Positions 1 through 64,000 of a stretch of 64,000 nucleotides of DNA are shown in pieces. The DNA is from Zygnema cylindricum. Its lineage: Eukaryota > Streptophyta > Zygnematophyceae > Zygnematales > Zygnemataceae. A model generated the notes under the pieces. That model worked only from the letters and a program-made list of their open reading frames with translations, was not told where the DNA came from and did not search any database. The stretch covers positions 126,001 through 190,000 of the forward strand of contig JBBHKE010002684.1 in assembly GCA_037447655.1 (NCBI GenBank). Direction: 5' to 3'. Made by a program: the position numbers and the translations under genes. Positions within the stretch are counted from its first letter, which is position 1; every line of letters begins with the position of its first letter.

Positions 1-260
1 AAACATTTAAAAAAAAAACCCTAAACCATGTTTCTAACATGAATTTGAATTGGCGCTAACAAATATATTTGTAGCAAACATCTTTAATTGTTTGCGGTCA
101 CAAAAAGAGGTAAGAGAAACTGTGAACAATGTTTATAACACAATTTTGTGTTTGCGCTAACAACAATAGTGTAACAAACACTTTGTATTGTTAACCTACA
201 CAAAAATATTTAAAAAAAATCCCTAGACAATGTTTCTAACACAAATTTGTTGTCTTTTTT
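1..260. repeat. Degenerate tandem repeat, unit about 100 bp
   Basis: Two and a part copies of a roughly 100-bp unit are visible, each with an ATGTTTNTAACA motif (about 28, 129 and 229) followed by GCGCTAACAA and a run of short direct repeats of AAACA type. The copies differ by many substitutions and small indels, so the array is old. No coding potential is seen. It may be the tail of a satellite or of a transposon that continues to the left of the window. Confidence 0.6.
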
Positions 261-280
261 TTGGAAAGCTTTCATTCTCA

Positions 281-425
281 GAGCAGCACAACTGCTATAC
301 AAGCGGAGCAGGGCAGCTGCTATACAGATAGAGCAGCGCAGCTGCTATACAGACAGATCACCGCAGCTGCTATACAGCAAAGCAGCGCAGCAACAGAGCA
401 GCGAAGCTGCAACACAGGCAGGACA
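281..425. repeat. 25-bp tandem repeat (GAGCAGCGCAGCTGCTATACA type)
   Basis: Four consecutive 25-bp units start at 281, 306, 331 and 356. Each carries the core CAGCTGCTATACA, itself built around the palindrome CAGCTG. More degenerate units follow to about 425. The short ORFs that cross this stretch only translate the repeat and are not credible genes. Confidence 0.8.
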
Positions 426-430
426 ACGCA

Positions 431-723
431 ACCACGATTATATTTCATATGGTCTGTACGGACAATGCAGCGTCTGTTATTCTTAATGTGATTCTGTACA
501 GGATAGAGCAACTGCGATAGATACGATTCTAGTCAACTTAGTGGGTAACTTAGTGGTAGCTTAGTGATAGCTCAGTGGTAGCTTGACAGATTAGTGGTAG
601 CTTGGTGGTTTGATGTACCTCTCAAGTACACTGGTGTTGCCAGTTCAACACAAGTATAAGACTTAGGACTCAGAACATATTATGTATCCAGACTTCCAAG
701 TAGTAAAACTGCAAACAGTTTTT
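431..723. other. Non-coding stretch with short AGTGGTAGCTT repeats
   Basis: Between about 540 and 610 the motif AGTGGTAGCTT (with variants) recurs five times. It superficially recalls a tRNA A-box, but no tRNA can be folded here. Nothing else is recognised. Confidence 0.4.
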
Positions 724-1066
724 GGGAAACTTCTGAGTATTATATCTTGAGTGTTGTCGGGTCAATTGTGCAGAAACTTTGGGAGTTGTCAATGTTTACG
801 CTACTCTGTATTTTGAGTTAGTTTTGAGAGGTTTGGGTGCTTCTATAAGAATTGGTGAGCACTTGACAACAGCTGTTTGGTAGGATTCTTGATAGCATCT
901 AAGAGTGTATCATGTCTACTTCTACTAATACTGCTGCTCCTCCACCTGCACCGGTAGTTGTAGAAAAACAAACCTTAGTGGAATTCACTGAGATAGACCT
1001 TTCACTTGTCCACTTACGATACCCCAATATCGTTTTTCACTCAAAGCCCTACCATCATAGCTTCCC
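724..1066 (+). repeat. Dispersed repeat copy 1: leader plus start of an ORF (MSTSTNT...)
   Basis: This stretch aligns, in inverted orientation, with about 13090-13400. Shared landmarks are a TTTTGGGAAACTT block, a leader, and an ATG at 912 opening an ORF beginning MSTST and containing VVVEKQ. The inverted copy has MSTSTTT and VVVEQQ at the same places. After about 45 codons both copies lose clear coding character. It looks like the 5-prime end of an unrecognised repeated element, perhaps the leader and gag N-terminus of a retrotransposon family different from the copia elements nearby. The ORF runs on to 1145 only because it reads through the copia fragment that abuts at 1067. Confidence 0.45.
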
Positions 1067-1122
1067 AACAAATGAAACCAGGTCTGTTGAAGATGGGCAC
1101 CTTAGAGGGTGGGCCCATAACC
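1067..1122 (-). pseudogene. Fragment of copia gag start and primer-binding site (minus strand)
   Basis: Read on the minus strand from 1122 this is a primer-binding site (GGTTATGGGCCCACC) followed in frame by codons for MGPPSKVPIFNRPGFICWE, the conserved gag N-terminus of the copia families in this window. It stops abruptly at 1067, where the dispersed repeat begins. It belongs with the LTR at 1123-1894 and is a truncated element: the rest of gag and all of pol are gone. Confidence 0.75.
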
Positions 1123-1894
1123 TGCAATTTTGTGTCCCCCATTAGAATACAGAATTGAGGAAGCCTTTAGATAGTATTTGGCTAACCCTTTTTCAGCTAG
1201 GATGAGAGATACCAAGTAGGCAAACAAGCAATGTGACTACACCCATCTGGAGTCTGGACTCCCCTAAGTCCTCAGCAAAAGAAATCATTGAAAATGCCCA
1301 ACTAGGCGATTAATTATCAAGTGGCAAAGATGCCAAAATATATACAAGGTTTGTGGGAGAGAGGCGGCTACCTCCTAAATCTCTTAAGTCCCAAACCCCT
1401 CTCACAACCCCTTTCTTCTGATGTACGAACGAATCAGAGAACTAGAAAGTATAGAAGGTACTGTGGCCGGTGTACTTCCTTTTTTGGTCTATGTATGACT
1501 TGGCCATTGAGTGGAAACCTGTCTCCCCGAACTCCGCCTCCTGCTTTCCAGGATTCTTGTTACCCAATGTTATCTTGCCACGTGGCTCTAGGTCATGTCA
1601 CGCCCAAAACCGCCAAGTGACCAATTCGAGATCACAACAATGATGCGTGTCGTCGGATTGAAATCGGCTTTGAATGCTTGCCGTTGAAAATCAATGTCTG
1701 GTAAATTTGTTTTGTGCGGTTTCACTTTTGCACTATATTTCATTTTGTTTCTTTATTACTTAATCGTAAGCCCGTTAATCAGATTAGTGAATTCTGACAT
1801 ATTTAAATACTAATCATACCCCACGTACTCTAACGAACTTCAACTAACCTGCCTAAGGAACCAAGGCAGCCTTGGCTCCACCACCCTCTCTTTT
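1123..1894 (-). repeat. Truncated LTR of a minus-strand copia element
   Basis: The edge next to the primer-binding site is TGCAATTTTG (complement of an LTR ending in ...TTGCA), close to the corresponding end of the LTR of element J at 37514. The LTR is cut at 1894, where element A begins, so its TG end is missing. It shows the usual features of this group: GTAC motifs near 1425-1495, a CCACGTGGC palindrome near 1579, and the remains of the leader hairpins near 1240-1270. The expected continuation does not reappear to the right of element A, so sequence was lost as well as interrupted. Confidence 0.7.
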
Positions 1895-2780
1895 TGAAAT
1901 TTTCTGGTCTCCATTGACCCATATAATGAGCAGTCTATGTTAAGCCTCTAGCATAATATTTGCCCCTTCCACTTTCTCACTGAATAAGCGCCGCCCAGGC
2001 ACAAAATTATTCTGACCACCCTCACCCCTATGAGGACCAGACTCTTCTGAGGCAAACGCAAAAAGAATCACTGAATTTGCTCCCTTGGGCAGTAAGTTAT
2101 GGCTGGTCAAAGATGACCTTTATAGTTACAAGCTCTCTTAGAGAGAGGTCCCTAAATATCACTAAGTCTTGGTCTGCCTACTCACGACTACCTACTACTA
2201 AACCCTAGTCGAATAGGAACACTATATAGTACAAGAAGGTACAATGGGGGATGTACTTATTGTACGACCATTGTACGACAAGGTCTACAAGGTGACACCT
2301 GTCAAATCGGGGCCATGGTTCCCCCTCCCATCTTCTCCGGTATCAAATAAAGTAGCGCCACGTGGCACCGCTTGACGCTATCTCCGTATGCCGCCAAAAG
2401 CTCACTTCACGTGGCGGCTATAATGTCGGCCGTCTGATTAAAACATATTTTACACGGTTCAGATTCGCGTACATGTATGAATTGTTTCTCTTCGTTAGTT
2501 TGGTGTTAATTAGCTGTCGCGTTAATGTTTATATATTTTTGAAACTCGTCAGGCGTATTGTTTCGATAAGACTTTAGTGGATAAGACGTATGTCTACATA
2601 GATGTCCCAGACCCAGGTTCAAATCTGGACCTAGGCACCATTTTGGAAAAATATCCTCTACTTCTAAATCTGCCACTTTCTAAATATCGCGGCAGCCATG
2701 GCGTGCCTTTGATCCTCACTCTCTCTCTTTAAAGAGGAAATAAATTAGAGAAGTGAACTATTAATTACCTCTTTTCAACA
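1895..2780 (-). repeat. 3-prime LTR of element A
   Basis: On the minus strand this LTR starts TGTTGAAAAG at 2780 and ends at 1895. It abuts the purine-rich tract at 2781-2793. It contains a GTAC-rich cluster (about 2229-2276), a sequence reading AGGTTCAAATCT at 2615-2626 (antisense to the LTR, tRNA B-box-like), and the conserved GCCATGGC palindrome near 2697. Confidence 0.85.
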
Positions 2781-2793
2781 CTCTCGTTAATTC
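2781..2793 (-). other. Polypurine tract of element A
   Basis: On the minus strand this reads as a purine-rich run ending GAGAG directly against the TG of the 3-prime LTR. This is the position of the plus-strand primer in LTR retrotransposons. The equivalent tract in element G is AAAATAAGGGGAG. Confidence 0.7.
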
Positions 2794-4277
2794 CTAGTCA
2801 CTTTTTAATTTTAATCCACAGTTTTCTTTGCAAAAAATCAACTTAGGGGAAGGCACTGGTTTTGTCATCATGTCTGCAATCATTTCTCTATCAGTTTTAT
2901 AGACCAGTTTAATTATTTTATTTTCTACCTTCTCTCTGAGAAATCTTAGTCTAATATCCATATGTTTAGCTTTAAAGTGATGTTTCGGATTAGCTGCAAT
3001 ACAGATAGCAGGTTGATTATCACAAAAAACATTTTGAGTTCCAGACTTCATGAACCCAATTTCTTCAAGGAGAGATTCAACCCACATTAATTCTTTGGTT
3101 GCAGCACAGGAAGCCATGTATTTAGCCTCTATAGTGGACTGAGCAACTACTTTTTGTTGCTTGCTACTCCAACAACATGCATCGGATCCAATTTGCACAA
3201 CACATATCCAGTCGTACACCGCCTTAAAGGCACATGTCCATATCTGGCATCACTCTACTTGGTGATGTCAGTGTGCTCCCCTCCCAAATGCAACCACAAT
3301 TCCCTTGTCCCCACCAGATACCTCATCACACTTTTGGCTGCCTCCTAGTCTCTCTTTTTTGGTTCATTTAGATTTCTACTAAGCACACCTACAACTGCGG
3401 CTATATCTGGACGGGTACACTTCATAAAATAGATTAAACTGCCTACAATCTGCTGATAAGGGGTATTTTCCATAAATTTTCTTTCTATCTCATCCATCTT
3501 ATCATTAAAAGTCAATATTCCTCTCTCTTCACTCCCCTCAAACACTTTCTTCAAATCCATGGGAGTAGTACATCCATTTGCTTTTTCCATCTGAATTTTT
3601 TCTAGCATATTACCGATTGCTTCTTTTTGTGTGAGTCTTATAATCCTATTCCCTCTATCTCTCTCCATTTGAATTCCCAAAATGTACTTCGCTTCACCGA
3701 GATCTTTTATATTAAAACGGCTTCTAAGATCTCGTTTTAGTTCGTTAATCTTATATAAGGACTTGTTTAAGACCAACAAATCATCCACATAAATAGCAAT
3801 AAATATCACTCCATTCTCATCCTCAAATAAATATATGGAGTGATCTTAACTAATTGTAATATACCCCAAACCGGTCAGAAATTCGTCCAGTTTTATATTC
3901 CATTGTCGCGCGGCTTGCTTAAGCCCATAGATTGATTTTATCAATTTGCAAACCTTGCTTTCTTCCCCATTTTCCACGAATCCTTCCGGTTGCCTCATGT
4001 AAATTTCTTCTTCCAACTCTCCGTCCAAAAATGCCATTTTAATATCCATTTGGTGTATTTCCATAACCTTTGCTGCGGCTAAACTTAAAAGGATTCTAAC
4101 AGAAGGAAATCTGACTACAGGTGCAAAGGTTTCTTCGTAGTCTATCCCCTCTTTCTGAGTATACCCCTTTGCAACTAACCTAGCATTATACCTTTCAATG
4201 GTATTATCAGGGTTTAATTTAAGTTTAAAAACCCACTTACATCCGATCGGTTTTCGGTCCGGTGGACAATCTACCAA
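2794..4277 (-). pseudogene. Reverse transcriptase and RNase H of element A (broken)
   Basis: The reverse transcriptase starts near 4300 with the conserved GCKWVFKLKLNPDNTIERYNARLVAKGYTQ region, keeps YVDD (about 3780-3790), and continues into RNase H, where SKQQKVVAQSTIEAKYM and the FCDNQPA block are recognisable. A stop splits the RT near 3849 and further breaks occur near 3344 and 3220-3340, so no single ORF spans the domain. In the full element these would copy the RNA genome into DNA and remove the RNA strand. Confidence 0.85.
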
Positions 4278-4278
4278 C

Positions 4279-5658
4279 TCATGTATTGGCTTCCATGATG
4301 GAGGTCATTTCTTCTTTTATAGCAGTGATCCACCGGCTAATTTTTGGGGTGTTTATGGCCTCTAAGGAGGTCTGAGGTTGATCTGGGTGAGACATCTTTG
4401 TGAGTTGGTTATTTACTTGTCTTTCTTGAAGTTGTTTACTGCTTTTTTTTCCCCCTTCAAAATCAGACGCCGGTATGGAAGGCATCCTTGTGTTTCGCTT
4501 AGGAAGATTTTTAGCTTCCCTATCTTCCAATTGCGGTGTCTCATGAAGTTCCTCATTGGTTTCCATTTGTATTGTGGCGTTGCCTTGGATGTTGTCCTTT
4601 CCTCCTTCTCCTTTGGTAGATCTGCAATTTTTTTTTTTCTCCATCTTCTTTCTTTTCGAAGTCAAAGTCAGAAAACTGATCCGTTTCAAATGTGATTTTG
4701 ACTTTCTTATTATATTTGAATGGATCAATGGACTTCTTTTCATTCATCACCACTATGTGTTTTACCAAAATTATATCTCTTTTTATCAAGTCATACACCC
4801 AGTATCTTTTTGTGCTCTCATCATACCCTACAAGATATCCTAGTTTCCCTCTTCCCTCTAACTTCCATTTAGTCTTATCGGAATCCAAACTGTAGACTTG
4901 ACTTCGGAACACTCTTAAACTAGACAAATCAGGCTTTCTTCCTGTCCACCTTTCATACGGAGTTTCCTCCTTATTTGTTGATGTAAGGACTCTAATTTTG
5001 ATGAAATTAGCATAGTTCATAGACTTAACACAAAATTGCAACCCTATCTTCTTATCAGTTAACATACTTGTGGACATATCTCCTAAAGTTCTATTCACCC
5101 TTTCAGCTACTCCTTTTTGTTCCGGATTATCGGGGACAGTTTTCTCATGATGAATTCTTTCTTCTTTAAGATATTCTTCAAATTCCCTTGAGGTGTATTC
5201 TTTCCCATTATCACTTCTTATCTCTTTTATTGAGGTTTCATGTAGTTTTTCACTCCATACTTTAAACTCTTTGAAACATCTAAATACCTTTGACTTATGT
5301 CTGAAAAAGTATACCTTCGTGTATCTAGACCAATCATCGGTGATGGTTAACATCCATTTCTTCCCCCAATGTGAAACATACCTACTAGGTCCCCAAACAT
5401 CTGTGTGAATTAGATCTAATACTTTCTCTCTCTTAAATATGGTTGCTTTTGGAAAGGAAGTCTATGAATCTTCCCTTGGGCACATCCACTACAATCATCG
5501 AAAGTCTCATCATCGTCAAAAGTAATACCCTCCACTATTCCCTTATTCTTCATTTTCCTTAATCTATCTAGGTGCACATGCCCCAACCTTTTTTGCCAAA
5601 GCATCATTGCACACGAGTAGAGAACACTCTTTTCATTGCAAAGAACAATTTTGAACAT
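4279..5658 (-). pseudogene. Integrase of element A (broken)
   Basis: The zinc-binding GAG-pre-integrase region (KRLGHVHLDRLR ... CSGCAQGK) lies at about 5470-5600. The core domain carries RSDNGKEYTS near 5200 and the VAERVNRTL segment near 5090, with the spacing of a D,D35E integrase. A frameshift near 5400 separates the two parts. The C-terminal extension is lysine and glutamate rich and ends near 4743-4300, before the reverse transcriptase. Confidence 0.8.
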
Positions 5659-5769
5659 TCCTTGACTGCCCTTCTCAGCTACGAAATAAACCTCATTAGG
5701 AAAGCTTGTTGTGAAGATTCCTTTCCTAGTTCCTGTTTCAAACTCCTTTTCATCTAGGACAACTATTGA

Positions 5770-6100
5770 GACTAGGTTTTTGTTAAGCTATGGAATGTAA
5801 AGAACGTCTAAGAGTGTTGCAATTGAGGCCTTTCCATCAACTAAAACATTCAACTCAACAGTTCCAACAAGACTTGTGGATTCTACTCTACCATCTCCGT
5901 ACTCTATTTGAACTGTTGGAGTCTTTATCAATTTAGTGAACAACCTCTTATCTTTGCACATATGCATTGAGGCCCCTAAGTCTATGATCCACCCATCCTC
6001 GGGTGGATCCCTCTTACCTCCAAAAGCACACTTTTGTTTTTATGGAATGTCTACATGCTTTTCAGTGGTATTTGGATTAAAAATAAGCTCCTCAAGCTCC
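5770..6100 (-). pseudogene. Protease region of element A (broken)
   Basis: The minus strand encodes the segment following the knuckle: WIIDLGASMHMCKDKRLFTK, then a VEIEYGDGR-like block. The aspartic-protease active site, normally DSGAS in this group (as in element G), reads DLGAS here. Stops near 5790 and 6040 break the frame. Confidence 0.7.
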
Positions 6101-6146
6101 ACTTCCAGTTCGGTTTCTTCGTCCTCTTCCTCATCATGAACTTGAG

Positions 6147-7190
6147 TCAGGAAAGCCCTTTTCTTTCTTCCATCCTTTGAGGTTCCTTGTCCATCTTCAG
6201 TCGAAGATCAGCAAGTTTGATACAATCTACCATATAATGTCCTGGTTTCTTGCAGAAGTGACATAATCCTCCTCGAGAAGTTCCTCTCCCCTGTCTATCA
6301 AATTTGCCACCTTTTTGTCCTCTTCCACCAAAGTTTTGATAAGGATCTTTCCCTCTCTCCTCATCACACTTCCGCCAATCACCTCCTGCAGACAATGCTT
6401 GAACACTTGGACTCCCTCTGCTAAGCTCTATAGTGCTTTTTTTCACTGAAATCATTCCCACTGTGTCATCCCAATTCTAATTGCTATCTCCTATGTCTTG
6501 CTATCAGTTAATGATATTCTCATACTCTTCAGGTAGTTTCATCATTAATGTATTCACTCTTTGTCTCTCAGACCATGAGTTACCTGCACTCTCTAGCTCT
6601 TCTAACAATGCTCCTAAATCATTGCAATAATTATTCATGCTTCCTCCCTTATAAGTATAAGCTGCGATTTTATTTTCTACCAACTGTTGCTGCTACAATA
6701 ATCCACTCTTATATTTGTAAACTAGTGATATCGAAATCTGAGATGAAGATTTCACATGCATAAGGGGAATGGCAATGCCCTTTGCTACACCTTTAAGAAT
6801 TAAAAGCTTATCAACCTTGTCTTTCTAGTTACACTTTTCATACTCTGATTTGTTGGTCTGAACCCTTGTTAACTTTGCTGGTGGTGCTGCTGCCGGTATC
6901 CCCTTCGACAATGGTGTCACTTTAGTTGCAACTCCTCCCTTTTCTCCTTCCATGAGAATCTCCTCTCCTTTTCCATGTTCATCCTCGGTGAGGGTGGCAG
7001 CTGTTGTGGCTACTGTATTGACAGAGGTGCGAGAAAAACGTGTCCCTCCAAACCGAGGTGGAGGTGGGCATCGAATTTGTCCAGACACTATGCCCCGTAG
7101 ATGCTTCTCAAATAGTTCTCCCTCCATCATCATTTCCTAATACAAAAAGTTTGATCCATCAAATATGGGCACCCTAGATGGTGGGCACAT
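6147..7190 (-). pseudogene. gag of element A (broken)
   Basis: Reading starts at the ATG inside the primer-binding site (7190) and gives MCPPSRVPIFDGSNFLY, then an in-frame stop, then the gag N-terminal block MMMEGELFEKHLRGIVSGQ (from 7133). The nucleocapsid zinc knuckle CHFCKKPGHYMVDC (CX2CX4HX4C) lies at about 6230-6275. Several frame breaks lie between, at about 6480-6830. Confidence 0.8.
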
Positions 7191-7194
7191 AACC
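7180..7194 (-). other. Primer-binding site of element A (half-tRNA iMet type)
   Basis: The minus strand reads GGTTATGTGCCCACC directly after the LTR end. This is complementary, with one mismatch, to the anticodon arm of plant initiator tRNA-Met (GGTGGGCCCATAACC), not to its 3-prime CCA end. Confidence 0.75.
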
Positions 7195-8081
7195 TGAAAT
7201 TATGTGGTCTTCATTGACCCACAGAATGAGCAGCCTATGTAAAGCCTCTAGAATAATATTTGCCCCTTCGATTTCCCACTCAATAAGCGCCGCCCAGGTA
7301 CAAAAATATTCTGATCACCCTCACCCTTGTGAGGACAAGACTCCCCCGAGTCAAACGCAAAAAGAATCACTAAATTTGCTCCCCTGAGCAGTAAGTTATG
7401 GTTGGTCAAAGATGACCTTTATAGTTACAAGTTCACTTAGAGAGAGGTCCTTAAATATCACTAATTATTGGTCTGCCTACTCACGACTACCTACTACTAA
7501 ACCCTAGTCCAATAGGAACACTATATAGTACAAGAATGTAGAATGGGCGATGTACTTATTGTACGACCATTCTACGAGAAGGTCTACAACGTGACACTTG
7601 TCAAATCGGGAGCCATGGTTCCTCCTCCCATCTTCTCCGGTATCAAATAATATGGCGCCACGTGGCACCGCGTGACGCTATCTCAGTATGCCGCCAAAAG
7701 GTCACTTCACGTGGCGTATATAATGTCGGCTGTCCGATCAAAACATATTCTACACGGTTCAGATTCGTGTACATGCATGAATTGTTCCTCTTCGTTAGTC
7801 TGGTGTTAATTAGCTGTCGCGTTAATGTTTATAAATCTTTGAAACCCGCCACGTGTATCGTTTCGATAACGCCTTAGTGGAGTAGATGTACGACTACATA
7901 GTGGTCCGCAAACCTAGGTTCAAATCTGGACCAAGGCACTATTTTGGTAAAATATCCACTACTTCTAAATCTGCCACTTTCGAAATATTACGGCAGCCAT
8001 GGCGTGCCTTTGATCCTCACTCTCTCTCTTTAAAGTGGAAATAAATTAGAGAAGTGAACTATTAATTACCTCTTTTCAACA
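7195..8081 (-). repeat. 5-prime LTR of element A
   Basis: The LTR runs on the minus strand from TGTTGAAAAG at 8081 to ...TTTCA at 7195. Leader hairpins are visible as GCTCCCCTGAGC (7378-7389), GACTCCCCCGAGTC (7339-7352) and CCTCACCCTTGTGAGG (7319-7334). A TATATAG box lies near 7520. It matches the 3-prime LTR at 1895-2780 along its length. Confidence 0.85.
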
Positions 8082-10498
8082 TGTTCTAATATACTCTCGG
8101 GTATATTTTCTTAGGTCCAAATCTAAAGCCTTAAGTTACTTGAAAGAATATAAAGCATAGAGTGAAAAGCTCCATGGAACTCGTATTAAAGCAATAAGGT
8201 GTGATAATGGAGAAGAGTACACTTCTAATATGTTTGAAGAGTTTTTGAAAGATGAGGGAACACAACATCACAAAACTGTCTTTAGAAACCCAGAACAAAA
8301 TAGGGTATCTTAAAGATTAAATCAAACTTTAGAAGATATTGCTACAACTATGTTGAGTGACAAAAAAATATCAAGATAATTTCGGGATGAAGCAATGAAC
8401 TATGCTAATTATCTCAGAAAAAGGGTCCTCACCTTAGTTGTCAAGGATGAGACACAATATGAAAGATGGACAAAAAGAAACCAGATGTATCTCACCTAAA
8501 AGTGTTTAGAAGTCAGGTCTATAGTCTAAACACAGATAGTGCCAAATAGATATAGGATGCAAGGAATAAACCTAGATACCTTCTGGGATATGATGAGGAT
8601 GTAAAAAGATAAAGTGTCTTTGATATTGAAAAGAAAGATATAATCTTGATGAAGCATCTAGTGGTAATGGATGAAGGAAAACATGTAGATCCATTTAAAT
8701 ACAACGAAAATGTCAAAATTAGATTTGAAACTTACCATGACTCTTAAACACCACATGTACCGGAGGAGACAACTCATCAAGACAATACAGGTATAACAAA
8801 AAGAAAATTTGAAGTGCTAAAAGATTTACCCTCCATGTCAGATGAGAGGGAAGAAGAAGCAATTGAACAGTCTCCATGGATAAGGGAGTCGAGGAGCATC
8901 CAAAGAAGAATCCAAAGATGCCATCCATACCAGCAACTGAATTTGAGGGAGGAATAAGGGATAGTAAAAGACTCGAAGAAAAACAAGTAAACAACAAATA
9001 GACAAACTTGTCAAAGCCGAATGAGCCTTAAACTTATTGCGAGGCCATTAATAGTTATGGAAGTAGTAGATGGATGACTGCTATTAATGAGAAAATGGCA
9101 TCTATAATGGAAGCTTACACACGGGAATTAGTGGATCGCCCTTCGGATAGAAAACTGATCGGATCTAAATGTGTTTTCAAGCTAAAATTGAAACCAGATA
9201 ATTGAATTGAAAAACATAAAGCTTGGTTACTATCAAAGGGTTACACACAAAAAGATGGGATGGATTATAAGGAGACCTTCGCTCCGGTAGTGAGATTTCC
9301 TTTGGCCAAAATTATCCTAAGTATGGAAGCTTACACACGGGAATTAGTGGATCGCCCTTCGGATAGAAAACTGATCGGATCTAAATGTGTTTTCAAGCTA
9401 AAATTGAACCCAGATAATTGAATTGAAAAATATAAAGCTTGGTTACTATCAAAGGGTTACAAACAAAAAGATGGAATGGATTATAAGGAGACCTTCGCTC
9501 CGGTAGTGAGATTTCCTTTGGTCAAAATTATCCTAAGTTTAACAGCAGAGGAAAACACGGAGGTTCACCAAATGGATATCAAAACAACTTTTCTTCATGA
9601 AAAATTGGAGGAAGAAATCTTCATGAAGCAACTCGAAGGTTTTATGGAGAATGGACAAGAGAGTAAGGTGTGCATATTGATTAAGTCTTTATATGGACTT
9701 AAGCACGAGCCACGACAATCGAACATCAAGTTGGATGAGTTTCTTAACCAACCTTAGATACATCCGAATAACTTCGGACCATTCTATCTATTTGTTTGAA
9801 AATGAGAATGGTGTAATTTTTATTGCTATCTATGTTGATGATCTATTAGTCTTCAAAAAGTCAATTGAAAAGATCAATGAGTTAAAGAAGGAATTGAGGA
9901 GTGAGTTTGATATGAATGATCTAGAAAAGGCTAGATATATTTTAGGTTTTCAGATGGAAAGAGATAGAGAAAAGAGAATGATAAAACTTACTCAGAAAAA
10001 AGTAATAGGAAACATGCTGAAAAAGTTTTAGATGGAGAAAGCCAACCGTTGCTCCACCCCAATGGACTTAAAAAAGGTTTCTGAAAGAAGCTTAGAGGGA
10101 GGAATGGTAATCATAAATAATCAGATGGATGAAGAAGAGAGAGAGAGTCCATGAAAAACATTTCCTATAGACAGGTCGTAAGGAGTTTAATTTACTTTAT
10201 GAATTCTACCCATCTTGACATAGCAGCAGCTTGCGGAGTTCTAAGTAGGAGTCCAAATGATCCCATGAAAAAAGATTGGAGGCAGCAAAGAGAGTAATGA
10301 GATACTTGGTAGGAACTAGGGATCTATGGTTGCATTTGGGCGGAGAAAATACACATCATCACTTAGAGTGATGCCAGCTATGGGGATGTACTGATTAGAA
10401 GATGCACTTCGGGGTATGTTTTGCAAATCGAGTCAGGATCTTCTTGTTGGAGTAGCAAGCAGCAAAAGGTTCTAGCTCAGTCCACTATAGAGGTTTAA
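8082..10498 (+). pseudogene. Copia pol remnant B (integrase, RT, RNase H), with an internal duplication
   Basis: The plus strand enters in the integrase core (SRVYF-like at about 8095) and passes through the integrase (about 8160-8480), the linker, the reverse transcriptase (9107-10030, with YVDD at about 9830) and RNase H (about 10190-10498), then stops at STIEV-like codons. No LTR, gag or protease is left. There are many stops and frameshifts. A 216-bp segment of the RT is tandemly duplicated (listed separately). B starts exactly where element A ends and stops exactly where remnant C starts, so both ends are breakpoints. Confidence 0.85.
9107..9538 (+). repeat. 216-bp tandem duplication inside RT of remnant B
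   Basis: Copy 1 is 9107-9322 and copy 2 is 9323-9538. I see about five single-base differences between them. The unit is 72 codons and covers the RT N-terminal region from ATGGAAGCTTACAC to ATCCTAAGT. Confidence 0.9.
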
Positions 10499-12665
10499 CT
10501 TAGAATATAAAAATTGGAGTGAAAAACTTAATGGAAATCCATCCTTTATCTCGCGTCGGAGAACGGAAGGGAATATGTCTCAAATGAGTTCTCCGAGTTC
10601 CTAAAAAATGAATTGATTCATCATGATCTCCCAGTGTCTTACTCTTTTAAGAAAAATGGAGTTTATAAACGGTTGAATCCCACCCTTAGAGAGAGTACTC
10701 GGAGTATGTTAGCTTAACAAACACTCATTACACGGTTTTGGGCCAAAGCTTTTCATAATGCAAACTATCTTAAAAACCGAGAAAGTTCAAAAGTTGTCGA
10801 TAACAATACTATGTATAAGCTATGGTGCGATTAATTACTTTATGGTAGTCACCTCAAAGTCTTTGGAAGTAAAGTTTACGATTTAAACTATCATTCTAAT
10901 AAATAGAAGATGGAGTTCAAAGAAGTGGTAGAGATACTTCTAAGATTTGATGACCGGGCAAAGGGTTATAGAGTGTATAATGTAGGAAGTAATCAAGTTA
11001 AGATAGTTAGGGACGTCACAGTCAAAGATGATGAAAAAAAATTGATATGTTTAAAACTTAACAACAAGAGAACATGGATCCAAGTTGGAGTATTGAATAC
11101 TTCAAAATGAAAATCCTTGTATTGGACATAAACCTAGAATTGATCATACAAATCACATGGAATCACATTCAGGTATGACTCCACGTGTTACGACTTTATC
11201 TGTAACACTCCACTTGTGACAAAAGATACTACAACAAAAGTTTTAGATGCGACACCTTCACCTCCAATCGAGATGGAATCAGAAATCACCGAAAAGAGAA
11301 AAACGAGAATTGACAACCAATCTTCAATTCTCGCATCAGCATTACTGGTGGACGAAAAACAAGTTGAAAAAATCAAAACTCAAAATCGGTATATTCTTTT
11401 TGATCTCAAACCAATGAACCTCTTATGCTTCATCAAGCTTTAAATGTAAATATGCGAACAGATGGGTAGAAGCTATCAATGATGAAATGCCATTTATATT
11501 GAAAGCATAAACATAGAAATTGGTGGGTTTACCTAAGGGGAGAAAACTAATCAAATATAAATAGGTGGTTGAATTAAAATTAAAATCCTGACAGCACTAT
11601 AGAGAGATAGAAAGCTAGGTTGGTTGCTAAAAGTTATACACAAAAAAAAATGGATAACAAAGAAACTTTTTCTCGTGGTCAAATTTCCATCAATTCGGAC
11701 TTTTCTTAGCATTTTAGCATTTGAAAATATAGAAATCTATCAGATAGACGTCAAAACAAATTTTTAAAAGGGGAATTAGAAGAAGAGTTTTACATGCAAT
11801 AGCTTGAGGGTTGTAAGACAAAGAGAAAAAATAGAACCTAATGCTAGTGTGTAAACTGATTAACTCTTTATATGACCTAAAACACACTTTAACGATAGAA
11901 TGTAAAATTGGATCAATTTTTAACTAAACTAGAATATATCACAAGTAGTTCATATTATTCCGTATATGTATTCCAACAGTTCATATTATTCCGTATACAT
12001 ATTCCACATGATAGAAATGACGTCATCTACATAATTGTATATGTAGATGAACTGTTAATTATAAATAGATGAATTCAAGGCTATAATGCTTTAAAGTATG
12101 CCCTTACAAAGGAATTTGGAGATGAAAGACATAAAGGAGGCACGTTATACCTTTCGCATTGAAGTTAAAAGAGACAACGCCAAGGAAATTATCAGACTTG
12201 CCTAAAATATAGCAAAATGAAACATGTTTGATAAGTTTGATTTCTTTCAAACAAATGGATGTTCTACTTATTTGGATACTAAAATTAGGCTTAGTAAAAA
12301 CGATGATGACAGTAATCTAGTTATATAGGAAGAAGCAAATGCGGAAGAAAAGGCCTTTATGCTTATTGTGCCTTTTAGAGAAATTGTAAATTTAAAATAT
12401 TTTATTAATTCTACCAGACCGGATAAAGCTTTTGTTGTTAGAGTACTAAGCCTAGCTTTCATAATCCCAAAAAGATAGAAGGGAAATAGCCAAACGAGTT
12501 TTAAGGTACCTGATCCATACCCGATATTTGTGGCTTCATTTAGGAGGGGTAAGTATCACAATCACTACGTGGAGCGATGCCAGCTATGGAGACGTATATT
12601 TTGGAGATGTAAAATAAACTCCGAGATATATTTTGAAAGTGGAAAATAGTGGATACACGATACCC
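10499..12665 (+). pseudogene. Copia pol remnant C (highly decayed)
   Basis: A second plus-strand pol lies head to tail with B. Integrase begins near 10505 (ENGREYVSNEFSEF block at about 10560, FWAKAFHNANYLKN near 10735, LKVFGSKVYDL near 10850). Reverse transcriptase follows at about 11500-12250 (YVDE-type active site near 12040) and RNase H-like codons (SDASYGDV) end near 12640. It is more diverged from the other copies here than they are from each other, with many stops, so it is probably an older or different lineage. Confidence 0.75.
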
Positions 12666-12940
12666 TTCAGTAAACCGCCGCATCTGTGCGGAATTTGTGT
12701 CCACTATACCAGTAACCTACGTTTGTAAAGTGAATAATACACCACGTGTGGAAGGACTAATTGGACGGCAACGGATGTTTAAAAAATAATTGGACGGCGA
12801 TAATATCATAACCTACATGTACACCGATCAGTTTGTAGTGAATTTTTTAGTGTTGTGCATCGGCTAGTTTCATATCGCGATAAGTACGATATCAATGTAT
12901 TGGAATAATGAGCGGTGAGATGGTCGGACATGACTCTCCC
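12666..12940. other. No gene recognised
   Basis: AT-rich sequence with a direct repeat of AATTGGACGGC (about 12759 and 12789). No coding or structural feature is supported. Confidence 0.4.
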
Positions 12941-13089
12941 CATTTACTCTCCCCATTTAGTAAAACTATCAAGATATATTGGGTGGGGGTGGAGGGTGCC
13001 TACACTTGTAGTATGGAAAAAAAGTAGGGAAGAAAGTACAAAGGTATCTCCGCGAATGGGGGGTGGGGGGCTTTGAAAAACAATGGCAA

Positions 13090-13400
13090 TCCATACCGAT
13101 GTATGGAGGTATTGATACCTATCGATACGATAACTTATCGCGATACGTCCTAATTGTTGTTCTACAACCACAGTTGCAAGAGGTGACCCAACAGTAGTAG
13201 TGGACGTAGACATGATAATAGCAGAAACTATCAAGGATCTTATTCAACAGCCAACTTTCAGCTTGCACAAAATATGACTCAAAAGGCCAATTTGCCTCAA
13301 ACTCAGCTCAATAGTATAAAATACAATAGACTAACAATTCCCAAAATTCCAGCTCAAATGATATAGCAAACCATAAGATATCAAGTCTGAAAGTTTCCCA
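13090..13400 (-). repeat. Dispersed repeat copy 2 (inverted relative to 724-1066)
   Basis: On the minus strand an ATG at 13214 opens MSTSTTTVGSPLATVVVEQQ, matching the ORF start at 912, and the upstream leader (13215-13400) matches 724-911. After VVVEQQ the frame stays open to 12944 but shows only weak similarity to copy 1 (IVFQS versus IVFHS). The family is not recognised. Confidence 0.45.
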
Positions 13401-16000
13401 AAAATTGTCCACAGATTATCATATTCTCAAAACTGTATGACTACAAATTTGGCCAAGTCCTAAATTATATACTCACAGTGAGTATCTACTGGTCAATAAC
13501 TGCACTACAATACCATACTAATTTACGACAAAGTATCCAATCTATATGTCACTGTAGCGTGAGTACTTCTAAAAGCCTAATTACTACTTGCCGCTAAATG
13601 AACAGTGTAACACTATTTACTAATGCACTAACCGCCAACCATTTGTTTACCAGATATTTACAGATACCGTCCGTACAATTATTGTTGCCTATGTTTAGTC
13701 ATCATTAGTGACAAAAGTCCAAATAAATTTTGATCAATGGTACGAAACATCCTGGGTGCGTACGGCGCTAAAAGTCATTGTGGTCCCCACTTTAATCGCG
13801 TCCGTCAAATTGGTTTGTATCAACGATTTATTTTCGATCTCTTACAATGCTCTCCCGAATGTTTGGTTTAGTCTTCGTCTGTTCGGTTCACCGAAATTGC
13901 CCGTATGATTTGTGACACGCGTATGTGGGTGTCGGCGCCCCACTCAGGAATAACTGCATCATCTTAAACTATCGACACGTGTCCCTGCAGAAGTACAATA
14001 CACTGTACTGTCTATCTGGTATTGTCACACTATCAAAGGTAAGTTTTACACTGACTTAGATAGAAAATATTATAAGTCCTTAGTCTCCTCTCATAGCTCT
14101 ATTTACAGAACTAAAGATTTCAAATCTCAACAGTAATTTCATTACATTATTCTCCTTATTAATATAATAATTTGCTATATCGATTCGGTGGGTCAAAAAA
14201 AACGTACATGTCGAAATAGCAATAAGCTCTCGACACACAACATTATAAACTTTACATAAAGATTCCTTCTCAAGGAAATTTGTTACTTCCCCCGTTTTGT
14301 ATTTTTATTTTATTTAGGTCAATAGTTTTGCTCAATTATAATAGGCTCATTAAATAAAGAGGTCAAAAAGGTGAAACTCCAAGCTTAAATAAATTATTTG
14401 AATGCTCTCAAAGTCTTTATGGCGATAGCTATGTGTTTAAACTTGGACACAATCTAATTTCACTACTTAGTACTAAGTACTATGCAAGCTTTTAAAGTGA
14501 AAATGACCAATGGGAGAAGACAATTTTCGGTTGTTGTGTCTTGAATATAGATCATATGGATCAGTATTAAGACAATCAATAAACATCACCAATATAATCG
14601 TCTACACCAATTTTACATTTTTTTCCCTTTATGTTATCAGTCAACATAATCTTGTTTGTACAACAACTGCTTCGAGAAATCAGGCATACGCGAAGCGTGA
14701 ACTGTTGTTATATGAGTAAGTATGGTTGTTATTTGTTGGTCAAAATACATTGTCAAATATGTTCCTATGCATTGAAAATGTGAGGAATTTTGACTTCATA
14801 ACGTTATTATTATTGTGGAAAATAGTGTGTAAATCAAGAAAAATGTGTATTTTTCGTTTCCATTATTTAAAAAAAAACAGTACTTTAGAGTTTTAATTTA
14901 AAGATTGAATTGAAAGTAATCATTTTGAAACTTTGATCGTTAGGTGTCTTAAAATATGTTGTGGAAATATGACGTAAGATTATGGCTTGAAAGTATGAAT
15001 TCTCACAAACAATTAAGTATCACATGGAATGCTTAAAATCGTTTAACCACTTACATTTGCCGATGTAGCCATAAAACCTTTTACAAATTGTTTTTTGTTT
15101 TTCGTAAAACAATATATTTTGAATGTGGCGAGTTTACCCATGTGGTGAGGATAAATGTTATACCTATGATTCATATTGTGTACAAACTATTAAGTGTAGA
15201 ATTGTATGACATGCACATGGATTGATGGATATAAAGATAAAATATTGCAACACTAAGTTGGCCATCGCTCTTAGTGTACATACTTATTAGGGTGAACAAA
15301 ATGTCAATTTAGGATTGTGGTAATTAGTGTTAGAATAATACATATCAACTCTAATCCTTCTGGAAAATCGTGGAAAATCGTGCAAATAAAAGGTTGAAGT
15401 CTTTTATATCATGAGGTTCTGTTAGAGTCACCACGAACGACCTAATTTAATTGTCCAAAAAGAGGAAGTAAAATTTATTGCGTCAAAATTGTTATTTTGC
15501 CACAGTACAAAGTAAAGGTATGGCCCTATGTAATTGTATCTTAGCGGACTTACTTTGTATTCTAGCGAAGATTTTTCTTACACCGTTTTCAAGAGTCCCA
15601 ATATGTATCAGAAAATTTATTAATTAAGGTTGTGACGATTACATACGTCGACATTGACTGTCAACGTTCTGTCTTAACGCACTGTATTTTTTAAATTTTT
15701 GGAAAGTCATAAGACACATGGTATTTTTTGAAATGTTTTAGTACATTGCATGTCTTTGCGTGACATCGTCGACTTACATCCTTTTAGCCATGGTTGAACA
15801 AGATGCTTTTGTGAGTGCCTCTCTTGTCCGGCCGCCATGAATGGACATCGATTCTTGAGGCCCATGCAAAATAAAATACATTTTTTTTGGGCCGGAAACA
15901 AAAAAATCCCACATTTGTGTGGGAAAAATCTTGAAAACGATCCCACATTTGGATTTGAAAACTTTTGACACGTGCGAAAATGTTTTTCTATTTGTGAAAG
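13401..16000. other. AT-rich non-coding stretch
   Basis: No credible gene is found in this 2.6 kb. ORFs of 60-80 codons at 13708, 14510 and 15707-16019 have no recognisable motif. The only structure I note is a short palindrome, CCCACATTTGTGTGGG, near 15909, followed at about 15940 by a second CCCACATTTG. The stretch ends where remnant D begins. Confidence 0.4.
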
Positions 16001-17545
16001 CGGTTGTGGAAGACAGCAATTAATGAGGAGATGGCTTCGATTATGGTAACCAATACGTGGGAATTGGTGGATTGTCCCCCTGATAAGAAGCTAATCGGGT
16101 ATAAGTGGGTATTCAAATTGAAACTTAACCCGGATAACACCATTGAGCGCTAAAATGCTCGGTTAGTGGCGAAGGGATTAACCCAAAAAGAGTGAATTGA
16201 CTACGAGGAGACTTTTGCTCCGGTCGTCAGGTTTCCCTCTGTTCGGATTCTTCACAGTATGGCGGCAGCAGAAGACATGGAAGTGCATCAGATGGACATC
16301 AAGACGGCCAACCTACATGGAGAGTTGGAAGAGGAGATTTTTATGCGACAGCCGAAAGAATTTGTGGAGCAAGGGGAAGAGTGCAAGGTATGCCGATTGA
16401 TCAAATCTTTGTATGGGCTAAAATAGGCGCTCCGGCAATGGAACAGGAAGCTCGATGAGTTTTTTACACGCTTCGGATATATTCGGATCAGCTGAGATCA
16501 CTCAATTTATTTGTTTGAAGATAAGGAAGGAATTATTTTTATTGCAATTTATGTTGATGATTTGCCCGTTTTAAGTAAATTTATGGATAAAATAAATAAG
16601 TTAAAAATGATCTAAAATGAAGATTTGAGATGAAGGATATGGGAGAAGCAAGGTATATTTTGGGAATCTAGGTAGAGAGAGACAGAGATATATAAATAGT
16701 AAGACTAACTCAAAAAGAGGATATTGGAAACATGTTAGAAAGATTCCAAATGAACAAGGCTAATAGTTATCCCACTCCTATGGAACTTAAGAAGGGAAGT
16801 GAAGGGAGTCTGGAAGAGGGAGTTATAATCTTGGAAGATGAGGTAGGCTCGGAGGAGAAAAGATTTATGTAGAACATCCCTTATAGACAGAAAGTGGACA
16901 GCCTAATATATTTCATGAATTGTACCCGTCTGGACATAGTCGCGGCTGTAGAAGTACTAAGTAGGAGTCTGAATGCTCCCACTAAGAAAGATTGGGAGGC
17001 AGCTAAAAGAGTCCTTAGATATCTCATAGGGACTAAAGATCTATGGTTACATTTGGGTGGGAACAATACTGACATCACCACTTCGAGTGATGCCAGCTAT
17101 GGGGATGCTCCTTTGAGGAGATGCACGTCTGGGTATGTATTATATGTGGGTGATGCGGCTTGCTGCTGGAGCAGCAAGCAGCAAAAGGTCATTGCTCAGT
17201 CCACCATGGAGGCTGAGTACATGGCCTCTTGCTCTGCTGTAAAAGAATTAATGTGGGTCAAGTCCTTGCTTGGTGAACTTGGTCATCTTAAGAGTGGTGT
17301 TCAAAAAGTGTTTTGTGACAATCAGGCAGCTATTGCCATTTCTGCCAATCTTAAACACCATTTTAAAGCAAAACATATGGACATTAGACTTAGCTTCGTT
17401 AGGGAAAAGGCAAAAGACAAAATAATCAGTTTAGAATATAGACCAGATAGTGAAATGGTAGCAGATATGATGACCAAACTTGTGCCTTCCCCTAAGCTAA
17501 TTTTCTGCAAGGAGGAGTGTGGTCTGAAATTAAAAGGTGACAATA
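16001..17545 (+). pseudogene. Copia element D: 5-prime-truncated RT and RNase H
   Basis: Homology starts inside the linker/RT (WKTAINEEMASIM at about 16005) and covers the full reverse transcriptase. YVDD is at about 16551-16562, with stops near 16154, 16193, 16424 and 16613. The last 222 codons (16894-17562) are an uninterrupted ORF covering the RT C-terminus and RNase H, including SSKQQKVIAQSTMEAEYM and FCDNQAAIAISA. It is most similar to element G. The missing 5-prime half is not found nearby. Confidence 0.85.
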
Positions 17546-17557
17546 AAATAAGGGGAG
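17546..17557 (+). other. Polypurine tract of element D
   Basis: AAATAAGGGGAG lies directly against the TG of the following LTR and matches the tract of element G at 49413-49425 almost exactly. Confidence 0.85.
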
Positions 17558-18817
17558 TGTAAAAATTAATGGTTATTTTTTGTATTTTCTAGGTCTAAAT
17601 AAATTATAGAAAAGAAGCCATGGCAGTCTGTGTTAAAATTTAAGTATTTTTTAGGTCTAGAGATTATAAAATAAAAGGCAAATAGGAGACATTGACAGCT
17701 TGCCTCTAACTCTTTACTCAAGTCCCCACACTTGTCGCAGTCACTGAAGACTTAAGGAGGAGTTAGATCCATGGCTCTCTAGTATGTCCAAAGAGTACAA
17801 GAAACAAATCTTGATAGAGCTACCTAAAAGGTTTGACGGACCCAGGATTTGTTCCGGGTACCTGCCGTCCGTCAAATCATTTGTTTGCTTTAGCCTATAA
17901 GTCTAAGATTAGTGGTAGGATGTGATAGGTTTGACAAATGTTTATTTTGTTACACGTATACTAGTTATTTAACGGGAAATAGATAGGTAATGCATTGATA
18001 CAGTTTTGAATACTACAGTGTACAATTTAATGTATTATATGAAACAGATACTACATATTTGTTTTGAACGTGTTACAAATACCGCACGTATATTTTCAAT
18101 GGCTATAATTGTATCCGGTTTTGATCGGACGGCCACGATAGGCGCCGCGATCACGGAATATGTACTTTTGGCGTTTTACTGTCATCGCCACGTCATGTGA
18201 CACGTGGCGCGACAACGTTGGATTCCGGCAACTCCGGAGATTACGGGAACAAATTCGGATATGACATGTGTGGACATTTTGGCCATGGCGTACGATGGCT
18301 GTACAAAAAGTACACTGGCACCTATAATTTTCTGTACCGCACAATAATTTGATTGGTGTCGTACGTTAGTAGATAGAGTTTTACAGAGAGATAGGACTTA
18401 GAAAATTTAGTAGGTAGGAGCTTCTCTCCGAGAGAGCTCTTATACAAAAGGTCATCTTTGACCATTCATAACTATAAATTTACTTGATCATTTTCAGTGA
18501 TTCTTTTTGCTCCGGACTCAAATGAGTCCCAACTACACAGGGGTGTAGTCGGTCAAAGTTTTTGTTTGCCAAGGTGGCTGTATTTCTAAGGGAAAGTCAA
18601 AGTGGGTGAATGTGTCCAAAACTCATATTCTAACTTTGCATTATGTGGTGGAACTGAGCACACAGAAAGTCTTAATTCACAGGGGTGATGCTATAATGGG
18701 TTTATGATTGTCAATGGGTTAGTCATTTGGGTTTATATCAATTGGGAGTCGGCACTATCTAGATTAGCTTCTTTTGGATCTGCGATTTCTGTGGGCAATG
18801 GAGCACACAGAGTTTCA
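17558..18817 (+). repeat. LTR shared by elements D and E (1260 bp)
   Basis: The LTR starts TGTAAAAATT after a polypurine tract and ends AGTTTCA directly before a primer-binding site. It is therefore at once the 3-prime LTR of D and the 5-prime LTR of E. U3 contains the hairpin at 17708-17764 around ACTTGTCGCAGTCACT and a cluster of GTAC motifs near 18290-18365. The leader hairpins are GACTCAAATGAGTC (18515-18528) and ACTACACAGGGGTGTAGT (18532-18549), and a GGTCATCTTTGACC W-box pair lies upstream near 18451. Confidence 0.85.
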
Positions 18818-18832
18818 GGTTATGGGCCCACT
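18818..18832 (+). other. Primer-binding site of element E
   Basis: GGTTATGGGCCCACT follows the LTR without a gap and pairs with the anticodon arm of initiator tRNA-Met. The ATG at 18822 inside it is in frame with gag. Confidence 0.8.
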
Positions 18833-19950
18833 ATCTAGGGTGCCTATGTTTGATGAAATAGACTTCACTTATTGGGGGTTTACGATGTAGGGATTGCTTT
18901 TCGAAAAGCACTTGTGGGGAATTGTTTCGGGACAAGTGAGGTGTCCTCCACCACTATTTGGTGGAACTCACTACGAAGATTCATCAGGGGCTTCCGAGAA
19001 AACCAACCGTATTTCAGATGCAACAGAAGCTGAAGGGAAAATAATTGCCATGGAAGGGGTAAATGGGGAGAAGAATAAAGGGACACCAATGGTGAGGTGA
19101 GCTAGGCTCTATGCCACAGCTCCACTTAGAGTGGTTATAGGTAAAACTGAAGAAAATGATAGTAAAATTTGGGAGTATAAAAACACTATAGCAAAACATC
19201 TCATACTTAGAAATGTGTCTAAGTCCATAGCTGTCACTCTTTTGAATCTAACCAAGTCTTTGGAAATTTGGGAAACACTAATTCAAATTTATAAGAGTGA
19301 GACTATTCAGAGGCAGCAATTAATAAAACAAAAAATAGAGCCCTATGTTTATAAAGGCGGTAGCATGATAGAGTTTTGCAATGATATTGCCACGTTATAT
19401 GTTGAGCTTGCTACTGCGGGATATGTAAAATCAGAGGAGAGGAAGATTAATACAATACTCATGAAACTCCCACATGAGTACGAAAACATCATTTGTCGTA
19501 TGCAGGCAATGGATGGCTCTTCATGGACTTGGAGCTTTACAATGGGGATAATTTTTGTGAGGGAAAGCACCTTGGAGCTTCGTAGGGGAAGTGAGAGGGT
19601 GAATGCATTTACAGCTGGTGGTGATTAGCGGAAGCGTGATGAGAGGAACGGCGGTGACGAGCGGAAGCATGATGAGAGGAAGAAAGACAAAGGTAAATGT
19701 TATAAGAACTTTGGTAGAAAGAAAGGGAGAGGAAAAGAAACGAGAGCTTTGAAAAAGGGGGTTTACTTCTTTTGTGGGGAACCGGGTCATTATATAGAGG
19801 AATGCCCTTGTTTGCAATAACTTAGAAGTTGGAATGTGGATGAGGAGGAAGAAGGGGAAGAGGAGAAAGAGGATGGAGATATGTTGGAGCTTCTCTGCAT
19901 CGGTAGTATGGGGAAGAGAGAAAAGCACACAAAAATTCCACGTAAGCAAT
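18822..19950 (+). pseudogene. gag of element E
   Basis: From the ATG in the primer-binding site the frame reads MGPLSRVPMFDE, hits one stop (TAG near 18888) and continues as FEKHLWGIVSGQ. The central gag (UBN2/Retrotran_gag_2 type) is an open 165-codon ORF at 19131-19628 with the segment YVYKGGSMIEFCNDIATLYVEL. The nucleocapsid region is acidic and arginine rich. Its knuckle reads YFFCGEPGHYIEEC, so the first cysteine is replaced by tyrosine. The homology ends at the protease border (KIPRKQ, stop, CALGGI at about 19940-19965). Confidence 0.8.
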
Positions 19951-20085
19951 AGTGTGCTTTAGGAGGTATAAGGGAAGTAAAGAGAGAGGAGATACTTGAG
20001 GAAGTTCAAAATATTGAGGATACTTTCATAGATTTTTGGAAACACAAACTCGTCGGAAAGGGAGACTTCAACGGATTCTGAAAAA

Positions 20086-20580
20086 ATGGGAGAATTAACT
20101 ATAGAGGGGGTTTTAAAAGATAGGGGAGAAGAGGAATATTTAATGAAAGGTTTAGGGGAGGAGAAATATTTATTGGGAATAAAATTAGAAAGTGATAGTG
20201 GAAAGAATTCTATGGGAGAGAGTGAAGAAAGTTCAGAAAATGGGGTGAGAATCATGGATAAAAATATGAGTTCGGAAGATGTAGATTTTACAAGGAACTT
20301 AGTGGGAACTCTTTATTTAAAGATAAATTTGGGGGGTAATGGTTTTAACATCACTAATGGGAGTGATGCCATCTATGAAGGTGTGCCTGTAAAAGGGTTA
20401 GCATCTGAGTATGTGTTGCAAATTGGGGATGGGGGTGACTGTTGGAAATGCAAAAGGGAAAGTGGATTTTGGTTGGATGAAAAGGGGAGAAGGTGGATAA
20501 AATCTTTGCTCGGATTTATGAAAAGTGGCATGCAAAATAAAATGTATGATCAACAAGATGAAATTATTTTGCCTGCCTAA
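20086..20580 (+). CDS. Miniature pol-remnant ORF of element E (164 aa)
   Basis: An uninterrupted 164-codon ORF is built from small pieces of pol in their normal order. It has an RT palm piece (EEKYLLGIKLESDSGKN, compare GEARYILGIQVERDR in G), an RNase H strand (GSDAIYEGVPVKGLASEYVLQIGDGGDCW, compare SDASYGDAPMRRCTSGYVLYVGDGACCW), and a later RNase H piece (WIKSLLGFMKSGMQNKMYD). Protease, integrase, the RT active site and most RNase H residues are deleted, so it cannot be an enzyme. It lies downstream of a gag that also lacks a complete knuckle. It may be an accident of deletion or an ORF retained in a non-autonomous lineage; one copy cannot decide. Confidence 0.55.
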   Translation: MGELTIEGVLKDRGEEEYLMKGLGEEKYLLGIKLESDSGKNSMGESEESSENGVRIMDKNMSSEDVDFTRNLVGTLYLKINLGGNGFNITNGSDAIYEGVPVKGLASEYVLQIGDGGDCWKCKRESGFWLDEKGRRWIKSLLGFMKSGMQNKMYDQQDEIILPA

Positions 20581-20671
20581 TAAAATTTTCTTAAATATAA
20601 AGGTGGTCGCTGAAGTCATGAAGGAGAGATTTTTGTCCACCAGCGACTTGACCATGAACACTGATAGATCT

Positions 20672-21655
20672 TTGATTGAAGGTGATTTGATCCAGGTACC
20701 TGTCGTCCATCAAATCACCCGTTAGCTTTAACCTATAAGTCTAGGATTAGTTGTAGGATGTGATAAGTTTGACAAATATTTATTTTGTTACACATAAGCT
20801 AGTTCATTTAACGGGAAATAGATACGTAATGCATAGATACAGTTTTGAGTAGTACAATATACATTTTAATGTATTATATGAAACGGATATCGCGCATTTG
20901 TTTTGAACGCGAAACAAATACCGCGCGTATATTTTAAACGGCTATAGTTGTATCCGGTTTTGATCAGACGGCCATGATAGGCGCCGAGATCACAGAATAT
21001 ATACTTTTGGCTTTTTATTGTCATCGCCATGTCATGTGACACGTGGCGCGACAACGTTAGATTGCGGCAACTCCGAAGATTACGGGAACAAATTCGGATA
21101 TGACATGTGTGGACATTTTGGCCATGTCGTACGATGGTCGTACAGAAAGTACACCGGCACCAATACTTTTCTGTACGGCACAGTAATTTGATTGGTGTCG
21201 TACGTCAGTAGATAGAGTTTTACAGAGAGATAGGACTTAGAAAATTTAGTAGGTAGCAGCCTCTCTCCGAGAGAGCTCTTATACAAAAGGTCATCTTTGA
21301 CCATTCATAACTATAAATTTACTTGATCATTTTCAGTGATTCTTTTTGCTCCGGACTCAAATGAGTCCCAACTACACAAGGGTGTAGTCGGTCAGATTTT
21401 TTGCCTGCTAGGGTGGCTGCATTTCTAAGGGAAAGTCAAAGTGTGTGAATGTGTCCAAAACTCATATTCTAACTTTGCAATCTGTGGTGAAACTGAGCAC
21501 ACAAAATGTCTTATTTAATAGGGGTGAAGCTATAATGGGTTTATGATTGTCAATGGGTCATTCATTTGGGTTTATATCAAGTTGGATTCGGCACTATCTA
21601 TATTAGCTTCTTTTGGATCTGCGATTTCTATTGGCAGTGGAGCACACAGAGTTTC
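20672..21655 (+). repeat. Partial 3-prime LTR of element E
   Basis: This matches the LTR at 17558-18817 from its U3 onward but lacks the first part including the TG end, and its last base is cut. Leader hairpins are kept: GACTCAAATGAGTC (21354-21367) and ACTACACAAGGGTGTAGT (21371-21388). GTAC motifs lie at about 21129-21212. Confidence 0.75.
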
Positions 21656-22629
21656 CTCCAACTCCTCACTTCAGCTCCCACACTTGTCGCATTCACTGAT
21701 GGTTGAAGAGGGAGATACAGCCATTGCTATCTGTGCTATCCAAAGAGAGACAGACAGGTGTTTTAGTAGATTCACTAAAAAGGTACCTGACATACCTAAG
21801 ATTTGATCCTATGACCTACCGACTGCCAATCTAGCCGGTATCGCTTAGCTTTATCCTACAAGTCTAGGATCATTGCATAGACATATAGGGTTTGACAGAT
21901 ATATAAACTATTACGCGTGAACAAATTCATTTAATTGAAACTATAGACGTCGCGCATGGATATAGTTTTGTAAAGTACGGATTACGGAACGATTACGAAA
22001 CGGATACCGCGCATTTTGTTTTGACAACGAAATAAATATCGCGCAATGATTTATGACGGCTACAATTAAAATCTGGTTTTGATCGGACGGCCTCGAAGGA
22101 TGCCGAGATCACGGAATAGGATTTTGGCGGTTTTCGGTCCCCGCCACAACGACTGACACGTGGCACGACAACATTGGATTATGGCATCTCTGCGAATTAC
22201 AAGAACAAATCCAGATATGACATGTGTCGACTTGTTGGCCATGTCGTACAATGGTCGTATAGAAAGTACACAGGCATTGTACCTTTCTGTACGATACAGT
22301 ATTTTGATTGGTGCTGTACTTCAATAGATAGAGTTTTAGAGAGAGATATGACTTAGAAAAATTTGGTAGATAGGACCCTCTCACCTAGAGAGCTTCTGTA
22401 CAAAATGTCATCCTTGACCCTCCATAACTTACTGCTCAAGGGAGCAAATTCATAGATTTTTTTTTGCTATTGACTTAGGGGAGTCTTAATTCACAAGGGT
22501 GAAGGTGGTCAGAATTTTTGTCTGCCAGGGTGGCAGTTATTCTTGCTAAAACACAAAGGGGTCAGGGTTATCCTAGAGGCTTCGTGTGAGCTGCCTACTT
22601 TGAGGACCTATGGAGGTCTCAAAGTTGCA
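21656..22629 (+). repeat. 5-prime-truncated LTR of the G/I family
   Basis: This begins mid-U3 (CTCCAACTCC, then the constant loop ACTTGTCGCATTCACT) directly against the E LTR and ends CAAAGTTGCA, the end type seen in element I. It contains GCTCAAGGGAGC, GACTTAGGGGAGTC, TTCACAAGGGTGAA and CTGCCAGGGTGGCAG in series (about 22435-22535). No primer-binding site follows, so this is a solo-LTR remnant. Confidence 0.75.
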
Positions 22630-24105
22630 GCTATTAGTGTAGTGTACGCTAATTCCGTCCCGCTTTTTTTATTATTATTCTCTAATACTGTAGCTTATTT
22701 TATTTCTTTTTGTACGCCATTTAGGGTTATTTTCCAAGTACTGTATAAAACGGAAGTACGTCATATTTTAAATAGTGTGATGTACGGTCAGAGTCAGACC
22801 GTACAAAAACGTACCTTTTTAAGTGAAAAAGTACAATTCATTATGTTTAGTAGCCGCGGACGCATGAGAATGTGCGGTCTAAAAAAGGGATAAAATCGGG
22901 TTGTCAAATATCACGTTCGCATGTATTTGTCCAACAACCACGTTTCGATGTGTGAACTTACGATTTGTGTACGATTTGTCAGATTTTGTACAATTACCTA
23001 TATTATGTAAGCATGTTTGCGCCTGACATTTACTTTTTTTCATAGACCCAAATTAGAATTATTAAACAATTAGAATGGTTGTTTGTTTTCAAAATTTTCA
23101 AATTCTTAATTAGCGGAAACCACGGTAATTATTCATATACGCTAAAGAAACTTCTACGCTAATAGCGATTGGCGGTCTACTGTACTACACTTTCTCTTTG
23201 ATCGCACTATATTGTATTGCACTATTGCAGACCCAGGGACGTTTGAGTCCGAAAATCTCGGACAATCTTCTTACATTTTGTCCGCTCTCCAATCTGAACA
23301 AATACTGCTCACACTTCAATTCACCGACATCACCTTTCGTGTTCCTTATTTAGTACTCCCTATCTTCCAAACGTCTTTTTTTGTCCTCACGCGTAAATAA
23401 TGACTCACCAAGAAATATCCTAAATGTCTCTTTCAAATTTTAAAATCGACGTACGTTTTCGTACCCTCTTCAGAATCCCTCCGTATGCCCGACCGTCCGA
23501 CAAACAAACCGTCGTCTCTGTAGCCAACCACTTTAACGGCTAGCGTGTCCTTTTCACCAGATCAAGCGGTTTAGGACGACAACCGTACTGTGCCCAAACT
23601 GTTTTCTCACCTTTTACGATACCATAACCGCACCGCCATCGTACTATAACCTTATTCGATTTAAATAATATCATACTTTATTTTATTGTCAAGTGATAAA
23701 TGACGTACTATATGCGCACTCTGTCTTGGGCTCTTGCCTAAATATTAAAAGTGTGCACGATTCGTACCGCTGCCTTAAAGTATTCGTACCTCCAACAGCT
23801 TCCTGTACCGTTTGGTCCGTCTCCAAGCAGTCGCTTTGTCTGCTTCCAACCGCCGACGGCTCAGTGAGTCGCGCCGGCGATTGGCAAGCAAACGCCGCTC
23901 CACTTGCTGTTCGCCACGTGGCCCTCCATTCTTATTCATAGGTACCCGCTTCCACCCTTCTTCCTTGTCCCCGACTCTCTCTCCCCACCCGACATCACAC
24001 TCTTCCCTTAGCGCGTTTCTCTCTCCCACCACCCTCCCTCCATTCGAATCCTCAAAACCCTAAACTTTCCAAAACCCTAGAAACATATCCAGGCGTTCCG
24101 CAACC
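22630..24105. other. Intergenic region upstream of the 24.1 kb gene
   Basis: No gene is recognised. A block at 23118-23195 (TACGCTAA ... ACGCTAATAGCGATTGGCG ... TACTGTAC) resembles 32530-32600 upstream of the other gene. Two telo-box motifs, AAACCCTAA (24055-24063) and AAACCCTAG (24072-24080), lie in the probable 5-prime leader of the gene at 24106. Telo-boxes are common in promoters and leaders of plant genes expressed in growing cells. A small ORF at 22543-22893 has no support. Confidence 0.5.
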
Positions 24106-25020
24106 ATGGCTGCCTCTTGCCTACCCTCCTCCTCCTCCTTCTTCTCCTCTTCCTCTACTCGTCCCCGTCTCCCATTTGCTGCCGCAGCTTTGGCTCCCCT
24201 CTTCGCCGCCCTTCTCCTTCAAACAGCCGGAGTCGACTTCCACGTGGCATGCTCTGCTTCTCTCGCCGCCCTCCTCGCCTTCACGGGATTCATGCTCTGG
24301 CTCCATGTCCTCCGTTCCGCCTGGTCCACACTATTTCCTGTCCGGCTTCCCCTCCCTCCAGCTTCCGCCATAGCTCTCGGTCGTCTTCCCGAGGAGAAAT
24401 TCGCCATGGCTGAAACCCTAAAATCCCTGGCAAACCTAAAATACGACGGACCTCTGGACATCATTGTGGCTGTCGCCATGGATCCTCTCAGTTCCGCCGG
24501 ACTTGAATCCGAGGAGGAAATCGTAGCCATGGCCGCAAAGATTCCCTTCCACGTGTCAGTTTGCCGCGTGTCGGAGAGTTCAAGCGAAGAAGAATCTCTC
24601 CTATCGGCTTTGGAGGTCGCTACAGGACAAACTGTGGCGGTGTTCCATGCCGGTCACTGTCCGAAGCAGGAAGCCATGGCCGTGGCCGCCCAGTGGGGTG
24701 GGGAGAAGGACCACGTGTCACTCCAAGCGCGAATGGATAGCCGAGGTCGCACGTGGGACGTTCAAGAAATCGGTGTCAAGTCGACAGCTGGCAGTGAGGC
24801 CTTATCGACCAGGTTTTTCCGGTCGCTGTGCCAGCTGGCGAGTGGGGGAGAAGGATGGTACGGCGCCCTTTGGCGTTTGGTGCCATGGGCTGTCGTACAG
24901 ATGGTGCCATTGGCCGTACTTTTGCTAATGGGACAAATGCAGTCGTCGGTCTTGTCGGAGTTTTCGCTATCTTCCACGTCGAGGATCGCCACGTCGCTCG
25001 TTCTTTCTTCCTCGTATTGA
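24106..25020 (+). CDS. Intronless 304-aa membrane protein, weakly GT2-like
   Basis: The ATG sits in a good plant context (CAACCATGGCT) below two telo-boxes. The protein has a Ser-rich N-terminus, two hydrophobic segments (about residues 23-42 and 48-70), a soluble middle part, and a third hydrophobic segment near residues 258-278. The middle reads DIIVAVAMDP ... ALEVATGQTVAVFHAGHCPKQEA ... VSLQARM. This follows the order of a family 2 glycosyltransferase core (VAIFDADF.P...VQARW in CSLA/CSLC-like enzymes), but HAGH replaces the metal-binding DxD and no later QxxRW is present. It may be a diverged, non-catalytic or truncated relative, or unrelated. GC content and codon use fit a real gene better than the flanks. 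No stop or frameshift is seen. Function unknown. Confidence 0.7.
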   Translation: MAASCLPSSSSFFSSSSTRPRLPFAAAALAPLFAALLLQTAGVDFHVACSASLAALLAFTGFMLWLHVLRSAWSTLFPVRLPLPPASAIALGRLPEEKFAMAETLKSLANLKYDGPLDIIVAVAMDPLSSAGLESEEEIVAMAAKIPFHVSVCRVSESSSEEESLLSALEVATGQTVAVFHAGHCPKQEAMAVAAQWGGEKDHVSLQARMDSRGRTWDVQEIGVKSTAGSEALSTRFFRSLCQLASGGEGWYGALWRLVPWAVVQMVPLAVLLLMGQMQSSVLSEFSLSSTSRIATSLVLSSSY

Positions 25021-25200
25021 TGGAAGGGCATTCTTCTTGCACGAAGATGTCTTTTTGTCTCTCTTCTCTCGCTCTCTTTCTCACTCTCTCTCACTCTCCC
25101 TCTCCATTTACCACTCGTTCTTCTTTCTCTTTTCTCTCTCCCTCTCTCTCTCTCACTCTCTCTCTCTTTTATCCACTAGCGACAGCTGTGAACATGGATA
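25021..25200. repeat. CT-rich low-complexity tract after the 24.1 kb gene
   Basis: Imperfect CTCTCT/CTTTCT repeats run from about 25055 to 25175, directly downstream of the stop codon, probably within the 3-prime UTR. The overlapping ORF at 24828-25214 is a shadow of the gene and of this tract. Confidence 0.7.
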
Positions 25201-28150
25201 ATTATCGGCTATAGATATTATGTTGCTGGTGGTCTTATTTTTTTAGTGTATCCTTTTTAGTCTTACATAGAAATATAATAGATTGTATATTTTTCGCTTG
25301 TAATTGTAGCTGTAGCGGAGATTGAAGCTGAATTGTGCAGATAATTGCACATAAAACTAAAGGAATCAAAGATGATAAGACAAAATAGGAGGCCGGCTAA
25401 GCGAAGTTTGGCGGCTAGTGAGTGTAGGCACCACACTGAATAATGCCATAGTTATGACTCAAGGTCCATAGGCGAACCCTGTACTTTTGGATCCTAAGAA
25501 AGGGTTTTTTAAATGGTGGGAAACATAAGGAAAGTTAATGGATAATGAAGAGAGAAGGATTTTAAGGCTGAAAGGTGGATTCCATGAATTTGGTTTGTCG
25601 CCCTTGAAAATAAAACAACTACGGCAGCTTCTTCTATCTTCTATGGAATCGACTGGAATAGGATCCACTTTATTGACTTCGATTAGTCAAATGAAACACT
25701 TTTCTTATAAACAAATTTTTTTTTTTGAATCACATGGATGGTTCTTTTGTTCAATGTTTTGAATACGGTTGTTTCACGGCAGGGTCATTTTCTTTTTCCC
25801 TTGGCGTATGACGGAGGAATACATGAATGGGCCGGACAATCAACTTCAGTCTGAACTGTAGCAACCAATGCACTATGTGAAATATGTGCAAAATGTAAAC
25901 TGCATGATTTTCTACAGATTTTCAATTTTATGGACTTTATTTATATGTGCATGAATTGTATAAATATATTTGATAAAGAAACTCTAAGACCTGCGATTTG
26001 TGAAGCCTATATCGTACTCACAATCCTACTTTTAGGAGTGTGTACGAACTGATAATGCCTGTTGTACTCAAATCATTAGTATGATCGTGTTTTTGTTAAT
26101 TGTGACATACAAACAGGTAAGCCTCTGCTGATGTCATCGTCCAATGATCGATGTAGATTCACTCCCTTGACTAGATGTCGACACCTACCCCTGGCCCTGT
26201 ATTGACACGCGATTGGCCGAGCATCGCAAATCATGATCTGGTTGGTCACCATATGTACCGTCAAGAGACCACCGTGGCATAGAACCCCATTGCCGAGTCT
26301 TCTTGATGTCCTGCTCGTGCATACCATAATTTCAACAACATATTTCTTGAGAACTCACAGGAGGATAAAAAAGGCCAAAGTGAAAGCAAAAGCAAAGGAA
26401 GAGGGGCCGTCAATGATAATATATGGCAACACACAAGATTTGAGGTGCCTCATTGCCCTCATGCGTATGGGGTGGTGATAGGGTTGATCCACTTCGACCA
26501 GAAAATTGATATAAGGGTCGAAATTGGCCCATTTGGGCGATACACGACCTTGTCAATCGTTTGGCGATGTAAGTCAACGGGGCATTGTGCTCATATGTGA
26601 GGTTGGCTTTTCTCTCTCGAGCTTGCTTGCGAAGCCTTTATGTGTTTGGTGATGCTGTGAGACCTCACATGCAGCCTCCCACTTTCAGTAGCAAATTTGT
26701 TCACAACAGAAGAAACTCTGACATGCGCGCTATGCAGAGGACACACGTGCATGTGTAATGGTTGGAAGTCAAATGTTTTGGACTTCAGCAGGCAACTTTT
26801 GACAATGAATTCCTCCTACTGCCTTCAATAAACGTCATAGCGTGACTGAGGAAGCAAGGCAGTACCCATTGTCAACAGCATAAAGAACATGTTTGAATCG
26901 CAAGATTTGTCTCAATATACTGCAGAGTGATGTGGCCATTGAAGTGTAGTGCGTCCCTCTGAATAGTGATATTATGTTTTTGGGCCAAAAAAGTCACAAC
27001 TGAGTTAATGTCATCCACATTAACAGTGATGGTCAGTGTAGAGGCCAGAGTACTGATCAGGGCTTATCGCACCATTCTAACACACTTCAGCCAAAGGTGT
27101 CAAAAAATCCCCTGTTATTGACGGTAAACCGTGAGTTGCTATTAGCATTAACAAATAGTAGATACGAGGCTTGTGTTAGTGTCAATAACTCTAATTCTGG
27201 TCCTAACGATGTGGATGATTGTGAACCTCAAAAAAGAGTTGGCGTTAACAAAAAAACAATTAGTGTAGTAATGCTATTCTGTACTCAAATGGCAAACACC
27301 ACCGGGATGCAATTAGTGTTTTTACCATTCTTAGTGGTTCCAGGTGTAGCTACAGGACTGCTTGCATTTGCCATGGCGAGTGCCAACACGATCGATCTCC
27401 CTTCTTGCCCAAGCTTCTTTCTGCCTCAGCCTTTTTGTTCGTGGAGGAGATTAACATATAAAGGAGGAGATTACGGATGCAGAAGAGGCAAAATCTGAGA
27501 CGTAGAATCTTGCTGGAAAACCAAGAGAAATCAATTTAGCGCGCTTTCTAATACTCCCTAATGCTGTTTGGGAAAAATAACAATATCAACGGAATTGATA
27601 CTGAATATGCTGGAGAAGGGATCCACATCGTAACTCAATTTTTGTATTCCAAGTTCAGTGAATTATCCTTTTGGATACTGCACCAACCATTCAAGCAATC
27701 AACCAAAGCGGGATCTAGAACTGGTTCCATTCAAGCAATCAACCAAAGCGGGATCTAGAACTGGTTTTGTTGATCTCAGTCTGAAAAAGTATTCTTCCTC
27801 ACACAATTTATTGGTGGTAGTATGGAAAGGACAGTCTTGCATTTGACGTGATACGAGCCGGCCTGGCTGGTCTGTCCTTGGCACTAATGGTTTTTAACTG
27901 CAATTTCGTTATTGTTCAAGGTTATGGGCAAACACAAGTCAAAAGCTCAACCGAATAGAATTGCTGGTGAACCGAAAAACTCATCAAACTTAAAAGAGTG
28001 TGGAGGAAAACGTATATTTCACCTATTAAGCAGATGGACACGAGAAAATTGCCATTATTAATAAACTAAGGTTTGATGGAGGACAAGAGACAGAAAAAAA
28101 AAGGCATAAGGTTGGCTGTTTGTGATTGTGTCACAATATGTAAGTCTAAT
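25200..28150. other. Intergenic stretch between the two genes; no supported gene
   Basis: Short ORFs (74 codons at 25538, 133 at 27097, 65 at 27561) have no recognisable domain and lie in AT-rich or repeated sequence. A perfect 40-bp tandem duplication is present (27687-27766). No retrotransposon sequence is recognised here, unlike most of the window. Confidence 0.5.
27687..27766. repeat. Perfect 40-bp tandem duplication
   Basis: Two identical copies, 27687-27726 and 27727-27766, each begin CCATTCAAGC and end CTGGTT. Their identity points to a recent duplication. Confidence 0.9.
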
Positions 28151-28154
28151 CTGA

Positions 28155-28160
28155 TTTATT
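28155..28160 (-). terminator. Possible polyadenylation signal of the hydroxylase-glycosyltransferase gene
   Basis: AATAAA on the minus strand lies about 50 bp beyond the stop codon at 28212. The position is suitable, but plant poly(A) signals are loose and this is only a candidate. Confidence 0.4.
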
Positions 28161-28211
28161 CCACATGTTTCACAATCTCCCACATGGAACTAAAAAAGAC
28201 ACGGAGTTTAC

Positions 28212-31200
28212 TCAGCCGTCCAGAAGCATACCCTGATCCAATCCACCAAGCAAAGCCCGTTCACTAATGTGAAAACTGCAAAAATCTACTCCACAGTATT
28301 CCACAAAACCACTCACAGACCGGCTGGTTCCAATCCCATATAATTCCGAAGTGATGTGGTCGAAAACAAATTCCTCCATTTCCTCCCTATTTCCTCCACA
28401 TGCTTTGCAAACCTCACCGTCGCCATTCTTTCTGGAGCACAGGAGTCTCTTTACCTGCTGCTGAGAAGCCGATTTTGCTGCCCTTGATTGGTCGTCCAGA
28501 CTTGCTCGTGTGAGTCTGTGACTTCTCGACCAAAGATGAAACACCACTGTCTCTGTCGGACAAAAGAAGTCCCAACCATGTGTGTACATTCGAACCGCCA
28601 TCGCCATCTCTTCCCCAAAAAAAAGATGCTCAAGGTTGGGAGAGTAAGGCACCTGAGAAAAGCACAGAAACAAAAAAGAATAATATTTCGAGTTCCTGAG
28701 CATGAAATTTACCGGTTTTACGCAATAGGAAACTCTCGCCAAACCTTATCAAGCTAGTAATCATCTGTCCAGACGAGCAGATTAGTCGCCTCATTATTTC
28801 TCTACTCAATAACTACCTTAAATTTAAGAAGCGGGCCTCTTTGTGATGTAGGAAGCATCTTGTCAAATCTCACCTCCTGCAGAAGAGAAGCTTTTGAAAA
28901 CGAATACCCTGCCGCCCAAAAGAGTGATGGTAGAGGTCCAACGAGCGGCTCCTTCAACAGTTTCCCTCGAATTCGAAGGAGCCCCTCAGCACCAAACCCA
29001 GAAGCACATAAGATTACCGGATGGGTATCAACTGAAAACTCAGCCATCTGCCCGAGGCCGGTATATCCTGGAGGGTATGTAGAGATAACAGGCTTTTTGG
29101 AAACTTTTTCAGCTGCCCGAAGCATGGCTATGAGTCGTGAATCCCAATTTTGAGCAAATCTCATATGGGAATCGACCTAGCCATCCGACAGAGAAGCCCC
29201 ACAGACAAGTCACTAAGACATATGTTAAAAAGCCAAACCATAACAATACATGGACACCAAGGAGAAAACAAAAGCAGACAACAGCTTCATAACCCCCTAA
29301 ATCAATAGTAGGCCCTGTCACTAATAAACAGGAATCTGTACTACAGCACAGCCATGGAAAGCCCCACGAAATTTGAACATGATAAGAAAACACGTAAATT
29401 ACGTGCATCTCCCCCCCAGAGGCAAAAAATAGTCACGAAAAGGATCATATGCAATATGCATCCTGAAGCATGCAATAGCAGGAGTGCAAAATGTTCCTTC
29501 CTCTATACCTGTAGAAAATAGTTTTCCCCTTGCCATAGCTTCTGTGCTAGATGACGTGCCAGACATGGCCCTTTAGCTTCTCTCCAATCCATCACCATCT
29601 GTCTCACTTGCCGCTTTTTGTCATCTCCCAAGAAGTCCAAATTCATCATATGAGCATCTTCTTCTGGATCTACTTGCCACACCACGCCAACCTTCACTCT
29701 TTGTGGCGATTCTGCCATTTCCAACATATGACGAATGGTCCATCGGCATTCACTGTCACGATAACATGCGACTGACACAAAAATTTCCTCACTCGCCTCT
29801 TTGTGTTCCGTCCCCGAGCCCTTCTCAGAAGAGATCGTAGTTTCCATATTTCCCTCATGCTGACAGTCATTTTTTGTGAATATCCCATCTTCCTGAGCAC
29901 ATTGATTGTTGGTGGGGACATACACACTTTCAAACACAGATGCTTCTGGGCTATTGCTCTTCGGCTCACAAGAACCTTTTGCTTTTGAATGGCCACATTT
30001 CATTTTGCCATTTTCACATACCATTCTCATCTCAGGAGCAGAAAACCAAGCAGTGATTGCAAATCGCTGGCCATAAGAGGGAAGCACTTCATGAAACATG
30101 TCACTACAAAAGATGACTAAGCGATCTCCTATTGGGAAAAGGTCAAGCCACTCCTCTCCAGAACATTCCTTTTCACCTTCAACCGGCCCTCTTGAAACCC
30201 CGCTCCCTCCCCTGACGTCGTCTACGTCACCATTCCCCTCCCTTAACCCCTCACGGAAAGCAGTATTTTCAGGTGGTTCATCATTCCCTCGTTTTGTGTG
30301 CCTTTGTTCACCAACACCTATTTTATCTCCAGCACCAACTATGTAGCTAGTCTCCACAGACTTGCTTTTACTAGCCTTCGTGTATAGCCTCAATTGCCCA
30401 CCCCATGCTTCTTCCCAACAGGGATTGGCGTAGTAGATTGCCGTTACTGAACGGAGAGGACATGATGGAGAGCGATCTGTGTGACGGATATAACGTGCCC
30501 CCTTTGCCTGCAATCATTGGACCAGTTGGCGAGCTTGGGAACTTGCTAGTCTTCGTATTTGAGGTTCCTTCCAAATAATGCCTACATCCAGATGGTTATA
30601 GACAACAAAGGACTTCAAAAGGCTATACATAGAGATCGCCAAACATATAAAACACGAACATTCGACCCACGCTGTGTCTTCCAGCAACATGAAGCAAGAT
30701 GCTTACAAACAGGATAAAAGAAGAGGAGCAGAAAGGAATGCAGTGCTATCAAATACATAACGAAGAGCCTTGATTTCAAACTCAATTCTCTTACAGTTTA
30801 CCCTGACAAATGTGCGAAATCACAATCATGTGATTGTGGAGTAAATCGAAATACCTGAAACGAAGGGAAACTTTTGCAATTTTGGTGAGCAAGAATCAAT
30901 CAGAAGTTCATGCAAAAAGGCTCGCAGAAGTACAAGTCAATGAAGGCCCATGAAGCATTCTCATTCAAACATTCAATGGAAATTGTTGTGAACACAAAGA
31001 CCTCTGCATGTCCAATCGTCTTCCAAATAACTGAGTTTCATTAAGGGTAACTTTATTCCAAACGGGAAAAATAACCTTACCGGATAGCATGCAAGTTGAA
31101 ATGTAACTTTTCCACCCACATTGAATCCCTGTTCCGCCAAAAGGAGTTCAAGACTTTTGAAAGTGCGTATCACATGAGCCAGAGCAGGTCTCCCATTGGA

Positions 31201-32048
31201 TGCCTCCACGTCCAAATTCAGCCAAGCCATGCGATCCCCACGGAATCTCCCATCATTCCACAGATTTCCTCCAAGAGATCCTCCCATTCCAGCCTCTCGC
31301 AAACTTGGAAAGCTTTCTGCCTCCGTCCGAACAGCAGAGAGCTGCAGAGAATGGCCGTGAGGCTCAGATTTTAATCGGGAATAAGTCAAAATTAAGACGC
31401 CCTCCAAGATTGGGACTATGATAAAAAGTGCCATAACATTTCAGACATATACTAGACAAAACCAACCGAAGCGGCAATTTCTTACCAAAAAGGTTTGACT
31501 GCTATGCTGACAAAAGTACGGACAATCGAGCTCTTTGCAAACCAAATTTTCGCAGGCCAGGCGAAAGTCTCAATAACTTAACCACAGACAGGAGTACTTC
31601 CTCCAGTCATACCTCACAACTTCTGGAGTGAGTTTCCACATAGATAGACTGTTCAAGAACATGATTTTCAAGAGACGCATATTTCCAATTGATTTTAATT
31701 GAGTCTCACCACATTCTCTCCCAAGAAATTGTCGACAACTGCGAAACCCTTTTTAGCGAGCCCTTCTACAGCCAAAAACAACGGCGATTCTTGCGAAGCT
31801 TTGCCTGCTTTGCCTCTGAAACCAGTGGATGCTTCTTCCAATACTCTCAGAGGGCTATGGTTGTGTCCTCGAGTTTGCCCTGTCTCAGGTTGAAAGGATT
31901 CGTGAGTTTCCGATAAATTTTGAGCCAATGCCTGATTCTCTACTGGAGCCGCTTCCTGAGAGCGAATAGTAAGGAAAGATAGTATCCGAAGCTGTACTGA
32001 ATCTGGTAAGTCTGCGACTCGACGCTGACCATCCTCTTTCGCAGCCAT
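28212..32048 (-). CDS. Fused prolyl 4-hydroxylase (EGLN/PhyA type) and GT60 GlcNAc-transferase (Gnt1 type), 780 aa
   Basis: Exons by splice logic: 32048-31710, 31341-31081, 30507-29509, 29176-28874, 28652-28212. All four introns are GT-AG and phase 0. Residues 11-27 resemble the start of an F-box (VADLPDSVQLRILSFLT). Residues about 95-355 form a 2-oxoglutarate/Fe(II) prolyl hydroxylase: FRGDRMAWLN (146-155), Tyr199, iron ligands His209, Asp211 and His339, and 2OG-binding Arg348. The Tyr-His spacing (10) and His-Arg spacing (9) equal those of human EGLN1, with an extra loop of about 69 residues between the iron ligands. Residues about 441-775 form a GT60 domain: VACYRDSECRWTI, DSHMRF (535-540), STYPPGY, LFFGEE (644-649) and FHLW (672-675). 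In Dictyostelium and Toxoplasma the separate enzymes hydroxylate a Skp1 proline and add GlcNAc to it. The SKP1 substrate is inferred from family. No disabling change is seen. Confidence 0.85.
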
Positions 32049-33570
32049 GGGTGGGCCACAAACCGATGGTCACAAAGCTGTAACGCTGTAGATCATAATT
32101 TATTTACGACTTGACAGGAAGTAATCTCTAAAAGGTGCCTAAACTTGCCATTCAGACGCCCCAACCTCTGGTGCGATTGGAAATTTGAAGACGTCAGTTT
32201 CATCTTTTGAACGATGGCTGTGAGTGAATACTTGAGACGTGCAAACTGCAAACCATAGAGGTTTCATTCAAAGTTCAAAAGTAGGCGTTTTTATGGTAGG
32301 CCTTTGGTAGGCGCACAAAACTTGGCACTAAACTCGCGTAGAGTAGGCATACTGTATGGGTGTTCGTTGTGGACACTCTTGTACGGACGTACGAATCTGA
32401 GAATAGTATGGAGTTACTACAAAAGTACATTTAGATTTTCAAATCGTTTTCGCACTAAATAATGATGCCTGGGGACACAAATCACATCACACACAAATCA
32501 CATCACACACAAATTATTATAATACGTAATAATTATTATACGCTAATCAAACTCCCACGCTAATAACGATTGGCGCTGTACAGTACACCGCGAATCGTTA
32601 TTAGTGTCAAATTTTAAATAGTGTTGAAGAAAATATACCGTCATTGATGCTAATTAGGATTTTGAAAATTAAAAAAAAAAGGTTTATTTTAATTTCGGCG
32701 TTTACGCTAATTTGGGAACAGCAAAAAAAAAATATTCTCCGTACGATTATATACTTTAATATACGAATCCGTAAAAAATATTATAAATTGTACGACGCCG
32801 CCATATTAAGTATCCGTACCGGTCAGACTAATTTGCGGCGGTTACGTGTCAACACTAGACCGCAAAGCGTAAACTTTAATCTTAGTTTTTTCTATGTTTA
32901 ACGCTTACGGAAGTGACAATTACGCCAAGCCGTTTCTACGTGTAAGTTGGACGTATTTCCGTTGTTCCGTTCCTCCATCCCTTATGTATTCTAATAACGT
33001 CACTTTTGGGTATTTTTATTAGAGTTAAGTATGCTAATATGTGTCTTAATTGTAACAAGTGTGTTCCCTCATATGTCTTTCAGGGGTGTGACCTGTATTA
33101 ACGTCAATGTTATCCTGTATTAGAGTAAACGTTTACACTAAAATGAACTAAAAAGTACATACTTACCAACCAAATAATCTTTCACGTAATGTAATTGGTC
33201 GCCCAAAATTACACGTGTCCAATTTTTTATCCACACAAACATTATGGCTTTTTAACGATGCAACAAGACACACTTATCTTACCCGCAGCCTTTCCAAAAA
33301 GATCTGTACATTCAATGAGTTGCCATGTTTTCCCACGCCTCTTTCATGAAAAACGTCCATTATCAACCATATGCATACCCACACAGTAAAAAACTGAAGC
33401 AAATTTTAATACTTTCCGGCTATCACCGTCTCGTTTTTATAAAGAAATATTTGACCTTCAAACAAAATATTTGTTTTAAAATTTTGAATGCTAAAACTTT
33501 GACGAAGGTTTTCACTCTTTTTTTTCACAAGGGTTTCCCTTCCATTCCTATATATACTCTTCGTTAACTC
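32049..33570. other. Region upstream of the hydroxylase-glycosyltransferase gene
   Basis: No gene is supported. It contains a 16-bp tandem repeat (32475-32514) and the block at 32530-32600 that resembles 23118-23195. The sequence is AT rich with scattered CGCTAAT and GTACGG motifs. ORFs at 32644, 33195 and 33325 have no recognisable content. Confidence 0.45.
32475..32514. repeat. 16-bp tandem repeat, 2.5 copies
   Basis: ACACAAATCACATCAC occurs at 32475-32490 and 32491-32506, followed by a half copy to 32514. The copies are identical. Confidence 0.9.
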
Positions 33571-33751
33571 CAACAATGACACTCTTTTCCCTCCCTCTGT
33601 ATTTACCTTTGTTGTGCATCTTTCTTTCGTTGCTTCACATTTTTCTTTGCCTAACAGCCATGATTATTTTGAGAAATTATGTGGCCCATTACCACCTTTT
33701 TTGCGGCTATAACCAGAGCTCTAGCTCAAATTACCTGCCGTTGAGGAGGAG

Positions 33752-34108
33752 ATGGAGTGGGGCGAGAGAGAGGGAGAGGGAGAGGCAAGTGAAGGGATAA
33801 GATCACAAGACGATGACACACTCATTGAAGGTGATGCGGTCGATTTCGTCTCACCCTCAAACCCACCACCGGACTCACCTCCAGACTCACCGCGTGTGGA
33901 CCACGTTATCGCCCCAGTGGTGAGACAAAAACTCCAACTCGTGTTGAAAAAGGCTGCACGCATTAGTGTATTCAATTGGATGATTGCGGATTCTAATGCA
34001 AACAACGAGGAGTGCCTTGTCCCGAGGACCTTCAACAAGTTTGTAGAACACTTTACGAGGATTATAATACAAGCAAGAAGTACTACCTTTTATTCTTACG
34101 TTATATGA
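33752..34108 (+). CDS. Unidentified ORF (118 aa)
   Basis: An ATG at 33752 opens a frame that is acidic and proline rich at first (SPSNPPPDSPPDSPRVD) and then helical and basic (APVVRQKLQLVLKKAARISVFNWM). I do not recognise it. The composition is plausible for a protein, but nothing proves expression. It is the first of several ORFs (33752-37302) with similar GC-rich, purine-rich character. These could be exons of one gene or transposon-derived coding sequence interrupted by the solo LTR at 35250-36401. Confidence 0.3.
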   Translation: MEWGEREGEGEASEGIRSQDDDTLIEGDAVDFVSPSNPPPDSPPDSPRVDHVIAPVVRQKLQLVLKKAARISVFNWMIADSNANNEECLVPRTFNKFVEHFTRIIIQARSTTFYSYVI

Positions 34109-34569
34109 GTTTTTATGGCGTCTTACATTGCGTGTCTCGGTATATTTTTCGCTTATACTGTGGCATTTTGTTTACCTCTACCTTTTTGTGTGCGATTGGT
34201 TGTCTCTCACTTTTCTAATCTCCCTCCCCCCCCCTAGTGATTCTATGTTGAACCTTCGTGCACCGTCTTGGAATACCGACGACGTTGATTGGGCATAATT
34301 TTCCAACAAATGGAAAGTCACCAGTTTGGCGACGACGATGTGTCGTCGCCTCTTGTTGTATCGTACTAATATTGTTAGCAGACGACCATATTCAAGCGTC
34401 AGCTTATGGTGAGAGAAATCAACCTGGCAAACAATGGAAGTTTCAAAAAAGAAAAACCTGCATTTTTCATTTTTTTGACCTTAAATATGAACCTTTTTTG
34501 TCCTTAGTTAGTACATTAAATATGAATCTTTGTACACTTGACGACGCTTTGTCGTTGCATCGTTCTTTG

Positions 34570-34865
34570 AATCGCAGAATCACTAAACCACGTGATTTTT
34601 TAATTTAGTTTCCTCTTCTCACTTTTGGAATATGTAAAAGCATTAGGGACGAGAAGACTTCCTTATGTCACGGACCACACAAAATGTAAGTATAATTTGC
34701 ACGACGTTCCACTATTGGAATCTTCTAATCATTGAACCGCGTGATCTCCACAATTCGTTTCGTCGCACACTGTTGGAATGTTCAAAATGATTGGAGTCGC
34801 AACGACTTTGTGCCGTCGCGAACAATACACTTTGTAAGTATATTTTGAACGCATTTATTATATGA
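34570..34865. repeat. Diverged tandem repeat, unit about 155 bp
   Basis: Two copies share the order AATCAYTRAACC.CGTGAT, TTTCGTC-like, TTGGAATRT, a hairpin-prone CGACG segment, and AATGTAAGTAT/TTTGTAAGTAT. They start at about 34576 and 34727. Divergence is high. Confidence 0.5.
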
Positions 34866-34987
34866 AAACCTCATACGTTTTTTCTTCGTTAGTACAGTCA
34901 TTTTTAGGTCAAACTTCTGTATTCTCTTATCCTTTTGTGTAGCCGCCGCTTCTTCTACATTTTCTTGATCACGTGTAGCTAACTTCC

Positions 34988-35281
34988 ATGGAGGGCGGCA
35001 GTCAACTATATAGGCGACAGCCTAGTGTCTTGCCTTATCGTCGTCGCTACCCTCGACTACATCGACGTAATCAACGACATCGACAAAGAGGAGAAAGGGA
35101 AGAGGTACGAACGGGTGGAATGGGGAGAGAAAACCCCTTGAGGGAAAGGCAATCACCGAGCGGGTTAGGAAAGGAAACAAATGCATCGGAAACCGTGATA
35201 GGAGCAAGAGGTACCGCGGAGGAATTAGCAAAAGAAAAGGAGGCGGCTTTAAAACTCTATGGGCTCCATTGCCACACATAA
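34988..35281 (+). CDS. Unidentified arginine-rich ORF, cut by an LTR
   Basis: The frame begins MEGGSQLYRRQPS and is strongly basic (RRRYPRLHRRNQRHRQRGE), ending near AEELAKEKEAA where the solo LTR starts at 35250. The last codons are LTR sequence. Purine-rich, lysine- and glutamate-rich codons resume beyond the LTR at about 36410-36700 with stops. It is not recognised, and it may be a decayed transposon gene rather than a host gene. Confidence 0.25.
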   Translation: MEGGSQLYRRQPSVLPYRRRYPRLHRRNQRHRQRGEREEVRTGGMGRENPLRERQSPSGLGKETNASETVIGARGTAEELAKEKEAALKLYGLHCHT

Positions 35282-36401
35282 TTCGTAGGTCCAAAGAAGC
35301 TAATCTAGATAGTGCCAACTCCAAGTTTATATAAACCCAAATGATTGACCCATTGACAATCAAAACCCCATTACAACTTCACCCTTGTGAAATAAGACTT
35401 TTTGTGTCCTCAGTTCCACCACATAATGCAAAGTTAGAATATGAGTTTTGGATAACATTTCCCACTTTGACTTTCCCTTATAAATAAAGCCACCTTGGCA
35501 GGCAAACACTTTGACCAACTACACCTTTGTGTAGCCTAGACTCCCCTGAGTCGGCAGCAAAAAGAATCACTGAAAATTGTCAAGTAAATTGATAGCTATG
35601 GCTTGCCAAAGTTTGCCTTTTATACAAGATGTTCTCTGGGAGAGGCGGCTACCTACCCAAAAAATTCTAAGTCCTAAAACCCTCTCTAAACCCCCTAGTA
35701 CTGAAGAACGGACTAATTACAGGACTATACCGTACAATAAAGTACAGGTGTTGGAGTACTGTACGGACATGGTACGATATCGCCATAATAGTGAAATTTG
35801 TCACATCCCTTTTTGTTGTCTTGCACTCTGGAGATTCCGCAAACCCGTAAGATTTTGCCACGTGTCATCCAAAGTGGCGACATCCGAAAAACGCCAAAAC
35901 GCCCTATCCGCAATCTCGGCTCCTACCACGGTCGTTGGATGAATGCCGACATGTAATCTTAGCCGTCAAAATTAGTGTTGTTTCCTTAATTCCGTGCGGT
36001 CTGGAATTCGTGCGTACTAATTCATTTCTATGTTCATTCCGTCCCGTGAAATGTTAAATGAAAAGTAACGCAACGTTCACATTCAAATAAGTATCGTACC
36101 CTATATAGTTTAGCAGTGGTCCTAGGTTATAGGATAGAGTAAAGGTCTACCGGCTAATCTTCCGAACCCTAGGTACCAAGATCAAATCCTGGTTCCGATA
36201 GTATCTTTTGGTACAAACTAAGTTTAGCCTACTGTATCTTCTATGACAGCATAGGCAGCCATGGCTCTGACTCCCTCTCCAATCTTCAGTGACTGCAACA
36301 AGTGTGGGGACTTAGAGAGTTGAGTGAGAAGGAGGTTGCCTTTGTTGTTTCCTTTTCATTTATTTTTCTATTCCGAACCTAGAAAATACATAATTTCAAC
36401 A
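35250..36401 (-). repeat. Solo LTR L (minus strand) of the D/E type
   Basis: On the minus strand it starts TGTTGAAATT at 36401 and ends near 35250 (AGAGTTTTA, a mutated ...TTTCA). The part adjacent to the end matches the D/E LTR (GGCAATGGAGC, AGCTTCTTTGGA). Leader hairpins are present as CTACACCTTTGTGTAG (35518-35533) and GACTCCCCTGAGTC (35540-35553). The flanks GGCTT and GGCCA share only three bases, so a target duplication is not convincing. No internal region remains. Confidence 0.75.
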
Positions 36402-36885
36402 GGCCACATTGCTACCCATTGGTTGGGTGCCGCTGGAGGGGAGGGGACATGAAAGGGAGGGGATTGAAGAGGTAGTAAGGGAATGGGTGACACCGGTTAT
36501 GGTAGGAAGGGAAGAGACCAATCTAGAAGAGGTAGCAAAAGAGTAGGCTTTACCGAAAGGGGTAAGGGAGAAAAAGGGTGAATCGGTAGATTTGAGTAAG
36601 GAGAAGGCGGTAGAAGGTGAGGTGAGTAGGGAAAAAGGCAAAAGAGGAGGAGGGGGAAAGGAAGACGGCGAGGAAGAGAGAGAAAAGTAAAGATAAAGAA
36701 AAGCAAAGTCGTCACAGAGAAAGGGCAAAATTGTCGTCGTGGAAGATAGGTAGGTAAAGGATCTGGAAAATATCGGGGAAAAAAGAAAGCGAAGTCAAAG
36801 TCGTAGAAGTAAACCAAAGTCCACGGTCGTTTCATAAGTTGTAAAAGGCGTCGTCGAGGAGAAGTGCTTCACGGAGAAAATAGCT

Positions 36886-37302
36886 ATGGGGAGATCACAA
36901 AGTCGCGAAAAAATGATCGGCAACGATCAATCCATCTTCGGTCATAACAAACATCAAAAGGATCATAGCATCAAAATTCCGGTCAGATTTTTTCGTTGGA
37001 AGAGCAAGGATGATCCCACCACTAAGGACGATCAAAATCCGGATAGCGAGGAGAAACAACGTGAGGAGGAATTTGACGACGACGACGATGTGTTCAGGGC
37101 GCCTCCCACACCGAATAGGGAGAGAGCCATTGTAATGGCTTCTCCGCATCCTCAACCTCCATACCCGGTTGAGCATCTGGATTGGTTTTTTCCTCATCCC
37201 ACGAGAGAGGAGGAAATGGACAATTTTGTGCATGGCCCGGACATTATCTTCAGGTTCCCGAATGGTTATAACATTGGCGGTATGATGAATTCAGGCCCCT
37301 AA
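36886..37302 (+). CDS. Unidentified ORF (138 aa)
   Basis: The protein is charged and low in complexity (FDDDDDVF, EEKQREEEF) and then proline rich, ending with HGPDIIFRFPNGYNIGG. The upstream 36410-36880 is purine rich with lysine/glutamate codons but has stops. I do not recognise a domain. It may belong with the ORFs at 33752 and 34988 as parts of one interrupted coding unit. Confidence 0.3.
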   Translation: MGRSQSREKMIGNDQSIFGHNKHQKDHSIKIPVRFFRWKSKDDPTTKDDQNPDSEEKQREEEFDDDDDVFRAPPTPNRERAIVMASPHPQPPYPVEHLDWFFPHPTREEEMDNFVHGPDIIFRFPNGYNIGGMMNSGP

Positions 37303-37513
37303 ACTCGGATATGAATCTTTTTTTTGCAAATTTTTGACACCCCCCTCCCCTCCTATCACCGTATATCCATCTTGGATTTTTATCTCGCTTGAGGACTAAG
37401 GCTCGACCTTTGCTCACGTAAGGCAATTTGATCCGGCGAATCCCCAACTAACATGGATTGTTTGTGGGGAGGACGATTTTCGGGTGAATGTTCCAAAATT
37501 GTTACGTCATCAT

Positions 37514-39533
37514 TGCAATTTTGTGTCCTCCATTGGACTACAGAATTCAAGAAGCCTCTAAGTAGTTTTTAACTAACCCACTTTCTGTTGAAATTACTAG
37601 ATTTATAAGGTATTTTTTAGGTCTAAAATAGATCAATAAAATAAGAAAAAAAGAAAAGGGCGGACAACTTGCCTCCACCTCCTCTCTCTAGCCACCATAC
37701 TTGTTGTAGTCACTGAAGGATAGAGAGGGTGGTTGAGTCATGGCTGCCTTAGTTCATGAAGCTAGACTAAAGAGTGACTTATGTAACTCTCAACAAAAGG
37801 TTGAGTGTGGTAGGGCTTGAACCTCCGACCGGTAGAGTACGGTCTAGCCGTTAGCTCTAACCAGTCTGTCGTAGAAGTCCGTTAAAGAACATGGGGTTTA
37901 ATACATATTTAAACGTATACATTTAATTGAAACCGATTAACTAAAATGTGAACAAAGGAACATAGAACTAGTTAAGGTTTCAGTGCGGACGTCATTTCGC
38001 ACGAAACAAATGAATTGGACATTTGTTTCGACTGTTGACATTTAATGTCGGATCTAATCCGACGGCATTTATCATTGCCGAGATCGCGGAATGGTCAAAT
38101 TGGCGTTTATGGACGTGGGATGACCTAGCGCCACGTAGAGGGATAACAGTTGGTTGTAGGAATTTCGGAGAACATACGGACGAGTGGAAAGATGACACGC
38201 GTCCACTCAGTGACCTTGTTGTACACAGGCTGTACAAAAAAGACGTCGGCCGTAGTACCTTTTTTAACTTTACACTCGTGTGATTGGTTCGTACTTCAGT
38301 AGATAGGGGTTGTGAGAGGGATTTAGGACTTAGGAAAATTTGGTAGGTAAGTCACCTCTCTCTTAGAGAGCTTTGTGTAAAATTGACATTTTTGCCGGCT
38401 CATAACTTTTCGGCTCGTTGGCCGTTTTCAATGATTCTTTTTGCTACATACTCAGGGGAGTCCAAGCTGCACAGGAGTGCACTCAGAGTGTCAGTTTCTC
38501 TTCTTCGGTAGCAATGATTGTGGCTTGAAGTGGGTTAGTTTGAAACTATCTAGAGGCTTCCATAATTTTGTAGTCAAATGGAGGAGACAGAATTCCACTT
38601 TCAACCACAACCACTGCTGCCCAAACACAAAAGTTGACAATCTGACTGCACCCCTGTGTAGTCTGGACTTCTTTGGGTCTGTAGCAAAACGAATAACTAA
38701 AAACAGCCAACCAGCCGATTAGTTATGAGGTGGCAAAAATGCCAATTTATACAAACTCTCAAAGAGAAAGGTGGTTGTCTACTGGAAAAATACTAAGTCC
38801 TAATCCCCTCTCACAACCCTTATCTACTACACTACAAACCAATCAAATAAATGTACATGCAAAAAGGTACTATGGCGAATGACTTTTCTGTACCGCCTGT
38901 GTACTACAAGGCCATTGAGTGGACGCGTGTCCATATTTTACTCTTCTTATATTCCCCAAATTCTTGCAACCAAATGTTATCTCTCCACATGGCGCCAAAA
39001 TGCCTCGTCTCAAAACTGCCAAAGTGACCATCCCGAGATCTCAGCGACGATATGTGTGGTTGGATCAAAAATCGACATTTAATGTTACCCGTCGAAACAA
39101 ATGTCAGATGCATTTGTTTTGTGCGGGATCATGCTCGCACTATATATTAACTAGTTTTATGTCTTTTCATTCGTAATTCCGTTAATCTGATTAAAGCTCA
39201 CAACACAGTTTAAGTAATTATCACACCCTATGTAATTTAAAAAACTCCTATGACATACCGATTAGAGCTAACGGCTACACCTCGCTCTACCGGTCGGAGG
39301 TTCCAGTCATGCAAGACATAAACTTTTGTTGAGAGTGACTTATGTTACTTTTTAGTTCTGTCATGGAGCTGAGGCAGCCATGGCTCCACTACTCTCTCTC
39401 TCTCCTTCAGTGACAACAACAAGAATGGGGGATTGAGCAAAGAGGAGGAGGCAGACCACATGCGCTTTTCTTTTCTTTTTCTATTAAGCTATTCAAACCT
39501 AGAAAATACTCCATAAATCTAGTGATTTCAACA
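37514..39533 (-). repeat. 3-prime LTR of element J, split by solo LTR K
   Basis: The LTR of minus-strand element J consists of 37514-37585 and 38603-39533. Its outer edge is TGCAATTTTG at 37514 and its inner edge TTTCAACA at 39533, directly against the purine-rich tract of J. The 5-bp CTTTC at the split is duplicated around K. On the plus strand it contains TTAGAGCTAACGGCTA ... GGTTCCAGTC (about 39264-39309), the antisense tRNA-like segment. Confidence 0.85.
37586..38597 (+). repeat. Solo LTR K with perfect target-site duplication
   Basis: A 1012-bp LTR runs from TGTTGAAATT to AATTCCA and is flanked by CTTTC on both sides (37581-37585 and 38598-38602). It has a U3 hairpin at about 37674-37732 with the loop ACTTGTTGTAGTCACT, and leader hairpins ACTCAGGGGAGT (about 38450) and TGCACAGGAGTGCA (about 38469). 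The duplication shows that a whole element once inserted here and was reduced by LTR-LTR recombination. Confidence 0.9.
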
Positions 39534-41300
39534 CTCTCTTTATTTTCTAGTCTAATTTTTATTTCTCTTTCAAACCCCTTTTTTCCCTACAATGTTTTAA
39601 TTTTGGAGAGTGCACAGGTTTGGTCATTATGTTGGCCAACATATTTTCATCAAACCTATACACAAGATTCACAATTTTATTTTCAACTTTTTCCCTCACG
39701 AAGCTTTATATTATGTCCATATGCTTAGCTTTGAAATGAATTTTTGGATTGGCTGCAATTGCAATGGAACCTTGAGTATCATAAAAAAATTCTTGCACTC
39801 CCTCCTTCATATACTCTAGTTCTTGCAAGAAGGACTTGACCAAGATAAACTCTTTCACAACAGAACAAGTGGCCATATACTCAACCTCCATAGCACAGTA
39901 AGCAACCACCTTTTGTTGCTTGCTGTTCCAACAACATGCACCTTCCCCCATATACAACACATACCCAGAAGTGCATCTTTTCAAGTGCATCCCCATGGCA
40001 TCATCGGTAGTGTGATGTTAGGGTGCTCCCCTCCTAAATGGCAACCGCTCTCTGGGACCACGGATATCTCATGACTCTGTTGGCTGCCTCCTTGTCTCTT
40101 TTCATAAGATCATGAAGACTCCTACTAGGTACTCCAATTGCTGCCGGTATGTCTGGCTTAGTACAGTTGATAAAGTATATGACTTCCTACAACCTGCCTG
40201 TAAGAGATAGAATTCATACACTCTATATTTGCTGTACTAATTTGATTATCTAAGATTATCACTTCTCCTTCTACATTTCCATCACTTACTTTCTTCTAGT
40301 CCCTAGGAGCGGTACAACTGTTTGTCTTTTCCATCTAGAATTTCTCAAGCATATTACCTATTGCTTCTTTTTGAGCAAGTCCAATGATCCTTTTCCCCCT
40401 ATCTCTCTCCATTTGGATTCCCAAAATATATCTTGCTTCCCCTAAATCGTTCACGCCAAATATGCTTCTAAGATCTTTCTTTAACTTATTGATCTTTTCC
40501 AAAGACTTACTTAACACCAACTCATCATCCACATAAATTTTAATAAAAATCACACCATTCTCAACTTACAACATATAGATATAGTGGTCAGAGCTGATCC
40601 GGATATATCCCTGACCGGTGAGAAACTCATCTAGTTTCCTATTCCACTATCGAGGAGTTTGCTTCAGTACATATAAGGACTTTATAAGCCTGCAGATTTT
40701 GCTCTCTTCTCTTTCCTCGACGAACCCCTCTAGTTGCCGCATAAAAATTTCTTCCCCTAACTCACCATTGAGAAAGGTGGTCTTAATATCCATTTGGTTT
40801 ATTTCCATGTTTTTTGCTGCCGCTAGACTGAGGAGAATCTTTACTGATGGGAACCGAACATTTGGAGCAAAGTCTTCTCATAGTCAATCCCCTCCTTTTA
40901 GGTGAACCCTTTTGCTACCAGCCGAGCCTTATATCTTTCAATGGTACTATCTAGGTTCAGTTTTAGTTTAAACACCCATTTACAGCAAATCAGTTTCTAA
41001 CCGGGGAATAGTCTGCTAGTTACCAAGTATTTGCTTCCATGATAGAGGCCATCTCATCATTTATGGCTCTAGTCCATCTGTCTTTTTTGGGACTGTTCAC
41101 TGCCTCCAAGTATGACCGAGGCTCATCAGGGTGAGATAGCTTAGTTACCTTATAAACAACCTGTTTTTCTTGCATCTTTTTGCTGCTCCTACTTCCTCTT
41201 TGTAACTCCGAAGCTGGAATGGAGGAAAGTCTTGGATTTCTCTTTACTGTCTCATCGGCTCCCCTATCCATGGAAGCCAGTTCCGGTTCCTCCTATTTTG
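39534..41300 (-). pseudogene. Copia element J: RNase H and RT (truncated)
   Basis: Next to the LTR lies the polypurine tract (complement of CTCTCTTTATTTTC), then RNase H (39706-39996, with KRCTSGYVLYMGEGACCW and QKVVAYCAMEVEYMA), a broken RT (YVDD changed to YVDDELV-type near 40520, RT N-terminal codons near 40700-41000) and the linker NPRLSSIPASELQRG near 41220. Homology fades at about 41300. Integrase, protease, gag and the other LTR are absent. Confidence 0.8.
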
Positions 41301-41785
41301 TATCCTCAAAGACCATAGGAATATGTGAGGTTTATTGTCCATAGCCATTTTCAACCATGGATTTACCCTCGGAAGCACCACAGACTACCCAAAAACAACC
41401 TACTTTGAATCAACACAGAATTCTACAGAAATATCAAAACAAGCTGAAACTGCAAACACAAATATTTTCTTGGCTAAAAAATAACCTCACAAAGTTTCAG
41501 ACAAAAATAATGAAGAGAGTGATCACATCATCTGGTTAAAATTGCAGAATAATAGTCTGCCAGAACTTTGATAAAACCGGCCAGCTTCACAATGAAGTAA
41601 ATCACAGACCAGGCACACAATAGGCCTGAAAATCTGAATCAATGTAAATAATACAAGGAGGAACATACATGCAAAATTTCATATAATTTTGCCAACATAT
41701 CTGAGAGCAATACTCAGACAAAATTGCCAAAAATGACCATAAACAGTTTTTGGTACAGAAAGTTCTTATGTCTTAAAATGACTAA
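41300..41785. other. No gene recognised
   Basis: AT-rich sequence between the end of element J and the MITE. A 60-codon ORF at 41357 has no recognisable content. Confidence 0.4.
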
Positions 41786-42735
41786 GGGTACGTCCCCATG
41801 TATTAAAGTATCTACTTTTCTCTGTATTTTTGCCCTAAAATTTAGGGAACTTTGAAAAAAACTTTAACCGTACGAGAAAATTATGTTTACCAAATTAAAG
41901 TATACGTCAATTCTTACTTTGGATGTACGGCATGTTTGTCGTCATGTGAATGCATTTTGGCGTTTTCCACTTTTCAACCCCCGGGCAAGAGAATCCAGCC
42001 CAAAAAAAAACTTAAACCAAAATCACCTCGAGGAGGTGATTTTAGTTCAAGTACCGCCCAAACAGCGAATGAAAAATGACCCACGCACGCGCCACAAGAA
42101 TGTGAAAATTTTAGGACGAGGGAGAGTCCTCGCTATTTTTTTCCGTGCCCGTCACGCACATGTACGGAAAAAAATCTGCAGGGGTCTCGGACCTCCATTT
42201 TCATTCATGGGGTTCTTTGCAAAATTTTGCGGCGTTAGTCGCCTCTCCCCTCTCCCTCTCACACTATCGCTTTTATCTCACACTATGTAGAATGAGACAC
42301 TACAATATTGGTATAAAATGAAAGATATTTTAAAAATATTATTTTTGACAATTTTTAGGTTTTTTTTTAATATAAAGTCGAGCGAGAAAAGTAGAAAAAA
42401 CGAAATCGGAAAACCATGGTAGAAAGTTATTGAATCCGTGACGTCGATGTTGTCACAAGTGAGCGTGATGTCACAATATCACCAAACCCTAAACATCTAC
42501 GATTTCACAAAAATCTACACGTCTACCACTGTCGCTGTTTTTGTTGGCGTCACTAATTGTCGGAAGTTTCGTAGTCGCCTTCAATCGTCACAAGTTGGAA
42601 CTACGTTTACAACTGTCACATTCTAAAGTTCCGATTTCATTTTCGCACATAGGGACGCTCTTCAAAGTAGTACGGAGAATCTTTACTACAATCCAAAATA
42701 CTTTATCAAAGTCCCGATTATATGGGGACGTACCC
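41786..42735. mobile_element. PIF/Harbinger-like MITE (950 bp)
   Basis: Terminal inverted repeats GGGTACGTCCCCAT face each other at 41786-41799 and 42722-42735, with weaker similarity continuing inward. They are flanked by TAA on both sides (41783-41785, 42736-42738). A 3-bp TWA target duplication with G-rich inverted ends is the signature of the PIF/Harbinger superfamily. No transposase is encoded, so it would depend on an enzyme from elsewhere. Inside, AAAATCACCTC and GAGGTGATTTT form an 11-bp inverted repeat with a 3-bp spacer near 42020-42045. An ancient or solitary copy cannot be excluded because no second copy is in the window. Confidence 0.7.
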
Positions 42736-42738
42736 TAA

Positions 42739-43555
42739 GTCCTACAAATATAAACTAGAGCTCACTACTAAACGTACGGAGGCATACCAGCCGTATGCTA
42801 TCTACCAGCTACCTCAATTAATGTTAATATACCCGAATACTTCAAGGTATGTCAAAATGAGTAAAAGTACACTAATAACTAATTCACAAAAAGACAACAA
42901 TGTTTAACCAAATATTTACACCGACACAAAATCGTATGTTGAGTCATTGCGTGTAAGTCAACAAGACTCCACGAATCTCGTAAAACAATCCGAGCCGTCC
43001 AAAAATAGATATTATGTGATTGACGCGATTTCGCGTCACCACTACTTGAGAAATACCGGCGGCCTTTGTCCGCCGTCCGTCGCTCTTGTTCGGCACCCTC
43101 GATGTCGCGCCACGTAATCCCAAATTCCACTTGACGAAACGACGTCAAACCATCCAAATTTGTCTGTACCGCAATTACGTACTTCGCCATAAATTACGCT
43201 TACCAATTTTAAGTCCTCCTGTGAAATAAGATTCTTTGTACCGTCGCGTCTTTTTCCATAAATGCCACTTGTCGCATTATGTTTCGTACGTGCGACGTAC
43301 CATTTCAATCTCTTCGAATATTTTACGTCGGATCGCGTCGCAATCCGCGTCCATTTCTTAACGCATTCCGCGCCACTCAATTACTCCATCACGTCCCTTT
43401 AATTTTACTCATACATTTACTCCCCCAATCCACAAATCCATCCGAACCTCCATTTGTATAACCACATTACTTCCGGTAATAACATACGTACGAAACGTCG
43501 CGTGCGCACAAAATGTCGCGTACGCACGAAACTAACATTTCAAAACAACAAGGTT
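42739..43555. other. No gene recognised
   Basis: CG-containing AT-rich sequence. Two overlapping minus-strand ORFs (42879-43380) have no recognisable motif. A near-duplicate of ACGAAACGTCGCGTGCGCAC appears as AAAATGTCGCGTACGCAC at about 43490-43530. Confidence 0.4.
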
Positions 43556-44031
43556 TCCAATAGATCTCATGTATCTTGGATCTCCTCTGAATATGCAATC
43601 ACTGTTTCACTCATGTCCCTTTCGGGAAAAACCGAGTTCTCCTCATTTTCAGACTCAAAACTGATTCTTATCATCTTCTAATATTTGAAGGGGTCAAACG
43701 ACTTCCCCTCATCCATGACAACTAGGTGTTTGACCAGAATGATATCTTGCTTAGCTAAGTCATAAACTCTATATCCCTTGACATCCTTATCATATCATAC
43801 AAAGTATTCCGGTTTTCCCTTATCATCTAATTTACAATTTTTCCTATCCGTATCAAGACCGTAAAATTAGCTACCGAATAATTTAAGGAGAGAGATATCT
43901 GGTTTCCTTCTAACCCATCTCTCATAAGGTGTCATTCCTTTTACGGCTAAGGTAAGGACTCTTTTCTTAATGTTATTGGCACAGTTCATAGCTTCTGCCC
44001 CAAATCTCTTACTTATTTTCTTGTCGCCCAA
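43556..44031 (-). pseudogene. Copia element F, part 1: integrase C-terminal region
   Basis: The minus strand carries the integrase/linker segment KISKRFGAEAMNCANNIKKRVL, YERWVRRKPDIS, YDKDVKGYRVYDLAKQDIILVKHLVVMDEGKSFDPFKY with several stops. It continues across element G at 50468. CCCAA at 44027-44031 is the target site duplicated by G. Confidence 0.85.
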
Positions 44032-44689
44032 TGTAGAAACTAATGTTTTTATTAGTATTTTCTAGGTCTAAATAGAAATATAGAAAGAAGCCGAGGCAGT
44101 CTACCTCTAACTTCTCTCTCCAAATCTCAAACTTGTCGCAGTCACTGAGAAATTGGAGAGGAAGCTAGAGCCATGGCTACCTTGGCTATCCTGAGGTTTA
44201 CGGGAATTTTATACTAGGGTTTATTTATTTATTTAAAAGGAATGTGCCGGCGGCAGGATTTGATCCTTGTACCTACCGGCCGGCAGACAGGAAATAGCCG
44301 GTAGCCTTAGCCGTTAGATCTAGCAGTAGTATTACGTGATATATAGTTTGATAAATATATAAATTAGAATACGTACGATAATTCATTTAACTGTTACGAT
44401 TTACGGGATGCATAGATCCGGTACGAATGACAGTACGGATAACGAATCAATACCGCGCATTTGTTTCGGAAGTGAAATAAATACCGCGCATGTATTTATT
44501 ACGGCCACGATTAAATCTGAATTTAATCGGACGGCCGGGATTAGCGCCGAGATCACGGAGGAAGATTTCGGCGGTTTGTGGCCATCGCCACATCGGATGA
44601 CGCGTGGCGAAATTCCGTTGGATCGTAGAATCTCCGGAGATCATGGCACCGAATCCGGATTTGACATGTGTCGACATTTTGGCCATGTC

Positions 44690-44863
44690 GTACAATGTCC
44701 GTACATAAAGTACACCGGCGGCTGTACTTTTACGTACGGAACTCAATTCTGATTGGTTCCGTACATCAGTAGATAGAGTCTGTGAGAGAGATAGGACTTA
44801 GAAAAATTAGAAGATAGGACCCCCTCTCCCAGAGAGCTTCTGTACAAAAGGTCAACTTTGACC
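44690..44863 (+). promoter_or_regulatory. Putative U3 regulatory block: GTAC cluster and inverted W-box pair
   Basis: GTAC occurs at 44690, 44701, 44710, 44724, 44734 and 44761. GTAC is the core bound by plant SBP/SPL factors and the core of copper-response elements. The inverted pair GGTCAA-CT-TTGACC at 44850-44863 contains two W-box cores (TTGACC), the binding site of WRKY factors. Both blocks recur in the other LTRs of the window in the same order. A role is inferred, not shown. Confidence 0.45.
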
Positions 44864-44877
44864 CCCCATAACTTACT

Positions 44878-44980
44878 GCTCAGGGGAGCAAATTCAAAGA
44901 TTCTTTTTGCTATCGACTCAGGGGAGTCTTGTCTTCACAGGGGTGAAGTTGGTCAGCGTTTTTGTCTGCCAGGGTGGCAG
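44878..44980 (+). promoter_or_regulatory. Leader RNA hairpin series upstream of the primer-binding site
   Basis: Four small perfect hairpins follow one another: GCTC-AGGG-GAGC (44878-44889), GACTC-AGGG-GAGTC (44915-44928), CTTCAC-AGGG-GTGAAG (44933-44948) and CTGCC-AGGGT-GGCAG (44966-44980). The linker GATTCTTTTTGC between the first two is conserved in other LTRs. The same series recurs in the 3-prime LTR at 50272-50374. In the genomic RNA it would lie close upstream of the primer site, a usual place for packaging or dimerisation signals. Confidence 0.7.
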
Positions 44981-45073
44981 TTATTTTTGCTTAAACACAA
45001 AGGGGTCAGGATTATCCTAGAGGCTTCTTGGAAGCTGTCCACTCTGAGGACTTATGGAGGTCTCAGAGTTACA

Positions 45074-45088
45074 GGTTATGGGCCCACC
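45074..45088 (+). other. Primer-binding site of element G, overlapping the gag start codon
   Basis: GGTTATGGGCCCACC abuts the LTR and is the exact complement of the anticodon stem-loop of plant initiator tRNA-Met as I know it. The ATG at 45078-45080 pairs with the CAU anticodon and is in frame with gag. Priming from an internal half-tRNA is known for Drosophila copia and yeast Ty5. Confidence 0.85.
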
Positions 45089-48000
45089 CTCTAGGGTACC
45101 AATCTTTAATGGAACTGGCTTCATATACTGGGAAAGTATGATGATATGAGCTCTATGCGAAAAAAGGTTTTGGGGGATAGTGAGTGGACGATTGGGACGT
45201 CCATCAAGTCTTGGAATTCCTCCAGGGTTTGGAGGAAGCAGATTCACCAGGAAAGAGGATTCACCTTCAACGGAGGAAACAAAGGAAGGAGAGGTGGTGG
45301 ACAAAGGAAAGGAGAAGGAGGCGACCACACCAATAGCAACTGGTTTAGCATTCATGTCACCTATTCCGAGGAACGAGGAGAATGATACTGAAACCTGGGA
45401 CTTCAACAATATGGCGGCAAAGCACTTCATCCTACGCCATCTCACTCAAGGACTTGCATGTCCTCATTTGCAGGTAGAAAGGGCATCCGATCTTTGGATG
45501 GCTCTTATAGAGATGTACCGAAGTGGTACGATTCAGCAACAACAGTTGGCTGATCAGAAAGTTAAGGAGTATGTATACAAAGGGGGAAATATGTTGGATT
45601 TTTGCAATGAGCTTGCTACACTCTTCATGGAGCTACAGAGTGCGGGAAAAGATTTGAGTGAAAAAGAAAAGGTTAACTGTTTACTGATGAAGTTACCTGA
45701 TGAGTTCGTGAACATAGTTTACCGTGTGCAGGACTTGCCTGACTCAAGGTGGATATGGAACTCAGTGGTAGGAATGATTCTCGTTCAAGAGAATACAATT
45801 GAGATCCGAAGGGGAGGAAAGAGTGGCCAAGCCTTGGCAACAGCGACTGATTGGAGGAACAGGGATTCCCGAAAACCGGTCGGAAACTATGGGGGTAGGG
45901 AGCAGAAAAAACCGGCCGATGAGTTCGAACCAAGGGCTCCCAAAGGACTATGTCATTTTTGTAAGAAACCGGGGCACTATATGGCAGAGTGCACTAAGCT
46001 AACCGAGCTTCGATTAAAGGAGGGGCAGACCGGTGGTACCTCGAGAGGAAAGAAAAAGGCCCTTGTCACACAGGTACTTGAGGCTGAATCCGAGGACGAG
46101 GACGATGAGCTCCTTTTGGATGAGGAGTTGGAGGCGAAAAATGAGGTCGAAATTCCACGGAGGCAGAAATGTGCTTACGGTGGATTGAAAGGTGAAGCAG
46201 GCTTGATTGTAGATTCAGGTGCCTCCATGCACATGTGTAAGGATAGACACCTGTTCACTAAGATAAGAAAGATTCCCACCGTAGAGATAGAGTACGGGGA
46301 TGGGAGGATAGTCACCACTACTCTTGTAGGATCGGTAGATCTAAAAGTGTTAGTAGAAGGAAAGACATCCATATTAACATTCTCCGATGTATTGTTTATT
46401 CCGGAGCTGAACAAAAATCTTATCTCTACATCAGTATTAGATGATAAGGGTTTTTTTACTAGCACTAGGGAAGGAGTCTTTACTGCTAGTTTTGAGGATG
46501 ATGTCTATTTCATTGCTGAGAAAGGTAGCCATGGGATGTTTAGGCTGATCTTAAGTAATGAAAAGAAGAAACTTTATTATGCTGGTGTTCATGATATTAT
46601 GATGTGGCATAAGAGGCTTGGGCATGTGAATCTAGATAAGTTAAGAGAGATGAAAAAGATGGGAGTGGTGGAAGGGATTCAGTTCAGTGAGAGTGATGAT
46701 ATAAGTGATTGTAGTGGATGTGCTCAAGGTAAAGCACACAGATTACCCTTTCCTAAGTCAGCCACCTATAAGGGAGAAAAAATTCTAGATCTAGTACACA
46801 CAGATATTTGGGGACCGGCTAAAGTGCCCTCACCGGGGGGGAAGAGATTTATGATGACTATAACTGATGATTGGTCTCGGTATTCCCGGGTATATTTTTT
46901 GAAAAACAAGTCCGAAGCTGAGGATTGTTTTAGACAATATAAAGCATGGAGCGAAAAACTCCATGAAACTCCAATCAAGAGAGTAAGGAGTGACAATGGT
47001 GGAGAGTATACTTCTAACCAGTTTGAGGATTTTCTGAGGGAAGATGGGGTTCAACACCAAAAGACAGTTCCAGAAAATCCTGAACAGAATGGGGTAGCCG
47101 AGAGGTTAAATAGAACACTAAGTGATAGTGCTAGAAGTATGTTGTCAGATAAAAGGATAGGGAAAAGGTTTTGGGCAGAAGCAATGAACTGTGCTAATTA
47201 CCTCAAGAATAGAGTTCTTACTTCAGCTATAAAAGATCAAACACCTTATGAGAGATGGACAGGCCGGAAACCAGACATATCTCACTTAAAGGTTTTCGGC
47301 AGTCAAGTGTTCAGTCTAGATACTGATCGGTCAAATTGGAAGCTAGATCCTAAAGGAAAACCAAGATACTTATTAGGATATGATGAAGATGTTAAAGGAT
47401 ATAGAGTTTATGATCTAAAAAGGGAAGATATAATCTTAGTAAAGCATCTAGTAGTTATGGATGAAGGAAAGTCTGTAGATCCCTTCAAATATACGAAGTC
47501 AGTAAAAATAAGATTTGAGTCAGAAAATTCCGATGACTTTGAGCTTCCTAACTATCCAGGTTTTAGAGAAGATGACATTCTTGCAGGTACAAATCAGACC
47601 GAAAAGGACCCGGCTGTGGAAACTCCAGTGACAACTCTACTCGAAGCGGAAGACGTGGTGGAAATTGATTCGGAATCAAGGGATAGGGGAGAAGTCGAGT
47701 TTGTTCGAAAGAATCCACGAGAACCATCTATTCCGGCCTCAGATTTTGAAGGGGGGAGGAGAAGTAGCAAAAGACTGCAAGAAAAACAGGTTAATAACAA
47801 GGTAACTAAACTATCTCATCAAGATGAACCTCAAACTTATGGAGAGGCGATGACTTGTCCAGAAAGAAACCGGTGGAAGACAGCCATCAATGAGGAGATG
47901 GCTTCAATCATGGCAGCCGATACTTGGGAGCTGGTGGACTGTCCACCTAACCAAAAACCAATCGGTTGTAAGTGGGTTTTCAAACTAAAACTGAACCCAG

Positions 48001-49412
48001 ATAACACAATCGAGCGCTACAAGGCCAGATTAGTGGCAAAGGGATTTACACAAAAGGAAGGAATTGACTACGAGGAAACCTTTGCTCCGGTGGTCAGATT
48101 TCCCTCCGTCCGCATACTTCTCAGTTTAGCGGCGGCGGAAGACATGGAAGTGCACCAGATGGACATAAAAACAGCCTTTTTGCATGGAGAATTGGAAGAG
48201 GAGATCTTCATGCGACAACCCGAAGGGTTTGTGGAAGAAGGAGAGGAGAGTAAGGTATGCCGGCTGATTAAATCTCTTTATGGTTTGAAACAGGCACCTC
48301 GACAATGGAATAAGAAGCTTGATGAGTTTCTTACCGGTCTGGGATATATTCGGATCAGCTCAGATCACTCAATCTATGTTTTCGAAGATGAGGAAGGTTT
48401 GATATTTATTGCAATTTATGTTGATGATTTGCTTGTATTAAGTAAATCAATGGAAAAAATTAACAAACTGAAAACCGATCTTAAGGGGAGATTTGAAATG
48501 AAGGATATGGGAGAAGCAAGATATATTTTGGGAATTCAAGTAGAGAGAGACCGAAAAAGGAAAATTATAAGATTGACTCAAAAAGAAGCAATAGGGAACA
48601 TGCTTGAAAAATTTCAAATGGATAAAGCTAATAGTTGTACAACTCCAATGGAGTTGAAGAAGGGAAGTGAGGGGAGTGAGGAAGAAGGAGTCATAGTCTT
48701 AGACGAGGAATTATCTCATGATGAACAGAAGTTCATGCAGACTATTCCTTACAGGCAAGTAGTGGGAAGTCTAATCTATTTTATGAATTGTACCCGGCCG
48801 GATTTAGCTGCAGCTGTAGGAGTGCTGAGTAGAAGTCTAAATGCTCCCACTAAGAAGGATTAGGAGGCAGCTAAGAGAGTCCTTAGATACTTGGTAGGAA
48901 CTAGAGATCTATGGTTGCATTTGGGTGGGGAGAATACTGACATCACTACTTGGAGTGATGCCAGTTATGGTGATGCTCCGATGAGGAGATGTACTTCTGG
49001 ATATGTATTATATGTGGGTGATGGGGCTTGCTGTTGGAGTAGCAAACAGCAAAAGGTTATTGCTCAGTCCACCATGGAGGCTGAGTATATGGCCTCTTGC
49101 TCTGCTGTAAAAGAATTGATGTGGGTCAAGTCTTTGCTTGGTGAGCTTGGTCACCTTAAGAGTGGTGTGCAGAAAATATTTTGTGATAATCAGGCAGCAA
49201 TCGCTATCTCTGCCAATCCTAAACACCATTTTAAAGCCAAACACATGGACATCAGACTCAGTTTTGTTAGAGAGAAAGTAGAAAACAAAATAATCAGTTT
49301 AGAGTACAGACCAGATAGTGAGATGGTAGCAGATATGATGACCAAACCTGTGCCTTCCCCTAAGCTAATTTTTTGCAGGGAGAAGTGTGGTCTGAAATTA
49401 AAGATTGACTAG
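45078..49412 (+). pseudogene. gag-pol polyprotein of element G (two in-frame stops)
   Basis: The conserved gag start MGPPSRVPIFNG is followed by a TGA at 45147. From 45180 the frame is open for 1227 codons to a TAG at 48861 (TGG in relatives), then open again to 49412. Domains: UBN2-type gag (about 45415-45760); CCHC knuckle CHFCKKPGHYMAEC (45951-45992); protease with DSGAS (46212-46226); GAG-pre-integrase (46604-46750); integrase with catalytic Asp 46803, Asp 46992 and Glu 47100, exactly D,D35E; RT (about 47926-48665) with YVDD at 48417-48428; RNase H (about 48900-49330). The TAG separates RT from RNase H. All catalytic residues I can check are present. Relatives at 54-58 kb read GGG where the TGA stands. 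Confidence 0.95.
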
Positions 49413-49425
49413 AAAATAAGGGGAG
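49413..49425 (+). other. Polypurine tract of element G
   Basis: AAAATAAGGGGAG lies between the last stop codon and the TG of the 3-prime LTR, the plus-strand priming site for DNA synthesis. Confidence 0.9.
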
Positions 49426-50467
49426 TGTAGAAACTAATGGTTTTATTAGTATTTTCTAGGTCTAAATAGAAATATAGAAAGAAGCCGAGGCAGTCTACCT
49501 CTAACTTCTCTCTCCAAATCTCAAACTTGTCGCAGTCACTGAGAAATTGGAGAGGAAGCTAGAGCCATGGCTACCTTGGCTATCCTGAGGTTTACGGGAA
49601 ATTTATACTAGGGTTTATTTATTTATTTAAAAGGAATGTGCCGGCGGCAGGATTTGATCCTTGTACCTACCGGCCGGCAGACAGGAAATAGCCGGTAGCC
49701 TTAGCCGTTAGATCTAGCAGTAGTATTACGTGATATATAGTTTGATAAATATATAAATTAGAATACGTACGATAATTCATTTAACTGTTACGATTTACGG
49801 GATACATAGATCCGGTACGAATGACAGTACGGATTACGAATCAATACCGCGCATTTGTTTCGGAAGTGAAATAAATACCGCGCATGTATTTATTACGGCC
49901 ACGATTAAATCTGAATTTAATCGGACGGCCGGGATTAGCGCCGAGATCACGGAGGAAGATTTCGGCGGTTTGTGGCCATCGCCACATCGGATGACGCGTG
50001 GCGAAATTCCGTTGGATCGTAGAATCTCCGGAGATCATGGCACCGAATCCGGATTTGACATGTGTCGACATTTTGGCCATGTCGTACAATGTCCGTACAT
50101 AAAGTACACCGGCGGCTGTACTTTTACGTACGGAACTCAATTCTGATTGGTTCCGTACATCAGTAGATAGAGTCTGTGAGAGAGATAGGACTTAGAAAAA
50201 TTAGAAGATAGGACCCCCTCTCCCAGAGAGCTTCTGTACAAAAGGTCAACTTTGACCCCCCATAACTTACTGCTCAGGGGAGCAAATTCAAAGATTCTTT
50301 TTGCTATCGACTCAGGGGAGTCTTGTCTTCACAGGGGTGAAGTTGGTCAGCGTTTTTGTCTGCCAGGGTGGCAGTTATTTTTGCTTAAACACAAAGGGGT
50401 CAGGATTATCCTAGAGGCTTCTTGGAAGCTGTCCACTCTGAGGACTTATGGAGGTCTCAGAGTTACA
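49426..50467 (+). repeat. 3-prime LTR of element G
   Basis: This is identical in length (1042 bp) to the 5-prime LTR, with four substitutions, all in the first 410 bases. It is followed by the target duplication CCCAA (50468-50472) and then by element F. Confidence 0.95.
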
Positions 50468-52217
50468 CCCAACATACTGGATACACTATCTCTTAGTGTT
50501 CGGTTCAACCTCTCAGCTACCCCATTTTTATCGGGGTTATATGGTATAATGTTTTGGTGCTGAACTCCCTCATCTCTCAAGTATTCCTCAAACTCGTTAG
50601 AGGTATATTCTCCCCCACTATCACTCTTTATTCTCTTAATAGGGGTTCCATGCAACTTCTCACTCCAGGCTTTATATTCTTTGAAGTAAGTTGGTGTTTC
50701 AAACTTTGTTTTTAGGAAGTAGACTCTTGAGTATCTAGATTAGTCATCGGTTATTTTCTACATAAACCTCTTCCCCACAACCGAAAGTACTTTTGCAGGT
50801 CCCTGGATATTTGTGTGGACCAGATTCTAGTAAGTTCTCACCCTTATATGTGGCGGCTTTGGGAAGTCTTTGAGCCTTACCTTGAGCACATTCACTAGAA
50901 TCATCCACCATTTTATTATCCCCAAACTGAATACCTTCTACTACACCAAGCATCTTCATTTCTCTCAGTCTATCAAAATACACATGCTCGAATTGCTTAT
51001 GCCAAATCAACAACTTTGGAAAACCAACATAGTAAGCATTCTTCTTTTCATTACTTAGGTTAAGCCTAAACATTCCTTGGCTACCGTTATCTGCCGTGAA
51101 GTAGACTTCATCACCATACTTAGCTGTAAAGACTCCTTTTCTAGTGAAGGAATCAAACTATTTGTCATCTAACATAGACCTAGAGATAGGATTTTTACTC
51201 AGCTGAGGAACGATAGTACATCTGAGAAGGTGAGAATAGAAGTCTTACCCTGCACTAAGACTTTCATATCTACCAACCCCACAAGATCTCTAATAACCAC
51301 TCTCCCATCCCCATACTCTATCTCTACAGTAGGGATATTTCTTAGCTTAGTAAAGAGGTACTTATCACGACACATTTGCATGGATGCACCTTAGTTGATG
51401 ATCCATCCTTCCTATGGAGCTTCGCGAACTTCTCCGAGAGCACACTTTTGTTTCCAAGGGATCTCCTTCTACTCTAGACTCTCGTCTGGAAGAAGCTCCC
51501 CATCCTCTTACTTAGAGGACTCGTCCTCGGTTTCTCTTTTCACTTTTGTGACCACAAGTGCCTTCTTCTTCCCACCCGAAAACCCGCTCCACGGTTCTCT
51601 TGGAGCCTCAGCTCCGACAGCTTGACGCAATCCGCTATGATGTGTCTCGGCTTTTTGCAAAAGTGACAAAGACCTTTTGGAGTCCTCGGTCCTCCAAACT
51701 GATCCCTCTCTCTTTTGTACGGTTTTTTCGGATCCTTCCCCCACCGATTTGCTCTTGTAGCTAGAGCGTGGATGTTCTTTCCCCCTCTCGTAATCTCAAT
51801 TGTGTTCACCTGCACAAGAATCATCCAGACCACTGTGTTCCACTTCCATGAACTATCACTCATATCCTGTACTCGGTACACTATGTTTTCATACTCGTCC
51901 GGTAACTTCATAATGAGAGTGTTCCTTTTCATCTTTATTGTACCTGTCCACCCGACACTCTCCATCTCCATATACAAACAAGAAATATCATTACAATAGT
52001 CTTATATCGTTCCCCCTTTGTAAGTATAGTTCCCTAACTTGCTCGGCCAATTGGAGCTCTTGAATAGTACTAGCTATATAGATCTCCACCAATTTCACCC
52101 ATAACTCGTCCGCCTTGTAAATGTGAAGGTGGAAGGTTGCCAAAGCCTGAGCGAGGTGTCTTAGAATGAAGATTTTGGCAGCCATGTTGGTGTCTTCTTA
52201 CGTTTGGGTATCATTCT
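50468..52217 (-). pseudogene. Copia element F, part 2: integrase, protease, gag
   Basis: Continuing F from the other side of G, the minus strand shows integrase core (RIKSDSGGEYTSNEFEEY near 50600), GAG-pre-integrase (HKQFEHVYFDRLREMKMLGVVEGI near 50960), protease region (51199-51420, EIEYGDGRVV), knuckle CHFCKKPRHIIADC near 51650, and gag up to NMAAKIFILRHLAQ (52185). There are many stops. It stops at 52217, where the LTR of H begins. The rest of its gag and its 5-prime LTR should lie beyond the right end of the window. Confidence 0.85.
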
Positions 52218-53116
52218 TGTTGAAAAGAAGCAATTAAAATTAACTTATTAATTTAGAATTGAGAGTGAAGAGAGAGAGAGAGAGAGGCACCATGGCGGCC
52301 GCCATAATCAGAAAGAAACAGGCCGACAGGCACAAAGATTAATAGATTGCCAAAATGTTGCCCTGAATGAGATTTCACCTTGGGTCTACAAAATAACACA
52401 TACGTTTTAACCATTAAGGTGTTAACGAAAAAAATATACGTGTTCATTTTGCTATGTATATAAAGTTTTACGCAAAACGTCCCCTTCATTAAAACATACA
52501 AAAATTGACGAAACGGCATCTATAGTCAAACGACGCTCGCGGACGAGAATCTAACCATGTAAAATACATGATCGGACGGACGTCGTCGCCCCCGCCAAAC
52601 CTGATTGAATCTTTACCAGCTTTCAAACATAGCGACGCATTGTGCCACGTGGCGCCACATTTTTGGACGCCGGAAAGGATGGGAGGAGGAAAGATGGCTC
52701 CCATGTTGACAAGTGTCTACCAGAAGGCCATGTTGTACAATGGCCGTACAAGAAGTACAATCGGCCAATGTACCTTCTTGTAATATACACCCTTTTGATT
52801 TGCCGAGGGTAGAGTAGTAAGTAGTTGTGAGTAGGAGTTAAGGGACTAAGCGTGTTTGAGGCGCCTCTCTCCAGGTGACCTTTTGTATTCAAATGCCATC
52901 TATGGCGAGCCATAACTTACAACCCGGGGAGCAAATTTAGTGATTCTTTTTGCGTTTGACTCACGGGAGTCTTGTCCTCACAGGGTTGTGGGTGGTCAGA
53001 ATATTTGTTTGCCTGGGCGGCACTTATTCAGTGGGAAAGTGAAAGGGTCAAATATTATCCTAGAGGCTTTACATAGGCTGCTCATTCTATGGGTTAATGG
53101 AGAGGATAGAATTTCA
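52218..53116 (+). repeat. 5-prime LTR of element H
   Basis: An 899-bp LTR from TGTTGAAAAG to AATTTCA, of the same type as element A. It is inserted in the gag of F after ATTCT (52213-52217), whose second copy would be outside the window. Leader hairpins are GACTCACGGGAGTC (52969-52982) and a weaker CCTCAC ... GTGGG. GTAC motifs lie at about 52735-52757. Confidence 0.85.
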
Positions 53117-53131
53117 GGTTATGAGCCCACC
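53117..53131 (+). other. Primer-binding site of element H
   Basis: GGTTATGAGCCCACC directly follows the LTR, with one difference from the site in G. The ATG at 53121 starts gag, which is interrupted at 53135 by element I and resumes at 59652. Confidence 0.8.
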
Positions 53132-53135
53132 CTCT

Positions 53136-54206
53136 TGCAATTGTGAGACCTCCATAGGTCCTCAGAAAAAGGAAACATGCAAGAAGCCTTTAGGATGAAC
53201 TTGACCCTTTTGTGTTTCAGCAAGAATAACTGCCACCCTGGCAAACAAAAACTCAAACAACCTTCAACCTTTTGAAGGCAAGACTTTCTTGAGTCGATAG
53301 CAAAAAACATCTTTGAATTTGCTCACCTGAGCAGTAAGTTATGGAGGGTCAAAGTTGACCTTTTGTACAGAAGCTATCTTAGAGAGAGGATATTTTCTAC
53401 CAAATTTTCGAAGTCCTATCTCTCTCTAATAACTCTATCTACTGACGTACGGCACCAACCATATTAATGTGTCCTACAAAAAGGTACATGTGGCGGTGTA
53501 CTTTCTATACGGACATTGTACGACATGGCCAAAAAGTCAACACATGTCATATCCGATTTTTTTTGCGTAATCCCTAACCATGCCAAAATCCAATGTTATG
53601 GTGCCACGTGTCATCCGATGTGGTGATGACCACAAACCGCTGAAATACTTTTCCGCGATCTCGACATTCATTCTGGCCCTCCGATTAAATGTAGATTTCA
53701 ATCTTACCCGTCATAAATAAATATGCGGTATTCGTTTCGCTATCGAAACAAATGCGCGGTACTTGTTTCTTCTTTGTACCTTAATCTGTATTTTATATAA
53801 CCGAATCTATGTATCCATTAAATAGTTACAGTTAAATTAATTAGTCGACGTGGAAACATTTATAGATTTATCAAACCCTATATGTCCTAACAGTTGTCTT
53901 AGACTAAACGGCTTAAGCTACCGGCTAGCGGCGGTTTGACGGAAGGTAGGTACCAGGATCAAATCCTGGGTTCCAACAGGTACTCTTTTAGTAAATCAAC
54001 TAGTCTACTACCCGTGTATGAACTAATCTACTACCCGTATATCTCCGGATAGCATAGGCAGTCATGGCTCTAGCTTCCTCTCCAACTTTCACTGACTGTA
54101 ACAAGTGTGGGAGTTGAAGAGGGGAGTTAGAGGCAGATTCCCTCGGCTTCTTTTCTACATTATATTTTAGACCTAGAAAATACTAAAACAACCATCAATT
54201 TCTACA
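53136..54206 (-). repeat. 3-prime LTR of element I
   Basis: A 1071-bp LTR with TGTAGAAATT at 54206 on the minus strand and the outer end at 53136. The leader hairpins are complete here, the third as CCTTCAACCTTTTGAAGG (53269-53286). The U3 hairpin with its constant loop lies near 54075-54130. Confidence 0.9.
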
Positions 54207-54219
54207 CTCCTCTTATTTT
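54207..54219 (-). other. Polypurine tract of element I
   Basis: The minus strand reads GAAAATAAGAGGAG into the TG of the 3-prime LTR, close to the tract of G. Confidence 0.85.
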
Positions 54220-57200
54220 CTAGTCACACTTAAATTTCAGACCACACTTCTCCTTAAAGAAAATTAGCTTAGTCGAAAGCACAAGTTTGGTCATCATATA
54301 TGATAACATATCGCTATCTGATCGGTACTCTAAACTGATTATTTTGTTTTCTACTTTCTCTCTAACAAAACTAAGTCTAATATCCATGTGTTTGGTATTA
54401 AAATGATGTTTACGATTGGCAGAAATAGCGATTGCTGCCTCATTATCACAAAACATTTTTTGCACACCACTCTTAAGGTAACCAAGCTCACCAAGGAAAG
54501 ACTTGACCCACATCAATTCTTTTACAGCAAAGCAACAGGCTATATACTCAACCTCCATAGTGGACTGAGCAATGACCTTTTGTTGTTTGCTACTCCAACA
54601 ACAAGCCCCATCACCCACATATAATACATATCCAAAAATACATCTCTTTTTCGGAGCATCACCATAATTGGCATCACTCCAAGTAGTGATGTCAGTATTC
54701 TCCCGACGCAAATGTAACCATAAATCCCTAGTTCCAGTAAAATATCTAAGGACTCTCTTAGCCGCCTCCTAATCCCTCTTAGTGGGAGCATTTAGACTTC
54801 TTCTCAGCACTCTTACAACTACAGCTAAATTCGGCTAGGTAGATTTTTTAAAATATATTAGGCTTCCCACTACTTGCCTGTAAGGAATAGTTTACATGAA
54901 ATTCTGTTCTTCAAGACTTAATTCCTCATCTAATACTATGATTTTTTCTTCCTCACTCCCCTCACTTCCTTTTTTTTACTCCATTGGAGTTGTACAACTA
55001 TTAGCCTTATCTATCTGAAATTTTTCCAACATGTTCCCTATTGCTTCATTTTGAGTCAATCTTATAATTTTTCTTTATCGGTCTCTTTCTACTTGAATTC
55101 TTAAAATATATCTTGCCTCCCGCATATCCTTCATCTCAAATCTCCCTTTAAGATCGGTTTTCAGTTGATTTATTTTTTTCCATTGATTTACTTAAAATAA
55201 GCAAATCATCAGCATAAATTGCAATAAAAATAGCACCTTCCTCACTTTGAAAAAAATAGATTGAGTGATTTGAGCTGATACGAATATATCCCAGACTAGT
55301 AAAAAACTCATCAAGCTTCTTATTCCACTGTCGAGGTGCTTGTTTCAAACCATAAAGAAATTTAATTAGCCGGCATACCTTACTCTCCTCTCTTTCCTCC
55401 ACAAATCCTTTGGGTTGTCCCATGATATCTCCTCTTCCAATTATCTATGCAAAAAGGTTGTCTTGATGTCCATCTGGTGCACCTCTATGTCTTCCGTTGC
55501 TGCTAGACGGAGAAGTATGCGGACGGAGGGAAATTTGACGATCGGGGCAAAGGTTTCCTCGTAGTCGATTTCTCTTTCTGTGTAAATCCTTTTGCCACTA
55601 ACCGGGTTTCGTAATGCTCAACGGTTTTATCTGGGTTCAATTTTATTTTGAACACCCACTTACAATCGATTAGTTTTCAGTTAGGAGGAGAATCCACCAA
55701 CTCCCAAGTATCGGCTGCCATAATTGAGGCCATCTCCTCATTGATGGCTGTCTTCCACCTTTTCCTCTCTGAACAAGTCATCGCCTCTCTATAAGTCTGA
55801 GGCTCATCTTGATGAGATAGTTTTGTTACCTTGTTATTAACCTGTTTTTCTTGCAACATTTTGCTACTTCTCCTTCCTTTCTCAAAATCTGTGGCCGCAA
55901 TAGATGGTTCTCGTGGGTTCTTTCGAACAAACTCGGCTTCTCCCTTGTCTTTTGATTCTGAATCAATTTCCACCACGTCTTCCACTTCGAGTAGAGTTGT
56001 TACCGGAGTTTCCGCAATCGAGTCCCTTTCGGTCTGATTTGTACCTACAAAAATGTCATCTTCTCTAAAACCTGGATAGTTAGGAAGGTCAAAGTCATCG
56101 GAATTTTATGACTCAAATCTGATTTTTACTGACTTTGTATATTTGAAGGGATCCATAGACTTTTCTTCATCCATAACTACTAGATGCTTTACTAAGATTA
56201 TATCTTCCTTTTTTAGATCATAAACTCTATATCCTTAAACATCCTCATCATATCCTAATAAGTACCACGGTTTTCCTTTACGATCTAGCTTCCAATTAGA
56301 GCGATATGTATCTAGTCTGAACACTTGACTGGCAAAAACCTTTAAGTGAGATATGTCTGGTTTGCGACCATTCCATCTCTCATTAGGTGTTTGACCTTTT
56401 ATAGCTGAAGTAAGAACTATATTTTTGAGATATTTAGCACAGTTCATTGCTTTTGCCCAAAACCTTTTTCCTATCAACTTATCCGACAACATACTTCTAG
56501 CACTATCACTCAATGTCCTATTTAATCTTTCGGCTACCCCATTTTGTTTTGGGTTTCTGGAAATGTCTCTTGGTGTTAAACTTCATATTCCCTCAAAAAA
56601 TCCTCAAACTGGTTACAAGTACACTCTCCACCATTGTCACTCCTTACTCTCATGATTCGAGTCTCATGAGGTTTTTCGCTCCATGATTTATATTGTCTAA
56701 AACATTCCCGAGCTTCGGATTTGTTTTTCAAAAAATACACCTTAGAATACCGAGACCAATCATCAGTGATAGTCATCATAAATCTCTTCCCATCGGGTGA
56801 TGGCACTCTGGCCTACCCCCAAATATCTATGAGTACTAAATCTAGAATCATTTCTCCCTTATAAGTGGCAGTTTTTGGGAAGTGTAACCTGTGTGCTTTA
56901 CCTTGATCACATCCACTACAATCACTTAGATTCTCACTTTCACCGAACTAAATTCCTTCCGCCACTCCCATCTTTTTCATCTCTCTTAACTTATCTTGAT
57001 TCACATGCCTAAGCCTCCTATGCCACAACCTTATATCATAAACACCTACATAATAAAGTTTCTTCTTTTTATTTCTTAAAATCAGCCTAAACATCCCTTG
57101 GATACCTTCGTCAGCAGTGAAATAAACTTCCTCCTCAAAACTGGCAGTAAAGACTCCTTTCCAAGTGCTAATATCAAAACCCTTATCATCTAATACAGAC

Positions 57201-57229
57201 GTAGAGATGAGGTTTTTGTTCAACTCCAA
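54220..57229 (-). pseudogene. Integrase, RT and RNase H of element I (broken)
   Basis: GAG-pre-integrase begins at 57229 and the integrase core at 56806, carrying RVRSDNGGECTCNQFEDF (Tyr changed to Cys next to the Asp block). The C-terminal region follows to about 55680 (EIDSESKDKGEAEFVRKNP). RT lies at about 54900-55700, with YVDD changed to YADD near 55210, and RNase H at 54220-54711 (SKQQKVIAQSTMEVEYIA). Several frameshifts lie between these blocks. Confidence 0.85.
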
Positions 57230-58553
57230 AATTTACAATACATCGAAGAATGTAACTATGGATGTCTTTCCTTCTACTAATAGTTTTAGATCTACTGATC
57301 CTACAAGAGTAGTAGTGACTATCCTCCCATCCCCGTACTCTATCTCTACGGTGAGAATCTTTCTTATCTTAGTGAACAGGTGTTTATCTTTACACATGTG
57401 CATGGATGCACTTGAATCTACAATCCAGCCTGCTTCACCTTTAAATCCACCGAAAGCACATTTTTTGCTTTCGTGGAATTTCGACCTCGTTTTTCGCTTC
57501 CAACTCCTCATCCAATAGGAGTTCATCGTCCTCGTCCTCGGATTCCTCCTCATGTACCTGTGTCACAAGTGCCTTTTTCTTTCCTCTCGGGGGTCCACCA
57601 GTCTGCCACTCATTTAACCGCAGCTCAGTTAACTTAGTGCATTCAGCCATATAGTGCCCGGGTTTCTTACAAAAATGGCACAATCCCTTGGGAGTCCTTG
57701 GTACGAACTCCTCGGTCTGATTTTTCTGCACCCCCCCTCGATAATTTCCAACCTGTTTTATGGAATCATTGTTTCTCCAATCAGTCCGGGCTGCCAAAGC
57801 TTGCCCACTCTTTCCTCCCCTTCGGATGTCAATTGTATTCTCCCGAACGAGAATCATCCCTACCACTGAATTCTAAATCCACCTTGAGTCCGCCAAGTCC
57901 TGCACACGGTTTACTATGTTCTCGAACTCCTCACGTAACTTCATGAGTAAACAGTTAACCTTTTCCTTTTCACTAAATACTTTTCCAGCACTTTCTAGTT
58001 CCATGAAAAGTGTAGCAAGCTCATTGCAAAAATCCAACATCTTACCCCCTTTGTATACATACTCCTTAATTTTCTGATCAGCCAACTGTTGTTGCTGAAT
58101 CGTACCGCTTCGGTACATCTCTATGAGAGCTATCCAAAGATCGGATTCCCTTTCTACCTGCAAATGAGGACATGCAATCCCTTGAATAAGATGGCGGAGG
58201 ATGAAGTGCTTTGCCGCCATATTGTTGAAGTCCCAAGTTTCAGTATCATTCTCCTCGTTCCTCGGAATAGGTGAGATGAATGCTGAACCAATTGCTATTG
58301 GTGTGGTCATCTCCTTCTCCGTTCTTTTGTCCACCACCTCTCTTTCCTTTGTCTCCTCCGTTGAAGATGGATCTGCTTTCCTTGTGAATCTGCTTCCTCC
58401 AAACCCTGGAGGGATTCAAAGACTTGATGGACGCCCCACTCGTCCATTCACTATCCCCCAAAACCTTGTCTCGCATAGAGCCCCTATCATCATACTTTCC
58501 CAGTATATGAAGCCTATTCCATTAAAAATGGGTACCTTAGAGGGTGGGCCCAT
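57230..58553 (-). pseudogene. gag and protease of element I (broken)
   Basis: From the ATG inside the primer site (58553) the minus strand reads MGPPSKVPIFNGIGFIYWE, then one stop near 58417. The central gag is open at 58337-57873 (MAAKHFILRHL, YVYKGGKMLDFCNELATLFMELESAGK). The knuckle CHFCKKPGHYMAEC is near 57680 and the protease active site reads DSSAS near 57420. The first 40 codons confirm that the reading frame of this family runs from the primer-site ATG into gag. Confidence 0.85.
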
Positions 58554-58557
58554 AACA
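58539..58557 (-). other. Primer-binding site of element I
   Basis: The minus strand reads TGTTATGGGCCCACC after the LTR end TTGCA, one base different from the consensus GGTTATGGGCCCACC. The gag ATG is embedded at 58553-58551. Confidence 0.8.
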
Positions 58558-59651
58558 TGCAACTCAGAGACCTCCATAAGTCCTCATAATGGACAGCTTC
58601 CAAGAAGCCTGTTGAAAAGCGGTAATTAATAGTTCACTTCCCTATTTTAGTTTTGTTTTAAAGAAAGAGAGTGAGGATCAAAGGCGCGCCATGGCTGCCG
58701 CCATATTTAGAAAGTGGCAGTTTTTGCAGATAAGGGTATTTTGGATAGCAAAAAGAATCTCTGAATTTGCTCCTTTGAGCACTAAGTTATGGAGGGTCAA
58801 AGTTGACCTTTTGTACAGAAGCTCCCTTAGAGAGAGGGTCATTTCTACCAAATTTTTTATGTCCTATCTCTCTCTTAAAACTTTATCTACTGACGTACGG
58901 CACGAATTATATACTGTGGCGTGCAGAAAGGTATCGGTGTTGGTGTACTTTCTGTACGGACATTGTACGACATGGCCAATAAGTCGACACATGTCATATT
59001 CGAATTTGTTTCGTAATTCTTAGAGATGCCAAAATCCAATGTCACGGTGCCACGTGTCATCCAATGTGGTGATGACCACAAACTGCTGAAATCCTCATCT
59101 GCAATCTTGGCATTCATTCCGGCCGTGCGATTAAATGTAGATTTCAATCTTAGCCGTCATAAATAAATTCGCGGTATTCGTTTCGCTATTGAAACAAATG
59201 CGCTATACTTGTTTCTTTTTTGTACCTTAATCCGTATTTTATATAACCAAATCTATATATCTAGTAAATAGTTGCCGTTAAATGAATTAGTCGACGTGGA
59301 AACATTTATAGATTTATCAAACCCTATATGTCCTAACAGTTGTCTTAGACTAAACGGCTAAATCTACCGGCTAGCGGCGGTTTGATGGAAGGTAGGTACC
59401 AGAATCAATTCCTGGTTCCAAAACGTACTCTTTTAGTAAATCAACTAATCTACTACCCGTATATCAACTAATCCACTACCAGTAAATCTCCGGATAGCAT
59501 AGGCAGCCATGGCTCTAGCTTCCTCTCCAACTTTCAGTGACTACAACAAGTGTGGGAGTTGAAGAGAGGAGTTAGAGGCAAATTACCTCGGCTTCTTTTC
59601 TACATTATGTTTTAGACCTAGAAAATACTAAAAGAACCATCAATTACTACA
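58558..59651 (-). repeat. 5-prime LTR of element I, with a foreign patch
   Basis: A 1094-bp LTR from TGTAGTAATT (59651, minus strand) to TTGCA (58558). Between about 58610 and 58731 the expected leader segment is replaced by about 120 bp resembling the TGTTGAAAAG start of an A/H-type LTR in the opposite orientation. Three of the leader hairpins are lost by this. Confidence 0.85.
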
Positions 59652-60825
59652 CCTCTAGGGTGCCTATGTTTAATGGATCAGACGTTTTTTATTGGGAAAT
59701 GATGATGGAGGGAGAACTTTTTGAGAAGCACCTATGGGGCATAGTGTCCGTGCAAATTCGATGCCCATCTCCACCTGGGTTTAGAGGAACAGGTTTTTCT
59801 GGCACCTCTGTCACAAGAGCTGTTAAAACATCAGCTACCATTACAAACGATGACGAGGAAGAGGAGGAAATAATCATGGAAGGAGAAAAGAGAGGAGTTG
59901 CTTCTCAAGGGATTCCATTGTCAAAGACAATACTAGCAGCAACACCACCAGCAATTGTGACAAGGAGTGAGACCGAACGGTCAGAATATGAAAATTGGAA
60001 CTATAAGGACAAGGTGGCTAAGCTCTTAATCTCAAAAGTGTAGTGAAGGGTATTGCCATTCCTGTTATGCATGTTAGATCTTCCTCTCATATTTGGGTAT
60101 CTCTTGTAAACAAATATAAGAGTGGGTCATTATAGCAGCATAAGCTAATAGAAATTACTGTTTCAGCTTATACTTACAAGGGAGGAAGTATGAATGATTA
60201 TTGCAATGACTTAGGAGCATTATTTGGAGAACTAGAGAGCGCATGTAATTCATGGTCTGAGAGACAAAAGTTAAATACACCGATAATGAAACTACTTGAA
60301 GAGTATGAAAATATCATTAATCGGTTGCAAGGTCTAGGTGATAGCTATTCGAATTGGGATGATACAATAGGGATGATTTTAGTGAAAGAGAGTACCATAG
60401 AACTTTGGAGAGGAGGTCCGAGTGTTTAATCATTGGCTGCTGGATCTGATTGGCGGAAGCGTGTTAAGGAAAAGGGAAAGGATCCCTATCGAAACTTTAG
60501 AGGAAAAAGACAAAGAGGTGGCATTTTTGATCGACAAGGGAGAGGAGCTCCTCGAGGTGAATTATATCACTTCTGCAAGAAACCAGGCCATTATATGGCA
60601 GATTGTGTCAAGCTTGCACATCTCGGACTGAAAGATGGACAAGGTTCCTCAAAAGATGGAGGAAAGAAAAAGGCTTTTCTGACTCAAGTTCATGACGAGG
60701 AAGAAGATGACGTAACCGAACTGGAAGAGGAGCTTGAGGAGCTTATTCTTAAACCAAAATCACTAAAATACATGCAGACATTCTACAAAGATAAAAGTTT
60801 GCTTTCGTAGGTAAGAGGGATCCAC
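59652..60825 (+). pseudogene. gag of element H, resumed after element I
   Basis: Immediately after the second copy of CCTCT the frame continues as RVPMFNGSDVFYWEMMMEGELFEKHLWGIVSVQ. An ORF of 127 codons runs to 60043, followed by frame breaks, then YTYKGGSMNDYCNDLGALFGELES (from 60190). The knuckle region near 60562-60605 reads YHFCKKPGHYMADC, so its first cysteine is changed to tyrosine. It is very similar to the gag of element A. Confidence 0.85.
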
Positions 60826-62420
60826 CTGAGGATGGGTGGATCATAGACTCATGGGCCTCAATGCATATGTGCAAGGATAAGAGGTGATTTACTAAATTAA
60901 GAAAAAATCCAACGGTTGAGATAGAGTATGGAGATGGTAGAGTACAAACCACAAGTCTTGATGGATCGGTTGATTTAAAAGATCTACTTGATAGAAAGGC
61001 TTCAATTGTAACACTCTCAAATGTTCTTTACATTCCTCAACTTAGCAAGAATCATGTCTTTACAGCTGTTCTAGATGAAAAAGAGTTCGAAACCGGAACT
61101 AAGAAAGGAATCTTCACAGCTTGCTTTGATAATGAGGTTTATTTTATAGCTGATAAAGGGTAGTCAAGAAATGTTCAAAATTGTACTTCGCAATGAAAAA
61201 GGTGTTCTCTACTTGTGTGGAAGTGATATGATACTTTGGCACAAGAGGTTGGGGCATGTGAATCTAGATAGATTAAAGAAAATGAAGAAAAAGGGAGTAG
61301 TTTATGAAATTGAGTTTGGAGATGATAAGACCACAGATGATTGTAGTGGATGTGCCCAAGGGAAGATTCATAGACTTCCATTTCCAAATGCATCCACATT
61401 TAGAAGAAAAAAAGTATTAGATCTAGTTCACACTGATGTTTGGGCACCAACTAGGTATGCTTCACATGTGGGGAAAAGATGGATTCTAACCATATCAGAT
61501 GATAGGTCTCGATACACTAAGGTATATTTTCTTAGACAAAAGTCAGAGGTACTAAAATGTTTTAAAAAATACAAAGTTTGGAATGAAAAATTACATGAAA
61601 CCTCAATAAAAGAGATAAGAAGTGATAATGGGAAAGAATACACCTCAAAAATATTTGAAGAATTTCTTAAAAAAAAGGAATCCATCATGAGAAAACCGTT
61701 TCTTATGATCCGAAACAAAACAGAGTAGCAGAAAGAGTGAATAGAACTTTAGGAGATATGTACAGAAGTATGCCAACTGATAAATGAATAGGATTGCAGT
61801 TTTGGGCTGAGTCTATGAACTATGCTAACTTCATCAAACATAGAGTGCTAACTTCGGCAAATAAGGAGGAAACTCCGTATGAAAGGTGGATGGGAAGAAA
61901 ACCAGATTTGTCTAGTTTGAGAGTGTTTCGAAGTCAAGTCTACAATTTGGATTTCGATAAGACTAAATGGATGTTAGAGGGAAGAGGGAAACCAGGATAT
62001 CTTGTGGAATATGATATGAGCACAAAAGGATATCGAGTGTATGACTTGAAAATGAGAGATATCCTTTTAGTAAAAGACATAGTAGTGATGAATGAAGTAA
62101 ATTCTATTGATCCATTCAAATATAACAAAGAAGTCAAAATCAGATTTGAATCGGGTCAGTATTCTGACTTTGACTTGGGAAATGAAGAGAAAGAAGACGA
62201 GGATAAGGAAAAATCTGCAGATGTACCAAAGAAGAAGGACGAAAAGACAACATCCGAGGTAACACCAAAATACAAAGTGGAAACCGCCGAGGAACTTGAT
62301 CAAACACCGGAATTGGAAGAGATGGGAGATGAAAATCTTCCTAAACAAAACCCGAGGATGCCTTCCATATCGGCGTCAAATTTTGAAGGAGGAAGAACAA
62401 GTAGTAAACGGCTTCAATAA
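60826..62420 (+). pseudogene. Protease and integrase of element H (broken)
   Basis: The protease active site reads DSWAS (near 60846), a Gly to Trp change, followed by a stop in KDKR. GAG-pre-integrase starts near 61171 (WHKRLGHVNLDRLKKMKKKGVV, CSGCAQGK). The integrase core keeps RSDNGKEYTS near 61620, but a frameshift near 61680-61730 breaks it before the catalytic Glu segment, which reads VAERVNRTL in another frame. The C-terminal part (61794-62420) is an open 208-codon ORF. Confidence 0.85.
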
Positions 62421-64000
62421 AGATATGTAAATAACAAACTCACAAAGATGTCTCACCCAGAAGAACCTCAGACATACTTCGAGGCCATAAATTCCCCAAA
62501 AAGTAGCTAGTGGATCACTGCCATCAATGAAGAAATGGCATGTCTCATGGAAGGCAATACATTAGAGTTGGTAGATTTTCCATCGAACAGAAAAACCGAT
62601 TGGATGTAAGTGGGTTAATTATCTTAAACTAAACCCAGATAATACCATTCAAAGATATAAGGCTAGGTTAGCTTAACGTTATACTGAGAAAGAAGGAATA
62701 GACTATGAAGAAACCTTTGCACCCGTAGTCAAATTCCCTTCTCTCAAAATCCTCTTAAGTTTAGCCGTAGTAGAGGATATGGAAATACACCAGATGGATA
62801 TTAATACCGCCTTTTTACACGGAGAGTTGGAAGAAGAAATCTACATGAGGCAACCGGAAAGATACGTGGAAAGTGGAGAAGAAAGTAAGGTGAGCAAACT
62901 GATAAAATCACTTTATGGCCTTAAGCAAGCCTCGTGGCAACGGAACATAAAATTGGACGAATTTCTGACAGGCTTGGGATACATTAGAATAAGTTTAGAT
63001 CACTCCATATACGTATTTGAGGATGAAAATGGAGTGATATTTATTGCTATTTATGTTGATGATTTGTTTGTCTTAAGCAAGTCCTTAAATAAAGTTAACA
63101 AACTCAAACATGATTTGAGAAGTCGATTTGACATGAAAGATCTCGGCGATTCAAATACATTTTGGGGATTCAAATGGAGAGGGATAGAGGGAATAGAATT
63201 ATAAGACTCACTCAAAAACAAGCTATTGGTAATATGCTAGAAAAGTTTCATATGGAGAAAGCAAATGGGTGTACCACTCCCATGGATCTTAAAAAAGTAT
63301 CGGAGGGGAGTGAAGAGGGAGGGATATTGATTTTGAATGATAAGATAGATGAGGAAAAAAAGAGGTTTATCGAAGGAATTCCTTATAGAAAAATTGTAGG
63401 CAGTTTAATTTACTTTATGAATTATACACGTCTAGACATAGCTGAGACTGTAGGCGTTCTTAGTAGAAGTCTAAATGAACCTAGGAAAAGAGACTGGGAA
63501 GCAACCAAAAGAGTAATGAGGTATTTGGTGGGAACAAGGGAATTATGGTTACATTTGGGAGGGGAGCACACTAACATCACCACTTGGAGTGATGCCAGTT
63601 ACGGGGATGAGCATTTGAGACAATGTACAACTGGATATGTGTTCCGAAATGGGTTTGGTGCATGCTGTTGAAATATGAAATAGCAAAAAGTAGTTGTTCA
63701 GTCCACTATGGAGAATGAATACATTGTTTCATGTGCTGCCACTAAAGAATTAATGTGGGTCAAATCTCTACTCGAAGAACTTGGGTTTATGAAATCTAGG
63801 ACTCAGAATGTCTTTTGTAATAATCAAGCTGTTATCTCTATCGTAGCTAATCAAAAACACCATTTCAAAGCTAAACATATGGATATAAGACTAAGCTTTG
63901 TCAAAGAGAAGGTTGAGAATAAAATAACTAAACTGGTTTTAAAAAGTGATAAAGAGATGATTGCAGACATGATGACAAAACCTATACCTACTCCTAAGTT
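62421..64000 (+). pseudogene. RT and RNase H of element H (runs off the window)
   Basis: RT is recognisable from about 62515, broken near 62600-62700, then open from 62779 (MEIHQMDINTAFLHGELEEEIYMRQPE) with YVDD at about 63052-63063 and a frameshift near 63160. RNase H follows to the window end (SYGDEHLRQCTTGYVF, then TKEL.WV, MMTKPIPTPK). The polypurine tract and 3-prime LTR should lie just to the right. Confidence 0.85.

Follow-up and report, generated by a model that had tools for sequence, protein, structure and literature searches.

A gene of Zygnema cylindricum joins a PHD-type prolyl hydroxylase to a GT60 glycosyltransferase and is a candidate SKP1-modifying enzyme of the green lineage

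INTRODUCTION

Does a plant genome encode, in one polypeptide, the two activities that would hydroxylate a proline of SKP1 and then glycosylate it? The question is raised by a gene in a 64-kb stretch of Zygnema cylindricum DNA (here called the window; C2016:126001-190000, part of a 366-kb contig of which we examined 106-366 kb). In Dictyostelium and Toxoplasma, the modification is reported to raise the share of some SKP1-bound F-box proteins and to weaken SKP1 homodimers (passages of PMC11570480 and PMC12101541). Where its distribution is discussed, hydroxylation and glycosylation of Skp1 are described as confined to protists, with 'pathogenic fungi' added in the conclusions (PMC12101541), or assigned to 'Group 1 and 2 protists' (PMC8724618), and the cited part of PMC5653532 frames plant oxygen sensing around cysteine oxidases. 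In the open-licence literature, judged mostly by listing, we found no report that places the Skp1 pathway in land plants. The term GT60 does not occur in the main text of a survey of Selaginella and Physcomitrella glycosyltransferases (PMC3342304).

The domain architecture itself is known already. A dual-function prolyl 4-hydroxylase/GlcNAc-transferase of the oomycete Pythium ultimum is reported to act on Skp1 isoforms (van der Wel, Gas-Pascual and West 2019), and fused pairs are called frequent in the Skp1 pathway in a passage of PMC8724618. An earlier note on this DNA had left it undecided whether this exact fusion was already on record. As far as the title of the Pythium paper and the sentences citing it tell, that enzyme and the one considered here are alike in carrying both activities in one polypeptide and differ in belonging to an oomycete and a plant, respectively; what is new is the lineage.

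RESULTS

The gene and its product

The gene lies on the minus strand, and the model spliced from the window has five phase-0 exons, all with lengths that are multiples of three, which together encode a 780-residue product (Table 1). The four introns, of 221-573 bp, run from GT to AG (the exon 1 donor is GTGAGA), and the start codon is the first ATG after an in-frame stop just upstream. Read in any of its five other frames, this coding sequence contains 21-43 stops, and the gene model together with its domain matches is far beyond chance. The exons and frame given in the earlier note were exact to the base, and the residues and motifs that it had named are all present in the spliced product: Tyr199, His209, Asp211, His339 and Arg348 in the first half, and DSHMRF at 535, STYPPGY at 565, LFFGEE at 644 and FHLW at 672 in the second. 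A hydropathy scan revealed no membrane anchor (highest 19-residue mean, 0.98), and the protein is predicted to be cytosolic or otherwise soluble, without a signal anchor.

Table 1. Features of the fusion gene, in window coordinates
Feature	Position	Strand	Details
Exon 1	31710..32048	-	Residues 1-113; from the start codon through the F-box-like stretch and a low-complexity region into the hydroxylase domain
Exon 2	31081..31341	-	Residues 114-200, including Tyr199
Exon 3	29509..30507	-	Residues 201-533; a single open frame that spans the Fe(II)/2OG ligands, the linker and the GT60 N-terminus
Exon 4	28874..29176	-	Residues 534-634
Exon 5	28212..28652	-	Residues 635-780; coding 28215-28652, stop codon 28212-28214
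Weak F-box-like stretch ADLPDSVQLRILSFLTIR	31962..32015	-	Residues 12-29; PF12937, below threshold
Predicted PHD/PhyA-type prolyl 4-hydroxylase domain	30025..31775	-	Residues ~92-361, introns 1 and 2 inside; PF13640, PDB 6ey1, 6t8m, EGLN1/2
HxD metal motif His209-Thr-Asp211	30475..30483	-	Aligned with HxD of PhyA 6t8m and PHDs
Distal metal ligand His339	30091..30093	-	PDB alignment
2OG salt-bridge Arg348	30064-30066	-	PDB alignment
~70-residue low-complexity insertion	30160..30372	-	Residues ~246-316; gap between two aligned PDB stretches
Low-complexity interdomain linker	29788..30012	-	Residues ~366-440; no Pfam match
Predicted GT60 domain	28248..29781	-	Residues ~443-769, introns 3 and 4 inside; PF11397 and alignment to viral/bacterial GT60
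DXH motif Asp535-Ser-His537	29165..29173	-	D and H invariant in 24/24 GT60 sequences
GEE motif, residues 647-649	28608..28616	-	Glu649 in 24/24; Gly647 and Glu648 in 23/24
His673 (FHLW)	28536..28538	-	Invariant in 24/24 GT60 sequences

The hydroxylase half

The profile search that the earlier note had proposed matched both halves of the protein. In the whole-protein Pfam scan, 2OG-FeII_Oxy_3 (PF13640) was found in two stretches at E=6.1e-14 (53.2 bits against a cut-off of 27), and it scored 55.6 bits when the hydroxylase half was scanned alone; NCBIfam gave only a 2OG match, below threshold. Thirty-eight PDB sequences matched, led by the HIF prolyl hydroxylase 6ey1 (4.1e-21), PhyA 6t8m (1.2e-19) and EGLN2/EGLN1, and all but one of them were PHD, PhyA or bacterial PHD sequences, the only other P4H being 6iuq (2.5e-5). 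Chlamydomonas CrP4H (3gze, which PMC7864055 names along with 4iw3) was absent from these 38, which argues for a PHD/PhyA type and against the cell-wall P4H type. Judged by such matches, the hydroxylase is nearer to PHD/PhyA than to the ER-type P4Hs of plants. His209, Asp211, His339 and Arg348 align onto His191, Asp193, His266 and Arg276, the ligands given for DdPhyA (in the part of PMC7864055 cited), so that the predicted Fe(II) triad (HxD..H) and the Arg for 2OG are complete, as in PHD/PhyA-type enzymes. The animal PHD/EGLN oxygen sensors are alike in family match and in these ligands but act on HIF and have no glycosyltransferase.

The low-complexity insertion within the hydroxylase domain, which the earlier note had not mentioned, falls at about the betaIV-betaV loop by our own numbering onto DdPhyA. 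DdPhyA lacks the insertion, and its loop is described as disordered (PMC7864055, same part).

The glycosyltransferase half

The C-terminal half falls inside GT60, with PF11397 (GlcNAc) matching at E=9.9e-76 (255.9 bits against a cut-off of 21) in the whole protein and at 260.1 bits in this half alone. We aligned it with GT60 members hand-chosen from the loci of our viral and bacterial scans; in this 24-member alignment, it keeps 33 of the 36 near-invariant columns (those in which 95% or more of the rows agree), and the three that deviate are Leu516, Gly573 and Met650. With the motifs DXH and GEE and the conserved His, this half is by sequence a full-length match to the CAZy family GT60. By analogy with GT27, we take DXH at 535-537 to be the metal/UDP site, and His673 is presumably the third metal ligand.

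Relatives in the alignment scans were 29-40% identical over the best segments listed. A scan with one sequence confirmed 12 of 12 loci in viral contigs, twice and in the same contigs, and none of 12 candidates in genome contigs; with an alignment of six sequences, 22 of 136 bacterial candidates were confirmed, as were at least 588 of the 600 viral stretches listed, of which 80 were kept. For one such GT60 member (L074, not the window protein), the predicted structure (pLDDT 90.8) matched GalNAc-transferases at E 4e-12 to 2e-9, with TM-scores to the query of 0.54-0.65, among the 50 listed of 408 PDB rows at E<=0.001. The likeness of our protein to the GT60/GT27 polypeptide HexNAc-transferases thus extends to PF11397, the DXH and GEE motifs and, through this relative, the fold; it differs from them in having no matched membrane anchor or ricin-like domain and in being fused to a hydroxylase. 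When the hydroxylase was compared by tblastn with 114 viral and bacterial GT60 loci, one weak match was obtained (E=0.39), to a locus of an alphaproteobacterial MAG (L052). It too has GT60 and PF13640 in one chain, which differs in being at least 2061 residues long, in having repeated GT60 stretches and in matching our hydroxylase only weakly.

In the same genome, a six-frame search in which only the best candidates were scored gave seven candidates and four GT60 matches, all within this gene. One GT60 gene was thus found, and this search revealed no second in the 352.8-Mb, 2,689-contig assembly.

SKP1 in the same genome

A genome search located the SKP1 family at three places. Two of them, L017 and L018, are 93.7% identical over 2,882 bp; the spliced product of L017 has 159 residues, with a 792-bp intron, and is nearest to SKP1-like protein 1A (229 bits; animal SKP1 reaches about 175 at best), which we take to be Arabidopsis ASK1. 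Both genes keep the target proline, Pro144 of SKP1, so that the claim of a conserved target motif (NDFTPEEE in plant SKP1) holds for them; at the third place (L019), a divergent SKP1-like exon has DDLTE at the corresponding site, with Glu instead of the proline. By sequence, then, the proline that the PhyA/Gnt1 pathway needs in its substrate is present in the plant's own SKP1. It is also present in five plant-named PDB SKP1 chains, and being common in plant SKP1 generally, it permits modification and does not prove it. The proline is described as not conserved in mammalian SKP1 (passage of PMC5653532), and the E147P exchange is reported to turn human SKP1 into a PhyA substrate (passage of PMC7864055).

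A bifunctional enzyme of this kind could instead have as its substrate a different protein of the cytosol or nucleus that offers a suitable proline. The cited part of PMC7864055 gives PHD-type enzymes targets as diverse as HIF, EF-Tu and Skp1, and Toxoplasma is described as having two PHDs, one of them linked to translation elongation (passages of PMC11192375 and PMC6437050). The sequence of a GT60 domain is silent on its substrate, and enzymes of the family are said to act on Ser/Thr of mucin-type proteins too (PMC8724618, in part); the loop insertion relative to PhyA would likewise fit a different target. Against this stand the retention of the target proline in this genome's SKP1 and the fact that the sole enzyme with this pair of domains that we met in the literature, that of Pythium as its title presents it, acts on Skp1. 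We consider a substrate other than SKP1 unlikely.

The contig and its neighborhood

Fusions of this type are known from an oomycete, and GT60 was reported without plant entries (in the part of PMC3797821 cited), and the gene or its contig could accordingly be of protist origin, through contamination or through recent horizontal transfer into the plant. The GC content of the contig (0.410) lies within that of plant-gene loci (0.393-0.460). Repeats of 59-290 bp, 82-92% identical, are common to the contig and to the L018 SKP1 locus and a locus encoding Lhcb3; these are 2 of the 13 loci from our SKP1 and Lhc searches, the other 11 sharing none at that threshold. As the repeats connect the contig to plant genes, they disfavor contamination. 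The codon composition of the fusion gene resembles that of plant SKP1 (GC3 of 0.42 and 0.45, respectively), which is weak evidence because the Copia frames have much the same value (0.40); the gene also has four introns. Contamination was judged unlikely on GC content, codon composition and common repeats taken together, and the 366-kb contig seems to be part of the plant genome. This evidence counts against contamination; a transfer followed by amelioration may still lie behind the gene. Overall, a protist origin strikes us as distinctly improbable.

That the assembly is a plant's is also seen in the chlorophyll-binding family, with 88 matches, single exons counted. For comparisons within this family, rows of 9vfj were set aside because these long chains have several domains, the scores of which are summed. 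The Lhcb3 locus (L155) scored 421.8 and 420.8 bits to 5xnl_3 and 7oui_2, presumably Lhcb3 chains, and at most 378 bits to other single-domain chains. An exon at L156 encodes Lhcb6/CP24 (315.7 bits to CP24; the next single-domain chain has 115), and the top single-domain chains for an LHCII at L154 were 8htu_U and 7xqp_a, from Physcomitrium patens structures (460 bits), followed by chains of up to 434 bits and then of up to about 402 bits, which we assume to be from seed plants and green algae, respectively; in this one marker, the genome is nearest to a moss. Lhcb3 and Lhcb6 are reported only in land plants in the cited part of PMC2323573, and a passage of PMC8230411 is less strict about where Lhcb3 arose, speaking of 'terrestrial green organisms'.

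The neighborhood of the gene gives no functional hint. Pfam scans of 111 of the 114 window ORFs (at least 62 residues) produced two matches only, both to reverse transcriptase, and neither Rfam nor a tRNA scan gave a match in the window. In the contig from 106 to 366 kb, 122 of the 346 ORFs of at least 100 residues are like the Copia frames of the window, and several of the 70 that we viewed by eye among the other 224 resemble other retroelements.

Integrity of the gene

Such a retrotransposon-rich setting would suit a decaying relic, in which the frame survives and the enzyme is inactive, and so would the deviations at Leu516, Gly573 and Met650. The frame, however, runs for 780 codons without a stop or frameshift and has clean splice sites, and both the hydroxylase ligands and nearly all of the conserved GT60 columns are kept, which makes decay very improbable. 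It is scarcely credible that two adjacent genes or transcripts were wrongly joined: methionines 360, 362 and 369, just past the hydroxylase domain, could start a separate GT60 protein, but exon 3 is a single open frame of 333 codons that carries the metal ligands of the hydroxylase together with 91 residues from the start of the GT60 part across an intron-free join, and the fusion is therefore independent of splicing.

DISCUSSION

The reading that we favor, with a probability of roughly two in three, is that this is an intact nuclear plant gene for a soluble bifunctional enzyme of the PhyA-Gnt1 kind, which would hydroxylate a SKP1 proline and then add alpha-GlcNAc to it. The earlier note had proposed a single bifunctional SKP1-modifying enzyme in the green lineage; the part of that proposal that concerns the gene stands, since one gene encodes both catalytic domains, each complete and of the expected family, and SKP1 in this genome has the proline, while the substrate, the activity, oxygen sensing and the physiological role are what we infer from these features.

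By analogy with its family, the PHD-type domain would use O2, 2-oxoglutarate and Fe(II) to form 4-hydroxyproline in the NDFTPEEE motif near the C-terminus of SKP1, and the GT60 domain would then transfer alpha-GlcNAc from its UDP-sugar onto this hydroxyproline. The second domain would be a metal-dependent retaining GT-A enzyme like the polypeptide GalNAc-transferases, with the metal at the DXH site. The likeness to Dictyostelium and Toxoplasma is that of a PHD-type hydroxylase and a GT60 transferase for the Skp1 hydroxyproline; there, PhyA and Gnt1 are separate proteins, whereas here both domains are in one chain. With the domains tethered, the product of the first step would be handed to the second, and GlcNAc-SKP1 would therefore report the supply of O2, 2OG and UDP-GlcNAc. 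The modified SKP1 would, in turn, bias which F-box proteins it binds.

SCF ligases serve plant hormone signaling, and the proposed O2 sensor would sit at their adaptor, SKP1. A complete enzyme together with a matching SKP1 would bring an oxygen sensor of a type known from animals and protists into plants. Somewhat more tentatively than the enzyme assignment itself, and with less than even confidence, we suggest that a modification of SKP1 coupled to O2 and UDP-GlcNAc, whether kept from the eukaryotic ancestor or acquired, could be a plant oxygen-sensing route beside the N-degron pathway, and that an F-box-like helix at the N-terminus might dock the enzyme on the SKP1 that it modifies.

The stretch in question, at residues 12-29, is absent from the earlier note. 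When the N-terminal 90 residues were scanned alone, PF12937 scored 13.4 bits (E=0.066), under its cut-off of 24.3, over profile positions 2-19 of 47; the profile is not listed in the Pfam scan of the whole protein, and the single PDB match to the first 60 residues (9e2g, E=0.033) is no F-box protein. An N-terminal F-box domain was rejected on the grounds that only 18 residues of about 45 are covered, that the score is under the curated cut-off and that no F-box protein in the PDB matched. The resemblance of these 18 residues to an F-box may be due to chance.

GT60 domains in viruses and bacteria

Viral contigs in IMG/VR very commonly carry enzymes of the GT60 family, and the domain was confirmed there in at least 588 stretches (588 of the 600 candidates among the matches listed). 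The viral frames kept here (L074 to L153) are mostly 410 to 445 residues long, and in the four that were scanned against Pfam (L074, L075, L077, and L081), GT60 was the sole match.

Bacteria also bring GT60 and 2OG oxygenase domains together: both types were matched by Pfam in one open frame of at least 2,061 residues from an alphaproteobacterial MAG (L052:1-6183), which carries several GT60 stretches (6 matched) and two 2OG-FeII_Oxy_3 stretches along with other glycosyltransferase domains. Two Burkholderiales loci (L053 and L054) have frames of about 1,700 residues with GT60 stretches alongside methyltransferase and HtrL_YibB domains.

SKP1-family genes

The Zygnema genome has one SKP1 gene at each of L017 and L018, on two contigs, one of them only 27.7 kb long. 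The two loci are 93.7% identical across 2,882 bp, intron included, and represent either a duplicate or a divergent haplotype. A divergent SKP1-like exon in L019, similar to the plant SKP1-like protein 21 type, carries Glu at the position that corresponds to the target proline.

Other features of the window and genome

The Copia-type element is probably a young insertion, as its flanking repeats are 99.6% identical over 1,042 bp. The 304-residue frame matched nothing in Pfam or NCBIfam and is possibly a real exon of a membrane protein. Elsewhere in the genome, LHCII genes lie in arrays on both strands of three contigs (C519, C2590, and C1116), with at least nine on C519 alone.

Coordinates of features in the window and in L019
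Feature	Location	Strand	Basis or sequence
Copia-type element	44032-50467		gag-pol frame and flanking repeats
Open gag-pol frame of the element, 1,237 residues	45150-48860		
Second frame of the element, after gag-pol	ending at 49409		
Open frame, 304 residues	24106-25017	+	hydrophobic segments judged by eye
Divergent SKP1-like exon	L019, around 1440-1680	minus	SAADSLDMKPLVDLTSRALARMIEGKTPEEIRETFHLPDDLTE
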